Assembly: GCA_025354985.1 (NCBI GenBank)
Contig: JANXLU010000053.1
Span: 62,001-126,000, forward strand
Length of the DNA: 64,000 nt
Direction: 5' to 3'
From: Chloroflexota bacterium
GTDB taxonomy: Bacteria; Chloroflexota; Anaerolineae; J036; Brachytrichaceae
Both the position numbers and the translations under genes were made by a program. Under the pieces are notes generated by a model. The model ran no database searches, was not told the origin of the DNA, and was given only the letters and a program-made list of their open reading frames with translations. Of the stretch, positions 1 to 64,000 are shown piece by piece (the first letter of the stretch is position 1; every line of letters begins with the position of its first letter).

Positions 1-1
1 C

Positions 2-244
2 GGACGCCGGTTGGTGAAGTACGACTTGCCGTGGGTCGATATAGATGCAAACCTGTTGGCCATTGAATATGCTGACTTTGCGAGCGCCATCAGTCAGGAC
101 CATGAGCCCGAAGTCAATGGAGAGATGGGTCTGCGATCCCTGGCGCTGATGTATGGATTTCTCGAATCTCAACGTTCGGGGGCCATGCTATCGGCCACCG
201 ACCTCGTGAGCGGCGCGGTGTCAAAATATCAAGACGAATTGTAG
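2..244 (+). CDS. Gfo/Idh/MocA family oxidoreductase, C-terminal fragment
   Basis: The frame is open from the first bases and ends at a TAA, so only the last 80 or so residues are visible and the start lies outside the window. The segment NGEMGLRSLALMYGFLES, then R-SGA and a final YQDEL, resembles the C-terminal helix of Gfo/Idh/MocA NAD(P)-dependent sugar dehydrogenases. The catalytic EKP motif and the Rossmann fold lie outside, so the substrate cannot be inferred. It is followed after 11 bases by a TIM-barrel isomerase and then a 2-hydroxyacid dehydrogenase on the same strand, a grouping typical of sugar or polyol catabolic clusters. Confidence 0.7.
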   Translation, partial: GRRLVKYDLPWVDIDANLLAIEYADFASAISQDHEPEVNGEMGLRSLALMYGFLESQRSGAMLSATDLVSGAVSKYQDEL

Positions 245-255
245 CAACCGGTATC

Positions 256-1200
256 ATGATGTTTCCCTGGCAGTCCGATTGCGAGTTTGGGGTGGTGCAT
301 CCGCTGGCCTTTCTGGCCTGCAGAAACGGTGAAGGTCCGGTAATCGAAACATTAACGAAGATCGTTGAAGATACGACCTTTGGAGCAGTGGAGATTGCGC
401 CCCCCCGTGATCCGGCGATACGCGCGGCCGCACGCAGCCTGTTGGCAGCTGGCAAACTAACGGTGGTGTATCTGCCCGTGCTTCCGATCCTGCTGGAAGA
501 CCTGGCGCTGGGAAATGTTGAAACCGGCAGACGGCAGGCGGCCATGACAAGGCTGCGGGAGTTGTTGGATGAGGCCATCGCATTTGATGCGCCTCTTGCC
601 ATGATTATGGCTCCCCGTGACGTGCCGGTGATCGAGCGGCCTGCGGCGTTGGCGAGGTTTTGCGAGGATGTGCAGTCCCTTTGTGACTATGCCGACGCAC
701 AGTCGCGGCGCACCAGACTTCATATTACGCTTGAGAATTTCGATCGGGATGTCGAAAAAAAGCGACTGATCGGCCCTTCTGTCGAGGCGGCGAGCTTTGC
801 CGATTCGGTTGACCGCGCCAATTTTGGCCTGACAATTGACTTGAGCCACCTTCCCATGTTGAAGGAAACGCCGGAACAGGCTCTGCGTGCCGCCGGCAAA
901 CATCTGATCCACGCACATATCGGGAACTGCGTGATTGACCACCCCGGGAGCAAGTTATTTGGGGACTTTCATCCACGGTTTGGGCATCCGGAAGGCGTCA
1001 ATGACCTGCCGCAAGTAGTCGATTTTTTAACGCAGCTGGTCCGGGTTGACTATTTCGCCCGGGTGCGTGCACGGCTTGGAATGTCGCCCATCCTGTCTAT
1101 GGAGATTCGTCAGAGTGATGAATCCAGTGAAGTTGTGCTTGCAAATGGCAAACGTACGTTTATGCGGGCGTGGGCGGCCGCTCATCAACAAACATCATGA
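256..1200 (+). CDS. sugar phosphate isomerase/epimerase-like TIM-barrel protein
   Basis: This 314-residue cytoplasmic protein fits the AP-endonuclease-2/xylose isomerase-like TIM barrel family. Metal-binding positions of that fold are visible in order: LENFD (Glu, about residue 160), TIDLSH (Asp and His, about 195), HAHIGN (His, about 220), GDFHPRFGHPEG (Asp/His, about 236-245) and SMEI (Glu, about 282). The family isomerises or epimerises sugars and polyol derivatives; the substrate is not evident here. It lies 11 bases after the Gfo/Idh/MocA gene, and its stop codon overlaps the next start (ATGA), so the three genes are probably co-transcribed and the last two translationally coupled. Confidence 0.8.
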   Translation: MMFPWQSDCEFGVVHPLAFLACRNGEGPVIETLTKIVEDTTFGAVEIAPPRDPAIRAAARSLLAAGKLTVVYLPVLPILLEDLALGNVETGRRQAAMTRLRELLDEAIAFDAPLAMIMAPRDVPVIERPAALARFCEDVQSLCDYADAQSRRTRLHITLENFDRDVEKKRLIGPSVEAASFADSVDRANFGLTIDLSHLPMLKETPEQALRAAGKHLIHAHIGNCVIDHPGSKLFGDFHPRFGHPEGVNDLPQVVDFLTQLVRVDYFARVRARLGMSPILSMEIRQSDESSEVVLANGKRTFMRAWAAAHQQTS

Positions 1201-2282
1201 GTCAGAAAAAAATCAACATCATCGTGTGGGACTCGGTTGGCAACGTCATGTGGGGTGTTGCCAATTGGGATGAGCTCGATACCGCGCGGCGGGCACAACT
1301 CATCGAGGAACACCCGGGCGGCGAGCCTGGAGCCCGCGCAGATGCGCCATCGTGGGCGCACCTGTTCAGGGAGCATGCTGTTCAGCTTACCCATGTGCAC
1401 TCGGCGACTGAATTGGAATCAGTGATTGCAGACGCGGACTATTTAGTCACTCACAAAGTGCGTGTGCCGCCCGACGTGCTTCGCAAGGGCAAACGGTTGC
1501 GTCTGGTGCAGCACCTTGGGCTGGATGATCGCGGCATCCCCAAGGAAGTGATTCGCGCGTTGGGCATTCCCTGCGCATCCACCCCGTTGATCAATTATTT
1601 TGCTGTTGCGGAACATGCCTGGGCGCTGATTTTGAATCATCTGAAGCAGCTTCCCGGTCAGCGTGCCGGGATGATCTCTCGCGCCTATTTGCAGCGTCAG
1701 TGGGGTACGTTTCGTGGTCTGCAACTCGCCTGCGATCAAACCCTGGGTTTGTTGGGATTTGGTGAGATCGCCCGGCCAATGGCCCGGATGGCCCAGGCAT
1801 TTGGCATGCGCGTTCAGTATTGGGACATCGAGCGTTTTCAAAATCTTGAAGCTCGGTACGAAGCCGAGTATGTTGCCTGGGAGCAAGTTTTTCGCAGTTC
1901 AGACATTGTCAGTGTGCAACTTGCCTTGAATCCTCAAACTCAAGGAATCATTGGCGCTGCCGAAATTGATGCCATGAAACCTGGCGCACTGTTCGTCAAC
2001 ACGGCACGGGGTAAATTGGTCGATCAACCCGCGCTGGTGCGTGCCATTGCGCAACGCCGGATATGCGCGGCGCTGGACGTCTTTGCAGAGGAACCGCTGC
2101 CTGGTCTGGACCCGCTTCACGCACTCCATGAAGATCTCGGCAACCACGTAACCCTTACCGCACATACGGCCTGGCAGAGCCCGTGGACGCATGTGCGGGA
2201 TTCGCTGGTAATTTGGCGCAATGTGTTGCGCTCACTTGCCGGGGAACCCATTTTGTATCCAACGGCTGGTGTTGGAGAGTAG
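1197..2282 (+). CDS. D-isomer specific 2-hydroxyacid dehydrogenase
   Basis: This 361-residue protein has the NAD-binding Rossmann motif GLLGFGEIARPMARM followed by a probable coenzyme-ribose Asp (QYWD). The catalytic triad of the family is complete: Arg in NTARGKLVDQPAL, Glu in FAEEPLPG, and His in TAHTAW. The family reduces 2-keto acids or oxidises D-2-hydroxyacids. An in-frame ATG 27 bases upstream exists, but the ATG at 1197 forms an ATGA overlap with the preceding stop and starts directly before the first beta strand (KINIIVWD), so it is preferred. A role in sugar-acid metabolism together with the two upstream genes is inferred. Confidence 0.88.
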   Translation: MSQKKINIIVWDSVGNVMWGVANWDELDTARRAQLIEEHPGGEPGARADAPSWAHLFREHAVQLTHVHSATELESVIADADYLVTHKVRVPPDVLRKGKRLRLVQHLGLDDRGIPKEVIRALGIPCASTPLINYFAVAEHAWALILNHLKQLPGQRAGMISRAYLQRQWGTFRGLQLACDQTLGLLGFGEIARPMARMAQAFGMRVQYWDIERFQNLEARYEAEYVAWEQVFRSSDIVSVQLALNPQTQGIIGAAEIDAMKPGALFVNTARGKLVDQPALVRAIAQRRICAALDVFAEEPLPGLDPLHALHEDLGNHVTLTAHTAWQSPWTHVRDSLVIWRNVLRSLAGEPILYPTAGVGE

Positions 2283-2338
2283 TCACGTGATCCTTTTAAC
2301 GCCCGACCAACCATAGCCAGACCCTGAAGCGAAATCCC

Positions 2339-3427
2339 ATGAATACTGTGCGCTTTCCTGTTCAATTTGGTTTCTGTCTGCCGATATTTGCGTGGCCGGG
2401 TCCGCGGCTATTTCGAACACCATCGTGGCCTACGCTTGATGTTACACGCTGCATGCAACTCGGCGTGTTGGCGGAGGACTTGGGCTATCAATCCTTATGG
2501 GTGGCTGATCACGTCATGCTGGGCGCGGAAGATGCCATTCTTGAAGGTTGGACCACTCTGGCAGCGCTGGCGGGTATGACCAGCCGCGCGCGCCTTGGCA
2601 TTATCCACTACAACAACCGCTTGAGGCATCCGGCCATCACGGCAAAAATGATCAGCAGCCTGGATCAAATCAGCGGTGGCCGCATGATTCACTTTGTGGA
2701 TTTTGGAAATAACGCCCGCGAACTCCGTGCCTACGGGCTTGGCACCGATGATGAGTCTGATCAGGCGCGCAGCCAGCGAATCACCCAAATGATTGAGGGT
2801 CTGGAGTTGACTAAAGCGCTATGGGATGGTAATGCGCCGATTTCTTTTTCTGGTCAACATTACGCGACTGACAGCGCGGTCTGCGCTCCAAAACCCGTGC
2901 AGCGACATATACCGATCTGGATGGGTGAAGTTTGGCCTGGCATGCTCCAGGCCACGGTTCGTTTTGCGGACGCATGGAATTCGGTACCCGTGTCGATGGC
3001 ACTGTTGGCTGGTCGTCTTGAACAGTTGCAGGTTGAATGCGCACATGCGGGTCGCGATTATGATTCGATTGAGAAGACGCTCGAAATCCAGGTTCTGATC
3101 GCACCGACTTTGGATGAGGTGCGCCGCAAATTGCGCGTGATGCTTGCGCTGGTGCCTGATGGTGAAAATCCTGATGGCGCGCTGACGGCATTTCTGTCTG
3201 GTGCCACGGACGATCTGCCCGATGATCTGCGCGAAACCTGGTGGGCCGGCACGCCCGAGCAAGTTCGCGCCCGGGCTAACGCGTGCATAGCCATGGGGTT
3301 TACCCACTTTATGCTCTGGTTTGTGGATGCACCCGACGATAGCGGCATGCGTTTGTTTGCCGAGACCATTATGCCGGCATGGAGCGGAGGCATCTTGCCT
3401 GCATTCGGCGCCAGCCGAAAACTTTGA
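2339..3427 (+). CDS. LLM class flavin/F420-dependent oxidoreductase
   Basis: This 362-residue protein belongs to the bacterial luciferase-like monooxygenase fold. Recognisable segments are FGFCLPIF at the N-terminus, LGVLAEDLGYQSLWVADHV (the EelGyds.wv.DH element), GIIHYNNRLRHPA, then KPVQRHIPIWMGE and FADAWNS. Members use FMN or coenzyme F420. The window also encodes a Rv3369-like PPOX protein (30678-31127), which makes F420 use plausible but unproven. It sits 56 bases after the 2-hydroxyacid dehydrogenase with no clear Shine-Dalgarno sequence and converges on the next gene. The substrate is unknown. Confidence 0.85.
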   Translation: MNTVRFPVQFGFCLPIFAWPGPRLFRTPSWPTLDVTRCMQLGVLAEDLGYQSLWVADHVMLGAEDAILEGWTTLAALAGMTSRARLGIIHYNNRLRHPAITAKMISSLDQISGGRMIHFVDFGNNARELRAYGLGTDDESDQARSQRITQMIEGLELTKALWDGNAPISFSGQHYATDSAVCAPKPVQRHIPIWMGEVWPGMLQATVRFADAWNSVPVSMALLAGRLEQLQVECAHAGRDYDSIEKTLEIQVLIAPTLDEVRRKLRVMLALVPDGENPDGALTAFLSGATDDLPDDLRETWWAGTPEQVRARANACIAMGFTHFMLWFVDAPDDSGMRLFAETIMPAWSGGILPAFGASRKL

Positions 3428-3577
3428 GTAGTGCGTCTCGTACCTTTCATTGCCCGTGCAAAGAAGTTACCCGCGTTACTCAAAACGTGACCAGCATCCG
3501 TTCGCGACGCAGGCTTCGTAAAGCGACATTCCTGCCGCGACATTGAGCGTCGTGCCTACAATATTACCGACCAACCC

Positions 3578-4540
3578 CTACGAACCCACGCGCAATTTGC
3601 GCTTTTGCGCCAGCTCAAGCAGCTGGGTGTCCCGCGCCCGAATCACCTCGGTTGCGCTTTTGCCACCCGGTCCCCAGGCATAAAAGCCCTGACCCACTGA
3701 AGCACCCAGTTCACCCTTGTCCATATGCTCTTTCAACAACGGGTTGGGTGAGGATTGCGTGTCCAAGTCTCCAATCATATAAGAATGTATCGCGTAAACA
3801 GTTGGAAGTCCGACGAGATCCAGATGTTCAAAAATCCCCAACACCGGGGTGCGCGCGCCAAAACTGTTCTTAAGTACCACGTCAATTTCGCCGGCCGTCG
3901 CCACGCCATGCTGGACCAGCGCGAGCGCTTCGCGCCACATGGCCCCCTGCAGCCGGTTGGCGATAAATCCCGGAACCTCCTTTTTGCACACAACCGGCAC
4001 ATGGCCGGTTGTGTGCAGAAAGGACATGACCGTATCGATGACATCGGGACGGGTGTGAACTCCGGGAGCGACCTCCACCAACGGCACGAGGTGTGGCGGA
4101 TTAAAGTAATGGCCAACCAACATCCGACCGGGATGAACAAGATCACGTGCGATATCAGAAGCACGAATGCTGCTCGTGCTGCTCAGCATAACTGCGTCGG
4201 CGCTAATCTGCCGTTCCCATGACGCAAACAGCGACTGTTTAAGGTTCGTGTCCTCGGTCACAGCCTCAATCAACAGATCACAATCATGCGCGCCCTCAAG
4301 CCCCACCTGAAACCGCAACCGCTGCCACAGGGTGACAATGCTTTGCGCGTTGACCAAACCAAAGGGTAGCATGGCAGCCAAATTCGCCTCGATTTTGACG
4401 CGCGCCTGCATCAGCCCGGCTTCTGTTCGGCCGACCAGCACCGTGTCATAGCCGGCGTGTGCGCAGGTTTGAGCAATGCCCGGGCCAATCTGACCTGTTC
4501 CAATAACGCATATGCGGCGAATAGTCTGCTGGATTGTCAT
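3578..4540 (-). CDS. 3-hydroxyacyl-CoA dehydrogenase family protein
   Basis: This 320-residue protein has the two-domain layout of L-3-hydroxyacyl-CoA dehydrogenases. The NAD-binding motif is VIGTGQIGPGIAQ near residues 10-25. Catalytic-site residues are visible as Ser in SSTSSI, His in GHYFNPP, Glu in PLVEV and Asn in FIANRLQGAMWRE. The second domain contains the family's DLVGLPT and GQGFYAWG elements. Related subfamilies oxidise L-gulonate or L-carnitine, so an acyl-CoA substrate is not certain. The start at 4540 is chosen over one 27 bases upstream because a TATACT hexamer ends exactly 6 bases before it, which would make the mRNA leaderless. Confidence 0.85.
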   Translation of the reverse strand: MTIQQTIRRICVIGTGQIGPGIAQTCAHAGYDTVLVGRTEAGLMQARVKIEANLAAMLPFGLVNAQSIVTLWQRLRFQVGLEGAHDCDLLIEAVTEDTNLKQSLFASWERQISADAVMLSSTSSIRASDIARDLVHPGRMLVGHYFNPPHLVPLVEVAPGVHTRPDVIDTVMSFLHTTGHVPVVCKKEVPGFIANRLQGAMWREALALVQHGVATAGEIDVVLKNSFGARTPVLGIFEHLDLVGLPTVYAIHSYMIGDLDTQSSPNPLLKEHMDKGELGASVGQGFYAWGPGGKSATEVIRARDTQLLELAQKRKLRVGS

Positions 4541-4546
4541 GCTGAG

Positions 4547-4552
4547 AGTATA
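4547..4552 (-). promoter_or_regulatory. -10 element (TATACT) placing +1 at the start codon
   Basis: TATACT on the minus strand ends 6 bases before the ATG at 4540. No Shine-Dalgarno sequence is present, so a leaderless transcript is inferred. No good -35 box was recognised. Confidence 0.6.
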
Positions 4553-4619
4553 TGCGCAGCGAGACACATGTGAACCACCGCAGTTTCGTTCATCCTGTGC
4601 GCATGTATCCCATCCGGTC

Positions 4620-4625
4620 TATAAT
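4620..4625 (+). promoter_or_regulatory. candidate -10 element (TATAAT) of the binding-protein gene
   Basis: A perfect TATAAT lies 68 bases before the ATG at 4694. Unlike most genes here, this one would have a leader of about 60 bases and a Shine-Dalgarno sequence. No convincing -35 hexamer is visible 16-18 bases upstream. Confidence 0.4.
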
Positions 4626-4693
4626 CATTTTGTGCCACGCATATACCCATATCGTGGCGAGATAGCCAAACGAATCAAAAGGAGAAATTTTTA

Positions 4694-6463
4694 ATGACCA
4701 GCAAGAATCGTTTGTTTGGGCCCGTGGCGTTTGCCGCGGTATCCAGCATGGTATTGGCGGCTTGTGCGCCGGCCGCGCCGCCACCGGCGCCGACCGCTGC
4801 CCCCGCCCCAACAGCGGCACCCGCGCCGACAGCAGCCCCGGCTCCCACCAAGGCGCCAGACCCGACCAAGGCACCCGAGCCCACAAAGGCTCCCGCACCC
4901 ACCCAGGCGCCGGCGTTCAAGGGCGACAAGATGGCCGTCCCAGCATGCAAGGATACGGGAGAGATGAAATCCATCGAGGCCGTGGATGCACTCACGGTGA
5001 AGTTCAGCCTGTGCCAGCCCGACCCTTCCTTCCCATACAAGGTTACCGGCAACTCTTTCGGCATTTTGCAGAAGGATGATCTGGCAAAGACCGGCGGTGA
5101 TGCCAAGAAGATTAATGAAAATCCTGTCGGAACCGGCCCCTTCAAGATGAAGGAATGGAAGCGTGGCGACTCGATCAACCTGGACGCAAACACTGCATGG
5201 TGGGGCGGAGCCAACCAAAACAAGGGTCTGGTCATCCGCTGGACGAAGGAGGCTTCGCAAGCGCTGATTGAGTTGCGCTCTGGTAATGCCGATGGCATCG
5301 AAAAAGTTGCCTCTGAGGACTTCGACGCAATCAAGAAAGACAGCAAGATCAAGCTGGTGCCGGTTGAAGCGCTAAACATTCTTTATGTCGGTTTAAATAA
5401 TACGAAGGCCCCGTTTGACAATGAGAAGGTGCGCCAAGCCTTTGCCATGGTGATTGATCGCAAGAAGATTGTGGATGATTACTATCCTGCGGGGTCGCAG
5501 GTTGCACAGAGCTTCGTGCCGGATTCATTCAAACCCGGTTTCTCGCCCAACGTCAAGTGGTATGACGTGGACTTGAAGGCGGCCAAGGCCTTGCTTGATG
5601 AAGCCAAGTTTGATTACACCAAGGAAGTGCCTTTGAGCTACCGCGAAGTTGTGCGTGTGTATCTGCCCAGCCCGGGCAAGGTCGCTCAGGAGATTCAGGC
5701 TCAGATGAAGGCGATTGGCGTCAAGATCAAGCTGGAGCCCAAGGAGAGCGGGACATTCTTGAAGAGCGCGTCGTCTGGCAACGAGACCATGGTTTTGTTG
5801 GGGTGGGGCGCGGATTATCCGGATGCCACCAATTTCTATGACACCCACGTCGGCCCAACCGTCAAGACGTTTGGCAAGCCATTTGACGACATCGTTGCTC
5901 AGCTCAAGATTGGCGATACCAACAGTGACTTCGCCAAGCGCCAGGCCGCCTATGACAAGACCAACGAACTGATCAAGCAACACGTGCCCTTGATCCCGGT
6001 CGCGCATGGTGTGTCCGCCCAGGCATTTGGCGCGGGTGTTACCGGCGCGCACGCCAACCCGCTCACCCCGAATGAATACTCCAAGATGAAGGGTGCAAAG
6101 GACAACTTTGTCTACGTGCAAAGCGGCGAGCCTATTAGCCTTGACTGCGCTGATGAGAGCGATGGCGAGACATTCAACGCGTGCGGTCAGATTTTCGAAA
6201 CTTTGATGGGATTCAAGCCGGGCACGATTGAGCTTGCTCCTGCACTCGCCACTGAATATGCCGGCAACCCGGACGCCACCGAGTGGACCTTTAAACTTCG
6301 CCCAAATGTGAAGTTCCATAACGGCGCCACGATGGACGCCAATGATGTGGTGCTGAGCTTCGTGCGACAGTGGGATGCCGCCAATCCTTATCACAAGGGT
6401 GACACGGGTGACTTCCAGTATTTCAACGACTACTTTGGTGACTTCCTAAACGCCAAAAAATAA
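4694..6463 (+). CDS. circularly permuted peptide/nickel-type ABC substrate-binding lipoprotein
   Basis: This 589-residue protein belongs to the DppA/OppA-like family 5 solute-binding proteins. A lipoprotein signal ends at Cys24 (VLAAC), followed by a Pro/Ala/Thr linker to about residue 75. The family's segments occur out of order. Residues 91-476 hold the middle and C-terminal parts (KSIEAVDALTVKF, NPVGTGPFKMKEWKRGD, ALNILYVGLNNTKAPFDNEKVRQAF, LLGWGADYPDATNF, QHVPLIPVAHG). Residues 477-589 then hold what is normally the N-terminus (GEPISLDCADESDGETFN, IFETLMGFKPGT, WTFKLRPNVKFHNGA, YFNDYFGDFLNAKK). A strong AAAAGGAG ribosome site precedes the ATG. It captures an oligopeptide or similar solute outside the membrane for the permeases downstream. 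Confidence 0.9.
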   Translation: MTSKNRLFGPVAFAAVSSMVLAACAPAAPPPAPTAAPAPTAAPAPTAAPAPTKAPDPTKAPEPTKAPAPTQAPAFKGDKMAVPACKDTGEMKSIEAVDALTVKFSLCQPDPSFPYKVTGNSFGILQKDDLAKTGGDAKKINENPVGTGPFKMKEWKRGDSINLDANTAWWGGANQNKGLVIRWTKEASQALIELRSGNADGIEKVASEDFDAIKKDSKIKLVPVEALNILYVGLNNTKAPFDNEKVRQAFAMVIDRKKIVDDYYPAGSQVAQSFVPDSFKPGFSPNVKWYDVDLKAAKALLDEAKFDYTKEVPLSYREVVRVYLPSPGKVAQEIQAQMKAIGVKIKLEPKESGTFLKSASSGNETMVLLGWGADYPDATNFYDTHVGPTVKTFGKPFDDIVAQLKIGDTNSDFAKRQAAYDKTNELIKQHVPLIPVAHGVSAQAFGAGVTGAHANPLTPNEYSKMKGAKDNFVYVQSGEPISLDCADESDGETFNACGQIFETLMGFKPGTIELAPALATEYAGNPDATEWTFKLRPNVKFHNGATMDANDVVLSFVRQWDAANPYHKGDTGDFQYFNDYFGDFLNAKK

Positions 6464-6473
6464 TTTGTGACCT

Positions 6474-6512
6474 ATCAAAGTGAGGGGTGGCACTGTCACC
6501 CCCCACTTTGAT
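6474..6512 (+). terminator. intercistronic hairpin between binding protein and permease
   Basis: ATCAAAGTG (6474-6482) pairs perfectly with CACTTTGAT (6504-6512). One A-C mismatch follows, then GGGGTG (6484-6489) pairs with CACCCC (6497-6502) around a 7-base loop. The tail is TATTTT. It begins 11 bases after the binding-protein stop and ends 8 bases before the permease ATG. It could act as a leaky terminator or protect the upstream mRNA, keeping binding protein in excess over permease. Confidence 0.7.
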
Positions 6513-6520
6513 TATTTTCA

Positions 6521-7597
6521 ATGGCTCAATATATTGTCAAGAGACTGATTCTATTGGTGTTTGTCGTCATCGGCGTGCTCGTGGTCACCTTTGGGTTGGC
6601 GCGCGCCATTCCGGGTGATCCATGCACGTCCATGCTGGGCGAGAAGGCAACACCTGAGAAATGTGAGGCATTCAAACAGCGCTTTGGCCTGAATGACTCG
6701 ACACCCGTGCAATTTGTTCGCTATGTCACCAATATTGCCCGGGGTGATTTTGGCCAATCCATTCGTGATTCCCGTGATGTGACCGATATCATTGCCGAGC
6801 GCCTTCCCCTGACAATTGAATTGACCATTACCGCATCGTTTATCTCCGCTATTTCGGGTGTACTTCTGGGCATTGTCTCGTCCGTTCGACATAATGGCCC
6901 GGTTGACGTTGTAGCAATGATTTTCGCCAACGTCGGTGTGAGCATGCCGATTTTCTGGCTTGGACTACTGTTGGCTTATTTGTTCGCGATAACCCTTGGG
7001 GGCACGTCGTTTCAGCTCCCGCCTTCCGCCCGAATCTCTCCGGGCGCCGATCTCCCAAATTTGCTCAAGCTTTGGCACATGGAGGACGCCACCGGTGCAT
7101 CGCGTTTCTTTACCGAGTTATTGTCCAACTCCTATTTGCTAAACGCGGCCATGCAGGGCAAGTGGGACGTGTTTTGGGATGTGATCAAGCACTTGATCCT
7201 GCCATCGGTTGCGGTTGCCACCGTCTCCGTTTCCATCATTGCGCGGATGACCCGGGGCGCGATGCTCGATGTGTTTACCCAGGACTACATTCGCGTGGCG
7301 CGTGCCAAGGGGTTGGGCGAGCGTCTGGTGGTGATGAAGCACGCTTTCCGCAATGCGCTTGTTCCGATTGTGACCGTTGTAGGGCTGCAGTTTGGCGGGT
7401 TGCTATCCGGAGCAGTGCTTACCGAAACTACGTTTAGCCTTGCAGGTATGGGCACCAAATTGGTGGAATCCATCGAAGCACGCGATTATCCAGTCGTGCA
7501 GGGGATTGTGATCGTAGTATCGCTGTTGCTCGTTTTTGTAAACCTGCTTGTGGACCTGTCCTACGCCTACTTAAATCCACGCATCCGCGTGCAATAG
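6521..7597 (+). CDS. ABC transporter permease, DppB/OppB type
   Basis: This 358-residue integral membrane protein starts with the family's N-terminal helix and loop (YIVKRLILLVFVVIGVLVVTFGLARAIPGDPC). It carries the binding-protein-dependent transport motif around YIRVARAKGLGERLVVMKHAFRNALVPIVTVVG, where the EAA-like loop contacts the ATPase. It ends with the typical AYLNPRIRV. An extra stretch of about 50 residues around 170-225 (HMEDATGASRFFTELLSNSYL) enlarges an extracellular loop compared with shorter family members. It pairs with the DppC-type permease that starts 2 bases after its stop. No ATPase gene follows. Confidence 0.92.
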   Translation: MAQYIVKRLILLVFVVIGVLVVTFGLARAIPGDPCTSMLGEKATPEKCEAFKQRFGLNDSTPVQFVRYVTNIARGDFGQSIRDSRDVTDIIAERLPLTIELTITASFISAISGVLLGIVSSVRHNGPVDVVAMIFANVGVSMPIFWLGLLLAYLFAITLGGTSFQLPPSARISPGADLPNLLKLWHMEDATGASRFFTELLSNSYLLNAAMQGKWDVFWDVIKHLILPSVAVATVSVSIIARMTRGAMLDVFTQDYIRVARAKGLGERLVVMKHAFRNALVPIVTVVGLQFGGLLSGAVLTETTFSLAGMGTKLVESIEARDYPVVQGIVIVVSLLLVFVNLLVDLSYAYLNPRIRVQ

Positions 7598-7599
7598 AC

Positions 7600-8544
7600 A
7601 TGGCCACAACTACTGCTCTGCCTGTATCAACCGTTCGTGCGCCGGTGTTGCGGGGCGGCACCACCCAGTCGCCTTTTCGTCGCACGATGCACCGCCTGCT
7701 GCGTCATCGCTCCGCCCAGATCGGGATTGCGCTGATGGCAATGTTGCTCTTTATCGCCATTTTTGCCGACGTGCTGGCGCCGTATGCCTTTGATGAGCAA
7801 CTTCGCACCCCGGGCACCAAACCGCGCCTCGAACCCTGCGTCCACTTGTTGGGTTGCGAAGCCGACAAGCCGCAGTTTGTGATGGGGCTTGATTCCAATC
7901 GTCGGGATGTGCTTTCCCGCATTTTGTTCGGCTCCCGCCTGTCGCTAAGCATTGGTTTTATTACAACCGGTGTCGCGGTATTGTTTGGCACGGTTCTGGG
8001 CGCGATTGCAGGCTATGTCAGTGGCTGGTCAGACACGGCCATCATGCGCACGATGGATATTTTTCAGGCCTTTCCATCGTTGCTGCTGGCAATCGCCATT
8101 GTCTCAGTGCTCGGTTCCGGGCTGGTAAATACCTTGATCGCCGTGGCGATCGTCGATATACCGACGTATGCGCGTATCGCGCGAGCGAGCGTGCTGGGCG
8201 TCAAAGAATTGGAATATGTCAACGCGTCAAAGGCTCTGGGCGCCTCGCCCATGCGTATTCTGTTTACGCGGCTGTTGCCAAATTCGCTCACCCCATTGAT
8301 TGTTGCAGGCACCCTGGGGATTGGCACGACCATTCTGTCCGCAGCCGGACTGTCATTTCTTGGTTTGGGGGCGCAGCCGCCGCTGTCTGAGTGGGGTCTG
8401 ATGCTCGGCGCAGAACGCGCCAGCGTCTTCTCCGCACCGCACCTGATGGTGTTTGCCGGCGTTGCCATTATGTTTACCGTGCTGGCTTTCAACCTGCTGG
8501 GCGACGGCCTGCGAGATGCGCTTGACCCTCGGCGCAAGGCATAA
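7600..8544 (+). CDS. ABC transporter permease, DppC/OppC type
   Basis: This 314-residue membrane protein is the DppC partner. It has a cytoplasmic N-terminus, one helix (IGIALMAMLLFIAIFADVLAPY), the extracellular segment FVMGLDSNRRDVLSRILFGSRLSL, and the EAA loop YARIARASVLGVKELEYVNASKALGASPMRILFTRLLPN, then LSAAGLSFLGLGAQPPLSEWGLML. It ends at DGLRDALDPR, as is usual for the family. It follows dppB-type by 2 bases and is clearly co-transcribed with it. The DppD/DppF-type ATPases needed to drive transport are not encoded next to it or elsewhere in the window. Confidence 0.93.
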   Translation: MATTTALPVSTVRAPVLRGGTTQSPFRRTMHRLLRHRSAQIGIALMAMLLFIAIFADVLAPYAFDEQLRTPGTKPRLEPCVHLLGCEADKPQFVMGLDSNRRDVLSRILFGSRLSLSIGFITTGVAVLFGTVLGAIAGYVSGWSDTAIMRTMDIFQAFPSLLLAIAIVSVLGSGLVNTLIAVAIVDIPTYARIARASVLGVKELEYVNASKALGASPMRILFTRLLPNSLTPLIVAGTLGIGTTILSAAGLSFLGLGAQPPLSEWGLMLGAERASVFSAPHLMVFAGVAIMFTVLAFNLLGDGLRDALDPRRKA

Positions 8545-8565
8545 GCAACGCGCATCGACCGTGCG

Positions 8566-9075
8566 ATGAGCGATGCATCGCTCTTGATCGGTCTGCCGCC
8601 CATTGCGGCGCCAGACGCCCGCGTTCTAATTTTGGGCTCGTTTCCAAGCGTCGCCTCGCTCGCCGCCGGCCAGTACTACGCGCACAAACAGAATGCCTTT
8701 TGGCCGATCATGGGCGCCTTGTTTGGTGCCGGGCGTGAGTTGGATTATTCCGACCGGAGGTTAAAGTTACAGACCAGTGGCGTCGCGATTTGGGACGTGC
8801 TTTGCCGCTGCAAGCGGACCGGCAGCCTGGATGCTGATATCGACCGATCCAGCGAACGGCCCAACAATTTTGGCGGGTTCTTTGATTCGCATCCGGATTT
8901 GCGCGTAATTGCGTTCAATGGACGAAAGGCGGCCGAATGTTTTAGTCGGCACGTCAACGCGTTGCTCCCAAGCTTATGTGTCGCCCACACGCTTCCGTCC
9001 ACCAGTCCGGCCAATGCCAGTTGGCCGTTTGAACGGAAATTGGAAGTTTGGCGCATGACAATTGGTGAGTGTTGA
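8566..9075 (+). CDS. hypoxanthine/uracil-type DNA glycosylase (UDG superfamily, family 6)
   Basis: This 169-residue protein matches the hypoxanthine-DNA glycosylase branch of the uracil-DNA glycosylase superfamily. It has an N-terminal VLILGSFPSVASLAAGQYYAHKQNAFWPIM, which carries motif A, a central GVAIWDVLCRCKRTGSLDADI, and LPSTSPAN as the motif B region near the C-terminus. Such enzymes excise deaminated purines, starting base excision repair. It lies 21 bases after the permease gene and may be transcribed with it, but a functional link is unlikely. The family lacks the strong catalytic residues of family 1 enzymes, so activity should not be assumed identical. Confidence 0.85.
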   Translation: MSDASLLIGLPPIAAPDARVLILGSFPSVASLAAGQYYAHKQNAFWPIMGALFGAGRELDYSDRRLKLQTSGVAIWDVLCRCKRTGSLDADIDRSSERPNNFGGFFDSHPDLRVIAFNGRKAAECFSRHVNALLPSLCVAHTLPSTSPANASWPFERKLEVWRMTIGEC

Positions 9076-9312
9076 AGTGCACACAGGCTTGCATACGAAG
9101 TCACGAATGCCTTTACTGTTGATAATTCCCGTGCGTCACGATCCGAATTGACAACTTTGTCAATTTTCTTGCAACGAAATCGACTAGTATCTTTTTGTGG
9201 ATAGCCCCGTGGGCGCCGGTTTGACGATGCCAAACTAATTCGTGCCGGTTATGCGCTTGAACAGAAAATTCACGCCTGGAAACCGCCCAAGCTCTGACCG
9301 TAAAGGCCATTT

Positions 9313-12099
9313 CTACGCGACATTAGGGCGTCGATGGAATACTAGTGCTGCTCCCAGAAGAATCAGAATGACAATTCCGATCACGCTAAACACCAACCCC
9401 ATGCGCACGCTGGCCGGCTCATAGGTGAACAAAAGTTCCCGTGAACCGGCTGGTAACGTGACCACCCGTTGCATTTCGCCACAACTGGCCTCCGCCACAA
9501 CGCCATCGACGCGTGCCACCCAACCGGGATAGCATGCGTCATGAATCACAACGGTGCCGGCTACTGTCATGTCACGTAGGCGTATCGCCAGGAGTTCTGG
9601 TTCATCGTCACTCACAATCAGAGCGTTTGAAATATCCTGTGACCCGGCAAAGACCTGAACCCGCGGCGTGGCCGACAGGTTTTCGTAAATCTTTACATCG
9701 CCGCTGTAGATCAGCCGCATGTTGTGTTCACCAACAACCTGCTGTGTCAAAAACGTCCGGTCGGCCGCATCGATGCTTGAAACCGAAATAAGGTTTTGTC
9801 CGGCCGTCAACACGATGGCGGTTGGCGTGTTACGACCAGGGAAATTAAGACGCACATAGCCATAGGTGCGGCCGGTGTTTGGTGCTGTAAACGCCACCGG
9901 TGTGACAATTGTTTCCATGAGCGTGCCATCTGCAAATGTAATGATCATATGCATCGGCGCCTGGTCGTCGGTCAGCAGGCCCAATGCGGTGCCTTGGTAT
10001 GGCATCAGCGTCAGCGTCACGGTATCCGTCAGCGCGGCATGAAACAACGTGTCGTAATACACATCTTCTACAAAGACATCAGCGGTTTTGTCGGCCACCA
10101 GGTAGCGAACAGACATCTTGTCCAGCCATCCCTTGGAAGGCACACCGTCCAAAAATTCACGCAGCCTGCCATCCGCGCTTGCCGCCCGGCGGTCTCCGGG
10201 TCGCTCCGTCAGCGGACGCACAAAGTTTGCATAATCCCGCAATGGCAGTAGCCCGCCGTCATATCCATCTACGCTTGGAATGCGGTACATCAGAGACAAG
10301 TTGGGCGACAGTATCTCCTTTTGTTTTGCGGCGATTACCCGGTCATAGCGTTCATCATTGTTTAGTGATAATCCATAGCTCAGTTCCTGTTCCGGGCGAT
10401 CCCCGGGATCAAAGTTCAGTGAACTGAGCGCGAGGACGCGCCCAAATGCGTTGCTTGGTGCGAATTGTTTTTGAACCAGCAGGTGCGCCGTGGCCGGGCG
10501 CAGTTCGTCAACGGCTTGTGCGTCACTAGCGCGGGCATACGGTTGAAATTGGGAGGCGATCAACAACTCCACTGACAACAGAACAGTGAAGCCAACACCG
10601 GCCATTGGGAAATTAGCCCCGCTTGCGACGCGTTCTTGAGTGGGACCATGCCGCCGCCCGGCGGCGATTAGGCTGACCGCTATGGCAACCAGGGTGATCA
10701 ACGCCGCCGTAGCCCAACCGAGGATCACGTCCCGGGCGGGCAGTCCGCGATACTCCTGCTCGGGTGAAAGGCGTGCGCCAACTAGCAGTATGACACTCCA
10801 AACCACGGCTGCCATCACGTAGGTGAGCAACCAGATTCCCAGAACGCGCCTCGGTGGATTGTTGACCAGCCGTTGCACGCCAAATCCGACGAGCGTGCTT
10901 GCGCCGACGGCAAATAGCACCAGCCATCGCGCTTGTGCGCGAAAGAAGGCAAATCCCGGCAGCCAGCGAAAAAGCATGTTAAAAAGGGGCGTCGCTGATC
11001 CAAGCGCCAGGAGTATTCCTCCGAGGCAAAGTGTGAGCGCCAACCACCTCCAAAATCCTGCATTCTGCGCGGATGATTCGCCGCGGAACACGGGCAGTGC
11101 ACCCAGGATTGCCAACGCTATTCCGACGGCCCCAAGATACGCCGCATACTCCGGGAATAGCGGATCGCCGTATGTCGGCATGAGTGCCCGCGCAATCACC
11201 CATGGCCGCCATGAAAAAGAGGCTACTTCATTAAATGGCAATCCACCGCTGCGAGCCGAATATTGGGCGAGCTCAAACGTAGGCAACAGTTGCGCGGCGC
11301 ATACGACGACAGCCAGGAGCCCGGCCGCGGCAATGATGGCTGGCGCTCCCAACGGCGCGAGCTTTTGCCGCGTGGTTGGCAGTCGCATACGCACGGCGAC
11401 GGCCTGGGCCGTCGCCAATGTTCCGGTGATGCCAACTGCAAATAGCGAGATATACAAGGCTTGGGTATGCCCGGCCGTTATTTGCAGCACGAACACGATC
11501 GTAAGTGCACACAACGCACTGAGGCGCGTGCGGGCAACCATTGCCGTATCACCCTGGCGGCCGGCGTGGTCTGTTTGGTCACTATTTGAGAAGTGTCTGT
11601 GAAGCCAGCCAACAAGGCCAAGCTGACCTGGTAACCATGCCAGCACCTGGAGTTGGTTGAGATGCTCCACCTGTGCGCCAAGATAGCCGCCCAACCCCAA
11701 AGTAAGGGCCGCGGCGCACCCCGCCACCCAACCCAGCCGGAGCGCTACGCGACCAAATGCCAGCATGCCCAGCGCGGCGATTATTAAATGCAGCGCGATG
11801 CTCCATGAAACCGCCTGCGGTGCAGGCGTCCAGGCCAGCATAATGTTCAGTGGATAAAAAAACCCGGCCTGCGAGTTGGCCAGGAAGGGAGCACCCATAA
11901 ATGTATATGGATTCCATAGCGGCAGCCGTGCAGTCCGAATCGCCGCGGATGCAAAGTCTCGCAATGGATAGAAATACAGAAGCAGATCGCCACGGGCGAT
12001 CACACGGCCACCAAACGTTAGCTTGTAAGTGGCCGCGCCCAGGCACATCAAGATCAGCAGGGGCGCCAACAGTCGTTTCACCAGGGCAACGCGCGACAC
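9313..12099 (-). CDS. YfhO-like multi-spanning membrane protein (GT-C fold glycosyltransferase-like)
   Basis: This 928-residue protein has about a dozen hydrophobic segments in its first 530 residues and a soluble extracytoplasmic tail. The signature near the N-terminus, GDLLLYFYPLRDFA followed by LPLWNPYTFMGAPFLANSQAGFFYPLNI, is typical of the YfhO family. In Firmicutes YfhO acts in glycosylation of teichoic acids; the role here is inferred only. The C-terminal part contains a PGWVARVDG element often seen at the end of YfhO-like proteins and a final transmembrane helix. The start is GTG at 12099, with TAAGAT ending 6 bases upstream. The 237 bases beyond its 3' end, up to 9076, contain no gene that I recognise. 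Confidence 0.8.
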   Translation of the reverse strand: MSRVALVKRLLAPLLILMCLGAATYKLTFGGRVIARGDLLLYFYPLRDFASAAIRTARLPLWNPYTFMGAPFLANSQAGFFYPLNIMLAWTPAPQAVSWSIALHLIIAALGMLAFGRVALRLGWVAGCAAALTLGLGGYLGAQVEHLNQLQVLAWLPGQLGLVGWLHRHFSNSDQTDHAGRQGDTAMVARTRLSALCALTIVFVLQITAGHTQALYISLFAVGITGTLATAQAVAVRMRLPTTRQKLAPLGAPAIIAAAGLLAVVVCAAQLLPTFELAQYSARSGGLPFNEVASFSWRPWVIARALMPTYGDPLFPEYAAYLGAVGIALAILGALPVFRGESSAQNAGFWRWLALTLCLGGILLALGSATPLFNMLFRWLPGFAFFRAQARWLVLFAVGASTLVGFGVQRLVNNPPRRVLGIWLLTYVMAAVVWSVILLVGARLSPEQEYRGLPARDVILGWATAALITLVAIAVSLIAAGRRHGPTQERVASGANFPMAGVGFTVLLSVELLIASQFQPYARASDAQAVDELRPATAHLLVQKQFAPSNAFGRVLALSSLNFDPGDRPEQELSYGLSLNNDERYDRVIAAKQKEILSPNLSLMYRIPSVDGYDGGLLPLRDYANFVRPLTERPGDRRAASADGRLREFLDGVPSKGWLDKMSVRYLVADKTADVFVEDVYYDTLFHAALTDTVTLTLMPYQGTALGLLTDDQAPMHMIITFADGTLMETIVTPVAFTAPNTGRTYGYVRLNFPGRNTPTAIVLTAGQNLISVSSIDAADRTFLTQQVVGEHNMRLIYSGDVKIYENLSATPRVQVFAGSQDISNALIVSDDEPELLAIRLRDMTVAGTVVIHDACYPGWVARVDGVVAEASCGEMQRVVTLPAGSRELLFTYEPASVRMGLVFSVIGIVILILLGAALVFHRRPNVA

Positions 12100-12105
12100 T
12101 TCACA

Positions 12106-12111
12106 ATCTTA
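12106..12111 (-). promoter_or_regulatory. -10 element (TAAGAT) at -6 of the yfhO-like gene
   Basis: TAAGAT on the minus strand ends 6 bases before the GTG start at 12099. It matches TATAAT at 4 of 6 positions and shows the same spacing as other leaderless promoters in the window. Confidence 0.45.
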
Positions 12112-12166
12112 ACCCGGTGTCGCCGTACAGGAGATTTATGGAGCTGATTGCTCGACGCGAAGGGGG

Positions 12167-12793
12167 TCAGATTTTTATAGATTTGACGAGCGCTTGCACG
12201 CGCTTGCGCTGCGAGTCTTTGGTTAGGCCCGGCAGCCGATTCGTGATGATTTCCAAAAACGCTGTGCGTGACCCGGCGGTCATGGCAGGCACTGCCAGTT
12301 CACAATACATGGGGAACTGATTAGCCGGACTGGATCGAAGCTGATTAAGTAATTCAGGCAGGCATCGCGCGGAATAGTCTGGAAGTGTCGCAAGCTTGGC
12401 GAGGATTCCCACCGCGTGGTCTCTGGCAATAACCGAGTCACCCTGCGCCGCCTTTAGAATCTGGCTCATCGCCGCCGCCACGCCTGCTGACTCCACAACA
12501 ACGATCGCATCAAGTGCGGTCATCGCACCCCACACCATCCGGCTGTTTTTGCTCTCAAGCAACCGCGCAAAGTCGCGGTGGAACCCTGCTACCAGTTGCG
12601 GCTTGACCTCGGCGATTTCATACAGGACCTTGATGCAATCGCTTTGGATGGCTTTGTCCTTGTGCGCGAGGTTCTGAACCAATTCGGCGATGGAGGTCTC
12701 ATCGCCTGACGCTACCAACGCCGCGGCAAGCTCTTCATTCGGAACCTCGTCCCGCCTGTTTTGGCTGGATGCGAGTCTATCCAAAACGCTCAT
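12167..12793 (-). CDS. HEAT-repeat-like protein
   Basis: This 208-residue soluble protein consists of paired amphipathic helices, for example ETSIAELVQNLAHKDKAIQSDCIKVLYEIAE and NSRMVWGAMTALDAIVVV, in the pattern of HEAT/armadillo repeats. Helix pairs cover most of the chain. No enzymatic motif is visible. It starts one base after the stop of the class V aminotransferase-like gene, so it is co-transcribed with it; a role as protein-interaction scaffold is the most that can be inferred. Confidence 0.65.
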   Translation of the reverse strand: MSVLDRLASSQNRRDEVPNEELAAALVASGDETSIAELVQNLAHKDKAIQSDCIKVLYEIAEVKPQLVAGFHRDFARLLESKNSRMVWGAMTALDAIVVVESAGVAAAMSQILKAAQGDSVIARDHAVGILAKLATLPDYSARCLPELLNQLRSSPANQFPMYCELAVPAMTAGSRTAFLEIITNRLPGLTKDSQRKRVQALVKSIKI

Positions 12794-12794
12794 A

Positions 12795-14042
12795 CTAGAG
12801 AGCGTTCAAGAAACGATCAATTTCCTCATGCGTGTTGTAATGTACGAGACCTATTCGAACCATGCCTCCCGAATCCTCAACACCAAGTTTTTCGGTCAGA
12901 TTGATGGCATAGTAATTGCCATCCCAAACACAAATTCCCTGGTTGCCCAAGCGCTCGGCTGTTTCGCGGGGTGATTCACTCGCCACCCGAAGCGCAATGG
13001 TTGGCACCCGTTGCCCAAGCTTGGTTTGGTCGGTGATGCCATAGACCGTCACCTTCTTGTTGGCGGCCAATCCTTCCAGCAGGTGCTTGCTAAATCCTTG
13101 TTCGTGAAGCTGAATGGCATCCATCACACGATGCAAGCTTGCCGCCCGCGCGGATCGGTAGGTGCGACCATCCGATGCCGGTGTCACATGTGGTTCGAGT
13201 GAAACAAGGTAGTCCATCGTTCCGATTACGCCCGCCATGCTCTCGATGCTTTGGGTGCCGGTTTCAAACCGCCCGGGCAGGGCGTTGTCAGATGGGCGCA
13301 CTTTGTACGCCGGCAGTGTTTCCAAGACGGATTCCTTTCCGTAAATAATCCCATTGTGTGGTCCCCAGAACTTATACGTGCTGCACCCCAGAAAATCGCA
13401 ATCCCAGTCCTGAACATCGATTGACATATGCGGCGCCAACGCGACCGCGTCGATGAAGGTTAATGCACCGGCCGCTTTGGCCATGCCAATAATCTGTTTG
13501 ATCGGATTGATCGTGCCCACGGCGTTTGAGACCCCGCCCACCGCAACAAATCGGGTGCGCGGCCCAAGATACTTTTCAAAGTCATCGACGACCAGTGTGC
13601 AATCCTTCAAATTGACATCAACCGTGTGGACTTTGACGCCGCGCTCCTCGGCCATGATCCGCCACGGCGAGAAATTTGCATCATGGTCGAGCGCGGTCAG
13701 GATAATTTCGTCGCCCGGGTTTAGCAAACGCCCCAGGCTGCGGCTCAACGGAAAGGCGAGTGAGGTCATATTCTGGCCCCAAATAATTTCCTTTGGGCTG
13801 CGTGCGTTTAGGAAATCGGCCATCACAAGGTGACCGTCATCATTTACCAGATCACTTTCCTGGCTGGTGACAAATGCGCCATGATTGTTGGCGTTGCAGG
13901 TGCTGAAGTATCGGACATACCCGTCGATACACTGCTGGGTTACCTGGGTCCCGCCGGGCCCATCAAAATAGACCAGTGGTTTGCCGTTGAGCGTGCGCTT
14001 GAGCGCGGGGAAGTGTGGGCGGATGACGTCCGGGTTAAGCAT
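12795..14042 (-). CDS. class V aminotransferase-fold enzyme, cysteine-desulfurase-like (VC1184 type)
   Basis: This 415-residue PLP enzyme resembles the cysteine-desulfurase-like VC1184 subfamily. The N-terminus LNGKPLVYFDGPGGTQV is characteristic. The PLP-binding Asp and His lie in FIDAVALAPH, and the Schiff-base Lys is in GCSTYKFWGPHNG. In true group II desulfurases the C-terminal loop carries the active-site Cys; here that region reads MVRIGLVHYNTHEE and has none. The enzyme is therefore unlikely to be a persulfide-forming desulfurase, and an epimerase or lyase activity of the isopenicillin epimerase-like kind is an alternative. TAGAAT ending 6 bases before the ATG suggests its own leaderless promoter. 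Confidence 0.82.
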   Translation of the reverse strand: MLNPDVIRPHFPALKRTLNGKPLVYFDGPGGTQVTQQCIDGYVRYFSTCNANNHGAFVTSQESDLVNDDGHLVMADFLNARSPKEIIWGQNMTSLAFPLSRSLGRLLNPGDEIILTALDHDANFSPWRIMAEERGVKVHTVDVNLKDCTLVVDDFEKYLGPRTRFVAVGGVSNAVGTINPIKQIIGMAKAAGALTFIDAVALAPHMSIDVQDWDCDFLGCSTYKFWGPHNGIIYGKESVLETLPAYKVRPSDNALPGRFETGTQSIESMAGVIGTMDYLVSLEPHVTPASDGRTYRSARAASLHRVMDAIQLHEQGFSKHLLEGLAANKKVTVYGITDQTKLGQRVPTIALRVASESPRETAERLGNQGICVWDGNYYAINLTEKLGVEDSGGMVRIGLVHYNTHEEIDRFLNAL

Positions 14043-14048
14043 TGAGCG

Positions 14049-14054
14049 ATTCTA
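14049..14054 (-). promoter_or_regulatory. -10 element (TAGAAT) overlapping the upstream stop codon
   Basis: TAGAAT ends 6 bases before the ATG at 14042. Its first three bases are the TAG stop codon of the aminotransferase gene that ends at 14052. A leaderless internal promoter within the minus-strand run is inferred. Confidence 0.6.
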
Positions 14055-15161
14055 ATTGACTGCGACGTCCAGCGCATGGCTGATGCCCAGCAGCCCGGCA
14101 ACCAACGCCTCAGGCGTTGGCCAGCCGTAACCGATCCGCATATACCGCCTGTCCATTTCAAACCAGTGACCGGCGCCGACATACGTCCCAAATTCGCTCA
14201 ACAGCGCATCATAGAAAACGTTTATGTTTACGTTGACGCCGGTCTTGATCCGGGGGAAGCACACGCAGCCGCCCCGGGGCTCGACCCATTCCATCCGCGG
14301 TTCTGTGGCAATCCAGCTTCGTACCACCGCCAACTGTGCAGTGAGGCGGGCACGAATCGTCGGCAACCGTGTGGCGCGTTGCAGAAGGGCGCGGTGACAA
14401 AGCTCCTCATCAATCATTGATCCACTGATCAGTATCTGTTCCTTGGCCGCCAGCAGGCCCTCCATAAGCGCGGCGTCCTGGCAAATCACCCATCCCACGC
14501 GAATTCCAGGCAGGCCATAGCTCTTGCTCATGCTGCTGATACTGATGACACGAGGATGAAGGCTGGCGCCCAACGGCAGCTCATCACCAACTACCATGTC
14601 GCGGTAGGTCTCGTCGAGAAGCACATGACAGCCGGTGCGTTCAGATAGCGCGATCACATCACGCAACTGCCCAAGCGATAGCCGGCTTCCCGTTGGGTTG
14701 TGAGGTGTGGTTAGGCTGATGAGCTTGGTGTGGGGCGTCATCAGGCGTTCCAGCTCCGCAAAATCCGGTTGAAACTGATTCTCAAAGCGGAGTGGCAGCA
14801 TGTCCACCTGCGCTCCCAGCATACGGGGTGTTTCCAGGTTGGTGGCATAGTTTGGATAGGCCACCACGATATGATCCCCCGCCTCCAACAGCACCGTGTG
14901 CAACATGAATAGCGCGGCGGCGGCACCAGGAGTTAGCAACACGTCGCCTGAGGAGAGATTGGGCGATTCACTTGCGATCAATGCCCGCAACTCTGGCTTT
15001 CCATAGTGATTGCCATACATTAGCACGAGATCATTGGGGAGGCCGCCCAAGTCGCCCAAGCGTAAATCTGTAATCGAGCTTTCGCTCAGGTTGTACTTGA
15101 TGGTGTCATACCCCAACAACTCCGGGCTTTCATTTTCAATGGGACTGCGGCGATATTTCAT
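14052..15161 (-). CDS. PLP-dependent aminotransferase, class I/II
   Basis: This 369-residue fold-type I aminotransferase shows the usual landmarks: LMYGNHYGKPELRALIA, LLTPGAAAALF, VVAYPNYATNLETPRML, TTPHNPTGSRL, the PLP-interacting Asp in VLLDETYRDM, the Schiff-base Lys in ISSMSKSYGLPGIRVGW, and the C-terminal Arg in YMRIGYGWP. Substrate specificity cannot be read from the sequence. Its start overlaps the end of the RNase HI gene by 4 bases, so translation is probably coupled. Confidence 0.87.
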   Translation of the reverse strand: MKYRRSPIENESPELLGYDTIKYNLSESSITDLRLGDLGGLPNDLVLMYGNHYGKPELRALIASESPNLSSGDVLLTPGAAAALFMLHTVLLEAGDHIVVAYPNYATNLETPRMLGAQVDMLPLRFENQFQPDFAELERLMTPHTKLISLTTPHNPTGSRLSLGQLRDVIALSERTGCHVLLDETYRDMVVGDELPLGASLHPRVISISSMSKSYGLPGIRVGWVICQDAALMEGLLAAKEQILISGSMIDEELCHRALLQRATRLPTIRARLTAQLAVVRSWIATEPRMEWVEPRGGCVCFPRIKTGVNVNINVFYDALLSEFGTYVGAGHWFEMDRRYMRIGYGWPTPEALVAGLLGISHALDVAVN

Positions 15162-15607
15162 TGGTTTGACTGTGACCGAAAGGTGGCGCGTGCTTCGTGA
15201 ACCAAGGCGTCGCAGCGTTCATTCATCATATTGCCTGCGTGAGCCTTCACCCAAGCCCAGCTAATCTTGTGAGTTGCCGCCAATTCATCCAGACGCACCC
15301 AGAGGTCCTTGTTTTTTACCGGCTGCTTGGTCGCCGTTCTCCAGCCGTTACGCTTCCATCCGGCGATCCACTGGGTGATGCCTTTCTGCAGATATTCGCT
15401 ATCTGTGTGCAAGGTCACCTCGCAGGGCTCAGTCAGCGCCGAGAGTGCGCTGATGGTGGCCTGCAACTCCATCCGATTGTTTGTGGTATTTGCCTCAGCG
15501 CCGCAAAGCTCGCGCTTGTACTGACCAAAGAGGACTATGGCACCCCATCCACCCAGACCCGGGTTTGGGTCTGCTCCGCCATCCGTGTAGATGGTGACTG
15601 ATTTCAT
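15158..15607 (-). CDS. rnhA: ribonuclease HI
   Basis: This 149-residue protein is a complete RNase HI, which cleaves the RNA strand of RNA-DNA hybrids in the cytoplasm. The four acidic catalytic residues are visible: Asp in YTDGGADPNPG (residue 9), Glu in NRMELQA (about 47), Asp in HTDSEYLQKGI (about 69), and Asp in NERCDALVHEA (about 132). The basic handle region WIAGWKRNGWRTATKQPVKNKDLW is present. There is no N-terminal hybrid-binding domain. A GATAAT hexamer ends 6 bases before the ATG; the following aminotransferase gene overlaps by 4 bases. Confidence 0.95.
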   Translation of the reverse strand: MKSVTIYTDGGADPNPGLGGWGAIVLFGQYKRELCGAEANTTNNRMELQATISALSALTEPCEVTLHTDSEYLQKGITQWIAGWKRNGWRTATKQPVKNKDLWVRLDELAATHKISWAWVKAHAGNMMNERCDALVHEARATFRSQSNQ

Positions 15608-15613
15608 GACGCC

Positions 15614-15619
15614 ATTATC
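15614..15619 (-). promoter_or_regulatory. -10 element (GATAAT) at -6 of rnhA
   Basis: GATAAT on the minus strand ends 6 bases before the rnhA ATG at 15607, which lacks a Shine-Dalgarno sequence. A leaderless promoter is inferred. Confidence 0.55.
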
Positions 15620-15645
15620 ACTGGCGTTTTTGCAGGCCGTGCGCG

Positions 15646-16011
15646 CTAAGTCGTGATGATTGGTGTGGGTTTTGACTCGGTCGAGGGCTTGTCGATTTCG
15701 TGTGATCCAAGGGCCAGCCGGTCTTCCGAATTACTGACTATCTCGCGCAAATCCGCGGTTCCCACGCGCTCTGGCACGCCTTTTACCTGCAGGGTGAGCT
15801 TGTTGTCAACGATTTCGAGCACAATTGCGCGATCAGTCGTGATCACGCCATTGTTTGAAGTGCGCCACATGACCATGCTGCCCACGCCAATACCACGTTG
15901 GGCGGGTGTACGTACGTCCAGTTCCTGTTTCGCCTGCCATTCCGCGAACGTTGTATAGACGCGTTGCATGTTTCGGCGATTAAGAACGATGGATTTCGGT
16001 TTATATGCCAT
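15646..16011 (-). CDS. hypothetical protein, 121 residues
   Basis: I do not recognise a family. The protein is basic at its N-terminus (MAYKPKSIVLNRRNMQRVYTTFAEW), then has a beta-rich middle (GVGSMVMWRTSNNGVITTDRAIVLEIVDNKLTLQVKGVPERV) that could be a small SH3- or KOW-like barrel, and a polar tail. There is no signal peptide or membrane segment. It is divergent from homoserine dehydrogenase (start 16094) and upstream of rnhA on the same strand. A TATCCT hexamer 9 bases before the ATG may be its promoter. A nucleic-acid-binding role is speculation. Confidence 0.6.
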   Translation of the reverse strand: MAYKPKSIVLNRRNMQRVYTTFAEWQAKQELDVRTPAQRGIGVGSMVMWRTSNNGVITTDRAIVLEIVDNKLTLQVKGVPERVGTADLREIVSNSEDRLALGSHEIDKPSTESKPTPIITT

Positions 16012-16093
16012 GAATCACCAAGGATAACCCGGCAAGTTGATAGCGGGCTGAGTTCCGCCCTCTGTTTGTCGGCACTAAAATTGAAAGTTAACC

Positions 16094-17221
16094 ATGCCAC
16101 TGCAACGAGTTCAACCCATATTTCTGTTTGGTTTTGGAGGGGTGGGGCGGGCGGTTCTGCGCCAATTGGTTGCCGCGCGCCCGATGCACGCGCAACGCCT
16201 TGGATTGCGCCTGGAAATTATGGGTATCGCCGATAGCAGGCACATTTTGGTTAACCCAAACGGTCTTCCAACCGATGCACTGCAACGTCTGCACGACATC
16301 AAGGTGACCACGGGCGCGTTGTTTGATGAGTCTGCGCCCTTTGGAATGTCACCTCATAGCCGAGCCTATCAACAACTTGAAGGCGGTGTTGATGCCCTGG
16401 CCAACCCGCAATCACCGTCCGATTTTGTGCTGCCCCAGGGCACCATTATTGTTGACACCACGGCCTCCGAAGCGGGCGTGCCACTGTTGTTGCGCTGTCG
16501 TTATAACGGTTGGCGCGCCGTGCTTGCCAATAAACTTCCCCTGGCCGGCTCGCTGGATTGGTGGTACGAAATCGCCACACCCTTCAACCGATGGGAGACG
16601 ACCTGTGGCTCGGCCATGCCCGTGATCAGCACACTAAACACGCTGCTTAATGCCGGGGATGATGTGCAACGGATTGAGGGTTCCTTAAGCGGGACGCTGG
16701 CTTATCTGGCTTCGCAACTGGAGGTGGGCGTACCATTTGGCGTCGCGGTTCGGGAGGCGAAACGGCTGGGCTACACCGAGCCCGATCCACGTCAGGATTT
16801 GAGCGGTCGCGATGCGGCGCGAAAGGCTTTGATCATGGCTCGCATGCTGGGTTATCAGCTTGATATGGATGGCGTGTCGATCGAGTCTCTATATCCGTCA
16901 TCCATGGAGTCCCTCACTGCTGACGAGTTCCTGGTGGCCGTTGATGCGCTTGATGATGACATGGCCCGGCGCGCGGTCGAGCTAAGCTCGGGTGGGCGCA
17001 AACTCCGCTACGCGGCGGTTATTGCTGATGGCCGGTGTGGCGTGCAGCTGATCGGCGCAGATGCCACCACCAAGCTCGGCGCCGTCAATGCCAGTGACAG
17101 CATCGTGGTGTTCACCACACGTCACTTTAACAGCAACCCATTGGCGGTGAGTGGTCGCGGTGCCGGTCAGGACGTCACAGCCATGGGTGTGTTGGGCGAC
17201 GTGATGAGCCTCGCCATGTAG
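16094..17221 (+). CDS. hom: homoserine dehydrogenase
   Basis: This 375-residue enzyme reduces aspartate semialdehyde to homoserine in the threonine/methionine pathway. The NAD(P)-binding motif is IFLFGFGGVGRAVLRQL near the N-terminus. VDTTASE and VLANKLPLAGS contain the active-site Lys region, and IEGSLSGTLAYL followed by GYTEPDPRQDLSGRDAARKALIMAR is the substrate-binding signature. It lacks the C-terminal ACT domain of longer forms and so should not show threonine feedback inhibition by that route. TAAAAT lies 12 bases before the ATG. No thrB or thrC follows. Confidence 0.93.
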   Translation: MPLQRVQPIFLFGFGGVGRAVLRQLVAARPMHAQRLGLRLEIMGIADSRHILVNPNGLPTDALQRLHDIKVTTGALFDESAPFGMSPHSRAYQQLEGGVDALANPQSPSDFVLPQGTIIVDTTASEAGVPLLLRCRYNGWRAVLANKLPLAGSLDWWYEIATPFNRWETTCGSAMPVISTLNTLLNAGDDVQRIEGSLSGTLAYLASQLEVGVPFGVAVREAKRLGYTEPDPRQDLSGRDAARKALIMARMLGYQLDMDGVSIESLYPSSMESLTADEFLVAVDALDDDMARRAVELSSGGRKLRYAAVIADGRCGVQLIGADATTKLGAVNASDSIVVFTTRHFNSNPLAVSGRGAGQDVTAMGVLGDVMSLAM

Positions 17222-17224
17222 AAT
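17219..17224 (+). promoter_or_regulatory. -10 element (TAGAAT) overlapping the hom stop codon
   Basis: TAGAAT ends 6 bases before the GTG start at 17231. Its TAG is the stop codon of hom. This is the second case here of a stop codon doubling as the start of a -10 hexamer. Confidence 0.6.
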
Positions 17225-17230
17225 CACCTC

Positions 17231-18217
17231 GTGCTTCGATCAAGACGGCTTGGTAGCCGTGTGTTGTGTTTGCTCGGTCTGGTTTGCATTGCGGGATGCG
17301 GGGTGCTTGCGCCAACTGCGACTGCACTACCCGCACCCACGCCCCAATTGCCAACTCCGCGGCCAACCATCACGCCGCGCCCGACGCCCACCCTGGCACC
17401 CGCATCCGGGTTGCCTTCCGTGCGTGAACCAGATGCTACGGCCACACCCCAGATTTACATCGTGCAGTCTGGAGATACGCTCATCCCAATCGCGAACAAA
17501 TTCTCGGTGAGCGTGGCGGATCTGCTCGCGGCAAACGCCGGATTGGATGCCGCGCGCCTGCAAATTGGTCAGCGTATTCTGATTCCGGCAAGCGGCACCG
17601 CGCAAAAGGCCGCGCCATCAGGCGCTTTGCTGCCATCACCCACGCCCTTGCCCTATAACATCCGAGGACTGAATGTATACAGGACCGCGGCCGGAAGCCT
17701 GGAAGCGCTGGGTGAGGTATTCAATCCAGGTCCCGGGGCCCTGGGTAACGTGCAATTGCAAATAAACCTTCAGGACGGCGGGGGACGGGCCCTGGATACC
17801 CGCTCGTTTTTTGTGGCGCAGGAAGTAATCCAGGCCAACAGCACCTCGCCATTTCGCGTTTTATTTACCGATCCACCTGCGGCGTTTGAAAAATACACCG
17901 TGCGCGCGTTGCGCGGCGAAGCCGTTGACCCGGCCACGCGTTTTGTTGCGATGAAGATCAACAAAAAGGAAGGTGCACCAACCGAGGGCTCCCAGTTCAA
18001 AGTGACTGGTGAAGTCGCTAATACTGACAAAGTCCCTGCCAAGTCCGTTCGCGTGGTGGTGACAACCTATGACAAGGATAAGAAAGTGATCGGATTTCGC
18101 TTTGTTGATGCGGCTACGACACCTTTGACCCCAACCGCCGCGCTGCCATTTACTGCAACCCTGCTAAGCGCGGGTACTGTTAATGAGTTTGCAATATCTG
18201 TCGAAGGGTTAAAGTAA
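17231..18217 (+). CDS. LysM-domain lipoprotein
   Basis: This 328-residue protein begins at GTG and has a lipoprotein signal with lipobox CIAGC (Cys23). A Pro/Thr-rich linker runs to about residue 70. A single LysM peptidoglycan-binding domain follows (IYIVQSGDTLIPIANKFSVSVADLLAANAGLDAARLQIGQRILIP, about residues 76-120). Two beta-sandwich segments with the look of FxLYD domains come after it (VYRTAAGSLEALGEVFNPG and FKVTGEVANTDKVPAKSVRVVVTTYD). It would be anchored on the outer face of the membrane and bind cell-wall glycan. It lies 9 bases after hom but probably has its own leaderless promoter. Confidence 0.83.
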   Translation: MLRSRRLGSRVLCLLGLVCIAGCGVLAPTATALPAPTPQLPTPRPTITPRPTPTLAPASGLPSVREPDATATPQIYIVQSGDTLIPIANKFSVSVADLLAANAGLDAARLQIGQRILIPASGTAQKAAPSGALLPSPTPLPYNIRGLNVYRTAAGSLEALGEVFNPGPGALGNVQLQINLQDGGGRALDTRSFFVAQEVIQANSTSPFRVLFTDPPAAFEKYTVRALRGEAVDPATRFVAMKINKKEGAPTEGSQFKVTGEVANTDKVPAKSVRVVVTTYDKDKKVIGFRFVDAATTPLTPTAALPFTATLLSAGTVNEFAISVEGLK

Positions 18218-18247
18218 GGTTGCCTCGTGTAAAATCCTTTAATCCTC

Positions 18248-19198
18248 ATGCAGTCAGACGAAGTTCACGATTGGATCATTCACTGGTTGCCCAAATCAGC
18301 AACCACGGGAGATGATCGTTCACAGTCAGTTGTCGAGGTGGATGGCCGGGTTACCGGCGCCATTCAACGCGCGCTGATGTCTCCCCAGGGGGGCATGCCG
18401 CTACGTGAGCAGGTTGGACCGGGCACCCGGGTAACCGTGGCGATTGATCCGTCGGACGACCAATGCCCGAATGCACTTATGCTACCGGCGGTTATGGAAG
18501 AACTGCGGGCTGCGCATGTTCGTGATTCTGATGTAACGGTGCTGTTGGCCCATGATTTCCGTGCGTTTGACGCCGAGTCCCTGCACGATCCTATCATGCG
18601 TGACGCAACGATTGAGGCCGGAATACGCGGTGGTCTTTCACGCTATAACGTGGTTCGGCATGACCCCTATGATCTTCAGTCCTTGAACCAACTGGGAACT
18701 TTTCAGCATGTGCCGCTGTCGGTAAATTATCTGGCGGCCGAGTCGGATTATCTGATCGCCACAGGTTCGGTGCATACCCATCGCCAGATGGGGTATACCG
18801 GCGGAATGTTCACGGTCGGCGTGGGTTGTTCCGGTATTGCGGCGGTAAACGAAATGTTTGGTTCGACCAACCTAGATGATCCGCGTGTCCGCACCGGGGT
18901 GGTGCAGGGCAATCCGGTTCACAACGCCATGCAGCAGGCGGCGATGCGGGCCGGTCTTGCTTTCTCAATTGAGTGCAGTGGTTACGGCGGTGACGAGTTC
19001 GTCGTTCGAGCCGGCAACCCGGCGCGTGTCAATGAAGCCATGGTGGATATGGCCAACTTTAGAGTGCAATTGATCGCGCCCTTGAGCAGGCGTGATCCGC
19101 CTCTGATGCAGAACCCGTTTGAATCCTTCCCCAGACCTGCACTAAAATCGGCCCTCGCTCGCCCGCTCCCCACATTTGTGGATGAGATGCCGGACTAA
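18248..19198 (+). CDS. LarA-like (lactate racemase N-terminal domain) protein without the pincer lysine
   Basis: This 316-residue protein resembles the N-terminal part of LarA, the nickel-pincer lactate racemase. VTVAIDPSDDQCPNALMLPAVMEEL matches the LarA SD-TRP segment, and HDFRAFDAES and VPLSVNYLAAESDYLIATGSVHTHRQMGYTGG match later blocks. In LarA the block after the PH motif reads GFSGG-K, with the lysine that binds the cofactor. Here it reads YTGGMFTVGVG and no lysine is present. The protein is shorter than LarA (about 420), and larB, larC and larE are absent nearby. Activity as a Ni-pincer enzyme is doubtful. TAAAAT lies 12 bases before the ATG. Confidence 0.68.
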   Translation: MQSDEVHDWIIHWLPKSATTGDDRSQSVVEVDGRVTGAIQRALMSPQGGMPLREQVGPGTRVTVAIDPSDDQCPNALMLPAVMEELRAAHVRDSDVTVLLAHDFRAFDAESLHDPIMRDATIEAGIRGGLSRYNVVRHDPYDLQSLNQLGTFQHVPLSVNYLAAESDYLIATGSVHTHRQMGYTGGMFTVGVGCSGIAAVNEMFGSTNLDDPRVRTGVVQGNPVHNAMQQAAMRAGLAFSIECSGYGGDEFVVRAGNPARVNEAMVDMANFRVQLIAPLSRRDPPLMQNPFESFPRPALKSALARPLPTFVDEMPD

Positions 19199-19223
19199 TT
19201 AATTAGCGAAGGGAAAAATATCG

Positions 19224-20366
19224 ATGAAACTATCCTGCCTGCAGGAGAACCTGGCCAAGGCTCTCAGCATTGTCGGCCGCGCCGTGGCACCCCGAACCGC
19301 CACGCTCCCGGTGCTCACCAATGTATTGCTGACCACTGACGGCGGTCGCCTGCGCGTCTGCGCCACAAACCTGGAGCTCGGCATCAATTGCTGGATCGGC
19401 GCCAAGGTTGAAGAGGAGGGTGCAATCACCCTACCGGCCCGCACGCTCACCGAATACGTGGCATTGTTGCCGAGTGATCGGGTCGATCTGGAGTTGAACG
19501 CCCGCACTCAAACCGTGCGTGTGCGCGGCGGTCGTGCCGATACCAACATCAAGGGGTTGGATGCCCAGGAATTTCCCATAGTGCCCACCTATGACGCGTC
19601 CGGGGCGATATTGATCGACGCCGGTCGGCTCAAACGCATGATCTCAAAGACTGTGTTTGCGGCGGCCACCGATGAGAGCCGGCCAATGCTTACGGGCGTA
19701 CTTATGAAGTTCGAGGGCGATTCCATAAAGATGATCGCCTCGGACGGTTTTCGGTTAAGCGTAACCACGGGAACCACCCGCACCAATCTGGCTGAACCCC
19801 GACAGGTGTTGGTGCCCGCCCGAGCGCTGGCCGAGGTTGGCCGTATTCTTGGCGAACAAGAGGAGCCGATTGCGATTTCGATTACGCCATCACGCGGACA
19901 AGTGCTGTTCCATATGGCCAACGTTGATGTGGTGAGCCAGCTGATTGACCAAAAGTTCCCGGATGTGGAAGCCCTGATCCCCAAAAAGAGTGACACCGTC
20001 ACCGTGGTGAACAGCGCCGATCTTCTAAAGGCCGCGAAGCAAGCCGGCATTTTCGCGCGTGATGCCAGCGATATCGTCCGCGTAAAGATTGCTCCCGGTG
20101 AAGAAGGCGAGCTTGGCAAGCTGACGGTTCAGGCCCGCGCCGATGAAACCGGCGACAACCTAAGCGAGTTGGACGCCTCGGTCATTGGCAAAGAACTTGA
20201 AATCGGCTTTAACGTTCGATTTATGGTCGACGTGCTGGGCGTGATCGATGCGCCGCAGGTGAGTTTGAGCACGCAAACGGTGAAGAGCCCGGGTATGTTT
20301 AAGGGCGTGGGTGACGAAAGTTTTGTCCACATCATCATGCCGATCAACCTGCCGAAGTCCACCTAG
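19224..20366 (+). CDS. dnaN: DNA polymerase III sliding clamp, beta subunit
   Basis: This 380-residue protein is the replication processivity clamp, a homodimeric ring around DNA. It has three repeated clamp domains. The N-terminal MKLSCLQENLAKALSIVGRAVAPRTATLPVLTNVLL and the domain 2 block GVLMKFEGDSIKMIASDGFRLSV are typical, as is the C-terminal HIIMPINLP. A Shine-Dalgarno-like GAAGGGA precedes the ATG by about 10 bases. It is not next to dnaA or recF, so it is away from the usual origin-proximal cluster; a second clamp gene elsewhere cannot be excluded. Confidence 0.95.
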   Translation: MKLSCLQENLAKALSIVGRAVAPRTATLPVLTNVLLTTDGGRLRVCATNLELGINCWIGAKVEEEGAITLPARTLTEYVALLPSDRVDLELNARTQTVRVRGGRADTNIKGLDAQEFPIVPTYDASGAILIDAGRLKRMISKTVFAAATDESRPMLTGVLMKFEGDSIKMIASDGFRLSVTTGTTRTNLAEPRQVLVPARALAEVGRILGEQEEPIAISITPSRGQVLFHMANVDVVSQLIDQKFPDVEALIPKKSDTVTVVNSADLLKAAKQAGIFARDASDIVRVKIAPGEEGELGKLTVQARADETGDNLSELDASVIGKELEIGFNVRFMVDVLGVIDAPQVSLSTQTVKSPGMFKGVGDESFVHIIMPINLPKST

Positions 20367-20430
20367 CCCGATGCCATGTTAGCGCGTGGTTCCGGCACAG
20401 GTCACTAAAGTTTAGCCAGGTTGCGTAGCG

Positions 20431-20853
20431 CTACTTGGGTTTTAAGACCGTGGTGCGCGCTTGCAGCGCCGCACCGCGAAGCTGGGTTATGTCTTTGAAC
20501 CGGGGCTTTTGCAACAGTTCCAGGATTTTGTTCGGGATGGCTTTACCGAGCCGCTGCAAGTCGGCGGTTTCAAAGTTCCGCGCGGCATAGGCCAGCTGCT
20601 CGGCCAGCTGCTGCGCGGCGGGAAGCCACAAAAACTCCCGCCTCAACTCATCCGCCTTGAAAAAATAGTCACGCTTTTCCCAAGCGGTGGCGCTCTTGTC
20701 CACGTCGGCATCAATCCGCTTCAAATTGATGGCGATGACCGCGCAAATATCCTTGCAGAGCTTGTCATCCTTATTTTCAAGCGTTTCGGGCAGGTGCACC
20801 AGCAACAGCTCGCTCACCATGTGTATGTCTTTGTTTCGTTCGTTTACAGCCAT
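20431..20853 (-). CDS. hypothetical protein, 140 residues, predicted all-helical
   Basis: I do not recognise the family. From the ATG at 20853 it reads MAVNERNKDIHMVSELLLVHLPETLENKDDKLCKDI and continues with helical charged segments (FKADELRREFLWLPAAQQLAEQLAYAARN). There is no signal peptide, membrane segment or metal-binding motif. The frame is open further upstream, but that part would overlap the D-cysteine desulfhydrase gene and is compositionally different, so the internal ATG is preferred. It is the last gene of the long minus-strand run. Confidence 0.6.
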   Translation of the reverse strand: MAVNERNKDIHMVSELLLVHLPETLENKDDKLCKDICAVIAINLKRIDADVDKSATAWEKRDYFFKADELRREFLWLPAAQQLAEQLAYAARNFETADLQRLGKAIPNKILELLQKPRFKDITQLRGAALQARTTVLKPK

Positions 20854-20938
20854 GATTCTAAAAAACAAATGTTCTGACGCCGATTTTACATGATCCCGCC
20901 CGGATGCCAGAACATGTGTGATGAGCTTGGACCGTTGC

Positions 20939-21964
20939 TCAAACTGGAAATAAGGATGCGTAGCTAAACAGCGCAGGCCATCCGCCGGTGTGCAAAAAGA
21001 GCACCCGGTCGGTGGGCTTGAAATATCCGCCACGCACCAAGCCGATTAGACCGGCTGCGCCCTTTCCGCTATATACCGGATCAAGCACCAGACCCTCGAG
21101 ACGCGCAAACAAACGAACGGCCTCCACCATCTCGGCGGTCGGTACACCATAGGCGGGCCCTGCATAGCCAGGAAGAACCGTCACGAGATCGGCAAGCCCG
21201 GTTTGATCACATCCGAGCAAACTTGCCGTGGCACGGGCCACGCGAACGACATCCCGGTGCACCCGGTCGGCATCCGCGTCAACGTCAATGCCCACGATGC
21301 GCAGACCCGGGATGATCGCTTTTGTGCCGACAAGCAAACCCGCCTGTGTGCCTGCGCTGCCACTGGCATGCACCAGGTAGTCAAACTGCTCCGGCACGTC
21401 GCCGGTGCCGAGCTGCGACGCCAGCTCGATTACAAAATTGACATAGCCCAGCGCTCCACGCGCGTTGCTAATGCCATATGGAATGACAAACGGCATCTTG
21501 CCGGTCAGGCGCAGTTGGTCCGCCAGCTCCAGCTGTTTTTGGTCGCGGTTGTCATGAATGGAACAGGGGTGCGGGTGCATGCCAAACAGCCCATCCAGCA
21601 AATAGTTGCCGCTGCGGGCGTATTCGTCATCGAGCCGATATTGCTCGGGTTTGATCCGGTCTCCAATGATCAGACAGTGGCATTCGTAACCGAGCTTGGC
21701 GGCGGCAGCCGCAACCTGGCGCACAGTGTTGGACTGAGTCACCCCGGCACAAATGATCGTATCCGCGCCGATGGCCGCAGCCTCGGGCAGCACAAATTCA
21801 AGTTTGCGCACCTTGTTGCCACCGAGACCCAAACCGGTCAGGTCATCTCGTTTTACAAATAGCTGCGGGCCACCCATATAGGCGGTCAGGCGCGGCATGG
21901 GCTCGATCGGCGTTGGGAGCTGAGCCAGACGGAGTCGCGCGACCCCGGAGATCAAGCCTGTCAT
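20939..21964 (-). CDS. D-cysteine desulfhydrase / ACC deaminase family PLP enzyme
   Basis: This 341-residue fold-type II PLP enzyme breaks down D-cysteine to pyruvate, sulfide and ammonia in characterised relatives. The Schiff-base Lys lies in LFVKRDDLTGLGLGGNKVRKLEF. CAGVTQSNTVRQVAAAAAKLG is the second signature, and HASGSAGTQAGLL binds the PLP phosphate. The C-terminal DPVYSGKGAAGLIGLVRGG and FLHTGGWPALFSY are typical. ACC deaminases share this fold, so the substrate is inferred from overall similarity. It begins 5 bases after the pheT stop. Confidence 0.88.
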   Translation of the reverse strand: MTGLISGVARLRLAQLPTPIEPMPRLTAYMGGPQLFVKRDDLTGLGLGGNKVRKLEFVLPEAAAIGADTIICAGVTQSNTVRQVAAAAAKLGYECHCLIIGDRIKPEQYRLDDEYARSGNYLLDGLFGMHPHPCSIHDNRDQKQLELADQLRLTGKMPFVIPYGISNARGALGYVNFVIELASQLGTGDVPEQFDYLVHASGSAGTQAGLLVGTKAIIPGLRIVGIDVDADADRVHRDVVRVARATASLLGCDQTGLADLVTVLPGYAGPAYGVPTAEMVEAVRLFARLEGLVLDPVYSGKGAAGLIGLVRGGYFKPTDRVLFLHTGGWPALFSYASLFPV

Positions 21965-21969
21965 CGATA

Positions 21970-24480
21970 TTAACTGGTCCGAATGGCGCCACCCAGCTGC
22001 CCTTCCAGCGACTTGATGATCTTGGTGCGCGGTTTTTCTATATCGGCCATGGTCAATACGCGTTCATTGCTTTGATAACTGAGCGAATAGGCCATGCTCT
22101 TTTTGCCGGCACCGACCTGCTCCCCGCGGAACACGTCAAACAGCGTAATGGATCGCAGTAGATTGCCGCCCGCGCGCTTAATCGTTTGCTCCACTTGTGC
22201 ACCAGATATGGCCTCATCCACCACCACCGCGAGGTCCTCGGTAACGAGCGGGAATCGCATCACGTCGCGCGCCTGCGCCAGGTTCTGGGAAATCGCTCGC
22301 AGCGCGCGAATGTCCAGATCCGCAATCAAAACGGGCTGATCCGGCAGATTCCATTCGGCACGCACCAGTGGATGCAATTCACCAAATATGCCAATCCGTT
22401 GACCCGAGACTTCGACCGCGGCGGCGCGGCCCGGGTATAGCGAAGGATGAGCAATTGGAACGAAAACGGCTGGCGCAGTGCCGTGTATGCCATTGAGCAG
22501 GGCTTCGACAACACCCTTTAGCTCGTAAAAGTCCATTGGTGCCGACTTCGCGGTTCGCCATGACTGCGCCGAGCTTGCGCCCGTCATGGCCAGGGTGACC
22601 CGCGGGAGTTCATTTGGCAGTACGTCATCACCCGGTTCGCTGACATGGCCGGCTTCTTGTTCTCCAACGATGTAAACGCAGCCAAGCTCAAAAATGGCCA
22701 CGCGCTCGTGATGTCGGATATTTGATTGCAGAGATTCCAGAACGCCGGCCAACAGCGTGCGGCGCATGCCGCTTCGCTCCGGGTTTATCGGATTTTGAAT
22801 CCTCACCATCGGACGGTCATCAACGGGCGTGCCGGGCGTCATCGTCCGATGTTCTTGTTCGGGCGTGGTCATCCGGTAACTCACAATCTCGGTCAGGCCG
22901 GCTTCGACCAGGACATCCTTGACGCGCTCCTCAAACTCCAGCTCGGGGTTTCCCACCGTGGCCGGCATTGGTTCATCAAAAATGCGAACCGGGATGTTTT
23001 CCATGCCATATATGCGGCCAATTTCCTCAACCAAATCATGCGGGCCCTCGATGTCCAATCGATGATTTGGCGGGGTCACCCGCAATAACCCACCCACTGG
23101 TTCAACCGCGAATTCCAGGCGCTCAAGCGCGTTGGTCATGTCGCCCAGGCTGACCTGTACGCCCAGCAATCGCTCCACGTAGGTCGGGTACAAGTCGATG
23201 GTTGTGGTCTGGCGTGGGTTTGGATACACATCCACCAGACCCGCCGAAATTTGCCCGCCGCCGTTCTGCTGGAGTAATTGTAAAAACCGTCGGTTTGCGA
23301 TCGGTGCAATATCCGGGTGCACCCCGCGTGCAAAACGGTAACTGGCTTCGCTGTGGAAATTGTGCGTGCGCGCCGTGCGGCGGATGCTGGTTTGCTGCCA
23401 GCCCGCGACTTCATGCAGGATGTCGGTCGTTGCACCTGTAACTTCACTTTCGGAACCACCCATGACCCCGGCCACACTTAGCGCACGCTGCGGGTCACAG
23501 ACCAAAATATCCAGTGACTCCAGTTCGTGTGATTTGCCATCAAGCGTAACCAGTTGTTCGCCGGGCCTGGCAGTGCGTGTGAGCACGGTCACATGCTCAC
23601 CGCCTTGCAGCCGCTTCAGCGCGGCCAGGTCAAAGGCATGGGTGGGGTGGCCCCATTCCATCATGACGTAGTTGCTCGTGTCGACAATGTTGTTGATTGG
23701 GCGCATGCCAACCAGGGTCAGGCGCTGTTGCATCCAAACCGGTGACGGACGTTGGGTGACGCCTTTGATGATTCCTGCGGTGAACCGGGGATTGAGCGCC
23801 GGATCGCTGATTTGGATCGTCACCTGGCTGGCGGCACTTTCTGCGCTCTCGGCGTAATCGATGACGGGGTAGCGCACATGCTGGTTGGTTAGCGCGGCCA
23901 CTTCTCGCGCCACCCCGATGATGCTGGCGCATCGCGCCGTGTTTGGCAGGATCGCAATTTCCAACACGGCATCCCCGGCGTAGTCGACAAACGGCGCGCC
24001 CACGGGTGCGTCTGGTGGCAGGATAATAATGCCTTCGTGCTCATCGCTGATGCCGAGCTCCTTCTCGCTGCAGACCATGCTGTCATTCTTGATCCCGCGC
24101 AGCACAGCGGGTTTGAGCGTGGTCACAACGCGACCTTCCTTGTGACCGTCATACAACCGTGCGCCGTTTAGAGCCACCACCACCTTTTGTCCGGAGTCTC
24201 CCGCCTTCAAGTTTGGCGCGCCGGTCACCAATCTGATTGGTTCAGGCCGGCCGATGTTGACGTCAACGAGGAGCAACTTATCCGCATTTGGGTGCTTTTC
24301 CACCGAGACGACCTGGCCTGTCACGATCTTTTCCCGGTCCCAGGGCAGTGCCGCGCCAGGCAGACCGATGTAATCAATAGTCTCAACTTCAAGCCCGGCA
24401 AACGTCAAGCGTTCGGCCAGCTGATCGATGGGTAGTGTGAGGTCAACGTAGTCTTTGAGCCATGAAATTGGGACGCGCAT
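21970..24480 (-). CDS. pheT: phenylalanyl-tRNA synthetase beta subunit
   Basis: This 836-residue subunit of the (alpha-beta)2 PheRS has the full bacterial layout. It starts MRVPISWLKDYVDL, carries the EMAP-like tRNA-binding domain (about residues 40-155), the B3/B4 editing domain with SEKELGIS and CSIIGVAREVAALT, the B5 domain, the catalytic-like core, and the C-terminal anticodon-binding FDX-ACB domain (PLVTEDLAVVVDEAISGAQVEQ). An in-frame start 9 bases further upstream is less likely than MRVPISW. pheS, normally just upstream, is absent here. GATAAT lies 8 bases before the ATG. Confidence 0.96.
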   Translation of the reverse strand: MRVPISWLKDYVDLTLPIDQLAERLTFAGLEVETIDYIGLPGAALPWDREKIVTGQVVSVEKHPNADKLLLVDVNIGRPEPIRLVTGAPNLKAGDSGQKVVVALNGARLYDGHKEGRVVTTLKPAVLRGIKNDSMVCSEKELGISDEHEGIIILPPDAPVGAPFVDYAGDAVLEIAILPNTARCASIIGVAREVAALTNQHVRYPVIDYAESAESAASQVTIQISDPALNPRFTAGIIKGVTQRPSPVWMQQRLTLVGMRPINNIVDTSNYVMMEWGHPTHAFDLAALKRLQGGEHVTVLTRTARPGEQLVTLDGKSHELESLDILVCDPQRALSVAGVMGGSESEVTGATTDILHEVAGWQQTSIRRTARTHNFHSEASYRFARGVHPDIAPIANRRFLQLLQQNGGGQISAGLVDVYPNPRQTTTIDLYPTYVERLLGVQVSLGDMTNALERLEFAVEPVGGLLRVTPPNHRLDIEGPHDLVEEIGRIYGMENIPVRIFDEPMPATVGNPELEFEERVKDVLVEAGLTEIVSYRMTTPEQEHRTMTPGTPVDDRPMVRIQNPINPERSGMRRTLLAGVLESLQSNIRHHERVAIFELGCVYIVGEQEAGHVSEPGDDVLPNELPRVTLAMTGASSAQSWRTAKSAPMDFYELKGVVEALLNGIHGTAPAVFVPIAHPSLYPGRAAAVEVSGQRIGIFGELHPLVRAEWNLPDQPVLIADLDIRALRAISQNLAQARDVMRFPLVTEDLAVVVDEAISGAQVEQTIKRAGGNLLRSITLFDVFRGEQVGAGKKSMAYSLSYQSNERVLTMADIEKPRTKIIKSLEGQLGGAIRTS

Positions 24481-24488
24481 AGACCCCA

Positions 24489-24494
24489 ATTATC
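24489..24494 (-). promoter_or_regulatory. -10 element (GATAAT) before pheT
   Basis: GATAAT on the minus strand ends 8 bases before the pheT ATG at 24480, in the short gap after the hydrolase-like gene. It could give pheT its own promoter with a leader of about 2 bases. Confidence 0.45.
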
Positions 24495-24503
24495 CCCGGG
24501 CAT

Positions 24504-25265
24504 TCAACCGCCCAGCGGGTTGCAAATACTCTGAACAAACGAGATCATCGCTTTGTTGAATTCCCTCGGGTTGTCCATATTCATCAGATAACCACAATCC
24601 GGTAGAGAAACCTGCTGCGCGGCTGTCATAACGCGGGCTATGATGTTTGCCTGCCGACTTGTTGACTCGGCGCCGGCAGCGCTTACCAACAGTGTCGGAC
24701 ACGCAATGTTCATAAGTTGTGACCGGCAATTAAAGGTGGTCATTGCCTTCCAGATGGCGCGGTAACGAACACCATCCCGGGCATGCCGCGCGAGTTCGCC
24801 AGATACATAATCTCGTTGTGCCGGGCTGTTGCGCGTCAGCGCCTGGGCAAATAGGCCGCTCTGCCATGCTATCGTGCTAAAGCGAAGAAATGCATTGGCA
24901 AACGACATGCTGAAGGCGTCGCTCGGGGTGCTTGCCATGCCATACGTGGCATCCACCAGAACCAGCCCCCGCACACGGTAGGGCGCCATGAGCGCCAACT
25001 TTAATGCAACCATGCCCCCGAAGCCATAACCACACACGAGCGCGCACTCCGCTGAAGCATTGCACAACAGGCCCAGCACATCGGCGGTACACGCGTCGAC
25101 TGAAAAGCTTGCGGAGGAAACTGTTGACGCGCCATGCCAGCGCAGATCCGGCCACAGCACGTTGAGGCCCACGGCTTCGAGCGCTGGAACCTGCGGCTCC
25201 CACATGCGACGCGACAAGTAAGCGCCGTGCAATAGCACCACGGTCGGGCGGAGATCGCCGGTCAA
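24504..25265 (-). CDS. alpha/beta-hydrolase fold protein lacking nucleophile and histidine
   Basis: This protein of about 253 residues has a clear alpha/beta-hydrolase core: PTVVLLHGAYLSRRMWEPQVPAL (oxyanion loop), LWPDLRWHGAS, and the nucleophile elbow. The elbow reads VCGYGFGGMVALKLAL, with Gly (GGC) where Ser (AGC) is expected in G-x-S-x-G. The catalytic histidine region reads SLPDCGYLMNMDNPREFN, with Tyr (TAT) where His (CAT) is expected. The acid position, near VSAAGAESTS, is also unclear. It is likely a pseudoenzyme or uses other chemistry. The TTG at 25265 starts just after the preceding gene; a longer start at 25334 would overlap that gene by 65 bases. Confidence 0.78.
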   Translation of the reverse strand: MTGDLRPTVVLLHGAYLSRRMWEPQVPALEAVGLNVLWPDLRWHGASTVSSASFSVDACTADVLGLLCNASAECALVCGYGFGGMVALKLALMAPYRVRGLVLVDATYGMASTPSDAFSMSFANAFLRFSTIAWQSGLFAQALTRNSPAQRDYVSGELARHARDGVRYRAIWKAMTTFNCRSQLMNIACPTLLVSAAGAESTSRQANIIARVMTAAQQVSLPDCGYLMNMDNPREFNKAMISFVQSICNPLGG

Positions 25266-25269
25266 GCCG

Positions 25270-25941
25270 TTATTTCGCAGGCTCGGTGCGAAATACCTGA
25301 TCCCACAGACTGGTGCTGACGCCAAACCGCGCATTGGGCGTCTTGAAGTGGTGCTCCATGTGATGGCGCTTGAGGAACTTCATAATCCGCCCACGCAACG
25401 GTAGGTGGTGCGTGGCGTAGTGGATCAGGTCATAGCAGAGGTAGCCCAGCGTGAACCCGGCAAACATGGGCCAGACCATGATTGGGAGACCCAGCCCCAG
25501 ACCCACGCCATAGTGGAACGCCGCAAAGAACACAAATGACATGGGGATGCTGACGGTGGGCGGCATGACCAGGCGCGTTTTGACGTGCGGCTGCACATGA
25601 TGGACCCCGTGGAACAAAAATACCGCGGTCGCCTGGAATTTGTTGCGCGGTTGAAAGTGAAACACAAACCGGTGAAGAATGTATTCCACGAACGTCCACA
25701 GCGCTACAAAGCCGGCGGCGAAGGCGAACGGAAACGCCCAAATCGGCGTGTCCTTGTTCCAGCCCCAAGCGCCAAGAACCAACGAACCGAGCAAGACTGG
25801 CACATAGAGCACCAAAATCACGAGCGGTGTGATATGGGTCAATCGTTCCAGCCAATTCGCGTTAAATAACCGAATCGGAGTCTGATCATAGATTATTTTC
25901 TCTTCCGGGTAATCGTCCACATCAAATGCGAGCATTGCCAT
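25270..25941 (-). CDS. fatty acid hydroxylase/sterol desaturase family membrane protein
   Basis: This protein of about 223 residues has four hydrophobic segments and the histidine clusters that bind a di-iron centre in this superfamily: HRFVFH, FLFHGVHHVQPH, HYATHH and RHHMEHHF. The block FHGVHH-11-RLVMPPTVS closely recalls fatty acid 2-hydroxylases (FA2H/Scs7), so hydroxylation of membrane acyl chains is the best guess. Three clustered ATG codons precede LAFDVDDYPEE; a GGAGGT ribosome site at 25947-25952 favours the ATG at 25941. The hydrolase-like gene starts 4 bases after its stop. Confidence 0.83.
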   Translation of the reverse strand: MAMLAFDVDDYPEEKIIYDQTPIRLFNANWLERLTHITPLVILVLYVPVLLGSLVLGAWGWNKDTPIWAFPFAFAAGFVALWTFVEYILHRFVFHFQPRNKFQATAVFLFHGVHHVQPHVKTRLVMPPTVSIPMSFVFFAAFHYGVGLGLGLPIMVWPMFAGFTLGYLCYDLIHYATHHLPLRGRIMKFLKRHHMEHHFKTPNARFGVSTSLWDQVFRTEPAK

Positions 25942-25998
25942 CATGCACCTCCGTATCTCCTTATTATCCCATTGCAACGCGCCAAAGGCGGCCAGTCA

Positions 25999-27375
25999 TT
26001 ACAACAGGGTTCCGCGCAAAATGAAGGTTGCCACCGTGAAATAGATGATCAACCCCGTGACATCCACCAGCGTGGCCACAAACGGGGCGGACGACGTTGC
26101 CGGATCAAGCCCCAACCGTTTCAGGATCAAGGGTAGGATCGACCCGGCGAGCGAGCCCCACAGCACGATGCCGACCAACGCAAACCCAATGGTCAATGCA
26201 ATGAGATACCAGTATGGTCCGTAGATGTCGCTAAAAAGTGACCAAATCGTAATCCGCAAGAATCCGATGACCCCCAACAATATGCCCAGACCGAGCCCGG
26301 TGGTGAACTCGCGCCGCATCACCCGCCACCAGTCACGCAGCTTTACTTCGCCGAGTGCCAGCGCGCGGATGATGAGCGTGGCCGCTTGTGAACCGCTGTT
26401 GCCGCCGCTTGAAATGATCAGTGGCACAAAGAGTGACAGCACCACCGCGCGCTCGATTTGCTTCTCGTAGAAGCCCATTGCGGTGGCCGTTAGCATCTCG
26501 CTCAGGAACAGAATGACCAGCCAGCCGCCTCGCTTTCTAAGCATTTTTAGCAAGCTGATGTCAAGATACGGCGCGTCCAAGGATTCGCTGCCTCCCACTT
26601 CCTGGATCTGTTTGGTCGCCGCCTGCTCGGCCACATCGAGTACGTCATCCGCGGTGACGATGCCGACCAACGAGCCGTCGCCGTCCACCACCGGCAGCGC
26701 AACCAGATCAACCGCGCGCATCAGCGCGACGGCGTTGATGGCCGGGTCGGTGGTCTTTAGCGCCGAGAAACTGCCATCCATCAGCGCCTGGACCGTGCGT
26801 TCGGGTGGGCTGACCAGAAACCGACGTATGCGCAAGTCATCGACCAACTTGCCGTGCTCATCAACCACGTAGATGACGTTAACCGTTTCACTATCGAGCC
26901 CGCGCACCCGAATCGTATCCAGCACTTGTTGCACGGTGCGGTCCGGGGTGACCGCGATGTAGTGGGGCGTCATCAACCGTCCGACGCTCTTTTCCGGGTA
27001 ACCCAGCGACTTTAACGCGGCGATGCGCTCTGCTGGTGAAAGCTGCTCCAGAAGTTCCCTGGTCACGTTGCCTGGTAGCTCTTCCAACAGCTTTGTGCGA
27101 TCATCATCGGGCATGGCGCTGAGCACCGCGCTCAGGTCAGCCTGGCCAAGGGCTTTAATGAGCAACTGTTGCTGGCCACGGGGAAGATAAGCAAAGGTAT
27201 CACCCGCAAGCTTGTGTGGCAAAACGCGAAACAGAACGGCCTGATCGAGCGGGCCGAAGTCGCCTAGCACCTCGGCGATCCCGGATGCGGGCAGATCATC
27301 CAACACATCTCTCACATGGGCAAAATCACGTGTGCGGATGCCATCTACAAGCTGGGTTCGAAGTGCTTCATTCAT
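25999..27375 (-). CDS. mgtE: magnesium transporter MgtE
   Basis: This 458-residue protein is a complete MgtE channel. It has an N-terminal helical superhelix domain (about 1-130, with ELLEQLSPAERIAALKSLGYPEKSVGRLMT leading into the CBS region), two CBS domains (about 135-255) that sense Mg2+, a plug helix, and five transmembrane helices (about 280-458). The pore signature VPLIISSGGNSGSQAATLIIRALALGEV is intact. It imports Mg2+ through the cytoplasmic membrane. The 61-base gap to the upstream aminotransferase is too short for a Mg2+ riboswitch. Confidence 0.95.
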   Translation of the reverse strand: MNEALRTQLVDGIRTRDFAHVRDVLDDLPASGIAEVLGDFGPLDQAVLFRVLPHKLAGDTFAYLPRGQQQLLIKALGQADLSAVLSAMPDDDRTKLLEELPGNVTRELLEQLSPAERIAALKSLGYPEKSVGRLMTPHYIAVTPDRTVQQVLDTIRVRGLDSETVNVIYVVDEHGKLVDDLRIRRFLVSPPERTVQALMDGSFSALKTTDPAINAVALMRAVDLVALPVVDGDGSLVGIVTADDVLDVAEQAATKQIQEVGGSESLDAPYLDISLLKMLRKRGGWLVILFLSEMLTATAMGFYEKQIERAVVLSLFVPLIISSGGNSGSQAATLIIRALALGEVKLRDWWRVMRREFTTGLGLGILLGVIGFLRITIWSLFSDIYGPYWYLIALTIGFALVGIVLWGSLAGSILPLILKRLGLDPATSSAPFVATLVDVTGLIIYFTVATFILRGTLL

Positions 27376-27436
27376 GAATAAGTTTGGCGGTCAGGTCCGA
27401 CTGTGCACGGCACGGGCGGACCTGACCGGATATGGA

Positions 27437-28633
27437 CTAACGAAATCTCAGCAACTTTTCAGCGCCGGCCTGCAGGGTTGCGTCCTGCTTGCAATAGGCA
27501 AACCGGGTGAGGTTGTCACCATCCGCCGGGTTCCAGAAAAATGTGGTGCCGGGCACGGTGGCCACGCCACCTTCGCGGGCCAGACGCATGGCAAACTCGG
27601 TGCCGTTTTCCCCGGCGCGTTTTAGCGGTCCGATGTTTGCCATGATGTAGTATGCGCCGTCAGGCGCGATGGGATCAAACCCGGACTCGCTGAGCACATC
27701 CATCATGTAGTCACGCTTTTTGGTATACATCGCTTTTAGCCCGATAAAGTAACTGTCGGGCAGACCAAGACCGACTGCGGCCGCCTCCTGGAGCGGCGCC
27801 GGGGCGCCGACGGTCAAAAAGTCATGCACTTTTCGGATGGCATTGGTGATGTCGGCGGGTGCGATGCAGGTGCCCAGCCGCCATCCCGTGACGCTAAAGG
27901 TCTTGCTCATGCCGCTGATGGTAACGGTGCGATCCGCCATCCCCGGGAACGTCGCAAGCACATGATGCTGATGGTCGCCGTAGATGATGAACTCATAGAT
28001 TTCGTCCGTGACCGCAATCACATCGTGTTCGATGCACAGGTCGGCGACCAACTGCAACTCCGCACGGGTAAACACATGCCCGGTGGGATTGTGCGGGGTG
28101 TTCACAATGATGGCCTTGGTGCGCTCGTTAAAGGCCGCGCGCAGCTGATCCAGATCAACAACCCAGGCCGTTTGCATCAAACCAGTGTGCGGGTCACGTG
28201 CGGGTTGCGGGCGCAGCGACACGAACCGCGGCGTGGCGCCGCTGAGCCAGGAATCCGGTCCGTAGTTTTCGTAATAGGGCTCAAAAATAATGACTTCGTC
28301 ACCCGGGTTGCAAATAGCCATCAGGGTCGCGATCATGCATTCGGTGGCGCCACAACACACCACGATGTTGGTTTCCGGGTCCACCTTCATGCCATAGCGC
28401 TTGTGATAATGGGTGGCCAGTGCGGTGCGCAGATTTGGGCTGCCCCAGGTGATGGCGTATTGGTTGATGTCAGCCCGGATCGCCGCGACTGCGGCTTCCT
28501 TGACTTCGTCGGGCGCCGGCAGGTCGGGCAGACCCTGGGAGAGATTGACCGCGCCCACGCTACGGGCCACGCGCGTCATCTCGCGGATGACGCTCTCCTT
28601 AAATTGCTGGCTGCGGTGTGAGGTTCGTTCCAT
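27437..28633 (-). CDS. aminotransferase class I (kynurenine/aspartate aminotransferase-like)
   Basis: This 398-residue fold-type I aminotransferase has VNLSQGLPDLPAPDEV, INQYAITWGSPNLRTALA, VVCCGATECMIATLMAICNPGDEVIIFEPYYENYGP, NTPHNPTGHVFT, the Asp in AVTDEIYEF, the Schiff-base Lys in TISGMSKTFSVTGWRLG, and the C-terminal Arg in NLTRFAYCK. The overall pattern is that of broad-specificity enzymes related to kynurenine-oxoglutarate transaminase. The ATG at 28633 is preferred to a TTG 9 bases upstream. It overlaps the end of hisC by 35 bases, so expression is coupled. Confidence 0.9.
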   Translation of the reverse strand: MERTSHRSQQFKESVIREMTRVARSVGAVNLSQGLPDLPAPDEVKEAAVAAIRADINQYAITWGSPNLRTALATHYHKRYGMKVDPETNIVVCCGATECMIATLMAICNPGDEVIIFEPYYENYGPDSWLSGATPRFVSLRPQPARDPHTGLMQTAWVVDLDQLRAAFNERTKAIIVNTPHNPTGHVFTRAELQLVADLCIEHDVIAVTDEIYEFIIYGDHQHHVLATFPGMADRTVTISGMSKTFSVTGWRLGTCIAPADITNAIRKVHDFLTVGAPAPLQEAAAVGLGLPDSYFIGLKAMYTKKRDYMMDVLSESGFDPIAPDGAYYIMANIGPLKRAGENGTEFAMRLAREGGVATVPGTTFFWNPADGDNLTRFAYCKQDATLQAGAEKLLRFR

Positions 28634-29744
28634 GAGCTCCAATATCTTTTAAGGCCGCCACAAGGGCGTCCATTTGATCGGGTCGTCCAATTGAGATGCG
28701 CACATAGTCGCCGAGTACGCCGCCAAAGAACCGGGTGAGAATGCCGCGCTGCTCCAGCGCCCCGTGCAACAGAGCGCCGGCCGGCTTTGGTTGCCCAACC
28801 ATACCCGGGTGGGTGACTTTGCACAAAACGAAATTGGTTTCGCTGGGCACGGGCGTGAGCCAGCCCAGCTCGTCCAAGGTCTCGCACAGCCGGTTCCGCT
28901 CGGCCACGATCGCGCGTTTGGTGGCGTCTATGTGCGCCCGATCACTGAGCGCCGCCACCGCCACATGCTGGGACGGTGCGCTTGGTGCAAAATAGGGCTT
29001 GACGCCCCACACAAACCCGACAATGTTCGCCGGGAACACCCCGTAGCCTACGCGCATCCCCGCCAGCCCAACCAACTTGCTCAACGTGCGCACCACAATC
29101 ACATTGTCGCTCGCCACCGCGTGCTGTACTACGTTTGGCTGGGAACTGAGTTCGATGTAGGCCTCGTCAACTACCACCATGATCGGCAGTGCCATCAGGC
29201 GACTCAGATCGGCGGGTGAGGTGACCGAGCCATCAGGGTTGTTTGGATTGGTGACAAACAACACCTTTGCCCTGGGCGTGTTTCTTACCGCAGCTTCCAC
29301 GGCGTCCACGTCGATTGAGAAGTCCGCCCGGCGCGGCACGGCCACATAGTTGGCGTGCGCCTGCGCGGCCTCGTGTGCATACACGCCAAACGTTGGCGGG
29401 CAGTCAATCACCCCATCACCGGGCCCGACAAAAATGCGAAAGATCAGGTGCAGGATTTCATCACCGCCATTTGCGCACAAAATGTGTTTGCGATCGACCC
29501 CCAGATAATTCGATAGCGCGTCGCGCAACAGATTTTGATCAGGATCGGGATACAGGTTTGGAGGTGTGGATGCCATCGCGTCCAACACCACCCGCGATGG
29601 CGGCATCACATTCTCGTTGGCGTCCAGCTTGATCATTGCGCTGAGCGGCAGACCCAGTTTCTGCGCCATTTGCCCGGCGGTCGGGGTTGGAATGTAGCCG
29701 CGCATTCCGTGTAACTGGGGCACGACAAAGTCATTGACGTTCAT
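28599..29744 (-). CDS. hisC: histidinol-phosphate aminotransferase
   Basis: This 381-residue PLP enzyme converts imidazole-acetol phosphate to histidinol phosphate. It shows IKLDANENVMPPS, NLYPDPDQNLLRDALSNYLGV, CANGGDEILHLIFRIFVGPGDGVIDCPPTFGVY, FVTNPNNPDGS, VVDEAYIEL, RTLSKLVGLAGMRVGYG with the catalytic Lys, and the C-terminal RISIGRPDQMDALVAALKDI. No other his genes are present, so it is outside a histidine operon and may serve another aromatic or histidinol-phosphate-like substrate. It is the first gene of the minus-strand run; GATAAT lies 7 bases before the ATG. Confidence 0.92.
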   Translation of the reverse strand: MNVNDFVVPQLHGMRGYIPTPTAGQMAQKLGLPLSAMIKLDANENVMPPSRVVLDAMASTPPNLYPDPDQNLLRDALSNYLGVDRKHILCANGGDEILHLIFRIFVGPGDGVIDCPPTFGVYAHEAAQAHANYVAVPRRADFSIDVDAVEAAVRNTPRAKVLFVTNPNNPDGSVTSPADLSRLMALPIMVVVDEAYIELSSQPNVVQHAVASDNVIVVRTLSKLVGLAGMRVGYGVFPANIVGFVWGVKPYFAPSAPSQHVAVAALSDRAHIDATKRAIVAERNRLCETLDELGWLTPVPSETNFVLCKVTHPGMVGQPKPAGALLHGALEQRGILTRFFGGVLGDYVRISIGRPDQMDALVAALKDIGAHGTNLTPQPAI

Positions 29745-29751
29745 TGATTAG

Positions 29752-29757
29752 ATTATC
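29752..29757 (-). promoter_or_regulatory. -10 element (GATAAT) at -7 of hisC
   Basis: GATAAT on the minus strand ends 7 bases before the hisC ATG at 29744. It lies in the divergent spacer shared with the sulfurtransferase gene, which has its own hexamer at 29802-29807. Confidence 0.5.
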
Positions 29758-29801
29758 TGTCACAAACAACAAGGTCGGTTGCGTTCCGGAGGTGATTCCG
29801 G

Positions 29802-29807
29802 TATCCT
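29802..29807 (+). promoter_or_regulatory. -10 element (TATCCT) at -7 of the sulfurtransferase gene
   Basis: TATCCT ends 7 bases before the ATG at 29815, a 4-of-6 match to TATAAT with the spacing seen at other leaderless genes here. Confidence 0.4.
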
Positions 29808-29814
29808 TTGATCC

Positions 29815-30681
29815 ATGGCAACAATGAACTTTGAAACGCTGATCTCCTGCGCAGATGCGCACGCGCACCTGGCGGACCCGGATTGGGTCTTTGTGGACAG
29901 CCGCTATTCGCTGACCGATTCCAGTCAGGGCGAGCGCGACTACCAGGCCGGGCACATCCCCGGCGCGGACTATGCTCATTTGGGGCATGATCTGAGCGGC
30001 CCCGCGATCCCGGGAAAAACCGGGCGGCACCCGATCCCGGACGAGGCCGGCTGTGTGGCCGCGTTTGAGAAGTTGGGGATAACCAACGCCAGCCAGGTGG
30101 TGAGCTATGACGCCAACAACGGGGTGATGGCCTCGCGCTTGTGGTGGCTGCTGCGCTGGGCGGGTCATACCAAGGTTGCTGTGTTGGATGGCGGGTTTGG
30201 TCATTGGGAGAAAGCCGGGCTGCCGACGCGCCCCGGCACCGAGGTTCGCGCGCGGGGCAGCTTTACGCCGCACTTTGTTTCCGGTCTAAACGTCGATTTG
30301 GCCATGGTTGACAAGCTGCGTCATGATCCGGTGTATGCCTTGCTTGATGTGCGCACCGCGGATCGCTATCGCGGTGAAAATGAGACGATTGACGCGGTGG
30401 GTGGCCACATCCCTGGGTCACGCAACCTGCCATTCAACCAGCACCTTGGCGCCGATGGGTTGCATGTCGCACCCGACACGCTGCTAGCGCAATTCGCCGA
30501 GGCCGAGGACGGGCGCGATGCCGACCACGTCGTGTTCTCCTGTGGCAGCGGGGTCACCGCAGCGCACGCTGCGATGCTGCACCTGCATGCCGGGCTGGCC
30601 ATGCCCAAAATATACGCCGGGTCGTTTAGCGAATGGATTGCCGATCCGTCCCGGAGGGTTGCGACCGGGCCAAATCCATGA
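29815..30681 (+). CDS. 3-mercaptopyruvate-type sulfurtransferase (two rhodanese domains)
   Basis: This 288-residue protein has two rhodanese domains. The first (about 12-130) is structural. The second carries the active-site loop CGSGVTAAHAA, and the CG[S/T]GVT form is that of 3-mercaptopyruvate sulfurtransferases rather than thiosulfate sulfurtransferases. The conserved DYAHLGHDLSG and the segment around FGHWEKAGLPT are typical. It transfers sulfane sulfur to thiols or cyanide in the cytoplasm. Its stop overlaps the start of the PPOX gene (ATGA). It differs from the second rhodanese in the window, at 53068. Confidence 0.92.
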   Translation: MATMNFETLISCADAHAHLADPDWVFVDSRYSLTDSSQGERDYQAGHIPGADYAHLGHDLSGPAIPGKTGRHPIPDEAGCVAAFEKLGITNASQVVSYDANNGVMASRLWWLLRWAGHTKVAVLDGGFGHWEKAGLPTRPGTEVRARGSFTPHFVSGLNVDLAMVDKLRHDPVYALLDVRTADRYRGENETIDAVGGHIPGSRNLPFNQHLGADGLHVAPDTLLAQFAEAEDGRDADHVVFSCGSGVTAAHAAMLHLHAGLAMPKIYAGSFSEWIADPSRRVATGPNP

Positions 30682-31127
30682 GCCTGGATTTCAGCACGGC
30701 AACCGGACGGCGCGCGTTGGAACGCATCAACACCGAGCGCGTCATCTGGCTGACGACCAGCTCGCGCGCCGGCGTGCCCCAACCCAGACCGGTCTGGTTT
30801 ATCTGGCAAGATGCCTCCTTCCTGATCTATAGCCTGGCGACCACCCACAAGGTGCAGCATATTCGGCTTCATCCAGAGGTGGCGCTGCACTTTGACGCCG
30901 GCCCGAGTGGCACCGATATTCAGGTGTTCCACGGGGAGGCGCGGATTGACCCGAGCGCGGCACCGGTGCGTGCGCAACCGGACTATGTGCAAAAGTATCG
31001 CGCTGAAATACTGGAAATGGGGATGACCGTTGATAGTTACTCGGCATCATTTGTGGTGGCGTTGCGGATTGTGCCGACGCGGTTGCGCGGGCTGATGCCG
31101 CTTGAGGAGGAACTGAATGTGACATGA
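30678..31127 (+). CDS. PPOX-class flavin/F420-binding protein (Rv3369-like)
   Basis: This 149-residue split-barrel protein matches the pyridoxamine-phosphate-oxidase-like family, close to the mycobacterial Rv3369 group: RALERINTERVIWLTTSSRAGVPQPRPVWFIWQDASFLIYS, THKVQHIRLHPEVALHFDAG, and DIQVFHGEARID. That group is predicted to bind coenzyme F420. It would act as a reductase or oxidase in the cytoplasm, with unknown substrate. The ATG at 30678 overlaps the sulfurtransferase stop, and its own stop overlaps the rhaB start (ATGA), so three genes are translationally chained. Confidence 0.82.
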   Translation: MSLDFSTATGRRALERINTERVIWLTTSSRAGVPQPRPVWFIWQDASFLIYSLATTHKVQHIRLHPEVALHFDAGPSGTDIQVFHGEARIDPSAAPVRAQPDYVQKYRAEILEMGMTVDSYSASFVVALRIVPTRLRGLMPLEEELNVT

Positions 31128-32551
31128 CGCATCAAACTGTTCTTGCAATTGACCTTGGTGCTGAATCCGGTCGGGTGATGGCGGTTCACCTGCGGAATGG
31201 TGCGCTGACGCTGGAAGATGTGCATCGGTTTCCAAATGTTCCGGTGAGCGTGCACGGCACGCTTCATTGGGATGTGCTGCGGCTGTGGCGCGATATCAAG
31301 GACGGCGTGCGCAAGGCGGCCGGGCTGCACCCGCGCAGCCTGGGGGTGGACACCTGGGGGGTTGACTTCGCGCTGCTGGATTCGGCGGGCGCGTTGCTTG
31401 GGAACCCGGTGCACTATCGGGATGCGCGCACAACCGGAATGATGGATCGGGTGTTTGCCCGCGTCCCGCGCACCACGGTGTTTGAACAGACCGGTATTCA
31501 GTTTCTGCCGATCAACACGATCTATCAGCTGGCGAGCCTGGTCGCATCGCGGTCGCCACAGCTGGCTGCGGCTCAAACCTTTTTGACAATTCCAGACCTG
31601 CTCAACTATTGGCTGACCGAAGAAAGGACCTGCGAATTTACCAACGCCACCACCACTCAACTTTACGATCCGCGCGCGGGCGCCTGGGCCACGGATCTTA
31701 TGCAGGCGCTTGACATCCCGCAGCGGATATTTCCAACCGTTATTTCGCCAGGCACATTGATCGGAACTTACGAGGGAATGTCGGTGATTGCACCGGCCTG
31801 CCATGACACCGGCAGCTCGGTCATTGGCGTGCCGCTGAGTACGCCCCGATCCGTGTATATCAGCAGCGGCACCTGGAGCCTGGTTGGCATGGAGGTGGGC
31901 GCGCCGGTCATCACCACGGCGGCGCTGGCCGCGAACATGACCAACGAGGGCGGGGCCGGGGGCACCACGCGGCTGCTCAAAAACGTGATGGGTCTGTGGA
32001 TCATTCAACAGTGCCGGGCCACCTGGGAAGCCGCCGGTGAGCCACTCACCTACGCCCTGCTGGTTGAGCTGGCGGGTGCGGCACCGGCCTTGCGATCGAT
32101 CATCGACGTCAACGATCCGCGTTTCCTGCCACCGGGTGATCATCCGCGGCTGATCCAGAATCTTTGCCGCGAGAGCGGGCAGCCGGTGCCTCAGAGCCCG
32201 GCGGAAGTGGCCCGATGTGTGTTTGAGAGCCTGGCCTGCGCCTATCGCGCGATCGTGACCACCTTGCGTGAGTTGACGGGTGGGCCGGTGGACACCATTC
32301 ACGTTGTGGGTGGCGGGTCACAAAATACGCTGCTGTGCCAGATGACCGCCAACGCCACAGGCCTGCGTGTATTGGCCGGGCCGGTTGAATCCACGGTGAT
32401 CGGCAACGCGCTGTTGCAGTTTATTGCGCTGGGCGAATTGAAGGACATTGCACAGGCGCGCGCACTGGTGGCGGAGATGGGTGAGCTTGTGCGGTATGAA
32501 CCTGAAGAAACCGGTGCGTGGGATGACGCGGTTGCCCGGGCAAATTTGTGA
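31124..32551 (+). CDS. rhaB: rhamnulokinase (FGGY family)
   Basis: This 475-residue sugar kinase shows the rhamnulokinase pattern: AIDLGAESGRVMAVHL (phosphate 1), GTLHWDVLRLWRDIKDG, LGVDTWGVDFALLD with the catalytic Asp, PVHYRDARTTGMMDRVFARV, GIQFLPINTIYQL, FTNATTTQLYDPR, SSGTWSLVGMEV and IHVVGGGSQNTLLCQMTANATG (adenosine site). It phosphorylates L-rhamnulose to L-rhamnulose 1-phosphate. The isomerase and aldolase are not adjacent, and the gene is instead chained by ATGA to the PPOX gene, so a related ketose substrate is possible. Confidence 0.9.
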   Translation: MTHQTVLAIDLGAESGRVMAVHLRNGALTLEDVHRFPNVPVSVHGTLHWDVLRLWRDIKDGVRKAAGLHPRSLGVDTWGVDFALLDSAGALLGNPVHYRDARTTGMMDRVFARVPRTTVFEQTGIQFLPINTIYQLASLVASRSPQLAAAQTFLTIPDLLNYWLTEERTCEFTNATTTQLYDPRAGAWATDLMQALDIPQRIFPTVISPGTLIGTYEGMSVIAPACHDTGSSVIGVPLSTPRSVYISSGTWSLVGMEVGAPVITTAALAANMTNEGGAGGTTRLLKNVMGLWIIQQCRATWEAAGEPLTYALLVELAGAAPALRSIIDVNDPRFLPPGDHPRLIQNLCRESGQPVPQSPAEVARCVFESLACAYRAIVTTLRELTGGPVDTIHVVGGGSQNTLLCQMTANATGLRVLAGPVESTVIGNALLQFIALGELKDIAQARALVAEMGELVRYEPEETGAWDDAVARANL

Positions 32552-32559
32552 TCCGCGGC

Positions 32560-32565
32560 TACAAT
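32560..32565 (+). promoter_or_regulatory. -10 element (TACAAT) before the MEMO-like gene
   Basis: TACAAT ends 8 bases before the ATG at 32574, in the 22-base gap after rhaB. It suggests an extra internal, nearly leaderless promoter. Confidence 0.45.
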
Positions 32566-32573
32566 CTTTTCTC

Positions 32574-33479
32574 ATGGCTCAACGATCCGATATACCCGAC
32601 TTTCGCGCAGCGGCCGACAAAAAGAACGCGGCGCTTGGTGACGCGGGCGCGCTGAAGATTTTGGAGCGCGGGCGCCAATGGAACCTTGCGCCCGCGCTTA
32701 AGAGCGGCGGAGCAGTCATTTTTCCGCATGTAAGCGTGGAGGTGTGTGGTCATCACCTTGCCGCGGGGATACACGCCGCAGTGGATAGTGGCGCACCGAT
32801 CGTGCTGGCCATCGGCGTGCTGCATGCGCTGACGGATGACCTGCAAGACGCGCGCGTGCGGGTAGCCGCTGGTGGGGATGTGCTGAGCGAGCCAACCCAG
32901 GGTATTCAGGGGCGCGGGCTGCCGGGTCGCGAGGATTGGCAGTGCGAATTTAGCATGATCCATTTTGAGTATTTGTGGGGGGTTGAAGCGCGGCGCAGGA
33001 CGGCGCTGGGCCAGGCCGTGCCGGAGTTGGTGGTGCGCTACCCCTATCTTGCGGGTGGACGACCGCACCTGCTGCCGGGGATGGCCGAGCTGCAGCGGCT
33101 GATGGCCGCGGGCGCGGTGCTGCTGGGGACGGCCGACCCGTTTCACCATGGCCTGGCCTATGGCGACATCGCGGAGACTGCCAAGGCGCCAAACGAGGGC
33201 GGACTTGAGCTGTGCCACGCCACGGTGCAAGCCGGGTTTGACATGCTGGGCACAGGTGACTATTGGGGGTTTAACCAGCATTGCGTGGCGGCCAAGAGCG
33301 ACGGGCGTGACATGGGTCAGACCATTCGCTACCTTGCGCAAAAACCGCTCACGGCTGAAATTCATGACATTGTTTGGGAAGACATGAGCGGGCCGTATCA
33401 AAAGCCCTGGCCCAGCTGGGTATCGGGCGCGCTGATCACGCTGACACCACGCGGCGCGGTGGCCACAGATTTGCACTGA
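32574..33479 (+). CDS. MEMO1-like protein (AmmeMemoRadiSam protein B-like), tentative
   Basis: This 301-residue soluble protein is not a firm family match, but its blocks follow MEMO1 in order: VIFPHVSVEVCGHHLAAGIHAA (PHAG-YSG block), IGVLHALT (metal His of the GPSH block), EFSMIHFEYLWGV (EHSLE block), VLLGTADPFHHGLAYGD (SSDFSH-G block), and FNQHCVAAKS (Cys of the NTICGR block). MEMO1 binds copper or iron through His, His and Cys near these positions, and all three are present. The function in bacteria is unknown. The chosen ATG has TACAAT 8 bases upstream; the amidohydrolase starts 9 bases after the stop. Confidence 0.55.
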   Translation: MAQRSDIPDFRAAADKKNAALGDAGALKILERGRQWNLAPALKSGGAVIFPHVSVEVCGHHLAAGIHAAVDSGAPIVLAIGVLHALTDDLQDARVRVAAGGDVLSEPTQGIQGRGLPGREDWQCEFSMIHFEYLWGVEARRRTALGQAVPELVVRYPYLAGGRPHLLPGMAELQRLMAAGAVLLGTADPFHHGLAYGDIAETAKAPNEGGLELCHATVQAGFDMLGTGDYWGFNQHCVAAKSDGRDMGQTIRYLAQKPLTAEIHDIVWEDMSGPYQKPWPSWVSGALITLTPRGAVATDLH

Positions 33480-33488
33480 GACAACACC

Positions 33489-35165
33489 ATGCATCCAAAC
33501 CTGATCCTTACCAACGGAAAGATTCATACGCTTGATGCGGGCTGGCCGACCGCAAGCGCCGTCGCCTGTCTCAATGGCAGGTTTGTCGCGGTGGGGGATG
33601 ACGCCGCGGTGGGTGCGCTGGCCGGCCCGGGGACGACCGTGGTGAACCTGCAGGGCGCAAGCGTGATCCCGGCATTTAACGATGCGCACAACCACATGCT
33701 GGAGCAGGGCCTGAAACTGAGCCGGGTGCGGCTGGACGAGTGCGCCAGTATCGCGGAGATGGCAACCCTCGTGCGGGAGGCCGGTGAGCATACACCGGCT
33801 GGGCAGTGGATCATCGGCGAAGGCTGGAACGAGAGCAACTTTGCCGAGCAGCGCCTGCCGAACCGGCATGATTTGGACGCCGCGACGACCGCGCATCCGG
33901 TTGTGCTTAAGCGGTTCTTTAACATGGACGTGGTCAACACCGCGGCGCTGGCACGCGCGGGCGTGGACGCGCACACGCCCGACCCGACGGGCGGCAAGAT
34001 CGAACACCTGGCGGATGGATCGCCCAGCGGCATCCTGCGCGCGGCGGCCAAGCTGTTTGTGCGCAACCTGCTGCCGGACCCCACGCTGGACGAGTGTCTG
34101 GCGGCGCTTGAATCCGTGACCACGGTCTATCACCGGTTGGGTATCACCAGCATTTTGGAGCCTGGGCTGATGCCGTGGGAGATGCAGGCCTACATGACCG
34201 CGCACCGCACCGGTCGGCTGAAGATGCGCTGCAACCTGATGGTGAGCTGGCACGGGTTTCGCGAGCACGAAAGCGAGGCGACCTGCGACGAGCGCGCGCG
34301 CAACGTGGGCGTTTTCTCCGGTCTTGGGGATGAGTGGCTGAGCCTGGGTGGGCTTAAGATGGCGGTGGATGGCGGGACCACCAGCCACACCGCGTGGATG
34401 TTTCAGCCTTTTGTGGGCGAGAGCGTGGTGCGGGATTACAACCGGTTGAACCCGGCTCAGTTGCGGCGGTATTTTGAAACCGGGCATGAGCTGGGGTGGG
34501 ACATTGGGATCCACGCGATCGGGGACCGGGCGCATCATGAAAGCGCCGCGGCGTTTGCGGCGGTGTTGGATGGCGAGGTGCCATCGCAACCGGACGCGAT
34601 GCGTGCGGTGCGGCTGAAGGACACCCCGGGCTGGGCCGACCACCGGCACAACCTGATCCACGCGTATTTCGCCACGGAGGACAGCCTGACGTGGATGGCC
34701 GAGCATCAGATCGCGGCGGTGATACAGCCCACCTTCATCTACTACGAAGGCGATGACGTGGCGCGGGATTGCGGCCCGGAGCTGGCCAACCGCTATAAGC
34801 CGATGCGCACCTATCTGGATCGGGGGATCCCGGTGATCGCGACCAGCGACGTGCCCTCGACGGTGTGGTGCAACCCGATGGTCAGCCTGTATGCGCTGGT
34901 GACGCGGAAGAGCCACAAAGGCACGCCAGTCGCCCCGCACGAAGCCGTGACCCGCGAAGAGGCCCTGCGCGCGTGCACGGTGGCGGGGGCGTGGTTGACG
35001 CGAGAGGAGCGTATCAAGGGCCCAATCGCGGAAGGGATGCTGGCCGACCTGTGCGTGCTGGACGCGGACTACTTTGCGTGTGACGCCGAGGCGATCAAGG
35101 ACATTGCGGTGACGATGACCGTGTGCGGCGGGCAGATCGTTTGGCAGGCCCCCGGCCGGGTATAG
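33489..35165 (+). CDS. YtcJ-like amidohydrolase family 3 protein
   Basis: This 558-residue protein belongs to the amidohydrolase_3/YtcJ group, whose members hydrolyse amides, often on exocyclic groups of sugars or N-acyl compounds. The chain opens with NLILTNGKIHTLD and has the metal motif PAFNDAHNHMLEQG (H-x-H). Further metal-site candidates are LGGLKMAVDGG (Lys), IGIHAIGDRAHHE (His), HRHNLIHAYF (His) and PVIATSDVPST (Asp). The C-terminus PIAEGMLADLCVLDADYF rebuilds the beta sandwich. There is no signal peptide, so it acts in the cytoplasm. The substrate is unknown. Confidence 0.86.
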   Translation: MHPNLILTNGKIHTLDAGWPTASAVACLNGRFVAVGDDAAVGALAGPGTTVVNLQGASVIPAFNDAHNHMLEQGLKLSRVRLDECASIAEMATLVREAGEHTPAGQWIIGEGWNESNFAEQRLPNRHDLDAATTAHPVVLKRFFNMDVVNTAALARAGVDAHTPDPTGGKIEHLADGSPSGILRAAAKLFVRNLLPDPTLDECLAALESVTTVYHRLGITSILEPGLMPWEMQAYMTAHRTGRLKMRCNLMVSWHGFREHESEATCDERARNVGVFSGLGDEWLSLGGLKMAVDGGTTSHTAWMFQPFVGESVVRDYNRLNPAQLRRYFETGHELGWDIGIHAIGDRAHHESAAAFAAVLDGEVPSQPDAMRAVRLKDTPGWADHRHNLIHAYFATEDSLTWMAEHQIAAVIQPTFIYYEGDDVARDCGPELANRYKPMRTYLDRGIPVIATSDVPSTVWCNPMVSLYALVTRKSHKGTPVAPHEAVTREEALRACTVAGAWLTREERIKGPIAEGMLADLCVLDADYFACDAEAIKDIAVTMTVCGGQIVWQAPGRV

Positions 35166-35229
35166 CGCAGGTTCGTGGGGCTGTCATGGATATTGGTGCG
35201 CTGGGCGAGCATGGGCGTTGTGCCGGATT

Positions 35230-35252
35230 GCGCGACCGTGGATTACGGGCGT
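35230..35252 (+). repeat. direct repeat copy 1 (23 bases)
   Basis: GCGCGACCGTGGATTACGGG followed by CGT recurs at 35449-35471 with a single T-to-A change. The copies are 219 bases apart and bracket most of the inverted-repeat element. Confidence 0.8.
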
Positions 35253-35308
35253 TCCTACCATAATGCGGAGTGACCCACGAAGTACTGCGCGGGTTGAATT
35301 GCGTATTT

Positions 35309-35537
35309 GTAGGGGCTAAGCATTGGCCACCATACCCAGGATCGCCCGTACGTAATTGCCAATGCTTCGCCCGGAACGCAAGACCCCGATGGTGCGGGCG
35401 GTGACCGGAACGCCCGACCATGTGGCGACGGAAAGGGGATTATTGCACGCGCGACCGTGGATAACGGGCGTACCGGGCGAAGCATTCGCCAACAAGCACC
35501 GAATGCCGAGGTATTGCAGGGAATGCTTAGCCCCTAC
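35309..35537. repeat. nested inverted-repeat element, about 229 bases
   Basis: GTAGGGGCTAAGCATT (35309-35324) is the exact reverse complement of AATGCTTAGCCCCTAC (35522-35537). Inside it, GCCAATGCTTCGCCCGG (35358-35374) faces CCGGGCGAAGCATTCGC (35473-35489). The inner right arm itself contains the palindrome GGCGAAGCATTCGCC (35476-35490). The order and orientation suit a miniature inverted-repeat element or a degraded dispersed repeat. No target duplication was recognised. Confidence 0.7.
35449..35471 (+). repeat. direct repeat copy 2 (23 bases)
   Basis: This is the second copy of the repeat at 35230-35252 with one mismatch. It immediately precedes the right inner arm of the inverted-repeat element. 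Confidence 0.8.
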
Positions 35538-35558
35538 CTGTATTTGTACGGCAGCGGA

Positions 35559-35960
35559 TTAGCGGACCAATTGACGTGCTGCTGTTGCACAAAGATGGCT
35601 GATGAGCTCTACTATGTTCCCGAGACCCGCGAAACGCGCCTGTTTGATCGAAACGGTGACGTTTTTGAAATGACCGAGGTCTTTCATGAGGGCGCGGGCC
35701 TGGGTGCCGCGCTGCTGCGGGATGCCGCGCGCTTCAAGCGCCTGCAAGAGCATGTCCTCACCTGATGCAGCATTGGTGGCCCGGGATAACTCGGCTGCTC
35801 GCTCGATACCCGCGCTCAACTGACCTTCGCCAAGCAGTCGCAGATATTCGTCGACGGCCGGCGTGAGCTTTATCTGGCGGCGCACTTTGTGCAGCCTAGG
35901 CCGGCCAAGGCGCGGCTTTGTCAGGGTCCTGGGGAGCGGCTTGGTAGGGCGCACTATCAT
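35559..35960 (-). CDS. small hypothetical protein with antitoxin-like N-terminal segment
   Basis: From the ATG at 35960 this frame encodes 133 residues. The first 60 look like a real protein: GRPRLHKVRRQIKLTPAVDEYLRLLGEGQLSAGIERAAELSR follows the GRP-x-basic, LTP-x-xD-x-hLR, G-LSAGIERAA pattern of short DNA-binding or antitoxin-like proteins. The C-terminal half (after residue 65) is less protein-like and overlaps a plausible plus-strand frame at 35595-35765 (MADELYYVPETRETRLFDRNGDVFEM). The true 3' end is therefore uncertain. It is divergent from meaB, with starts about 12 bases apart. Confidence 0.45.
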   Translation of the reverse strand: MIVRPTKPLPRTLTKPRLGRPRLHKVRRQIKLTPAVDEYLRLLGEGQLSAGIERAAELSRATNAASGEDMLLQALEARGIPQQRGTQARALMKDLGHFKNVTVSIKQARFAGLGNIVELISHLCATAARQLVR

Positions 35961-35972
35961 TGCCCCATCGCC

Positions 35973-36917
35973 GTGACAACATTGATGCCAAATGACCTCG
36001 TCAGCCAAGCAATGGCCGGCAACGCGCGCGCCATCGCGCGGCTGATGACGCTGGCCGAGCGCGGCCAGCCGGCGCGCGCGCTGTATGGCCACGCAGGCAG
36101 GGCGCACATTGCGGGGGTGACGGGCGTGCCGGGGAGCGGTAAAAGCACCCTGGTGCGCGCGCTGGCTGGGCAGGCCCGCCAGCGCGGGTTGCGCGTCGGG
36201 GTGGTTGCCATCGATCCCTCCAGTCCGTTTAGCGGTGGGGCGATCCTGGGTGATCGCATTCGGATGGCCGATCTGAGCACCGATGACGGGGTGTTTATCC
36301 GTAGCATGGCCAGTCGCGGGGCGATGGGCGGGCTGTCGGCCGCGGCGCTGGATGTGGTGGATGTATTGGATGCCGCCGGGTTTGATCTGATCATGATCGA
36401 GACCGTTGGTGTGGGTCAGGATGAAATCGATATCGCGCGCGCCGCGCACACGGTGTGCGTGGTGAGCGCGCCCGGGATGGGTGACGGAGTGCAGGCCATC
36501 AAGAGCGGCATTCTTGAAATTGCGGATGTGCATGTGGTGAGCAAGGCGGACAAGCCGGAGGCGCAGCGCACGGTGTCGGATTTGAAAGAGGCGCTCAGCC
36601 TGGGCGAGCACCCGGCGGCCGGGGCATGGACGCCGCCGGTGCTGGCGTCCAGCGCGGATCAGGGGAGCGGGATAGGCGAGGTGCTGGACGCGATTTTGGC
36701 GCATTATGCCTGGTTGCAATCGAGCGCGCAATTGGCGGTGCGCGTGCGCGCCATCGCCGGCCGGCGTTTGCTTAAGGTCGTGGAAGATCAGGTGCGCAAC
36801 CGGCTGGATTTGCAACAGGCCCGGGCGGGCGACCACGTGGCACAGTTGGTTGACCGGGTCGCCCGGCATGAGCTGCACCCGCTTCAGGCGGCCGCCGAGT
36901 TCCTGACCAATGACTGA
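35973..36917 (+). CDS. meaB: methylmalonyl-CoA mutase-associated GTPase MeaB (ArgK family)
   Basis: This protein of about 314 residues is a SIMIBI-class G protein. It has the P-loop GVTGVPGSGKSTLVRAL, the Mg2+-binding region VVAIDPSSPFSGGAILGDRIRM, the diagnostic IETVGVGQDEIDIA, the base-specificity SKADKPEA, and a C-terminal dimerisation arm. MeaB guards loading of adenosylcobalamin onto methylmalonyl-CoA mutase and rescues the enzyme. No mutase or epimerase gene is in the window, so the partner must be elsewhere. GTG at 35973 or ATG at 35985 could be the start; both lack a good ribosome site. Confidence 0.92.
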   Translation: MTTLMPNDLVSQAMAGNARAIARLMTLAERGQPARALYGHAGRAHIAGVTGVPGSGKSTLVRALAGQARQRGLRVGVVAIDPSSPFSGGAILGDRIRMADLSTDDGVFIRSMASRGAMGGLSAAALDVVDVLDAAGFDLIMIETVGVGQDEIDIARAAHTVCVVSAPGMGDGVQAIKSGILEIADVHVVSKADKPEAQRTVSDLKEALSLGEHPAAGAWTPPVLASSADQGSGIGEVLDAILAHYAWLQSSAQLAVRVRAIAGRRLLKVVEDQVRNRLDLQQARAGDHVAQLVDRVARHELHPLQAAAEFLTND

Positions 36918-36927
36918 TCGTTACACA

Positions 36928-36952
36928 CTAATCACAAAGCGCTAATCACAAA
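36928..36952 (+). repeat. short tandem direct repeat
   Basis: CTAATCACAAA occurs twice (36928-36938 and 36942-36952) in the 44-base gap between meaB and the aminotransferase. It may be a duplicated regulatory half-site or chance. Confidence 0.4.
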
Positions 36953-36961
36953 CCAAAAACC

Positions 36962-38284
36962 ATGTCCAACACGTTTCATCGTAGTTTGAAGCACACATTG
37001 CCCACGGTTGTCGCGGGTCAGGGCATTTACCTGACCGACAGCGTCGGTAAGCGTTACATCGACGCGTCGGGCGGCCCGGCCACGTCGTGCCTGGGTCATG
37101 GGCACCCGCGGGTGACCCAGGCGATGGAACGCCAGGCGCGCGCGGTGGCGTTTGCCCATTCGTCCTTCTTCACCACGCCGGACATTGAGGCGTTGGCCAC
37201 CTGGCTGGCCGAGCGCGCGCCGGACGGGTTGCGGTATGCGTTCTTTACCTCGGGCGGCTCGGAGGCGATGGAGGCCGCGCTCAAGCTGGCGCGCCAATTT
37301 CACATTGAAAATGGCCAGCCCGAGCGGACGGTCTTTATCAGCCGAATGGGCAGCTATCACGGCAACACGCTGGGTGCGCTGGCGGTGAGCGGTCATGTTG
37401 GTCGGCGCGCGCCGTATCTGCCGCTGCTGATGCCCACGCGACAGGTATCACCGTGTTACAGCTATCGGCATCAGTTGTCGGGTGAGTCCGCGGAACAGTA
37501 CGGGCAGCGGCTGGCGGTTGAGCTTGAGGCCACGATTCTTGAGGTGGGCGCAGAGAAAGTACTGGCCTTTATCGCGGAGACCGTGGTGGGCGCGGCGCTT
37601 GGGTGCGTGCCCGCGGTGCCGGGCTATTTCCAAAAGATTCGCGGAGTGTGCGACAAGTATGGCGTGTTGCTGATCTTGGATGAGGTAATGAGCGGGATGG
37701 GGCGCACCGGCCGGATGTTTGCGTGTGAGGATGAGGGCATCACTGCGGACATTTTGATTATGGCCAAGGGTCTGGGGGCGGGATATCAACCCATTGGCGC
37801 GATGATGGTGAGCGAGCGCATCCACGATTGCCTGGAGGCCGGTTCCGGGTTCTTTCAACACGGGCACACGTATACCGCGCACCCGGTGGCCTGCGCGGTG
37901 GCGCTTGAGGTGCAAAAGACGATTGAAGATGAGCACCTGTTGGACAATGTGCGGGAACGCGGGGCGCAGTTGTTTGCGCGGCTGCATCAGGCGCTGGACG
38001 GGCACCTGAATGTGGGAGACATTCGCGGGCGGGGTTTGTTTGCAGGGATCGAACTGGTGGCCGATCGCGCCAGCAAGACGCCGTTCCCGGCCAGCCGCGG
38101 GGTGTGGGCGCGGGTGAAGACGGAGGCCATGCAACATGGGATGCTGGTGTATCCGGGTGGCGGAACAGCCGACGGCGTTTCGGGTGATCACATCATTATT
38201 GCGCCGCCGTTTAACTGCACGGAAACCGAGATTGACGAGATCGTAGCGCGCCTCGTGCCATCGGTTGATGCCGCGGTAAGGTGA
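36962..38284 (+). CDS. class III aminotransferase
   Basis: This 440-residue PLP enzyme belongs to the omega-aminotransferase class. Landmarks are YIDASGGPATSCLGHGHPRV, FFTSGGSEAMEAALKLARQ, GSYHGNTLGALAVSGH, LILDEVMSGMGRTG with the PLP Asp, and the Schiff-base Lys in LIMAKGLGAGYQPIGAMM. FFQHGHTYTAHPVACAVALE and RGRGLFAGIELV follow. Substrates of the class include diamines, beta-alanine and 4-aminobutyrate; none is indicated here. It follows meaB by 44 bases and is the last gene of the plus-strand run. Confidence 0.9.
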   Translation: MSNTFHRSLKHTLPTVVAGQGIYLTDSVGKRYIDASGGPATSCLGHGHPRVTQAMERQARAVAFAHSSFFTTPDIEALATWLAERAPDGLRYAFFTSGGSEAMEAALKLARQFHIENGQPERTVFISRMGSYHGNTLGALAVSGHVGRRAPYLPLLMPTRQVSPCYSYRHQLSGESAEQYGQRLAVELEATILEVGAEKVLAFIAETVVGAALGCVPAVPGYFQKIRGVCDKYGVLLILDEVMSGMGRTGRMFACEDEGITADILIMAKGLGAGYQPIGAMMVSERIHDCLEAGSGFFQHGHTYTAHPVACAVALEVQKTIEDEHLLDNVRERGAQLFARLHQALDGHLNVGDIRGRGLFAGIELVADRASKTPFPASRGVWARVKTEAMQHGMLVYPGGGTADGVSGDHIIIAPPFNCTETEIDEIVARLVPSVDAAVR

Positions 38285-38296
38285 TGGCTGCGGTGG

Positions 38297-39823
38297 CTAT
38301 TTGCGACATCCGGGTGCGTTGGCGCTGATCTTGCAGGGCAGCACGGGTGGGTTTGCAAAATAGTCGCGCACGATGACCGAGAGATCCGCATTGGAATTGC
38401 GCGCCAGGGCGTCAAAAAACGCGTTGGCGTTGGTGATCTTGTCGGTCTCAACCACGAAGTAATCCTTCATGGCCGCGTCAAAGGCCGTGGTGCCCATGGC
38501 GGTGCGCACGTCGAGCAAAAACATCGCGCCGCGTCGATATACGCCGTTTAAGTAGGCCTGCGAATCACCGAAGGACCCAAGCGTGCCATCGATGGCGCCG
38601 GTTGGTTTCTTGCTCCGGAGATAGTTCTCCATCCACCAGTCGACATCGTTGGGATAGTAGGCCTCATAGAACTTGACCTCGGCCATCCGGGCAAAGGATT
38701 CGTCCAGCCAGGGGGTTTTGATCTGGTCATTGCCCACGGTTTGAAACCACCACTGATGGCTGATCTCGTGGGCGGTGCTGGCGATCAAGTCATGCCGCGA
38801 ACCGCCGCCGGGATAGCGCTCATAGAGCACGCTGCCAAGCCCAACCACGGCGCTGTATTCCTGTCCCTGGGCGCGGTCGGTCTCGATGATCCGCAGCGTC
38901 TTGTATGGATAGGGCCCATACAACTGGCCAAACAATTTGAGCGCGCGCTCGGCGGTGATCAATACGTGACCGCTGAGGTTTGCGTGCTTCTTTAGCGCGT
39001 AGTGATAGATTTCGATGCCATCGATCACAATATCGTCCTTCTCAACCGCAAACTGATCACTGGCGCCAAAGGCGAACACGCGGGCATTGCGGAGTGAATA
39101 GCGCCATTGGCGACCATTGTGCTGCTCATCACCGGCGCCAGCCACCGTGACGCCATCGGGCGCGAGGATCGTGACGTCATAATCGGCCAGCTCATCGTTG
39201 TAGCTGTCTCCAACGGGATAGAAGCCGGGGGTGTCCCAGTTGCCATCGCGCCAGGGCGCGAGCATCAAATACCAGTGGCCGGCGATCAGCGCGTTTGGTC
39301 CGGAGCTGCTGTCATCGCCACCGATGGCGCCAACCATGGATTCGGCGGGGGGCAGCTTGAGCGTGTAGTCAAACGTCAGTGCGATGGCGGCATCGGTGGG
39401 CAGCAGGGCCGGTAGGGTGACGATGAGCGCGGTGCCCACCGGATCAAACCGCAAATTGGCGGGTTGACCAAATACGCGGGCATCCTTGACCGTGATCGCA
39501 TTTGGGTGCCGGGCCGGGGGCACGTTGAATTTGATTTGCCGTAACGGCACATTTGAGGGATTCTTAAACTCCACGCGCTCTTGCACGGTTAGTGAGCCAT
39601 TGGCATAGTCCAGGGTCACGTTTATGGCATATAGCGGGCGATTTGGGACGTCTTCCAGCGCGGGCATGCCCGTGCCCAACATTCTTGGCGTGGCGCGGGG
39701 TGGGGAGGTGGGTGCAATGGGCTTGCCGCCGCCGCTTTCGCCGCAGCTGCACAACAGGGTGAGCGTGCACGCGACTGAAATAGTGGCGACCTTTACGTGA
39801 GCAGGACGGTTTTGCGCATGCAT
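38297..39823 (-). CDS. M1 family metallopeptidase, probable lipoprotein
   Basis: This 508-residue protein has an N-terminal signal with an imperfect lipobox (LLCSC, Cys27), a short Pro-rich linker, a beta domain, and a gluzincin catalytic domain. The zinc motif is exact: HEISH, 18 residues, then Glu in WLDESFA. Upstream, AQGQEYSAVVGLGS occupies the place of the GAMEN exopeptidase motif but is divergent, so aminopeptidase specificity is uncertain. It would act outside the membrane on peptides. The ATG at 39823 is chosen because the signal peptide begins there; the frame is open further upstream. It converges on the class III aminotransferase gene. Confidence 0.87.
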   Translation of the reverse strand: MHAQNRPAHVKVATISVACTLTLLCSCGESGGGKPIAPTSPPRATPRMLGTGMPALEDVPNRPLYAINVTLDYANGSLTVQERVEFKNPSNVPLRQIKFNVPPARHPNAITVKDARVFGQPANLRFDPVGTALIVTLPALLPTDAAIALTFDYTLKLPPAESMVGAIGGDDSSSGPNALIAGHWYLMLAPWRDGNWDTPGFYPVGDSYNDELADYDVTILAPDGVTVAGAGDEQHNGRQWRYSLRNARVFAFGASDQFAVEKDDIVIDGIEIYHYALKKHANLSGHVLITAERALKLFGQLYGPYPYKTLRIIETDRAQGQEYSAVVGLGSVLYERYPGGGSRHDLIASTAHEISHQWWFQTVGNDQIKTPWLDESFARMAEVKFYEAYYPNDVDWWMENYLRSKKPTGAIDGTLGSFGDSQAYLNGVYRRGAMFLLDVRTAMGTTAFDAAMKDYFVVETDKITNANAFFDALARNSNADLSVIVRDYFANPPVLPCKISANAPGCRK

Positions 39824-39900
39824 GAAGCAGTTTTTCGTCAAACGTTGATGCGTTTTTGCCGAGTTCGTGCGCGCGTTACCGCGATTGGCCAATTTGAAAT

Positions 39901-39912
39901 GCGGCAAGCCGC
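39901..39912. promoter_or_regulatory. palindrome in the M1 peptidase/NrtR divergent spacer
   Basis: GCGGCAAGCCGC is a perfect 5-base inverted repeat with a 2-base centre, located 28 bases upstream of the -10 hexamer of the regulator gene. It may be an operator, but the evidence is only symmetry and position. Confidence 0.3.
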
Positions 39913-39939
39913 TTCGTGTCTTAGTGACGCTTTAGAGAT

Positions 39940-39945
39940 TATACT
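39940..39945 (+). promoter_or_regulatory. -10 element (TATACT) before the NrtR-like gene
   Basis: TATACT ends 9 bases before the ATG at 39955. With +1 about 7 bases downstream, the leader would be at most 2-3 bases. Confidence 0.5.
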
Positions 39946-39954
39946 GAGAAGTTC

Positions 39955-40617
39955 ATGGATTCAAGCATCTCAGTAACAACGGACGTGGTGATCTTTGCGC
40001 TCCGCGGCGATGACCTGCAGGTCTTGCTCGTAAAACGAAAGTTGCAACCCTTTGCCCATCAGTGGACGATTCCCGGCGGGCACGTGATTCCGCATGAGAG
40101 CCTTGAAGACGCCGCGGTGCGCGTGTTGTTTGAAAAAACCAGCGTGCGCGACATTCATATGGAGCAGCTCTACACGTTTGGCGACGTAAAGCGCGACCCG
40201 CGCGGTCGAACTATCACGGTGACATATCTGGCCCTGGTCCCCGGGCCGCTGGCTGTCGAGCCCGGGCCGGACACCGACGATACCGAGTGGAAGAGCGTAT
40301 ATAAGCTGCCCGAGATGGGTTTTGATCACGCCAACATCGTGACCTATGCGCTTAAGCGTCTGCGCTATAAGTTGGAATATAGCGCGGTGGGCTTTCGCAT
40401 GCTGCCGCCAGAGTTCACGCTGACCCAGTTGCAGCGCGCGTATGAGACCGTGCTTGGGCAGAAGCTGGATAAGCGCAACTTTCGGCGGCGCATTTTGCAG
40501 GCGATTGTGATTGAGCAGGTGAACAAGCGCACGAGTGGCGAGGGGCGCCCGGCGATGCTGTATCGGTTTCGGGATGATGCGGTCAGTGAGGTTAAGACGC
40601 GCAGGTTGTTTCCGTGA
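39955..40617 (+). CDS. NrtR-like regulator (Nudix domain plus winged helix)
   Basis: This 220-residue protein has an N-terminal Nudix-fold domain (about 1-145) and a C-terminal winged-helix domain (about 150-220) ending GRPAMLYRFRDDAVSEVKTRRLFP, the layout of NrtR transcription factors. The segment QLYTFGDVKRDPRGRTITVTYLAL is characteristic. The Nudix box is degenerate: GGHVIPHESLEDAAVRVLFEKTS lacks the REL-x-EE-x-G core, so it senses rather than hydrolyses its ligand. NrtR proteins bind ADP-ribose or related nucleotides and control NAD or pentose genes; no such genes are adjacent, so the regulon is elsewhere. Confidence 0.87.
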   Translation: MDSSISVTTDVVIFALRGDDLQVLLVKRKLQPFAHQWTIPGGHVIPHESLEDAAVRVLFEKTSVRDIHMEQLYTFGDVKRDPRGRTITVTYLALVPGPLAVEPGPDTDDTEWKSVYKLPEMGFDHANIVTYALKRLRYKLEYSAVGFRMLPPEFTLTQLQRAYETVLGQKLDKRNFRRRILQAIVIEQVNKRTSGEGRPAMLYRFRDDAVSEVKTRRLFP

Positions 40618-40627
40618 GGGGGGTGGA

Positions 40628-40647
40628 CGGCGTCTTGCCGGTTTTTT
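40628..40647 (+). terminator. weak candidate terminator after the NrtR-like gene
   Basis: CGGC (40628-40631) and GCCG (40637-40640) form a 4-base stem with a 5-base loop, followed by G and six T residues. The stem is short, so termination would be weak. Confidence 0.35.
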
Positions 40648-40692
40648 GAGTACTGAGTTGCGGGACTCGAGGAGGTCGGCTGGCGTCGAACG

Positions 40693-40709
40693 GCGGGCAA
40701 GTTGCCCGC
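40693..40709. repeat. short perfect hairpin in the NrtR-LUD spacer
   Basis: GCGGGCAA (40693-40700) and TTGCCCGC (40702-40709) are exact reverse complements around one base. There is no T run after it. It resembles small GC-rich dispersed palindromes rather than a terminator. The rest of the 213-base spacer holds nothing recognisable. Confidence 0.45.
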
Positions 40710-40830
40710 GCTCCATGGTCGGCTTGCGCCGAATGCCGGGCTGCGATAACATACGGCCGATCCTCCGCATGGCTGGTTTCAAGGCGATGCGGGCCAAACA
40801 CAAGTCGTTGAATCATGTTGCGCATCAATT

Positions 40831-41523
40831 ATGGCCCCTGGCACCGAAAATAGTTCCGCGCGTGACGAGGTCCTGCGCCGGGTCCGCGCTGCGGTCTCTC
40901 CACGGGCGCCCTTTGCCGGCACTGTAAGTGGTGCAAAGTCGGCCGATGACTTGGTTCCCGTGACGCGACTGGCGCCAGATGAAGACTTGGTTGCGCGCTT
41001 CAGCACCGAGCTAGAACGCGTAAAGGGCGAGCTGCATCAGGCAGCTGACCCCGCTGACGCGCTCCTGCAACTTGGAGCGCTTCTGCGCGCAAAACAAACC
41101 ACCCAGGCCTCGGTATGGGATGACTTGCCACTTACGGGCGTTCCCGCGCTATTGGCGCACTTGAACATTCGCACGTCGACGAGCGAGAACCGAAGCGTCG
41201 CAGCGTCCGAGGCTGGCATTACCGGCTGCCAATATGCAATTGCAACCACCGGCACGCTTGTGCTGGCAAACGGTGCGGCCCGCTCACGCCAGGCCAGTCT
41301 GCTCCCGCCCCATCATATTGCGCTGGTCACACGTTCACAGCTAATCCCCCGGCTTGAAGACTGGGTTACGCGGGTGCGGGCCGACGGCGCCACGCTGTTT
41401 GATCACAGCAGCAACGTCACCTTGATCACCGGTCGCAGCCGCACCTCCGACATCGAGTTCGTCCCTGTATTCGGCGTTCACGGCCCGCTTGAACTACACG
41501 TCATTCTCATCGCATCGTTATAG
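40831..41523 (+). CDS. LUD-domain protein (LutC/YkgG-like)
   Basis: This 230-residue protein matches the LUD (lactate utilisation) domain. It has an N-terminal arm (ARDEVLRRVRAAV) and the conserved ASEAGITGCQYAIATTGTLVL followed by SLLPPHHIALVTRSQLIPRLEDW and SRTSDIEFVPVFGVHGPLELHVILI. LutC is the small subunit of the LutABC L-lactate dehydrogenase complex. The iron-sulfur subunits LutA and LutB are not nearby, so this is an orphan copy or acts with partners elsewhere. No Shine-Dalgarno sequence or obvious -10 hexamer precedes the ATG. Confidence 0.85.
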   Translation: MAPGTENSSARDEVLRRVRAAVSPRAPFAGTVSGAKSADDLVPVTRLAPDEDLVARFSTELERVKGELHQAADPADALLQLGALLRAKQTTQASVWDDLPLTGVPALLAHLNIRTSTSENRSVAASEAGITGCQYAIATTGTLVLANGAARSRQASLLPPHHIALVTRSQLIPRLEDWVTRVRADGATLFDHSSNVTLITGRSRTSDIEFVPVFGVHGPLELHVILIASL

Positions 41524-41567
41524 AGAGCCTGTGCATGTCGAAGGGATGCCCTTTTGGAGGGGTTGCG

Positions 41568-42764
41568 TTACCCCATACCTGCAGAAGCATCCGCCACCCG
41601 CTGAAGGGGTGCGTTGATCAACGGCAAATAGTTTCCCTTCACCACCGTCCCAACCACCGTTAGCACCGGGTCCAGGATCACCAGATCGCAGTCCTGCCCC
41701 GCCGTCAATCGCCCCTTGCGCGCACCCAAGCCGATGCTGCGAGCCGGTGTATCTGAACACATCCGCGCCGCCTCGGGCAGCGTGCACCCGGTTGCCGCCA
41801 GAATGTTGCGAAATGCCACATCCGTCGTCACCACTGAACCCGCCAGCGTGCCGTTGGCCAGGGTAGCCCGACCATCCTTGACAAAGGTGCGCTGCCCACC
41901 CAAATCGTAATACTCCCCATCCGGCATGCCGGATGCCCGTTGTGCATCCGTGATCACGGCCAACCGGTCCGCGCCCTTGGCGCGATATAGCGCCCGAATC
42001 GCCGCCGGGTGCACATGGATGCCATCTGGAATGAGCTGGGCAAACGTGTCTGCCGAGTCCATCACCGCGCCCACCAGACCAGGCTCTCGGTGATGCAACC
42101 CGCGCATCGCGTTATACGTGTGCGTGGTTTGGTTTGCGCCCTGGGCAAAATAAGCAAGCCCCTGTGCATACGTACAGTCCGTGTGACCCAGCGCAATCTG
42201 ACAGTTGTGTGACAGTGCGGTTGCAATCATCCCGGCGTTCGCGGCAACCTCCGGAGCGATCGTCATCAGCCGCACCACCCCGGTCGCAAACCAGGCCGCG
42301 TACTCAGCCGTATCCGCCGGGCGAATAAGCGCCGGCGACTGCGCTCCGCACCACTTCGCGTTTAGATACGGCCCTTCGACGTGCGCGCCCAGCACCTCGG
42401 CCCCGGCCTCACCCGAAGCCATGTGATGCTTGATGGCCGCAAGTGCGCTCACTATGTCCGCGCCCGACGCGGTCATGGTCGTGGCCAGGTAGCTTGTGCA
42501 CCCGTGCGCCGCATACCATGCGCTCATCGTCCGCAGCGCCTCTGGTGTGGCATCCATCGTATCCGCGCCCGCACCGCCATGGACGTGAACGTCCACGAAT
42601 CCCGGCATGACTATGTCCCGCGAAGCATCGATTACCCGGGCGCCGTCGGGTGCATCCATGTGTGCACCAACCCAGCGAATCACCCCATCCCGCGCAAATA
42701 AACACCAGTCCCGCTCCACCCGATCCGGCAGCACCAACTGACCACTTCGAACCAATAAGTCCAT
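41568..42764 (-). CDS. nagA: N-acetylglucosamine-6-phosphate deacetylase
   Basis: This 398-residue amidohydrolase deacetylates GlcNAc-6-phosphate in amino-sugar and cell-wall recycling. Metal and substrate residues are visible in GFVDVHVHGGAGADTMDA (H-x-H), LGAHVEGPYLN (Glu), ALGHTDCTYAQG (His), TTHTYNAMRGLHHREPG (His) and AVITDAQRASGMPDGEYYDLGG (catalytic Asp). The C-terminus KGRLTAGQDCDLVILDP is typical. nagB is not adjacent. A TACAAT hexamer ends 6 bases before the ATG. Confidence 0.94.
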   Translation of the reverse strand: MDLLVRSGQLVLPDRVERDWCLFARDGVIRWVGAHMDAPDGARVIDASRDIVMPGFVDVHVHGGAGADTMDATPEALRTMSAWYAAHGCTSYLATTMTASGADIVSALAAIKHHMASGEAGAEVLGAHVEGPYLNAKWCGAQSPALIRPADTAEYAAWFATGVVRLMTIAPEVAANAGMIATALSHNCQIALGHTDCTYAQGLAYFAQGANQTTHTYNAMRGLHHREPGLVGAVMDSADTFAQLIPDGIHVHPAAIRALYRAKGADRLAVITDAQRASGMPDGEYYDLGGQRTFVKDGRATLANGTLAGSVVTTDVAFRNILAATGCTLPEAARMCSDTPARSIGLGARKGRLTAGQDCDLVILDPVLTVVGTVVKGNYLPLINAPLQRVADASAGMG

Positions 42765-42770
42765 CTCGCG

Positions 42771-42776
42771 ATTGTA
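42771..42776 (-). promoter_or_regulatory. -10 element (TACAAT) at -6 of nagA
   Basis: TACAAT on the minus strand ends 6 bases before the nagA ATG at 42764. There is no Shine-Dalgarno sequence, so a leaderless transcript is inferred. Confidence 0.6.
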
Positions 42777-42832
42777 TGCGTTTCGCGCCGATAACTGCGA
42801 GGCGGTAATGGTGCGGGGTATTGGTGATTACC

Positions 42833-42867
42833 GCGGGCTGCCGGTCAGTAGACCGGTGGAAGCCCGC
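42833..42867 (-). terminator. two-part hairpin downstream of livF
   Basis: GCGGGCT (42833-42839) pairs with AGCCCGC (42861-42867). Within it CCGGTC (42841-42846) pairs with GACCGG (42851-42856) around a 4-base loop. It lies 26 bases after the livF stop in the direction of transcription. There is no T run, so it may be a 3' mRNA-stabilising or rho-assisted end rather than an intrinsic terminator. Confidence 0.5.
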
Positions 42868-42893
42868 ACACAGGAGCGCGGGGCATACCGGGA

Positions 42894-43613
42894 TCAGTGG
42901 CCGCGTTCGCCGAGGTAGGCGGCTTTGACTTCAGGACTGGTGAGCAGGTCTTTGGCATCACCCTTGAGCACGATTTCGCCGGTCTCCAGCACGTACCCAC
43001 GGTCGGCCACGCCGAGCGCGAGACGCGCGTTTTGCTCGACCAGCAGGATCGTGGTCTTTTGGCGATGGAGCTCGCGGATGATGTCGAAGATCAGGTCGAC
43101 GAGGATCGGCGCCAGACCCATCGAGGGCTCATCCAACAGGAGCACCTTGGGGTTTGCCATGAGCGCGCGACCCATGGCCAGCATTTGCTGCTCGCCACCA
43201 GACATGGTTCCGGCACGCTGGCTGATGCGCTCCTTCAGCCGCGGAAACAGGCCGAATACCTTTTCCATATCCGCGGCGATGCCTTCCTTGTCGCTGCGCT
43301 GGAACGCGCCCATTTCAAGGTTTTCTTTTACAGTCATGCGTGGAAAGGTTAGGCGACCTTCCGGGCTTTGGCTGACGCCGCGTTTGACCACTTCGTGGGC
43401 GGGTATCTTGGATATTTCCTCGCCCTTGAGTTTGATCGAGCCTTCGCGGGGCTTGAGAAGACCCTGAATGGTGCGCAGCGTGGTGGTCTTGCCCGCGCCG
43501 TTGCTGCCAATCAGGGTGACGATCTCGCCTTCATTGACGTTGATGGTGATGCCTTTAAGGGCATGAATGTTGCCGTAAAACGTGTGGACGTTGTTGAGTT
43601 CAAGTATTGACAT
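42894..43613 (-). CDS. livF: branched-chain amino acid ABC transporter ATPase LivF
   Basis: This 239-residue ATPase has Walker A GSNGAGKTTTL, the Q loop, the LivF-type segment GVSQSPEGRLTFPRMTVKENLEMGAF, the signature MSGGEQQMLAMGRAL, Walker B VLLLDEPSMGLAP, and the switch region LLVEQNARLAL. It pairs with LivG to drive import of branched-chain amino acids or similar compounds. The ATG at 43613 (MSILELNNVHTFYG) lies 1 base after the livG stop; the frame extends further upstream but only inside livG. It is the last gene of the cluster. Confidence 0.94.
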   Translation of the reverse strand: MSILELNNVHTFYGNIHALKGITINVNEGEIVTLIGSNGAGKTTTLRTIQGLLKPREGSIKLKGEEISKIPAHEVVKRGVSQSPEGRLTFPRMTVKENLEMGAFQRSDKEGIAADMEKVFGLFPRLKERISQRAGTMSGGEQQMLAMGRALMANPKVLLLDEPSMGLAPILVDLIFDIIRELHRQKTTILLVEQNARLALGVADRGYVLETGEIVLKGDAKDLLTSPEVKAAYLGERGH

Positions 43614-43614
43614 G

Positions 43615-44406
43615 TTATGCACCTTCGGCTGCGGCACCAGTGCCCAGATAGGCCTCGATGACTTTGGGGTTGTTTTGCACTTCCTTGGGCAGGCCCTCGG
43701 CGATCTTTTCACCGTGATCGAGCACGCTGACGCGATCAGAGATACCCATGACCACACGCATGTCATGTTCGATGAGAAGCACGGTGACGCCCAGCTCCTT
43801 CCGGAGGTGATCCACCAGGTCGGTCAGTTCCTTTTTCTCCTGGGGGTTCATGCCGGCCGTGGGCTCGTCCAATAGCAGCAGCTTGGGGTCGCTGGCAAGG
43901 GCGCGTGCAATTTCAAGACGACGCTGCAGACCATAGGGCAGGCTGCGTGCGGCATATTCGGCGGTTTTGCGACCCAAGCCGACAAAGTCCAGCAGGTAGA
44001 GCGCCTTTTCGCGGGCTTTCTTTTCCTCGTTGATCACACGGGGTGGGCGAAAGAAGGCTTCCAGCACATTGCCCTTGAGCCGGGTGTGCATACCCACCAG
44101 CACGTTTTCAATCGCGCTGAGCTGACCAAACAAGCGGATGTTTTGAAAGGTGCGGCTGATACCCTTCTCTTGAATAACGTGCGGCTTTAACCCGGTGATT
44201 GGTTCGCCGTTGAAATAGATTTCGCCTTCGGTCGGGGTGTACAGACCGGTGATGTTATTGAAGAACGTGGTCTTGCCGGCGCCGTTTGGGCCGATCAACC
44301 CGGCGATCATGCCCTTGGTGATGACGAAATCGACCTTGTTTACTGCGGTGAGGCCGCCAAACCGTTTGGTAACGGCATCGGCCTTGAGGAGAATCTCTTC
44401 TGGCAT
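43615..44406 (-). CDS. livG: branched-chain amino acid ABC transporter ATPase LivG
   Basis: This 263-residue ATPase has Walker A GPNGAGKTTFF, ISRTFQNIRLFGQLSAIENVLVGMHTRLKGN, the LivG-type signature SLPYGLQRRLEIARALA, Walker B LLLLDEPTAGMNPQE, and switch VLLIEHDMRVVM. The C-terminal IAEGLPKEVQNNPKVIEAYLG is diagnostic for LivG. Only one livG/livF pair is present although the cluster encodes two sets of permease domains. Its start directly abuts the livH-livM fusion stop. Confidence 0.94.
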   Translation of the reverse strand: MPEEILLKADAVTKRFGGLTAVNKVDFVITKGMIAGLIGPNGAGKTTFFNNITGLYTPTEGEIYFNGEPITGLKPHVIQEKGISRTFQNIRLFGQLSAIENVLVGMHTRLKGNVLEAFFRPPRVINEEKKAREKALYLLDFVGLGRKTAEYAARSLPYGLQRRLEIARALASDPKLLLLDEPTAGMNPQEKKELTDLVDHLRKELGVTVLLIEHDMRVVMGISDRVSVLDHGEKIAEGLPKEVQNNPKVIEAYLGTGAAAEGA

Positions 44407-46440
44407 TTAACTTTGCTCCATCGATTTTATTCTAAGCTGCCTGCTGGCAAAAAATACCGAGCCGTAGAGCGCCAACCCAAACAACAGGTAGCTGAGCTCA
44501 CGGACACTAAACATGACAAACGCTTGGTCGCCAAACAGGCCTTCAAACAGCGGAATGGCCACGCGGTCCATTCCGAAGATTGCGACGGCGCCCAACACGG
44601 CGCCGGCGATGTTGCCGACGCCGCCGATACTGACCATGGCCAGCACCATGACCGAGGTGCTGAAGTCGGCCAGGCTGGGCTCAATGTAGCTGAGGATCAT
44701 GGCATATAGACAGCCGGCCAGGCCGGCAATGCTGTCACCCATGAAGAAGGATAGCGATTTATAGAGCGGCACGTTTACGCCGCTGCTTTCGGCTGCGTAT
44801 TCATCTTCGCGAATGGCGGCGAGGGCTCGACCGGTGCGGCTGTTTAGCAGGCGGTAGCTGCCGATCACGAGCAGCGCAACCACAAGGATCAGCAGCGCAT
44901 ATTGATAGGTGAAATTGTCAAGCTTGAAGCCAAACATGGTTGGCACGGGGATGGCGCTAAAGCCGCCCACGCCGCCGATGCCGCCGTTTTTGAGCACGTC
45001 GCGCATGATCAGGCTCAAGGCCATTGTGGCGATGGCCAGGTAATCGGTGCGCATACGGGACGTGATCCAGCCTTTGACCATGCCAAGCGCGCCCGTGATC
45101 AACATGACAATGACAATCACGATTGCGCCGTCGGGCACGATACCGCCGATGAAGCGATCACGCCAGGCCATGGCCGGGCCGGTCAAGTAGGCGGCGACGT
45201 AGCCACCGATCGCGAAGTTTAGGGCATAGCCCACATCGAGCACGCCGGCAAAACCAAGGAGGATGGTAAGGCCGAGCGCGAAGATGATCCAGACCAGCAA
45301 ATTGTTGACGATTGGCAGGTAATACTCGCCGATGAGCGGAACAATCAAGGGATAGAGCAACACGAGCGGGATGAGATTGACCAGCACCATGCCCGGTTTG
45401 AGCGCGGCATTGCTGCGCGAAGCGCGCAATACGATGGTTTCGCTGCGCTGGCTGTGCAACTCGCTGGATCGCTCTTCGGACGCCAATCCACTGGGTCGCC
45501 ACATAAGCAGGCCGACCAGCAGGATGTATATAAACGCGGGCGTCCAGCGGCCGTCAAACAGGTAATCGCTAAACGCGGCAAACACACCCACGATCAAACT
45601 GCTGACAAGCGCGCCGATTGGGTTGCCAATGCCACCCAGGATGGCCGCGGTGAATGCAACCAATCCGCTTTGTGCGCCTTGGTTGGCGACCGGGCGCTCG
45701 ACCGTAACCGCGAATATAAATGCACCAAGACCCGCCAAGGCGCCACCGACCATGAACGCGGCGCGGATTGTGCCGTTTAGATTGATACCGACGATCTGGG
45801 CGGCCACTTCATTCTGCGCCACCGCACGGATGGACTTGCCCAAACGGGTGCGTTGCAGGAACCGGCTCACGAGAAAGGCGGCAATTGGCGCGCTCAGGAT
45901 GATGACCAAGTCCTTGACATCAAACTGGACGTTGATGTTTATGCCCAGAGCTTGGAACACATCAAGCTTGGGGAAGATGGCCGGGATGGCATCGCGCGGC
46001 AACTCGGGCACGCCAGGAACACTGTGGTGATTGCCGCGGCTGAAGGTTGGAAGCAACTGACGCCAGACCAGGGCAAATTGATACAGCATGTAGCTGAGCC
46101 CAAGCGTGGCGATGATGGGCGCAAGGCGCGATTGTCCGCGAAACACGCGGAACCCGAAGAACTCGACAAACATGTTCAGCAACACGCCGAACGCAATAGT
46201 CAGCATGAATGCCAGCGGAACGGCAAGCAGAACCTGCAGCGGCGTAGCCGGCGTGCCATCTATGGGAAGAATGCTACGCAGGACCACCATGGTCATGACC
46301 GAGGCCAGACCATAGACATCACCATGGGCCAGGTTCAACGTCCGGACGGCACAATAGATCACGGTGACCGCAATTGCGTTGAGCGCAATAATGCCGCCGT
46401 TGCTAAGACCGATCAGGACGAGCTGGCTGAAGATTTCCAA
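44407..46440 (-). CDS. fused LivH-LivM branched-chain amino acid permease
   Basis: This 677-residue membrane protein joins both permease subunits. Residues 1 to about 320 are LivH-like (VLIGLSNGGIIALNAIAVTVIYCAVRTLNLAHGDVYGLASVM, GKSIRAVAQNEVAAQIVGINLNGT, ILGGIGNPIGALVSSLIVGVFAAFSDYL). After a polar linker (ERSSELHSQRSETIVLRASRS), residues from about 345 are LivM-like (LGFAGVLDVGYALNFAIGGYVAAYL, TDYLAIATMALSLIMRDVLKN, GRALAAIREDEYAAESSGVNV). The start is TTG at 46440, with no ribosome site and a 14-bp hairpin ending 7 bases upstream. It could form one complete transport pathway with LivG and LivF. Confidence 0.92.
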   Translation of the reverse strand: MEIFSQLVLIGLSNGGIIALNAIAVTVIYCAVRTLNLAHGDVYGLASVMTMVVLRSILPIDGTPATPLQVLLAVPLAFMLTIAFGVLLNMFVEFFGFRVFRGQSRLAPIIATLGLSYMLYQFALVWRQLLPTFSRGNHHSVPGVPELPRDAIPAIFPKLDVFQALGININVQFDVKDLVIILSAPIAAFLVSRFLQRTRLGKSIRAVAQNEVAAQIVGINLNGTIRAAFMVGGALAGLGAFIFAVTVERPVANQGAQSGLVAFTAAILGGIGNPIGALVSSLIVGVFAAFSDYLFDGRWTPAFIYILLVGLLMWRPSGLASEERSSELHSQRSETIVLRASRSNAALKPGMVLVNLIPLVLLYPLIVPLIGEYYLPIVNNLLVWIIFALGLTILLGFAGVLDVGYALNFAIGGYVAAYLTGPAMAWRDRFIGGIVPDGAIVIVIVMLITGALGMVKGWITSRMRTDYLAIATMALSLIMRDVLKNGGIGGVGGFSAIPVPTMFGFKLDNFTYQYALLILVVALLVIGSYRLLNSRTGRALAAIREDEYAAESSGVNVPLYKSLSFFMGDSIAGLAGCLYAMILSYIEPSLADFSTSVMVLAMVSIGGVGNIAGAVLGAVAIFGMDRVAIPLFEGLFGDQAFVMFSVRELSYLLFGLALYGSVFFASRQLRIKSMEQS

Positions 46441-46447
46441 TGAATAT

Positions 46448-46494
46448 CGAAGATTGGTGGGGCGCGGGCATTACCCACGTCCCACCAATCTTCG
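46448..46494 (-). promoter_or_regulatory. 14-bp intercistronic hairpin before the livH-livM fusion start
   Basis: CGAAGATTGGTGGG (46448-46461) and CCCACCAATCTTCG (46481-46494) are exact reverse complements with a 19-base loop that has its own GGG/CCC pairing. In the mRNA it ends 7 bases before the TTG start of the fusion gene and begins just after the livM stop. There is no U run. It could block ribosome access or act as an RNA-processing or stability site. Confidence 0.7.
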
Positions 46495-46497
46495 CGA

Positions 46498-48153
46498 TCA
46501 CGCCTGACGTTTGGCGGTGGCCGCGGGGATCAAGCCCTCGGGGCGGACCTTCATCATGACCACCAGAATAAGACCAAGGATAAGCACCTTGAATGAAGTG
46601 GCGTCGAGGAAGCGCTGAATAAAGGCACCCAAACCGGGATTGTCGGCGCCCACGATCAGGAAGTGCTGGATTAATCCATTCAAGAGCTGTTTGATTTTTT
46701 CCAAAACCACCAGATCGACGATCTTGATTAGAAATGCGCCCACGAGTACGCCGACGATGTTGCCCGAACCACCCAGGATGACCATGGCAAGCACGATGAC
46801 TGATATATCAAAGGCGAATGAGCCTGGCTCGATAAATGAGACATAGCTGCCATAGAAGCCGCCGGCAAAGCCGGAGAACATGGCACCGATGATAAAGGCG
46901 AGCAGCTTGGTACGCACAAGATCCACGCCCATGGCGTTGGCGGCGAGCTCATCCTCGCGCATGCTGACCCAGGCGCGTCCGATGCGGCTGTCGCGGATGC
47001 GCCAGATAAAGAATGCGCTTACGGCCATAATCAGGAGTGCCAGTAGATACCAAGGCACATATTCGCCGACTTTGAACGTGTATCCCGCAATTGAGGGGGC
47101 GAAAATCGGAGATATACCCTTGGTTCCATTGGTCACATTCAGGCCTGCCGGCCCACAACCGAAGATGCAGAGGGTGTTTTTGATGAAGAAGCCATAAGCA
47201 TCGATTCGGTCCAGACTTTGGCCGACCGGTGCAGCCAACTGGCGCAGGAACAGTGAAATGGGTTCGAAGATGCGAACCACTTCAAGGTTCTTGGCGGCCA
47301 CGGGAATAATTTCGCCGAAGCCGAGCGTGACGATAGCCAAATAGTCACCACGCAGCGGGAGCGTTGGCGCGCCCAACATAAGGCCGAAGAATGCGGCCAT
47401 CGCAGCACATACCCATATTGCGATCCAAAACATGATCTTGTATTTCAAGAAGATGTTGTCGGCTGACATTACGCCCTGATCGACAAGATGATTGGAATTG
47501 AGCAGACCAATCGTGTAAGCACCAATTGCAAAGAACGCCACATAGCCCAGGTCCAGTAGACCGGCGTAGCCGGCCACAATGTTCAGCCCCATTGCCTGAA
47601 TGGCAAAGATTATTGTGACGATTGCGGCATTCACCCAGATAAGCGTCTTTTGGGTGGTGCAACCAACAGTAGGATCGATGGCGCTGCCGATGCCAAATTG
47701 ATTCCAAGCCAGGGTGGGGCACTGGTCAAAGAATGGGAACAGGAGCGCGCATGCCAGCATGAAGATCATAATGCCCTGCTTGCGGCGTTTCTCGACGGGA
47801 ATATTCTGGATTGCGGCGACCAGTGCGGCTACCAGGGTGCCAACCACCACCGCCACAAAAAGTGGATAGTTCACAATTTGGTCCGGGGCCTGGTTGTCCA
47901 CTTCAGGCAGCTTGATGACGTAGGTGTTGTAAATGTAACCGCAAATGGCCGTGATCACAGAAGCGATTAGTCCGACCACGGCAGCCCGGGCGATACTACC
48001 GGTCTTTCGCTCTGCAGTGAGGCCAATCAGGAAGCCTGCGAGGACGGCGCAGATGATGGTGTTGTAGCCACCGGTTACCAATGCCACCACGCCCATGCCC
48101 ACGATGGCAATGGCCTCGGTGTTGTGCAGAAGAGTTTTTTTAGCGTTTATCAT
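46498..48153 (-). CDS. livM: branched-chain amino acid permease LivM with extended N-terminus
   Basis: This 551-residue permease has the LivM core from about residue 170: IVAGYAGLLDLGYVAFFAIGAYTIGLL, TLPLRGDYLAIVTLGFGEIIPVAAKN, GRAWVSMREDELAANAMGVDLVRTKLLAF and MVILGGSGNIVGVLVGAFLI. The first 170 residues are an extension with about four further hydrophobic segments (IAIVGMGVVALVTGGYNTIICAVLAGFLIG, ARAAVVGLIASVITAICGYIY, LFVAVVVGTLVAALVAAI, GIMIFMLACALLFPFF). Usual LivM is roughly 300-420 residues. It functions with LivH, encoded just upstream. Confidence 0.93.
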   Translation of the reverse strand: MINAKKTLLHNTEAIAIVGMGVVALVTGGYNTIICAVLAGFLIGLTAERKTGSIARAAVVGLIASVITAICGYIYNTYVIKLPEVDNQAPDQIVNYPLFVAVVVGTLVAALVAAIQNIPVEKRRKQGIMIFMLACALLFPFFDQCPTLAWNQFGIGSAIDPTVGCTTQKTLIWVNAAIVTIIFAIQAMGLNIVAGYAGLLDLGYVAFFAIGAYTIGLLNSNHLVDQGVMSADNIFLKYKIMFWIAIWVCAAMAAFFGLMLGAPTLPLRGDYLAIVTLGFGEIIPVAAKNLEVVRIFEPISLFLRQLAAPVGQSLDRIDAYGFFIKNTLCIFGCGPAGLNVTNGTKGISPIFAPSIAGYTFKVGEYVPWYLLALLIMAVSAFFIWRIRDSRIGRAWVSMREDELAANAMGVDLVRTKLLAFIIGAMFSGFAGGFYGSYVSFIEPGSFAFDISVIVLAMVILGGSGNIVGVLVGAFLIKIVDLVVLEKIKQLLNGLIQHFLIVGADNPGLGAFIQRFLDATSFKVLILGLILVVMMKVRPEGLIPAATAKRQA

Positions 48154-48212
48154 GAATTATGAAGAGATTGAAACCAGGCTGTATTGGCAGCTCATGTTTC
48201 CAGGGGTCTGCA

Positions 48213-49376
48213 TTAGGCTTTTTCGCCACCTTCCGAGCCGAGCAAGCCGGTTGGTTTAAAGATCATCACGAGCACCAGGGTGAGGAATACCCACGCGGTG
48301 GTCCAACGACTCGAAATAAATTGGTCGCTAATGGACGAGAGCAACCCGATAAAAATCGCCCCGAGGGCGGCACCCTGCAGGTTTCCGACGCCGCCGAGCA
48401 CGGCGGCCGTGAACGAATTTAAGCCGGTGGTTGAACCGATCTGGGAGCTGGTGGTGCCGTTATAGACACCGAACATGACGGCGGCTGCGCCAGCCAGCGC
48501 ACCACCAATGATGTAGGTGAGGTTGATGATGCGGTCGACATCGATACCCATCATGGCGGCAGCGGCGGGGTTCTGGGCAACCGCGCGCATGGCCTTGCCT
48601 GAACGGGTATTGCGCACAAACCAGTTGAGCGTAAACACTGCGATCAGTGCTGTAGCAATAACCATTACATCGGCTGCAGTTATGCGCAACGTGGCATTTT
48701 TGTCAATGAGCTCGAGCAGGTTGATGGGGACGCCCGGACCGGCAAAAAACTCCTGAACGGCCGGGAAGCTTTTGGGCGAAGCGCTCTGGAGCCCCAGGAT
48801 GCGCAGAAACTTCACGCCAGTAGCAGTGCGATCTATATTTGGAATAAGCCCCAGGTCACCAATTTTCAAGCCAATGTTCTGAAGCATGAAGTCCGTGCCA
48901 AGACCGGCAATCAAGGCAACAATGCGGGCGCTTTTGCGCAGGCTGCGATAGACGTAGCGTTCGACCAAGCCATTTAACAGACCACAATAGAGCATGGCCG
49001 GTATAAAGGCAAACAGCGCGACCCAGAGTGGCACCACTGTGGCGCCCTGAGCAAATATGGACATGGTCAGAAGGGCCACAAATGTGCCGTGCATAAACAC
49101 GGATGAGTGGGCAAAGTTGATGTTTTCAACGATGCCGTAGACCATGGTGTAGCCCATGGCGATGATGGTGATGATGGCTGCGTTTGCAAGACCGGTGATG
49201 ACCTGTTGAATAATGATCACCGGGTTATCGATGATTTCGCGGATGATGCGACCGGGTTCCAGACCGGCCTGCTGGCCAAACAAAAGTACCAAGTACACAA
49301 TCGCGATTGGCGTAAATATTCGCCTGAAGCGCTGAAAAAATGAAAGATCAGAGGGTTTCGATAACGCTTTTTCCAT
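48213..49376 (-). CDS. livH: branched-chain amino acid permease LivH
   Basis: This 387-residue membrane protein carries the LivH signatures: QQVITGLANAAIITIIAMGYTMVYGIVENINFAHSSVFMHGTFVAL, GKAMRAVAQNPAAAAMMGIDVDRIINLTYIIGGALAGAAAVMFG, and AVLGGVGNLQGAALGAIFIGLL. It has about 50 residues before the first conserved helix, including one extra hydrophobic segment (FTPIAIVYLVLLFG), more than in short LivH proteins. It is separated from livK by a strong terminator-like hairpin and from livM by 59 bases. Confidence 0.93.
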   Translation of the reverse strand: MEKALSKPSDLSFFQRFRRIFTPIAIVYLVLLFGQQAGLEPGRIIREIIDNPVIIIQQVITGLANAAIITIIAMGYTMVYGIVENINFAHSSVFMHGTFVALLTMSIFAQGATVVPLWVALFAFIPAMLYCGLLNGLVERYVYRSLRKSARIVALIAGLGTDFMLQNIGLKIGDLGLIPNIDRTATGVKFLRILGLQSASPKSFPAVQEFFAGPGVPINLLELIDKNATLRITAADVMVIATALIAVFTLNWFVRNTRSGKAMRAVAQNPAAAAMMGIDVDRIINLTYIIGGALAGAAAVMFGVYNGTTSSQIGSTTGLNSFTAAVLGGVGNLQGAALGAIFIGLLSSISDQFISSRWTTAWVFLTLVLVMIFKPTGLLGSEGGEKA

Positions 49377-49453
49377 AAGGTGCAGGGTCTATTTATTAGG
49401 ATATGCTTAAAACAGGATTGACATTATAGCCACAGGTTTGGGGTCAATCCCTT

Positions 49454-49485
49454 CACTTTTTTCACCAATTTTTAGCAAAAAAGTG
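49454..49485. repeat. AT-rich inverted repeat between livH and livK
   Basis: CACTTTTTT (49454-49462) and AAAAAAGTG (49477-49485) are exact reverse complements around 14 bases. It lies just past the main terminator in the direction of transcription and may be a secondary terminator or part of a livH promoter region. Confidence 0.4.
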
Positions 49486-49503
49486 GGTAATACGTCAACA
49501 AAA

Positions 49504-49544
49504 AAGGCCGATAACACCAACCTTAGGTTGGTGTTATCGGCCTT
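49504..49544 (-). terminator. strong intrinsic terminator after livK
   Basis: The sequence 49504-49522 (starting AAGGCCGATAAC) is the exact reverse complement of 49526-49544, a 19-bp stem with a 3-base loop. Read on the minus strand it is followed by TTTTTTG. It starts 27 bases after the livK stop. It should strongly reduce readthrough into livH, so binding protein is made in excess. Confidence 0.9.
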
Positions 49545-49571
49545 CGTGAGCCGAATTGCAAGTAGCGCGAT

Positions 49572-50915
49572 TTACTTTGCGAGCTTGGCTTCGGTTTCGA
49601 CGAGTTCGCCGTTCTTAAAAATGAAGGCGGTCATCGTGGTGTCGGTGGTGTCGCCGTTCTTATCGAATGAGAGCTTGCCCACGACTGTAGGCAGGTCCTT
49701 GGTTCCGATCATGGCGGCGCGGACTGCATCGCGATCCTTGGCGCAAACCTTGCCGAGCGCGGCCATGGTCACCTGTGCGGCGGCATAACCATACTTGGCA
49801 TAGATTTCGAAGTCGGCGGGGGTCAGGTTGTACTTCTTGGCGAAGTCATCTTCGAACTTCTGACCTTCCGGTGGCAACAGCTTCTTGGGCACTACGCCGG
49901 CGGTCGCGAGAACGCCTTCGGCAATGTCCTTTCCAGCTGCATCGCGGAACGCCGGGCCGGCGATTCCGTCGGGGCCCATGAATGTGGCCTTGATGCCCGC
50001 GCCGCGGATGTCCTTAAGCAATTGACCGGCGTTATTGTCGGTGATTCCACCGTAATAAATCAGGTCCGGGTTCAAGCCCTTGATCTTGGTTGCGAGCGCC
50101 TTGTAATCCTTGGCCTTGCCGTCGATGCCGGTGCGACCGGTGACTTCGAGGCCAATTTCCTTGGCGACCTTCTCATACACATCGGCTACGCCTTTGCCAT
50201 AGAGTTCGGTGTCGTCCAAGACGTAAACTTTCTTGGCGCCGAGACCCTTGCTCCACTGGGCGTTGAATGCGCCCTGGAGGTCATCCGATGGCACGACGCG
50301 CATGTAGTTGCGCACGCCATTTGGGTAATATTTGTCCGGTTCACCCGCATCGAACGGCTTGGTCAAGCCGACGTTGGTGTTGGCCGGGCTGATCATCGCC
50401 ATCTTGACTGAGTTCAAAATGGGGATCGAAACCTTGGCGGCGCCGGAATTCAGCGTGCCGATGTAGGCCATGGCATCCTTGTCGGCAACGGCCTTGGTGG
50501 CATTGGCCTGCTCGGTGGCGGCGTCCCACTTGCCGGCGGCGGCGGTGGAATCGTCAAGTTTGACGAAGTCAACCTTGAACTTGCCATCGCAGATCACGCC
50601 GTCCTTGCTGTTGGAAGCAATGGCGAGCGTAATCGCGTTGTTGATCTGATCCGAGCTGCTCTTTGATGAACCCTGGAGCGGGAGGCTGCTGAACACGCGA
50701 ATGGTCTCCGGGCCGGTGGCGGCCGGGGCGGCGGTTGGGGCTGGGGCGGCGGCCTTGGTGGGCTCTGGGGCCTTGGTGGGCTCCGGAGCTTTGGTGGCTG
50801 CGGGTGCGGCAGTTGGGGCTGCAGCGGGCGGCGCGGTGGGGGCGGCAGTTGGCGGGGCCGCGCACGCGGCTGCCAACATTGCCACGGCGGACAATGCGAT
50901 GAGATTCTTATTCAT
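49572..50915 (-). CDS. livK: branched-chain amino acid ABC transporter binding lipoprotein LivK
   Basis: This 447-residue lipoprotein has lipobox LAAAC (Cys18), then a Pro/Ala/Thr linker to about residue 68 with repeated KAPEPT units. The periplasmic-binding type I domain follows: IRVFSSLPLQGSSKSSSDQINNAITLAI, AYIGTLNSGAAKVSIPILNSVKMAMISPANT, YMRVVPSDDLQGAFNAQW, KVYVLDDTELYGKGVADVYEKVAKEIGLEV and YYGGITDNNAGQLLKDIRGAGIKATFMGPDGI. It binds leucine-type amino acids or similar solutes outside the membrane. An AAAGGAG ribosome site precedes the ATG. The first gene of the cluster, it is followed by a terminator. Confidence 0.93.
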   Translation of the reverse strand: MNKNLIALSAVAMLAAACAAPPTAAPTAPPAAAPTAAPAATKAPEPTKAPEPTKAAAPAPTAAPAATGPETIRVFSSLPLQGSSKSSSDQINNAITLAIASNSKDGVICDGKFKVDFVKLDDSTAAAGKWDAATEQANATKAVADKDAMAYIGTLNSGAAKVSIPILNSVKMAMISPANTNVGLTKPFDAGEPDKYYPNGVRNYMRVVPSDDLQGAFNAQWSKGLGAKKVYVLDDTELYGKGVADVYEKVAKEIGLEVTGRTGIDGKAKDYKALATKIKGLNPDLIYYGGITDNNAGQLLKDIRGAGIKATFMGPDGIAGPAFRDAAGKDIAEGVLATAGVVPKKLLPPEGQKFEDDFAKKYNLTPADFEIYAKYGYAAAQVTMAALGKVCAKDRDAVRAAMIGTKDLPTVVGKLSFDKNGDTTDTTMTAFIFKNGELVETEAKLAK

Positions 50916-50973
50916 TTGTGCTTAATTCTCCTTTTGATTTTCTTATTCTTGGTCCCTGGAAACAGGTGCAAAG

Positions 50974-51003
50974 ATTCTACATGAAGATTTTCACAAGTGC
51001 CAA
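50974..51003 (-). promoter_or_regulatory. promoter of livK (TTGGCA, 18 bases, TAGAAT)
   Basis: On the minus strand TTGGCA (51003-50998) and TAGAAT (50979-50974) are separated by 18 bases. Each differs by one base from consensus. Transcription would start about 50 bases before the livK ATG, giving a normal leader with a Shine-Dalgarno sequence. Confidence 0.6.
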
Positions 51004-51015
51004 ATCCCCATGCGG

Positions 51016-51288
51016 TTATGCACTGCCGACGTCCCAGGCGAGGTCTTTGGCACCAAACCTGCGGAATGCAATGGTGGTTCGGGTGTGCGTGATCCCCGGA
51101 ATTTTGGCCAGGGCCTCGGGCACGGCCATGTCCAGATCATCGTAATGCTCAAGCCGCACAATGGCGATGATATCGGTCTCGCCGGCCACGCTATATACCT
51201 CGGTGACGTTGGGCAGGTTGGCGACCTTTTGGGCCACCGCGCTAATTTCGCTGGGCTGGGTATTTATCAATACGAAGGCGGTAAGCAT
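51016..51288 (-). CDS. stand-alone Lrp/AsnC ligand-binding (RAM) domain protein
   Basis: This 90-residue protein corresponds to the C-terminal effector-binding domain of Lrp/AsnC regulators only: MLTAFVLINTQPSEISAVAQKVANLPNVTEVYSVAGETDIIAIVRLEHYDDLDMAVPEALAKIPGITHTRTTIAF. No helix-turn-helix is present, so it cannot bind DNA by itself in the usual way. It might bind amino acids and form mixed oligomers with full Lrp proteins, or act as a sensor. It is directly upstream of livK on the same strand. TATAAT ends exactly 6 bases before the ATG. Confidence 0.88.
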   Translation of the reverse strand: MLTAFVLINTQPSEISAVAQKVANLPNVTEVYSVAGETDIIAIVRLEHYDDLDMAVPEALAKIPGITHTRTTIAFRRFGAKDLAWDVGSA

Positions 51289-51294
51289 TCAGAA

Positions 51295-51300
51295 ATTATA
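51295..51300 (-). promoter_or_regulatory. -10 element (TATAAT) at -6 of the RAM-domain gene
   Basis: A perfect TATAAT on the minus strand ends 6 bases before the ATG at 51288, placing the transcription start at the initiation codon. Confidence 0.65.
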
Positions 51301-51381
51301 GAGGATGGTCACCAGGGATTGCCGTGGTATTCGGGTTGTCGACAAGAGGCCGGGTATGGGTTCATAATGCATGGGAGCACT

Positions 51382-53034
51382 ATGACGTTACTGTCAATCC
51401 TTCGGAGTGAATTTAGCGGGTACGACGGGCGTTCATTAAAACGCGATATTCTGGCAGGGGTGACCGTTGCCACCGTGGCGCTACCGCTTTCACTCGCATT
51501 TGGACTTGCATCGGGAGCAACGGCAGCTGCCGGACTCATTACCGCCATTTTTGCCGGTTTGATCATGGGCACGTTAAGTGGCGCGCCAAGCCAGGTCAGC
51601 GGTCCGACAGGGGCTATGAGTGCGGTTTTGATCGTGGTGGCCAGCCAATATCATTTGCCCGGTGTGTGGATTGCCAGCTTGATGGCCGGCATGATGGTGC
51701 TGATCATGGCGGTGTTTCGATTGGGACGCGCGGTGCTATGGGTGCCGTCTCCGGTTGTCGGCGGCTTTACCAGTGGAATTGCACTAATCATATTCGTGGG
51801 TCAGATTTCGAACGCGCTGGGAGTTGCGCCGTCTAGCGCCGCGACGGCATTTGGCAAGCTCATCGAGTACGTGGCGCGGTTGCAAACCGGTCAGTTGGAT
51901 GTTAACTGGCATAGCATGGCGACCACTGGGCTGGTCATTTTTGGAATGATCATCCTCTCGTCCATGCCGATGCTTCGGTCAGTTCCGGCCGCGGTGGTTG
52001 CGGTCGCAATTGCAACCGGCATGTCGGTGCTCATGGGATTTTCGCTACCAACAATTGGAACCATCCCCGGAGGTTTGATTCTGCCGGATCACTATGTTCC
52101 GGCCTGGAGTGATCTTCTGCTTGCGCGGGAACTGGTATTTCCGGCGATGAGCCTGGCCATCTTGTGCGTGTTGCAAGCGCTGGTATGCGGGGTGGCGTGT
52201 ACGGCTATAACAGGCAAGCCAATGGAAATGGATCAAGAACTAATCGCCCAAGGGCTGGGCAACCTGATCCTGCCATTTCTTGGTGGAATCCCAGCAAGCG
52301 GAGAAATCGCGCGCAGCAAGGTCGGGGTGGCAACCGGCGGGCAAACGCGCCTGACGACGATCTTCCACGCGATATCGCTCATATTGGTGGTGCTTTTCCT
52401 GCGGGATTGGATTGCTCGTATTCCGCTTGCGGCCCTGGCTGGGGTGTTAATTGTGACCTCGGTTCGCATGAATGATTGGAAGGAGGCTAAGTGGCTTGTC
52501 GGGCATGGCTTTAAGACCCCGATTGGGATTTTCGGCATTACGCTAACGGCCACGGCGGCGCTGGACTTGACCACGGCCATCATTGTGGGATTGCTTGTGA
52601 GCATGGTGATGTTTGTGAGCCGGATTGGTGCAACCGCGGTTTCGATTAAACCGGTTGATGCCGACATCATGCGCGGCCGCGGGTATGCCATGAACGAGCC
52701 CAACCCTGATGTGGCCGTTGCCTATATTACCGGGCCTATTTTTTTTGGGAATGTGCAAATCATCAAGGAGCGTTTTGTGAAGTTGCCCGGGCACACCCTT
52801 ATATTGAGCATGCGTGGTGTGCCCTCGATTGACCTGAGCGGCGCACGCTTGATTGGACAAATGGCCGAGAACATGATGGCGCGGCGCGGGGCGCTCATGC
52901 TGGCGGCAGTGCAGCCGTCTGTTCGCACCATGCTGGATCGCGCCGGCATTTCGGAGTCCATTGGTGAAACCAATTTTTTCTGGAGCGCAGACCAGGCTAT
53001 TTTTGCGGCGCACGGCAGCGTAAACCCACGTTAA
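51382..53034 (+). CDS. SulP family anion transporter with STAS domain
   Basis: This protein of about 550 residues has the SulP membrane domain (about 1-420) with LKRDILAGVTVATVALPLSLAFGLASGATAAAGLITAIFAGLIMG, APSQVSGPTGAMSAVLIVV and LPFLGGIPASGEIARSKVGVATGGQTRLTTIFHA. A cytoplasmic STAS domain follows (about 445-545: VAYITGPIFFGNVQII, ILSMRGVPSIDLSGARLI). SulP members carry sulfate, bicarbonate or carboxylates; the ion is not determined. GGAG 4 bases before the ATG at 51382 favours this start over an in-frame ATG at 51367. The 93-base spacer to the divergent RAM-domain gene contains the palindrome TTGTCGACAA (51336-51345). Confidence 0.9.
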   Translation: MTLLSILRSEFSGYDGRSLKRDILAGVTVATVALPLSLAFGLASGATAAAGLITAIFAGLIMGTLSGAPSQVSGPTGAMSAVLIVVASQYHLPGVWIASLMAGMMVLIMAVFRLGRAVLWVPSPVVGGFTSGIALIIFVGQISNALGVAPSSAATAFGKLIEYVARLQTGQLDVNWHSMATTGLVIFGMIILSSMPMLRSVPAAVVAVAIATGMSVLMGFSLPTIGTIPGGLILPDHYVPAWSDLLLARELVFPAMSLAILCVLQALVCGVACTAITGKPMEMDQELIAQGLGNLILPFLGGIPASGEIARSKVGVATGGQTRLTTIFHAISLILVVLFLRDWIARIPLAALAGVLIVTSVRMNDWKEAKWLVGHGFKTPIGIFGITLTATAALDLTTAIIVGLLVSMVMFVSRIGATAVSIKPVDADIMRGRGYAMNEPNPDVAVAYITGPIFFGNVQIIKERFVKLPGHTLILSMRGVPSIDLSGARLIGQMAENMMARRGALMLAAVQPSVRTMLDRAGISESIGETNFFWSADQAIFAAHGSVNPR

Positions 53035-53054
53035 TAGGTTGTGCGCGCGCACCC

Positions 53055-53060
53055 TATAAT
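53055..53060 (+). promoter_or_regulatory. -10 element (TATAAT) at -7 of the rhodanese gene
   Basis: A perfect TATAAT ends 7 bases before the ATG at 53068. The alternative ATG at 53059 lies inside this hexamer, which argues for the later start and a leaderless mRNA. Confidence 0.6.
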
Positions 53061-53067
53061 GATTTTT

Positions 53068-53913
53068 ATGAGCAAGGCTTTTGCAAACCCTGATGCCCTG
53101 GTCAGCACGGAGTGGCTGGCAGCGCATATGACCGACAAAAACATCCGGATCGTGGAAAGCAACGAGGATCCGTTGCTATACAGTTCCGGGCATATCAGCG
53201 GTGCGGTTAACATCGACTGGGTCGCCGATTTGAATGATCCGCTGCGTCGTGATTACCTCAACAGTGCCGAATTTGCCGCGCTTATGAAGCGGAATGGTAT
53301 TTCCAACGACACCACGGTGGTGTTTTACGGCGACAAAAATAACTGGTGGGCTTGTTATGCCTTCTGGGTGTTTCAACTGTTTGGCCACGCGCATGCAAAA
53401 ATTCTGGATGGCGGACGCAAAAAATGGGTGGATGAAAAACGTGAGCTGACCCGCGACATACCAACGCACGCGGTGGGTAATTATCAGGCGGCCGAGCGCA
53501 ACGATCACGAAATTCGCGCCTTTCGGGACGAGGTGCTTGCACATGTCAAGGCGAACGGCGTGCTGGTCGATGTGCGCAGTGGACCGGAATACACCGGCGA
53601 ACGGATGCACATGCCGGACTATCCAAATGAGGGCGCTTTGCGTGGCGGACACATCCCCGGAGCAAAGAGCATACCCTGGGCGCAAGCGGTTAAAGAGGAC
53701 GGCACTTTTAAGGGCTTGGACGAGCTGGAAACACTGTATGGCGGCAAGGGCGTGCATGACAACGGACCGGTGATCGCTTATTGCCGAATTGGTGAGAGGA
53801 GCAGTCACACCTGGTTTGTGCTCAAATATCTAATGGGATTCAAAAACGTAAAGAACTACGACGGTTCTTGGACTGAGTGGGGAAATTCGGTGGGGTTGCC
53901 GATCGAAAAATGA
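53068..53913 (+). CDS. thiosulfate sulfurtransferase (two rhodanese domains)
   Basis: This protein of about 281 residues has two rhodanese domains. The active-site loop of the second reads [28 protein letters not shown] is the thiosulfate sulfurtransferase form seen in actinobacterial CysA-type rhodaneses. Other landmarks are [48 protein letters not shown] and [20 protein letters not shown]. It moves sulfane sulfur from thiosulfate to an acceptor. Its stop overlaps the start of the Rieske ferredoxin gene (ATGA), so the two products are probably made together. It lies 33 bases after the SulP transporter gene. Confidence 0.93.
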
Positions 53914-54224
53914 CCCAATTTATCAAGGTAGCCAAATTATCAGAGTTGAAGGAAGGGGTCATCACCGGAGTCTATCCGGATGATGTGTCGGTGGCACTGG
54001 CGCTGATCAACGGATCGGTGCATGCATTTGCGAATATCTGCACGCATGATGGCGGCCCATTGGATGAGGGTGAGATTGTAAATGGCTGTGCGGTGTGCCC
54101 CCGACATGGCGCACGCTTTGATTTGGTAACCGGCACGGGTTACTTTCCCGCGGCCGGCCCGATTGCGATCTACCAGGTGCGGGTTGAGGGCGATGACGTG
54201 TTGGTGGGACTAAGCGAGGAGTAG
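53910..54224 (+). CDS. Rieske-type [2Fe-2S] ferredoxin
   Basis: This 104-residue protein has both Rieske cluster motifs: Cys-x-His in [13 protein letters not shown] and Cys-x2-His in [16 protein letters not shown], spaced as in soluble non-heme Rieske ferredoxins of the NirD/BphF type. There is no membrane anchor. It would carry electrons to an oxygenase or reductase that is not encoded next to it. The start at 53910 overlaps the rhodanese stop; an earlier in-frame ATG lies inside the rhodanese gene. The permease gene of the next transporter begins directly after its stop. Confidence 0.9.
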
Positions 54225-54953
54225 GTGACCCGGATGAGGTGGTTGCCACTGGTGGGTGTGGCGGTAGCAGCCGTTGCGTGGCAGGCGATCAGCTTGTTTT
54301 ATCCTCCTTTCATATTGCCGGGCCCGGTGCTGGTGGCCGGGCGATTTTGGGAGAAGACTGTGGATGGAACGCTGGCCTTTCACGCGAGCGTGACATTGGC
54401 CGAGGCCGGCTTGGGGTTGCTCGGCGGCACCCTGATTGCGGTGGTTGCGGGATACCTTGTAGCAAAGTCCGCAGTATTGGAGCGATTGCTGTCGCCATTC
54501 ATAGTAGCGAGCCAGGGTATTCCGTTTATTGCGGTTGCGCCGCTGATCTTTATTTGGTTTGGCAATGGGTTGCCCGCCAAGGTTTTGCTCTGCGCATTGA
54601 TTGTTTTTTTTCCAGTGCTCATCAATGTGGCTGCGGGAATTCGTGCTGTGCCGCAGCCCCTGCGGGATTTATTTGCGGTCAACATGGCGACGCGTTTGCA
54701 GGTTTTCGCCAAGCTCGAAGTGCCGAGTGCGCTCCCGATGCTGGTTGCGGGCTTCCGAGTGGGTGGCACGCTGGCGGTGGTTGGCGCGATTGCCGCGGAG
54801 TTCGTCAGTTCGACCCGGGGTCTCGGATTCCTGATTTCGCAGGGAAATAGTTTTTATGATACGCCGTTGGTGATGGTAAGCGTGCTTAGCATCATGGCGC
54901 TGGCGCTGGCATTTTATGCTGCGGCCGGGTTGCTTGGTAAACTCCACTTTTAG
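54225..54953 (+). CDS. ABC transporter permease, nitrate/sulfonate/pyrimidine-precursor type
   Basis: This 242-residue membrane protein has about six helices and the SsuC/TauC/ThiX pattern: SLFYPPFILPGPVLVAGRFWE, HASVTLAEAGLGLLGGTLIAVVAGYLVA, GIPFIAVAPLIFIWFGNGLPAKVLLCALIVFFPVLINVAAGI, and the EAA loop LFAVNMATRLQVFAKLEVPSALPMLVAGFRVGGTLAVVGAIAAEF. It starts at GTG immediately after the Rieske stop, with another possible start (ATG) at 54234. It works with the binding protein and ATPase that follow. The substrate class is discussed under the binding protein. Confidence 0.9.
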   Translation: MTRMRWLPLVGVAVAAVAWQAISLFYPPFILPGPVLVAGRFWEKTVDGTLAFHASVTLAEAGLGLLGGTLIAVVAGYLVAKSAVLERLLSPFIVASQGIPFIAVAPLIFIWFGNGLPAKVLLCALIVFFPVLINVAAGIRAVPQPLRDLFAVNMATRLQVFAKLEVPSALPMLVAGFRVGGTLAVVGAIAAEFVSSTRGLGFLISQGNSFYDTPLVMVSVLSIMALALAFYAAAGLLGKLHF

Positions 54954-55012
54954 TCAATTGCAGGCGGGCGTGTGCACCAAGCACGTGGCGGGCGCCTGTT
55001 ATTGCATCCATT

Positions 55013-55993
55013 ATGAAATTTATTGATGTCTCAAAACTTATTGTTGCCGTATCTTTGATTGCGGCATGTTCGGCGCAACCCGCGCCAGGCGCTGCGGTAC
55101 AAAAGATCCGGCTTCCAATGGGCTACATACCGAATATCCAGTATGCGCCATATTACGTGGCCGTGAGCAAGGGATATTTTGCCCAGGAAGGCATTGAACT
55201 GGAGTTCGACTATAAGTTTGAGACGGATGGCGTCAAGCTTGTGGGGGCCGAAGAACTACCGTTTGCGGTGGTGAGTGGCGAACAAGTGGTGCTGGCGCGT
55301 GCACAGGGTTTGCCGGTAAAGTATATTGCGCAATGGTATCGGCAATTTCCGATTGCGGTGATTAGTCCGCGAAGTGGCAATATCAAGTCACTGGCGGACT
55401 TGAAGGGTAAGAAAGTGGGTTTGCCAGGCTTGTTTGGGGCCACTTACGTAGGTTGGCGCGCGTTGCTTGCCGCCAATGGAATGAGTGAAAAGGATTTTGA
55501 TCAGCAAGCCATTGGATTTACGCAAGTGGCCGCTTTGCAGCAAGGCAAGGTCGATGCCGTCGTTGGTTACATCAACAATGAGCCGATTGTGCTCGCCAAC
55601 GCCGGGGTGCCGGTGGATGTCATTGATGTGGGCAAGACTGTGAGCATGGTGGCCAATGGTTTAATGACGAGCGAAAAGACCGCCAAGAATAATCCGGTAT
55701 TGGTACGGGGCATGGCACGCGCGGTTTTGCGCGGGGTGCAGGATACGATTGCCAACCCGGATGAGGCGATGCAGATTACAACCAAATTTGTCGAAGGACT
55801 GAAGGCTGAGGATCCCGTGCAGAAGAAAGTTTTGCTGGCGACGATTGAACTCATGCGTCCGGCGGCGGGTGAAAAGTTTGGGTCATCCACCGATCAGGCC
55901 TGGGAGACTACTCAATCCACGCTGATCACCATGGGACAGGTGAAATCCAAACTTAACGCAGCAGATTTCTATTCGAATGAGTTTTTGCCATAG
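55013..55993 (+). CDS. NMT1/THI5-like ABC transporter substrate-binding lipoprotein
   Basis: This 326-residue lipoprotein has lipobox LIAAC (Cys19) and a type II binding fold of the NMT1/THI5 family. The N-terminal IRLPMGYIPNIQYAPYYVAVSKGYFAQEGIELEFDYKFETDGVKLVGAEELPFAVVSGEQVVLARAQGLPVKYIAQWYRQFPIAVIS is typical. Family members bind thiamine-precursor pyrimidines (ThiY) or, in Chloroflexota, riboflavin (RibY); the sequence alone does not decide, and no TPP or FMN riboswitch is visible upstream. The gene for the ATPase overlaps its end by 17 bases. Confidence 0.87.
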   Translation: MKFIDVSKLIVAVSLIAACSAQPAPGAAVQKIRLPMGYIPNIQYAPYYVAVSKGYFAQEGIELEFDYKFETDGVKLVGAEELPFAVVSGEQVVLARAQGLPVKYIAQWYRQFPIAVISPRSGNIKSLADLKGKKVGLPGLFGATYVGWRALLAANGMSEKDFDQQAIGFTQVAALQQGKVDAVVGYINNEPIVLANAGVPVDVIDVGKTVSMVANGLMTSEKTAKNNPVLVRGMARAVLRGVQDTIANPDEAMQITTKFVEGLKAEDPVQKKVLLATIELMRPAAGEKFGSSTDQAWETTQSTLITMGQVKSKLNAADFYSNEFLP

Positions 55994-56714
55994 CATCGAT
56001 CTGAGCCTGACGTATCCCAACGGAACGCAGGCGCTAGATCGGGTGACGATGCACGTGGCGCGCGGAGAAGCGGTCGCGCTTGTGGGACCGAGTGGGTGCG
56101 GAAAGAGCACCCTGTTGCGCATTATTGCCGGTCTGCTGCGGTCATCACACGGGGCGGTTTTTTTGGACGACCGGCAGGTTGCAGGGCCAACACGGGCAAC
56201 CGGGCTGATGTTTCAAGACCCGGCATTATTGCCCTGGCGAAGCGTTGAAGAGAATATCAGGCTTCCGCAGGAGCTTGGCAGGCAGGCTGGACAGGGGTCG
56301 GAGGATGTCGTGCCACTGATAAAACTTGTGGGTTTGCAAGGTTTTGAACACGCGCTGCCGCGAGAACTCAGCGGTGGCATGGCGCAACGAACCGCGCTCG
56401 CCCGCGCCCTGGTCACGCAACCGGAATTGCTTTTGATGGACGAACCTTTCGGTGCACTGGATGCACTTACGCGCGAAGGACTGACGGCACAACTGCAGAC
56501 GGTTTGGCGAGACCTGGGCACAACGGTCATTATGGTGACGCATAGCATTGCCGAAGCGGTGTTTATGGCGGATCGCGTGCTGGTCATGTCAGCCCGACCA
56601 GGTACGATCGTGGGGGAGGTGACGGTGGGCCTAAACCGACCACGTGCTTGGTCGACTCAGGGGAGCCCGGTATTCGGCTCCGCGGTTGATGCGGTTCGGG
56701 CACTTCTGCGGTAG
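55977..56714 (+). CDS. ABC transporter ATPase, nitrate/sulfonate/pyrimidine-precursor type
   Basis: This 245-residue ATPase has Walker A GPSGCGKSTLLRIIAGL, the Q loop LMFQDPALLPWRSVEENI, signature LSGGMAQRTALARALVTQPELLLMDEPFGALDALTRE with Walker B, and the switch VTHSIAEAVFMADRVLVM. It energises the transporter formed by the permease at 54225 and the lipoprotein at 55013. The start overlaps the binding-protein gene by 17 bases, so translation is coupled. This is a complete three-gene importer. Confidence 0.93.
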   Translation: MSFCHSIDLSLTYPNGTQALDRVTMHVARGEAVALVGPSGCGKSTLLRIIAGLLRSSHGAVFLDDRQVAGPTRATGLMFQDPALLPWRSVEENIRLPQELGRQAGQGSEDVVPLIKLVGLQGFEHALPRELSGGMAQRTALARALVTQPELLLMDEPFGALDALTREGLTAQLQTVWRDLGTTVIMVTHSIAEAVFMADRVLVMSARPGTIVGEVTVGLNRPRAWSTQGSPVFGSAVDAVRALLR

Positions 56715-56742
56715 GCCGGGCCTCTGCACTTGCACGGGTCAC

Positions 56743-56748
56743 TACAAT
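56743..56748 (+). promoter_or_regulatory. -10 element (TACAAT) at -6 of the decarboxylase-like gene
   Basis: TACAAT ends 6 bases before the ATG at 56755, in the 40-base gap after the ATPase gene. A leaderless promoter separate from the transporter is inferred. Confidence 0.55.
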
Positions 56749-56754
56749 AGTCGA

Positions 56755-57408
56755 ATGGCTGCGCTCTTTCAAATTGCATTTGACAACGTGACCTCGGTTG
56801 TTGCCGCTGATCTGGCAACCCGGATGGGTGATGACTTGGATTGGGCGGAGGCGGGTACACCGTTGATCGCCAGCGAAGGGATGGCCGCGGTGCGGGCGCT
56901 GCGTATGGCGGTGGCCGGCAAACGGGTGGTGGCCGATCTAAAGATCATCGATAGCGGAAAGCAACTCGTTACCTTGGCGCTGGATGCCGGAGCGAATGTG
57001 GTCACCGTTCTTGGCTGCGCCGACGATGTGGTTATTCGCGAGGTGGTAACGACCGCGCACGCGCGCGGCGCGCTTGTGGCCGCAGATTTGCTTGGTCTTG
57101 ATGATGAGATAGGCCGGGCGCATGAGCTGGCGTTTCTTGAGGTGGATTATCTGACCGTGCACGCAAGCGCCGCGAACGAATCAGGCCAGGCGCGCATCAT
57201 TCCATTTAACCTGATCGCCATTCTTAATGAGCATGTGGGGCTCCCACTGATTGTGGCCGGTGGCGTGGACCATGCAAACATGGCACAGGTGCTGGCTTGC
57301 AACCCTGCGGTCGTGGTTGCGGGTAGCGCGGTGCTTAAAGCGAATGACCCGATTCAAGCGCTCAAGGACCTGCGGCGTGAACCACGCCAATTTGAGGTTA
57401 CACTTTGA
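56755..57408 (+). CDS. hexulose-6-phosphate synthase / 3-keto-gulonate-6-phosphate decarboxylase-like protein
   Basis: This 217-residue TIM barrel belongs to the OMP decarboxylase suprafamily branch that includes HPS and KGPDC (UlaD). Evidence is FQIAFDNVTS (substrate Asp), WAEAGTPLIASEG, the diagnostic D-x-K-x2-D in VADLKIIDSGKQ, ANVVTVLGCADDVVIREVV, VAADLLGLDDE, and LIVAGGVDHANM. HPS condenses formaldehyde with ribulose 5-phosphate; KGPDC decarboxylates a C6 sugar acid. No PHI isomerase is adjacent, and uxaE lies nearby, so a sugar-acid role is plausible. The chosen ATG has TACAAT 6 bases upstream. Confidence 0.8.
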   Translation: MAALFQIAFDNVTSVVAADLATRMGDDLDWAEAGTPLIASEGMAAVRALRMAVAGKRVVADLKIIDSGKQLVTLALDAGANVVTVLGCADDVVIREVVTTAHARGALVAADLLGLDDEIGRAHELAFLEVDYLTVHASAANESGQARIIPFNLIAILNEHVGLPLIVAGGVDHANMAQVLACNPAVVVAGSAVLKANDPIQALKDLRREPRQFEVTL

Positions 57409-57418
57409 AACACTTGCT

Positions 57419-58726
57419 ATGAACTATCAATTGTTTGATCAGATAAAGGATCTTGACTTCCCCGCGCCATTGCCCGAGAAATTATTGGTGGTGAAACAGC
57501 GGTTTGACGTGCCGAGAGTGGCCGATATTGAAGCGAGCACGCGCGCGGCGGTGCGCGTGCTGATGCTGGGGGCCAGGCCCGGTGCCACGGTAGCCATTGG
57601 TGCGGGGAGCCGTGGGATTGCAAACATCGCTCGAATCGCCCGGGCCGCGGTTGAGGTGCTCAAGGCGGACGGCTTTCACCCCTATATATTCCCCGCCATG
57701 GGCAGCCATGGCGGCGCAACTGTGGAGGGCCAATGCACCATGATTCGCGAATTCGGGATCACCGCCGAATCCATGGGTTGCGAACTACGTGCCACCATGG
57801 TCGTGCGCGAAATTGGGCACATTGAGGGCGGTCCGAAGCTGTATCAGGGCGAGGACAGCCTGTCGGCGGATCATGTTATTCTCCTGAGCCGGATCAAGCC
57901 GCATACCGATTTTCGGGGAACGCTGGAGAGTGGGCCAAGCAAGATGGCCGTTATAGGTCTTGGCAAGCAGGCGGGCGCGGCGATTATGCACAGTTATGGT
58001 GGACCGGGATTTACGCGCTATTTGGCAGATGCCGCACGCGTGTATGAATCCAACACCAACTTTATCGGAGCGGTTGGGATCATAGAAAATGCTTATGATG
58101 AGACCGCGGAAATCATGGCGGTACCCGCCAATAAGGTTGGCACGGATATGGAACGCGAAGCATTGAAGCGCGCACGGAGTTACATGGCGAGTATTCCATT
58201 TACGCATGTGGATACACTGGTGATCCAGGCGATTGGGAAAAATATCTCGGGTACCGGGATGGATACGAACATCATTAATCGGTTGATGGTGGTCCGGGAA
58301 CCCGAACCGACCAGCGGGCCTGATGTGGCCACCATCAGCGTGCTGGACCTGACGCCCGAGACGCACGGAAACGCGAGCGGGATTGGCATGGCCAACTCAA
58401 CCACCGAGCGGGTTGCCCGAAAATATGACTTTACGGCCACTTATACAAACGGATTGACGAGCGGGACCTTTGGCGCCTTTCGCTCGTCACTACCGATTGT
58501 GGCAACCACCGATCAGCGCGCGATTCAATACGCGATCCGCGGATGCGGCCAACCCTGGGAAACCGCGCGGTTGATGTTTATCCGCAACACACTGGCAATG
58601 GATGAGTTCTGGACGAGCCCGTCATTGCGCACCGAAATCGAAGGCCACGAACGCCTGTCGATCGTCGGCGAAACACCGCTCACCTTTATAAATGGGCGGA
58701 TGACCTGCCCCTGGCAAATGAAGTGA
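57419..58726 (+). CDS. LarA-family (nickel-pincer isomerase-like) protein
   Basis: This 435-residue protein matches the LarA/DUF2088 superfamily over its length: VAIGAGSRGIANIARIARAAVEVLKADGFHPYIFPAMGSHGGATVEGQ, FGITAESMGCEL, LSRIKPHTDFRGTLESGPSKMAVIGLGKQAGA. In contrast to the protein at 18248, the lysine of the block after PHT (ESGPSKM) is present, so cofactor binding is possible. LarA uses a nickel-pincer nucleotide made by LarB, LarC and LarE, none of which is nearby. It probably isomerises a hydroxy acid, perhaps a sugar acid given uxaE and the decarboxylase-like gene. It starts 10 bases after the preceding stop. Confidence 0.83.
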   Translation: MNYQLFDQIKDLDFPAPLPEKLLVVKQRFDVPRVADIEASTRAAVRVLMLGARPGATVAIGAGSRGIANIARIARAAVEVLKADGFHPYIFPAMGSHGGATVEGQCTMIREFGITAESMGCELRATMVVREIGHIEGGPKLYQGEDSLSADHVILLSRIKPHTDFRGTLESGPSKMAVIGLGKQAGAAIMHSYGGPGFTRYLADAARVYESNTNFIGAVGIIENAYDETAEIMAVPANKVGTDMEREALKRARSYMASIPFTHVDTLVIQAIGKNISGTGMDTNIINRLMVVREPEPTSGPDVATISVLDLTPETHGNASGIGMANSTTERVARKYDFTATYTNGLTSGTFGAFRSSLPIVATTDQRAIQYAIRGCGQPWETARLMFIRNTLAMDEFWTSPSLRTEIEGHERLSIVGETPLTFINGRMTCPWQMK

Positions 58727-58782
58727 ACCGTAGTCGAGACGGCGTTCGTCACGAGCGAACGCTGCCTCCGACTCTTATGATC

Positions 58783-60795
58783 ATGGCAACAAAACTTAAG
58801 TGGGGAATCCTTGGAACCGGCAACATCGCCCATGCGTTTGCGCGAGGCGTAAAAGCCTCCAATACGGGGAAACTTGTGGCTGTGGGAAGCCGCAGCCAGT
58901 CAAGCGCGGATTCGTTTGCCAAGGAATTTGCCATTGGCAAGCCGGCCAGACATGCCAGTTATGAGGCGTTGCTGGCTGATAGGACGGTCGAGGCTGTCTA
59001 TATCGCGGTGCCGCATCCTATGCACGCAGAATGGGCGATCAAGGCTGCCGAGGCCGGCAAACACGTGTTGTGTGAGAAGCCAATGGGCATGAATCATGCC
59101 GAGGCAATGGCCATGTTTGAGGCCGCGCATGCCAACCATGTATTCATGATGGAGGCGTTTATGTATCGCAGCCATCCGCAAATGGCCAAGGTTAATGAAT
59201 TAATCACCAGCGGTGCCATTGGTGATGTCCGATCCATCCAGGCTACATTTAGTTTTAACGCCAAGTACAACGAGACCAGCCGGCTCTTAAACAATGCGTT
59301 GGGCGGTGGGGGCATTATGGATGTCGGGTGCTATCCGGTTAGTTTTGTACGGATGGCGGCCGGTGCGGCCTCGGGCAAAGCATTTGCAGATCCGGTCGAG
59401 GTAAAGGCGGTTGGCAAGCTGAACGCAAACACCGGGACCGATGAGTGGAGTTCTGCGGTGCTTAAGTTTTCGGGCGGGATCATGGCTCAAGTGAGCACCG
59501 GTGTGCAGGTGCATCAGGACAATAGCGCACGGGTGTATGGTAGTGCCGGGTATATCCATATTCCCGACCCGTGGATTCCCAGTCGGGATGGCAGCCCGGC
59601 ATTTGTGCATGTGCACAAGGACAACAAGGTCAAAAAAATCAAGGTGACGCCGGAGGCGCCGCTGTATGCGCTGGAGGCTGATGCGGTTGGGAATGCCGTG
59701 CGCGCGGGGCAGCTACAGGCTTCCGCGCCAGCGATGACCTGGGACGATACGCTCGGGAATCTGCGAACCATGGACGCCTGGCGCCATCAGATCGGACTGG
59801 TGTATGACCAGGAAAAGCCGGATGCCCCGGAAATGAAGCTCACCGTGCGCAGAGCGGTACCACGCCCGCCAAAGCATACGGACATGCGCTATGGCACGTT
59901 GCCCAACAGTACGAAAAAGGCAAGCCGGGTTGTATTCGGTTGTGACAATCAGCAAACGATTGCGCACGGCAGTGTGGTGTGGGACGACTTTGTCGAGCGC
60001 GGAGGAAGTGTGTTTGATACCGGGCACATCTACGGCGGTGGGCTCCAGGAAAAGCTATTGGGGCAGTGGATGCGCAACCGCAACAACCGTGAGGATGTGG
60101 TGGTGATTGGCAAGGGTGCGCACACACCATTTTGTGACCCGGATAGTTTGAGCAGGCAACTGCTGATTACACTCGAGCGGCTGCAAACGGATTACGTAGA
60201 TATGTACTTCATGCATCGCGACAATCCTAATTACCCGGTTGCGGAGTTTGTCGATGTATTGAACACGCACGTGGCTGCCGGGCGTATTCGAGCCTTTGGC
60301 GGTAGCAACTGGAGCATTGCCCGAATCAAGGAGGCCAATGCCTATGCCGCAGATCACAAGTTGCACGGATTCAGCGCCATCAGCAATAACTTCTCGCTTG
60401 CCCGCATGGTCAGTCCGGTGTGGAATGGGTGTATTGCCGCCAGTGACCGGGAGTATCGTGCGTTTTTGAGCGAGACGCAGCTTACGCTGATGCCTTGGAG
60501 CTCGCAGGCACGCGGCTTCTTTTTAGAAGACACCACGCCAGATTTCGCCGCGGACGAGGAACGCGTGCGGTGCTGGTTTGCTGACGATAATTTTGAACGC
60601 CTGGCCCGTGCGCGCGAGCTTGCCGCCCAAAAGGGTGTGCGCGCCATCAACGTTGCGCTGGCCTACGTATTGCATCAGCCGTTTCCAACATTTGCGTTGA
60701 TTGGCCCACGACTGGTGAGCGAAACACGATCCAGCTGTGAATCAATGTCTGTAACTCTTTCCGAGGCCGAGGTCCGTTGGTTGAATCTGGAGTAG
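58783..60795 (+). CDS. Gfo/Idh/MocA oxidoreductase - aldo/keto reductase fusion
   Basis: This 670-residue protein joins two oxidoreductases. Residues 1 to about 340 are Gfo/Idh/MocA: GILGTGNIAHAFARGVKAS (Rossmann), IAVPHPMHAEWAIKAAEAGKHVLCEKPMGMN (EKP), GGGGIMDVGCYPVSFVRM. After a linker, residues about 375-670 are an aldo/keto reductase. Its tetrad is present: Asp and Tyr in VFDTGHIYGGGLQEKLLG, Lys in VVVIGKGAH, and His in YFMHRDNPN. Channelling of a keto-sugar intermediate between the domains is a reasonable inference. The ATG at 58783 (MATKLKWG) is preferred; an in-frame ATG lies 6 bases upstream. Confidence 0.9.
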   Translation: MATKLKWGILGTGNIAHAFARGVKASNTGKLVAVGSRSQSSADSFAKEFAIGKPARHASYEALLADRTVEAVYIAVPHPMHAEWAIKAAEAGKHVLCEKPMGMNHAEAMAMFEAAHANHVFMMEAFMYRSHPQMAKVNELITSGAIGDVRSIQATFSFNAKYNETSRLLNNALGGGGIMDVGCYPVSFVRMAAGAASGKAFADPVEVKAVGKLNANTGTDEWSSAVLKFSGGIMAQVSTGVQVHQDNSARVYGSAGYIHIPDPWIPSRDGSPAFVHVHKDNKVKKIKVTPEAPLYALEADAVGNAVRAGQLQASAPAMTWDDTLGNLRTMDAWRHQIGLVYDQEKPDAPEMKLTVRRAVPRPPKHTDMRYGTLPNSTKKASRVVFGCDNQQTIAHGSVVWDDFVERGGSVFDTGHIYGGGLQEKLLGQWMRNRNNREDVVVIGKGAHTPFCDPDSLSRQLLITLERLQTDYVDMYFMHRDNPNYPVAEFVDVLNTHVAAGRIRAFGGSNWSIARIKEANAYAADHKLHGFSAISNNFSLARMVSPVWNGCIAASDREYRAFLSETQLTLMPWSSQARGFFLEDTTPDFAADEERVRCWFADDNFERLARARELAAQKGVRAINVALAYVLHQPFPTFALIGPRLVSETRSSCESMSVTLSEAEVRWLNLE

Positions 60796-60796
60796 A

Positions 60797-61813
60797 TTGG
60801 TCCAGGTCTATGCACCACATGTCGCCGCATACTGGGATATACCGCCCAACTCGGCGGTGGCTCCGTTAAATCGAGGCGGGTATAACAATCATCTGTTTGA
60901 TGTACAGGGCGGTGACCGACACTATGTGTTGCGAATCTATGGCAATCACTCCAAACCGAACCTGATAGCACACGAATTGGGTGTGTTGTGGCAGGTTGGC
61001 CAGTCGGCATTGCCGTTTGTGGTGCCCGTGCCCGTGCTGACCAAAACAGGGCAAATGTGCGCGTTGATGAACTTGCAAGGTCAGCGGGCGCTGGCTGTGT
61101 TGCTCCCGTTTATTGAAGGTGAGAATCCTGAAACGCGCGATTTGGCGCAAACCGAGGCCGTGGGTGAAGCCCTGGCACAACTATTGATAGCATTGATGCC
61201 GATCCAGCCTGGAGAGGCCCACACGAGCGCGGGCTATGGAGACCTGTCCAAACTGCACCCGCTGGTGCCTGATCCGTGGGAGGCGGCGAATTGCCTGCCC
61301 GCGACGGTGCCGAAGTCAAAAAAGCACCGCCTGAACGCGATTTTGGATTTGCTCCATGAGCGTCGCGCGCATATTGGTCGGTTGCCTCAGCAGCTGACTC
61401 ATGGAGATGTTATCCCGGGCAATATCCTGGCAGATGGCGCCAAGGTCACCGGAATCATTGATTTTGAATTTTGCACCATGAACCCGCGGGCGGTGGACTT
61501 AGCCTGTGCCGTGGATTCCTGGACATACGGTGCGCTAAACTCCGGACGCGAATGGCCGGTAATTGCGGCGTTGTGCCGAGGTTATGCCCGATATGGCTCA
61601 TTGAACGCGGATGAGATTGAATGCATCCCGGCGTTGTTGTTGCTGCGCAACTGTGTCGTGCTGTTGCACATCATTGGCCAGTTTGTGGGCGGAAAGAGCC
61701 CATTGGTGGATGTGGATTTGTGGTTTGAATCGTTGTTGAACATGGACGCCTGGCTAACGATGAATGATCGGCGGTTGACTGCAACGATTGGCGAAGCTTT
61801 TGCACGCGGGTAG
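60797..61813 (+). CDS. phosphotransferase (APH/homoserine kinase type II-like kinase fold)
   Basis: This 338-residue protein has the aminoglycoside-phosphotransferase/choline kinase fold. LNRGGYNNHLFDVQGGDRHYVLRIYGN carries the ATP-binding Lys/Arg region. QLTHGDVIPGNILADGAKVTGIIDFEFCTMNPRAVDLACAVD is the catalytic block with the H-G-D-x4-N Brenner motif and the metal-binding IIDFE. The family includes homoserine kinase ThrB type II and sugar kinases; the small-molecule substrate is unknown. The start is TTG at 60797, one base after the preceding stop, supported by GGAG 4 bases upstream. Confidence 0.83.
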   Translation: MVQVYAPHVAAYWDIPPNSAVAPLNRGGYNNHLFDVQGGDRHYVLRIYGNHSKPNLIAHELGVLWQVGQSALPFVVPVPVLTKTGQMCALMNLQGQRALAVLLPFIEGENPETRDLAQTEAVGEALAQLLIALMPIQPGEAHTSAGYGDLSKLHPLVPDPWEAANCLPATVPKSKKHRLNAILDLLHERRAHIGRLPQQLTHGDVIPGNILADGAKVTGIIDFEFCTMNPRAVDLACAVDSWTYGALNSGREWPVIAALCRGYARYGSLNADEIECIPALLLLRNCVVLLHIIGQFVGGKSPLVDVDLWFESLLNMDAWLTMNDRRLTATIGEAFARG

Positions 61814-61850
61814 ACGGAATCCCGGCGGTCATTGGGAAGGTGGCCGGCTG

Positions 61851-63107
61851 TTACAAGAACAGTGGCCGGATGTGGCGCTCGTATAGGTTTGCGGTGACGT
61901 TTCGGGAGACTGATTCATGACATTCATCGAGTAGCCCCAAATAGCGCGGCCCCATTTTCGCGGCCATCTTAAAGCCGACATGGAGCAATTGGCGCATGCT
62001 GGGGTTATAGAGCGGATCAGATTCATCATGGCGAACCGTACGAACAAACTGATCGGAAGTCCAGGCAGACACGGTTGCAGCCGTTGGAAGCTTGGTCGGA
62101 TTGATGTCGATCACCGCGGCATAGGGAGCACACAGCTCGGTCATGTGGCTTAGCGCGTCAGCATAGAGTTCCCCGGCAAGCGCCAGACCATCGCCGCCGT
62201 GTTCGGCCAGTCCAATAACCTCCTCCAGCCAGGTTGTCCCGGCAGTTTTTACATGAACGCCGCACCCGTGTGTTATCAGCGCACGGTGGATGGCCGGGTA
62301 AATTGAGAACTTGTCACTGCCCGAGTGCACGCTAAGTTTGAGCGAATCCGGCAGGCCCAGTTGTTGAATGGCGTGTGCAATCACGCAGATATCGGCGTTG
62401 AACTCGCGTTCGAATTGGGCCACATCGCCAACATAATCCACGCCTTTGTTAAACCGTCCGGTAAATTTTGGCGCAATGGTCTGGATCGGTATCCGGGCGT
62501 CGGCGATCGCGGTCAGAATTATCAACAGCTCGACGGGTGACTGTGGCGCGTCCGTTTCATCCATTGAGACCTCGGTCACAAAAGGGTTGTCGTGCTTCAC
62601 GGATGCGATGTGCTGATATACCGCACGAGCCTCCTGCACGGCGAGAAAGTATTTGCCCGCCAACTGAGTGAGGTCCGCTCGTGACAACTCGAATGGCTCG
62701 CCGACACCGGCAATTTTCACAGTGCCGACGAGCTCGGGATGCTGGTCAACGAACGCTTTAAGTTGAGCCGAATCTGCAGGTTTACCGATAAAGTCCGCCA
62801 CGTCGATGGTGAAAAAATCCGACGGTTCCAAGAAACGGTCAACTGTGTTGAGCCCAATGTGATCAGCATCCACGTAATAAGGGAGGGTCCATCCAGTAGC
62901 TTTGACTGCGGCATCTGCGGCAGCACGGACGCTGACGGGTTCGGAGCCGATGATGTTGTGCTCTCGATTTGATTTGTTCCAGGTTGGCGCTATCGGCACA
63001 CCCTTTTGGACAGCCATTTTGCAGGCTTTGAGCTGGGATGGAGCTTGATGGGCGAATCGATCACCGACTCCGAGGCTGAATTTGCTAAGTTTTAGGATGT
63101 TACTCAT
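61851..63107 (-). CDS. uxaE: tagaturonate epimerase UxaE-like
   Basis: This 418-residue protein matches the UxaE family, which interconverts D-tagaturonate and D-fructuronate in hexuronate catabolism. Characteristic blocks are KFSLGVGDRFAHQAPSQLKACKMAVQKGVPIAPTWNKSNREHNIIGSEP, PYYVDADHIGLNTVDRFLEPSDFFTIDVADFIG, TIAPKFTGRFNKGVDYVGD, LKLSVHSGSDKFSIYP and HVKTAGTTWLEEVIGLA. It is divergent from the C39 peptidase gene across a 75-base AT-rich spacer. Other hexuronate genes (uxaC, uxuA) are not in the window. Confidence 0.9.
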   Translation of the reverse strand: MSNILKLSKFSLGVGDRFAHQAPSQLKACKMAVQKGVPIAPTWNKSNREHNIIGSEPVSVRAAADAAVKATGWTLPYYVDADHIGLNTVDRFLEPSDFFTIDVADFIGKPADSAQLKAFVDQHPELVGTVKIAGVGEPFELSRADLTQLAGKYFLAVQEARAVYQHIASVKHDNPFVTEVSMDETDAPQSPVELLIILTAIADARIPIQTIAPKFTGRFNKGVDYVGDVAQFEREFNADICVIAHAIQQLGLPDSLKLSVHSGSDKFSIYPAIHRALITHGCGVHVKTAGTTWLEEVIGLAEHGGDGLALAGELYADALSHMTELCAPYAAVIDINPTKLPTAATVSAWTSDQFVRTVRHDESDPLYNPSMRQLLHVGFKMAAKMGPRYLGLLDECHESVSRNVTANLYERHIRPLFL

Positions 63108-63133
63108 GGTTTTGGTTTGAGTTATTAGAATTC

Positions 63134-63169
63134 AATTTGACAATATTTCAAATTCGATTAGAATTCTAA
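63134..63169. promoter_or_regulatory. AT-rich palindromes in the uxaE/C39 divergent spacer
   Basis: AATTTGA (63134-63140) faces TCAAATT (63148-63154) around CAATATT, and TTAGAATTCTAA (63158-63169) is a perfect 12-base palindrome. Part of it (TTAGAATTC) also occurs at 63125-63133. They overlap the promoter and may be operator sites for uxaE or the peptidase gene. Confidence 0.5.
63137..63164 (+). promoter_or_regulatory. promoter of the C39 peptidase gene (TTGACA, 16 bases, TAGAAT)
   Basis: A perfect TTGACA (63137-63142) and TAGAAT (63159-63164) are 16 bases apart. Transcription would begin about 11 bases before the ATG at 63183. Confidence 0.6.
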
Positions 63170-63182
63170 TTTGCGACACACT

Positions 63183-64000
63183 ATGTCTGAGCCTACCACT
63201 ATTCAAGTCATAAAACCAACCGGTGCCCTAATTACGCGCAAGCCAATGGGAGCGGGTCAAGCCGACGTCGTCGGTACTGCCGACTTGGGCACCGTGTTGC
63301 GTGCGGCCATTCGAAAAGGCGACAGTTGGCGAATTGCAAGCGGGCAATATGTGCCGGCTTCCGCGGTGTCTTCGGTAGTTACGCCTGTTGTGGCGGGTAT
63401 ATCGCCACAACCGATACCCGTCATGAAACCCCTTAGCCAACGTGACAAGAGGTGGTCAGGCGTGTTGTTGGGCAATACTACGGATGGCAGCGTGACGATC
63501 GGTAGCTATGGATGTCTGCTGGTCTGTTACACCATGCTGGTGAATGCCGCAATCGAGCCCGCAATCAACCCAATAGACCACAACAGTTTTCGGAGGCGCA
63601 CCGGGGGTTTTCTTGGCCCGGGTTGGGCGGGCGGTCTGGCAACCACGTTTGATGTGTCGCCGGACACGGGCGGGCGGATCCAAATCTCGTGGTTTTCAGA
63701 TCGTTACGAATCGGGAGGAGCGCCGCTGGACGTTGTGCATCAGGTGATCGAACATTTGCGCCATGGCGAGCCAGTCATTATTGAAGTGGATTTTTACCCG
63801 GCCGACGGCCGGGACCCCAAATTTCGCCCGGAGCCCGGTCATCAAATGCACTTTGTGCTTGCAACCCGGCTTGATACGAGCTCGCCAAACCTGAATGAAC
63901 CGCGGATCATGATTATTGATCCATGGGACGGCATCGAGAAATCTCTGACCCCACGATTTGGCCAAACCAATGCAAGCGCGATTACCCGTGCGGTGCTATA
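63183..64000 (+). CDS. C39-like cysteine peptidase, 3' end outside the window
   Basis: The frame from the ATG at 63183 stays open to the last base, giving 272 residues without a stop. Residues about 5-65 (VIKPTGALITRKPMGAGQADVVGTADLGTVLRAAIRKGDSWRIASGQYVPASAV) resemble a bacterial SH3-like domain. A C39-like papain-fold domain follows: PLSQRDKRWSGVLLGNTTDGSVTIGSYGCLLVCYTMLVN with the catalytic Cys, GHQMHFVLATRL with the His, and MIIDPWDG with the Asp. There is no signal peptide, so secretion, if any, uses another route or the upstream start differs. Related Chloroflexota proteins often continue with further cell-wall domains. Confidence 0.8.
   Translation, partial: MSEPTTIQVIKPTGALITRKPMGAGQADVVGTADLGTVLRAAIRKGDSWRIASGQYVPASAVSSVVTPVVAGISPQPIPVMKPLSQRDKRWSGVLLGNTTDGSVTIGSYGCLLVCYTMLVNAAIEPAINPIDHNSFRRRTGGFLGPGWAGGLATTFDVSPDTGGRIQISWFSDRYESGGAPLDVVHQVIEHLRHGEPVIIEVDFYPADGRDPKFRPEPGHQMHFVLATRLDTSSPNLNEPRIMIIDPWDGIEKSLTPRFGQTNASAITRAVL

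Follow-up and report, generated by a model that had tools for sequence, protein, structure and literature searches.

The window analyzed here, a stretch of 64,000 nucleotides from a member of the Chloroflexota, contains an open reading frame (ORF) on the forward strand (positions 4694 to 6463) predicted to encode a 589-amino-acid lipoprotein in which the two sequence blocks of a DppA-like family 5 (cluster C) solute-binding protein occur in swapped order. It is almost certain that this protein is a true and fixed circular permutation. The whole account, in which a permuted DppA-like lipoprotein retains the flytrap fold, is tethered through domain II, and takes part in peptide uptake with an OppBC permease, was given a probability of about 0.9.

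Gene structure and order of the sequence blocks

The ORF is preceded by a ribosome-binding site (AGGAG, 4680 to 4684), with the ATG 9 nt further on, and ends in a TAA stop codon (6461 to 6463). Judged from sequence only, residues 1 to 24 (4694 to 4765) form a signal peptide with the lipobox LAAC (residues 21 to 24) and a lipid-carrying Cys24, by which the product is classed as a predicted bacterial lipoprotein. An Ala/Pro/Thr-rich tether (residues 25 to 79; 4766 to 4930) leads to the two-block family 5 module. The initial annotation had placed the start at 4964; since the signal peptide, lipobox, and AGGAG all belong to an ORF beginning at 4694, the gene starts there, and 4964 stands only as the start of the permuted module. 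Its observation that a signal peptide, ribosome site, and stop codon lie in frame was correct.

Pfam family PF00496 matched the ORF as two separate stretches (269 bits versus a cutoff of 32.4), and a phmmer search of the PDB matched 84 sequences, the top ones of which aligned as two pieces in swapped order. Residues 93 to 465 of the query aligned with residues 154 to 532 of DppA (5f1q, precursor numbering) and residues 471 to 583 with residues 30 to 150. In HbpA2 (3tpa), residues 16 to 123 were matched by query residues 478 to 578 and residues 131 to 502 by query residues 91 to 457. E values for the individual pieces of the best PDB matches ranged from 1e-12 to 1e-45, so the swapped alignment is well past chance. 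The C-block, normally running from about DppA residue 154 to the C terminus, thus comes first (residues 80 to 465; 4931 to 6088; Pfam, phmmer, and structure alignment), and the N-block, normally running from the mature DppA N terminus to about precursor residue 150, comes last (residues 471 to 589; 6104 to 6460; Pfam and phmmer). The old termini are linked by a joint of about 5 residues (466 to 470; 6089 to 6103), flanked in the 5f1q alignment by residue 465, which pairs with 532, and residue 471, which pairs with 30.

The new termini fall in a short stretch after DppA precursor residue 150, and both blocks are complete in the alignment to DppA, with no part of the family 5 fold lost. The permutation proposed in the initial annotation was borne out by these alignments, in which DppA showed swapped rather than collinear order, and the residues that it named were also right: MKSIEAVD begins at nucleotide 4964, the chain ends in FLNAKK, and the old termini are joined at about residues 465 to 471. 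The protein belongs to family 5 (PF00496, cluster C) by the profile cutoff, and the linear order of N-block before C-block is absent. With the NCBIfam equivalog model for DppA (NF043070), it scored 213.5 bits, below the cutoff of 1005.

Predicted fold

The permuted chain was modeled with AlphaFold2 from a folding alignment whose rows were linear relatives cut in two at the permutation site, none of them permuted. Alignments A1, A3, and A4 were discarded because MAFFT misplaced the linear fragments, and A5 was picked from among 499 subsets by the agreement of fragment placement with pairwise alignment. The model reached a pLDDT of 83.3 and a pTM of 0.82, with a poor stretch over the last 23 residues (pLDDT of about 34). 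With VIA-align, model residues 1 to 391 were superposed on DppA 1dpe (Z of 26.8, 383 residues) and on 8z1z (Z of 26.3, rmsd of 2.4). The N-block had no partner in this sequential structure alignment, in which it cannot appear, and was assigned to cluster C by its sequence alone; its DppA-like docking is therefore based on pTM, pLDDT, and sequence homology. These data suggest that the permuted chain would fold into the usual two-lobed flytrap. The permutation cut lies in domain II, given the domain limits of DppA, and the tether would then leave the protein via domain II instead of domain I.

Ligand residues and cysteine pairs

Conservation was assessed across a family set of 77 distinct permuted proteins, which have the order, cut, and joint in common down to about 30% identity. 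In DppA, R383 grips the carboxylate of the dipeptide and D436 its amino group, and both residues contact the DppB scoop loop (PMC12136057). The residues aligned with them in the permuted protein are Arg321 (5654 to 5656) and Asp374 (5813 to 5815), each 97% conserved in the family set. Short peptides are predicted, with moderate confidence, to be the ligand. A ligand of another kind known from family 5 proteins (a metal chelate, haem, or glutathione, for example) is possible but rather doubtful; HbpA/GbpA proteins rank with the best matches by sequence and by structure, but both of the residues that grip the dipeptide in DppA are conserved throughout nearly all of the permuted family.

Four pairs of cysteines covaried among the 77 proteins. 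Cys85 and Cys107 (4946 to 4948 and 5012 to 5014) were both present in 63 proteins, singly in 4, and both absent in 10; Cys485 and Cys497 (6146 to 6148 and 6182 to 6184), just past the joint, were both present in 67, singly in 2, and both absent in 8. Pairs at positions 277/284 (39 proteins) and 522/533 (25 proteins) were never represented by a single cysteine. The window protein contains only the 85/107 and 485/497 pairs. Joint gain and loss of this kind would fit disulfides formed outside the cytoplasm, and a bond between residues 85 and 107 would pin the new N terminus.

Partner permease and N-terminal fusions

Genes annotated as encoding an OppB/DppB-type permease (6521 to 7597, forward strand; profile match and alignment) with the scoop loop GEK and an OppC/DppC-type permease (7600 to 8544, forward strand; profile match) lie directly downstream of the binding-protein gene, as they do in most relatives' loci. 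A strong hairpin (6474 to 6512, forward strand; -26.3 kcal/mol, z of -6.55) separates the binding-protein gene from the permease genes. Such hairpins are common where a binding protein far outnumbers its permease. Nearly all OppB partners retained an acidic residue followed by a basic one in the scoop (GEK, GER, or GEH), with GQR found at locus L137. Most OppB partners of permuted proteins also carried a cysteine pair (GDPC...C) in the region of the scoop, which was absent from the three OppB partners of linear proteins examined and from a few whose permuted proteins branch deeply.

No ATPase gene was found near the window operon, which differs in this respect from a DppA-type operon with both ATPases. 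The source genome contains four oppD/oppF pairs, all on contigs other than that of the window. One of these contigs carries an orphan oppD/oppF-type pair (L165:4172-6268; G000:C85), around which no permease or family 5 gene was present in the 11 kb examined. That the pair on contig C85 powers the OppBC transporter is a guess.

Additional domains preceded the permuted module in many relatives. SBP_bac_3 was found in this position in about 17 of the 77 proteins and Peripla_BP_6 in four, with both in a relative at locus L131 and two tandem Peripla_BP_6 domains in one protein at locus L139; LysM preceded the module at L134 and L152. The L139 locus (L139:2993-13275; G181:C126) encodes, in order, a double SBP_bac_3 protein, a Peripla_BP_6-permuted fusion, a fusion of two Peripla_BP_6 domains to a permuted module, OppB, and OppC. 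At locus L154 (L154:1926-5165; G109:C1393), represented in one draft genome only, a single chain was annotated with Peptidase_C14, HEAT, and FHA domains, a hydrophobic transmembrane-like stretch, and the permuted module; it looks like a putative membrane receptor through which an external ligand would act on a caspase-like protease.

The permuted protein quite probably serves ABC-type uptake. As a lipoprotein on the outer face of the membrane, its flytrap would close on a short peptide, and the loaded protein would dock on OppBC and hand over short peptides with free ends to a channel powered by ATPases encoded elsewhere, for example, by the orphan oppDF pair on contig C85. A main role as a sensor or co-receptor is unlikely. 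The operon without an ATPase gene, the L154 relative with its caspase-like domain, FHA domain, and transmembrane stretch ahead of the module, and the further binding domains on other relatives would suit such a role, but oppB and oppC immediately follow the gene in most loci, OppB nearly always retains the scoop pair by which R383 and D436 are contacted in DppA, and an orphan oppDF pair is available elsewhere in the genome.

Origin of the permutation

For phylogenetic analysis, the blocks of the permuted proteins were restored to linear order, for alignment only, and compared with linear proteins. In the FastTree phylogeny, 76 of the 77 permuted proteins grouped together and the one from locus L151 lay outside, whereas IQ-TREE (30 permuted and 16 linear proteins) recovered all permuted proteins in one clade (support of 97/96), nested among linear DppA/HbpA-like proteins of Chloroflexota, Bacillota, and Alphaproteobacteria. 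A single clade nested among linear proteins points to one origin, and the permutation very probably arose once, in an ancestor common to many Chloroflexota.

At L151 (L151:4354-9604; G032:C178), an SBP_bac_3-linear family 5 fusion adjoins an SBP_bac_3-permuted fusion, and the two are 28% identical in the C-block. An independent permutation at this locus was considered and rejected, as IQ-TREE, unlike FastTree, placed the permuted protein inside the clade; a sister relationship to its linear neighbor was also rejected (approximately unbiased [AU] test, P = 0.0225, for a pair picked after the tree had been seen).

When each block was used alone to build a tree, both the C-block and the N-block fell with one and the same linear group, with poor resolution in the N-block tree. 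A chimera, in which the two blocks came from different binding-protein families and were fused, is very unlikely: the block trees differ in detail, and in that of the N-block two linear proteins fall among the permuted ones, but both blocks nest with the same DppA/HbpA-like group and together amount to precisely one whole protein, almost free of gaps and overlap. The permutation likely arose when a linear gene was duplicated in tandem and the copies were fused, after which the first N-block and the last C-block were lost. No fused N-C-N-C intermediate of this route was seen.

SBP_bac_3 or LysM domains occurred on several of the deepest branches of the IQ-TREE phylogeny, so the plain lipoprotein form, as in the window, may be derived. 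The distribution of SBP_bac_3 implied seven changes on the tree, a number that does not distinguish gains from losses.

Distribution

The alignment ran continuously across the joint in about 30 of the 60 relatives searched first. Of 298 genomes sampled within the class, 128 had a match at an E value of ≤1e-50, one of them to a truncated piece only, and permuted order was present as a single alignment in about 127, single-contig genomes included. About 37 of 301 genomes sampled across the phylum had the permuted order, 15 of which were from other Chloroflexota classes. The mention in the initial annotation of similarly ordered proteins in other Chloroflexota was thereby confirmed, as was its view that the order does not reflect a simple assembly break. 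A misjoining of two tandem or inverted linear genes during assembly or binning was rejected as having next to no probability. The draft state of the source genome, which is split into 98 contigs, would allow such an error, but the same order, cut, and joint recur in all 77 proteins, including those from one-contig genomes (among them G021, G036, G053, and G056), and the cysteine pairs and ligand residues are conserved.

The phyla sampled were Chloroflexota, Bacillota, and Pseudomonadota. None of 249 Bacillota genomes had the permuted order, and linear proteins alone were found there. No match at an E value of ≤1e-50 was obtained in 249 Pseudomonadota genomes, a weaker null result than that for Bacillota because linear relatives may also miss this threshold. 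The best 15 matches in plasmid records were all two-piece, i.e., linear, and the viral contigs searched with the permuted alignment yielded no relatives.

Relationship to known binding proteins

The permuted protein shares with E. coli DppA (1dpe, 1dpp, and 8z1z) the fold over the aligned 380 residues, the ligand residues, and the type of permease. It differs in its swapped blocks, in a lipoprotein anchor that would act via domain II, and in an operon without an ATPase gene. HbpA/GbpA of Haemophilus parasuis (3tpa and 3m8u) gave the best PDB sequence match (28 to 30% identity) and, unlike the permuted protein, has linear order.

A permuted type I binding protein, Tp0684 (TpMglB-2; "type Ic/cluster Bc"), has been described in Treponema pallidum (PMC4990184). 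Both it and the window protein are natural circular permutations of ABC transporter binding lipoproteins that have been kept in a clade. Tp0684 has the type I (cluster B) sugar-binding fold and a different cut, whereas the window protein belongs to cluster C by profile and model; the permuted part of Tp0684 has almost no sequence similarity to its linear parent, whereas both blocks of the window protein are clearly similar to theirs. In the open-access PMC literature, no published permuted family 5 or cluster C protein was found, in agreement with the initial annotation, which knew of none. Natural circular permutation of binding proteins seems to be rare, with Tp0684 the one precedent found. 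The initial annotation contained neither this precedent nor the single ancient origin, the conserved dipeptide residues, or the many fusions to other binding domains at the N terminus.

ABC importers of the GlnPQ type carry tandem binding domains in one chain, fused to the permease. Many relatives of the permuted protein likewise have more than one binding domain per chain, but they are free lipoproteins in which a permuted family 5 module is joined to domains from different SBP families. Tentatively, the permutation may have been selected for moving the start of the chain from domain I to domain II, so that further receptor domains could be added while the hinge and the contact with the permease stayed intact. 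The module might then be a receptor platform of Chloroflexota, bearing SBP_bac_3, Peripla_BP_6, LysM, or even a transmembrane caspase-FHA unit, with two or three binding domains serving or controlling one OppBC.

The protein described here represents a second, independent case of a permuted binding protein, now in family 5 (cluster C). Its blocks are still recognizable, its linear sister group is clear, and its single origin has left dozens of descendants, so that real sequences are available for studying why a permutation arises and what it costs; the family also offers a natural template for permuted biosensors. Multireceptor lipoproteins are hidden by existing family names, as Pfam and NCBIfam show them as nothing more than ordinary family 5 matches. 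The place of the lipid anchor on a binding protein can change while the ligand residues are retained.
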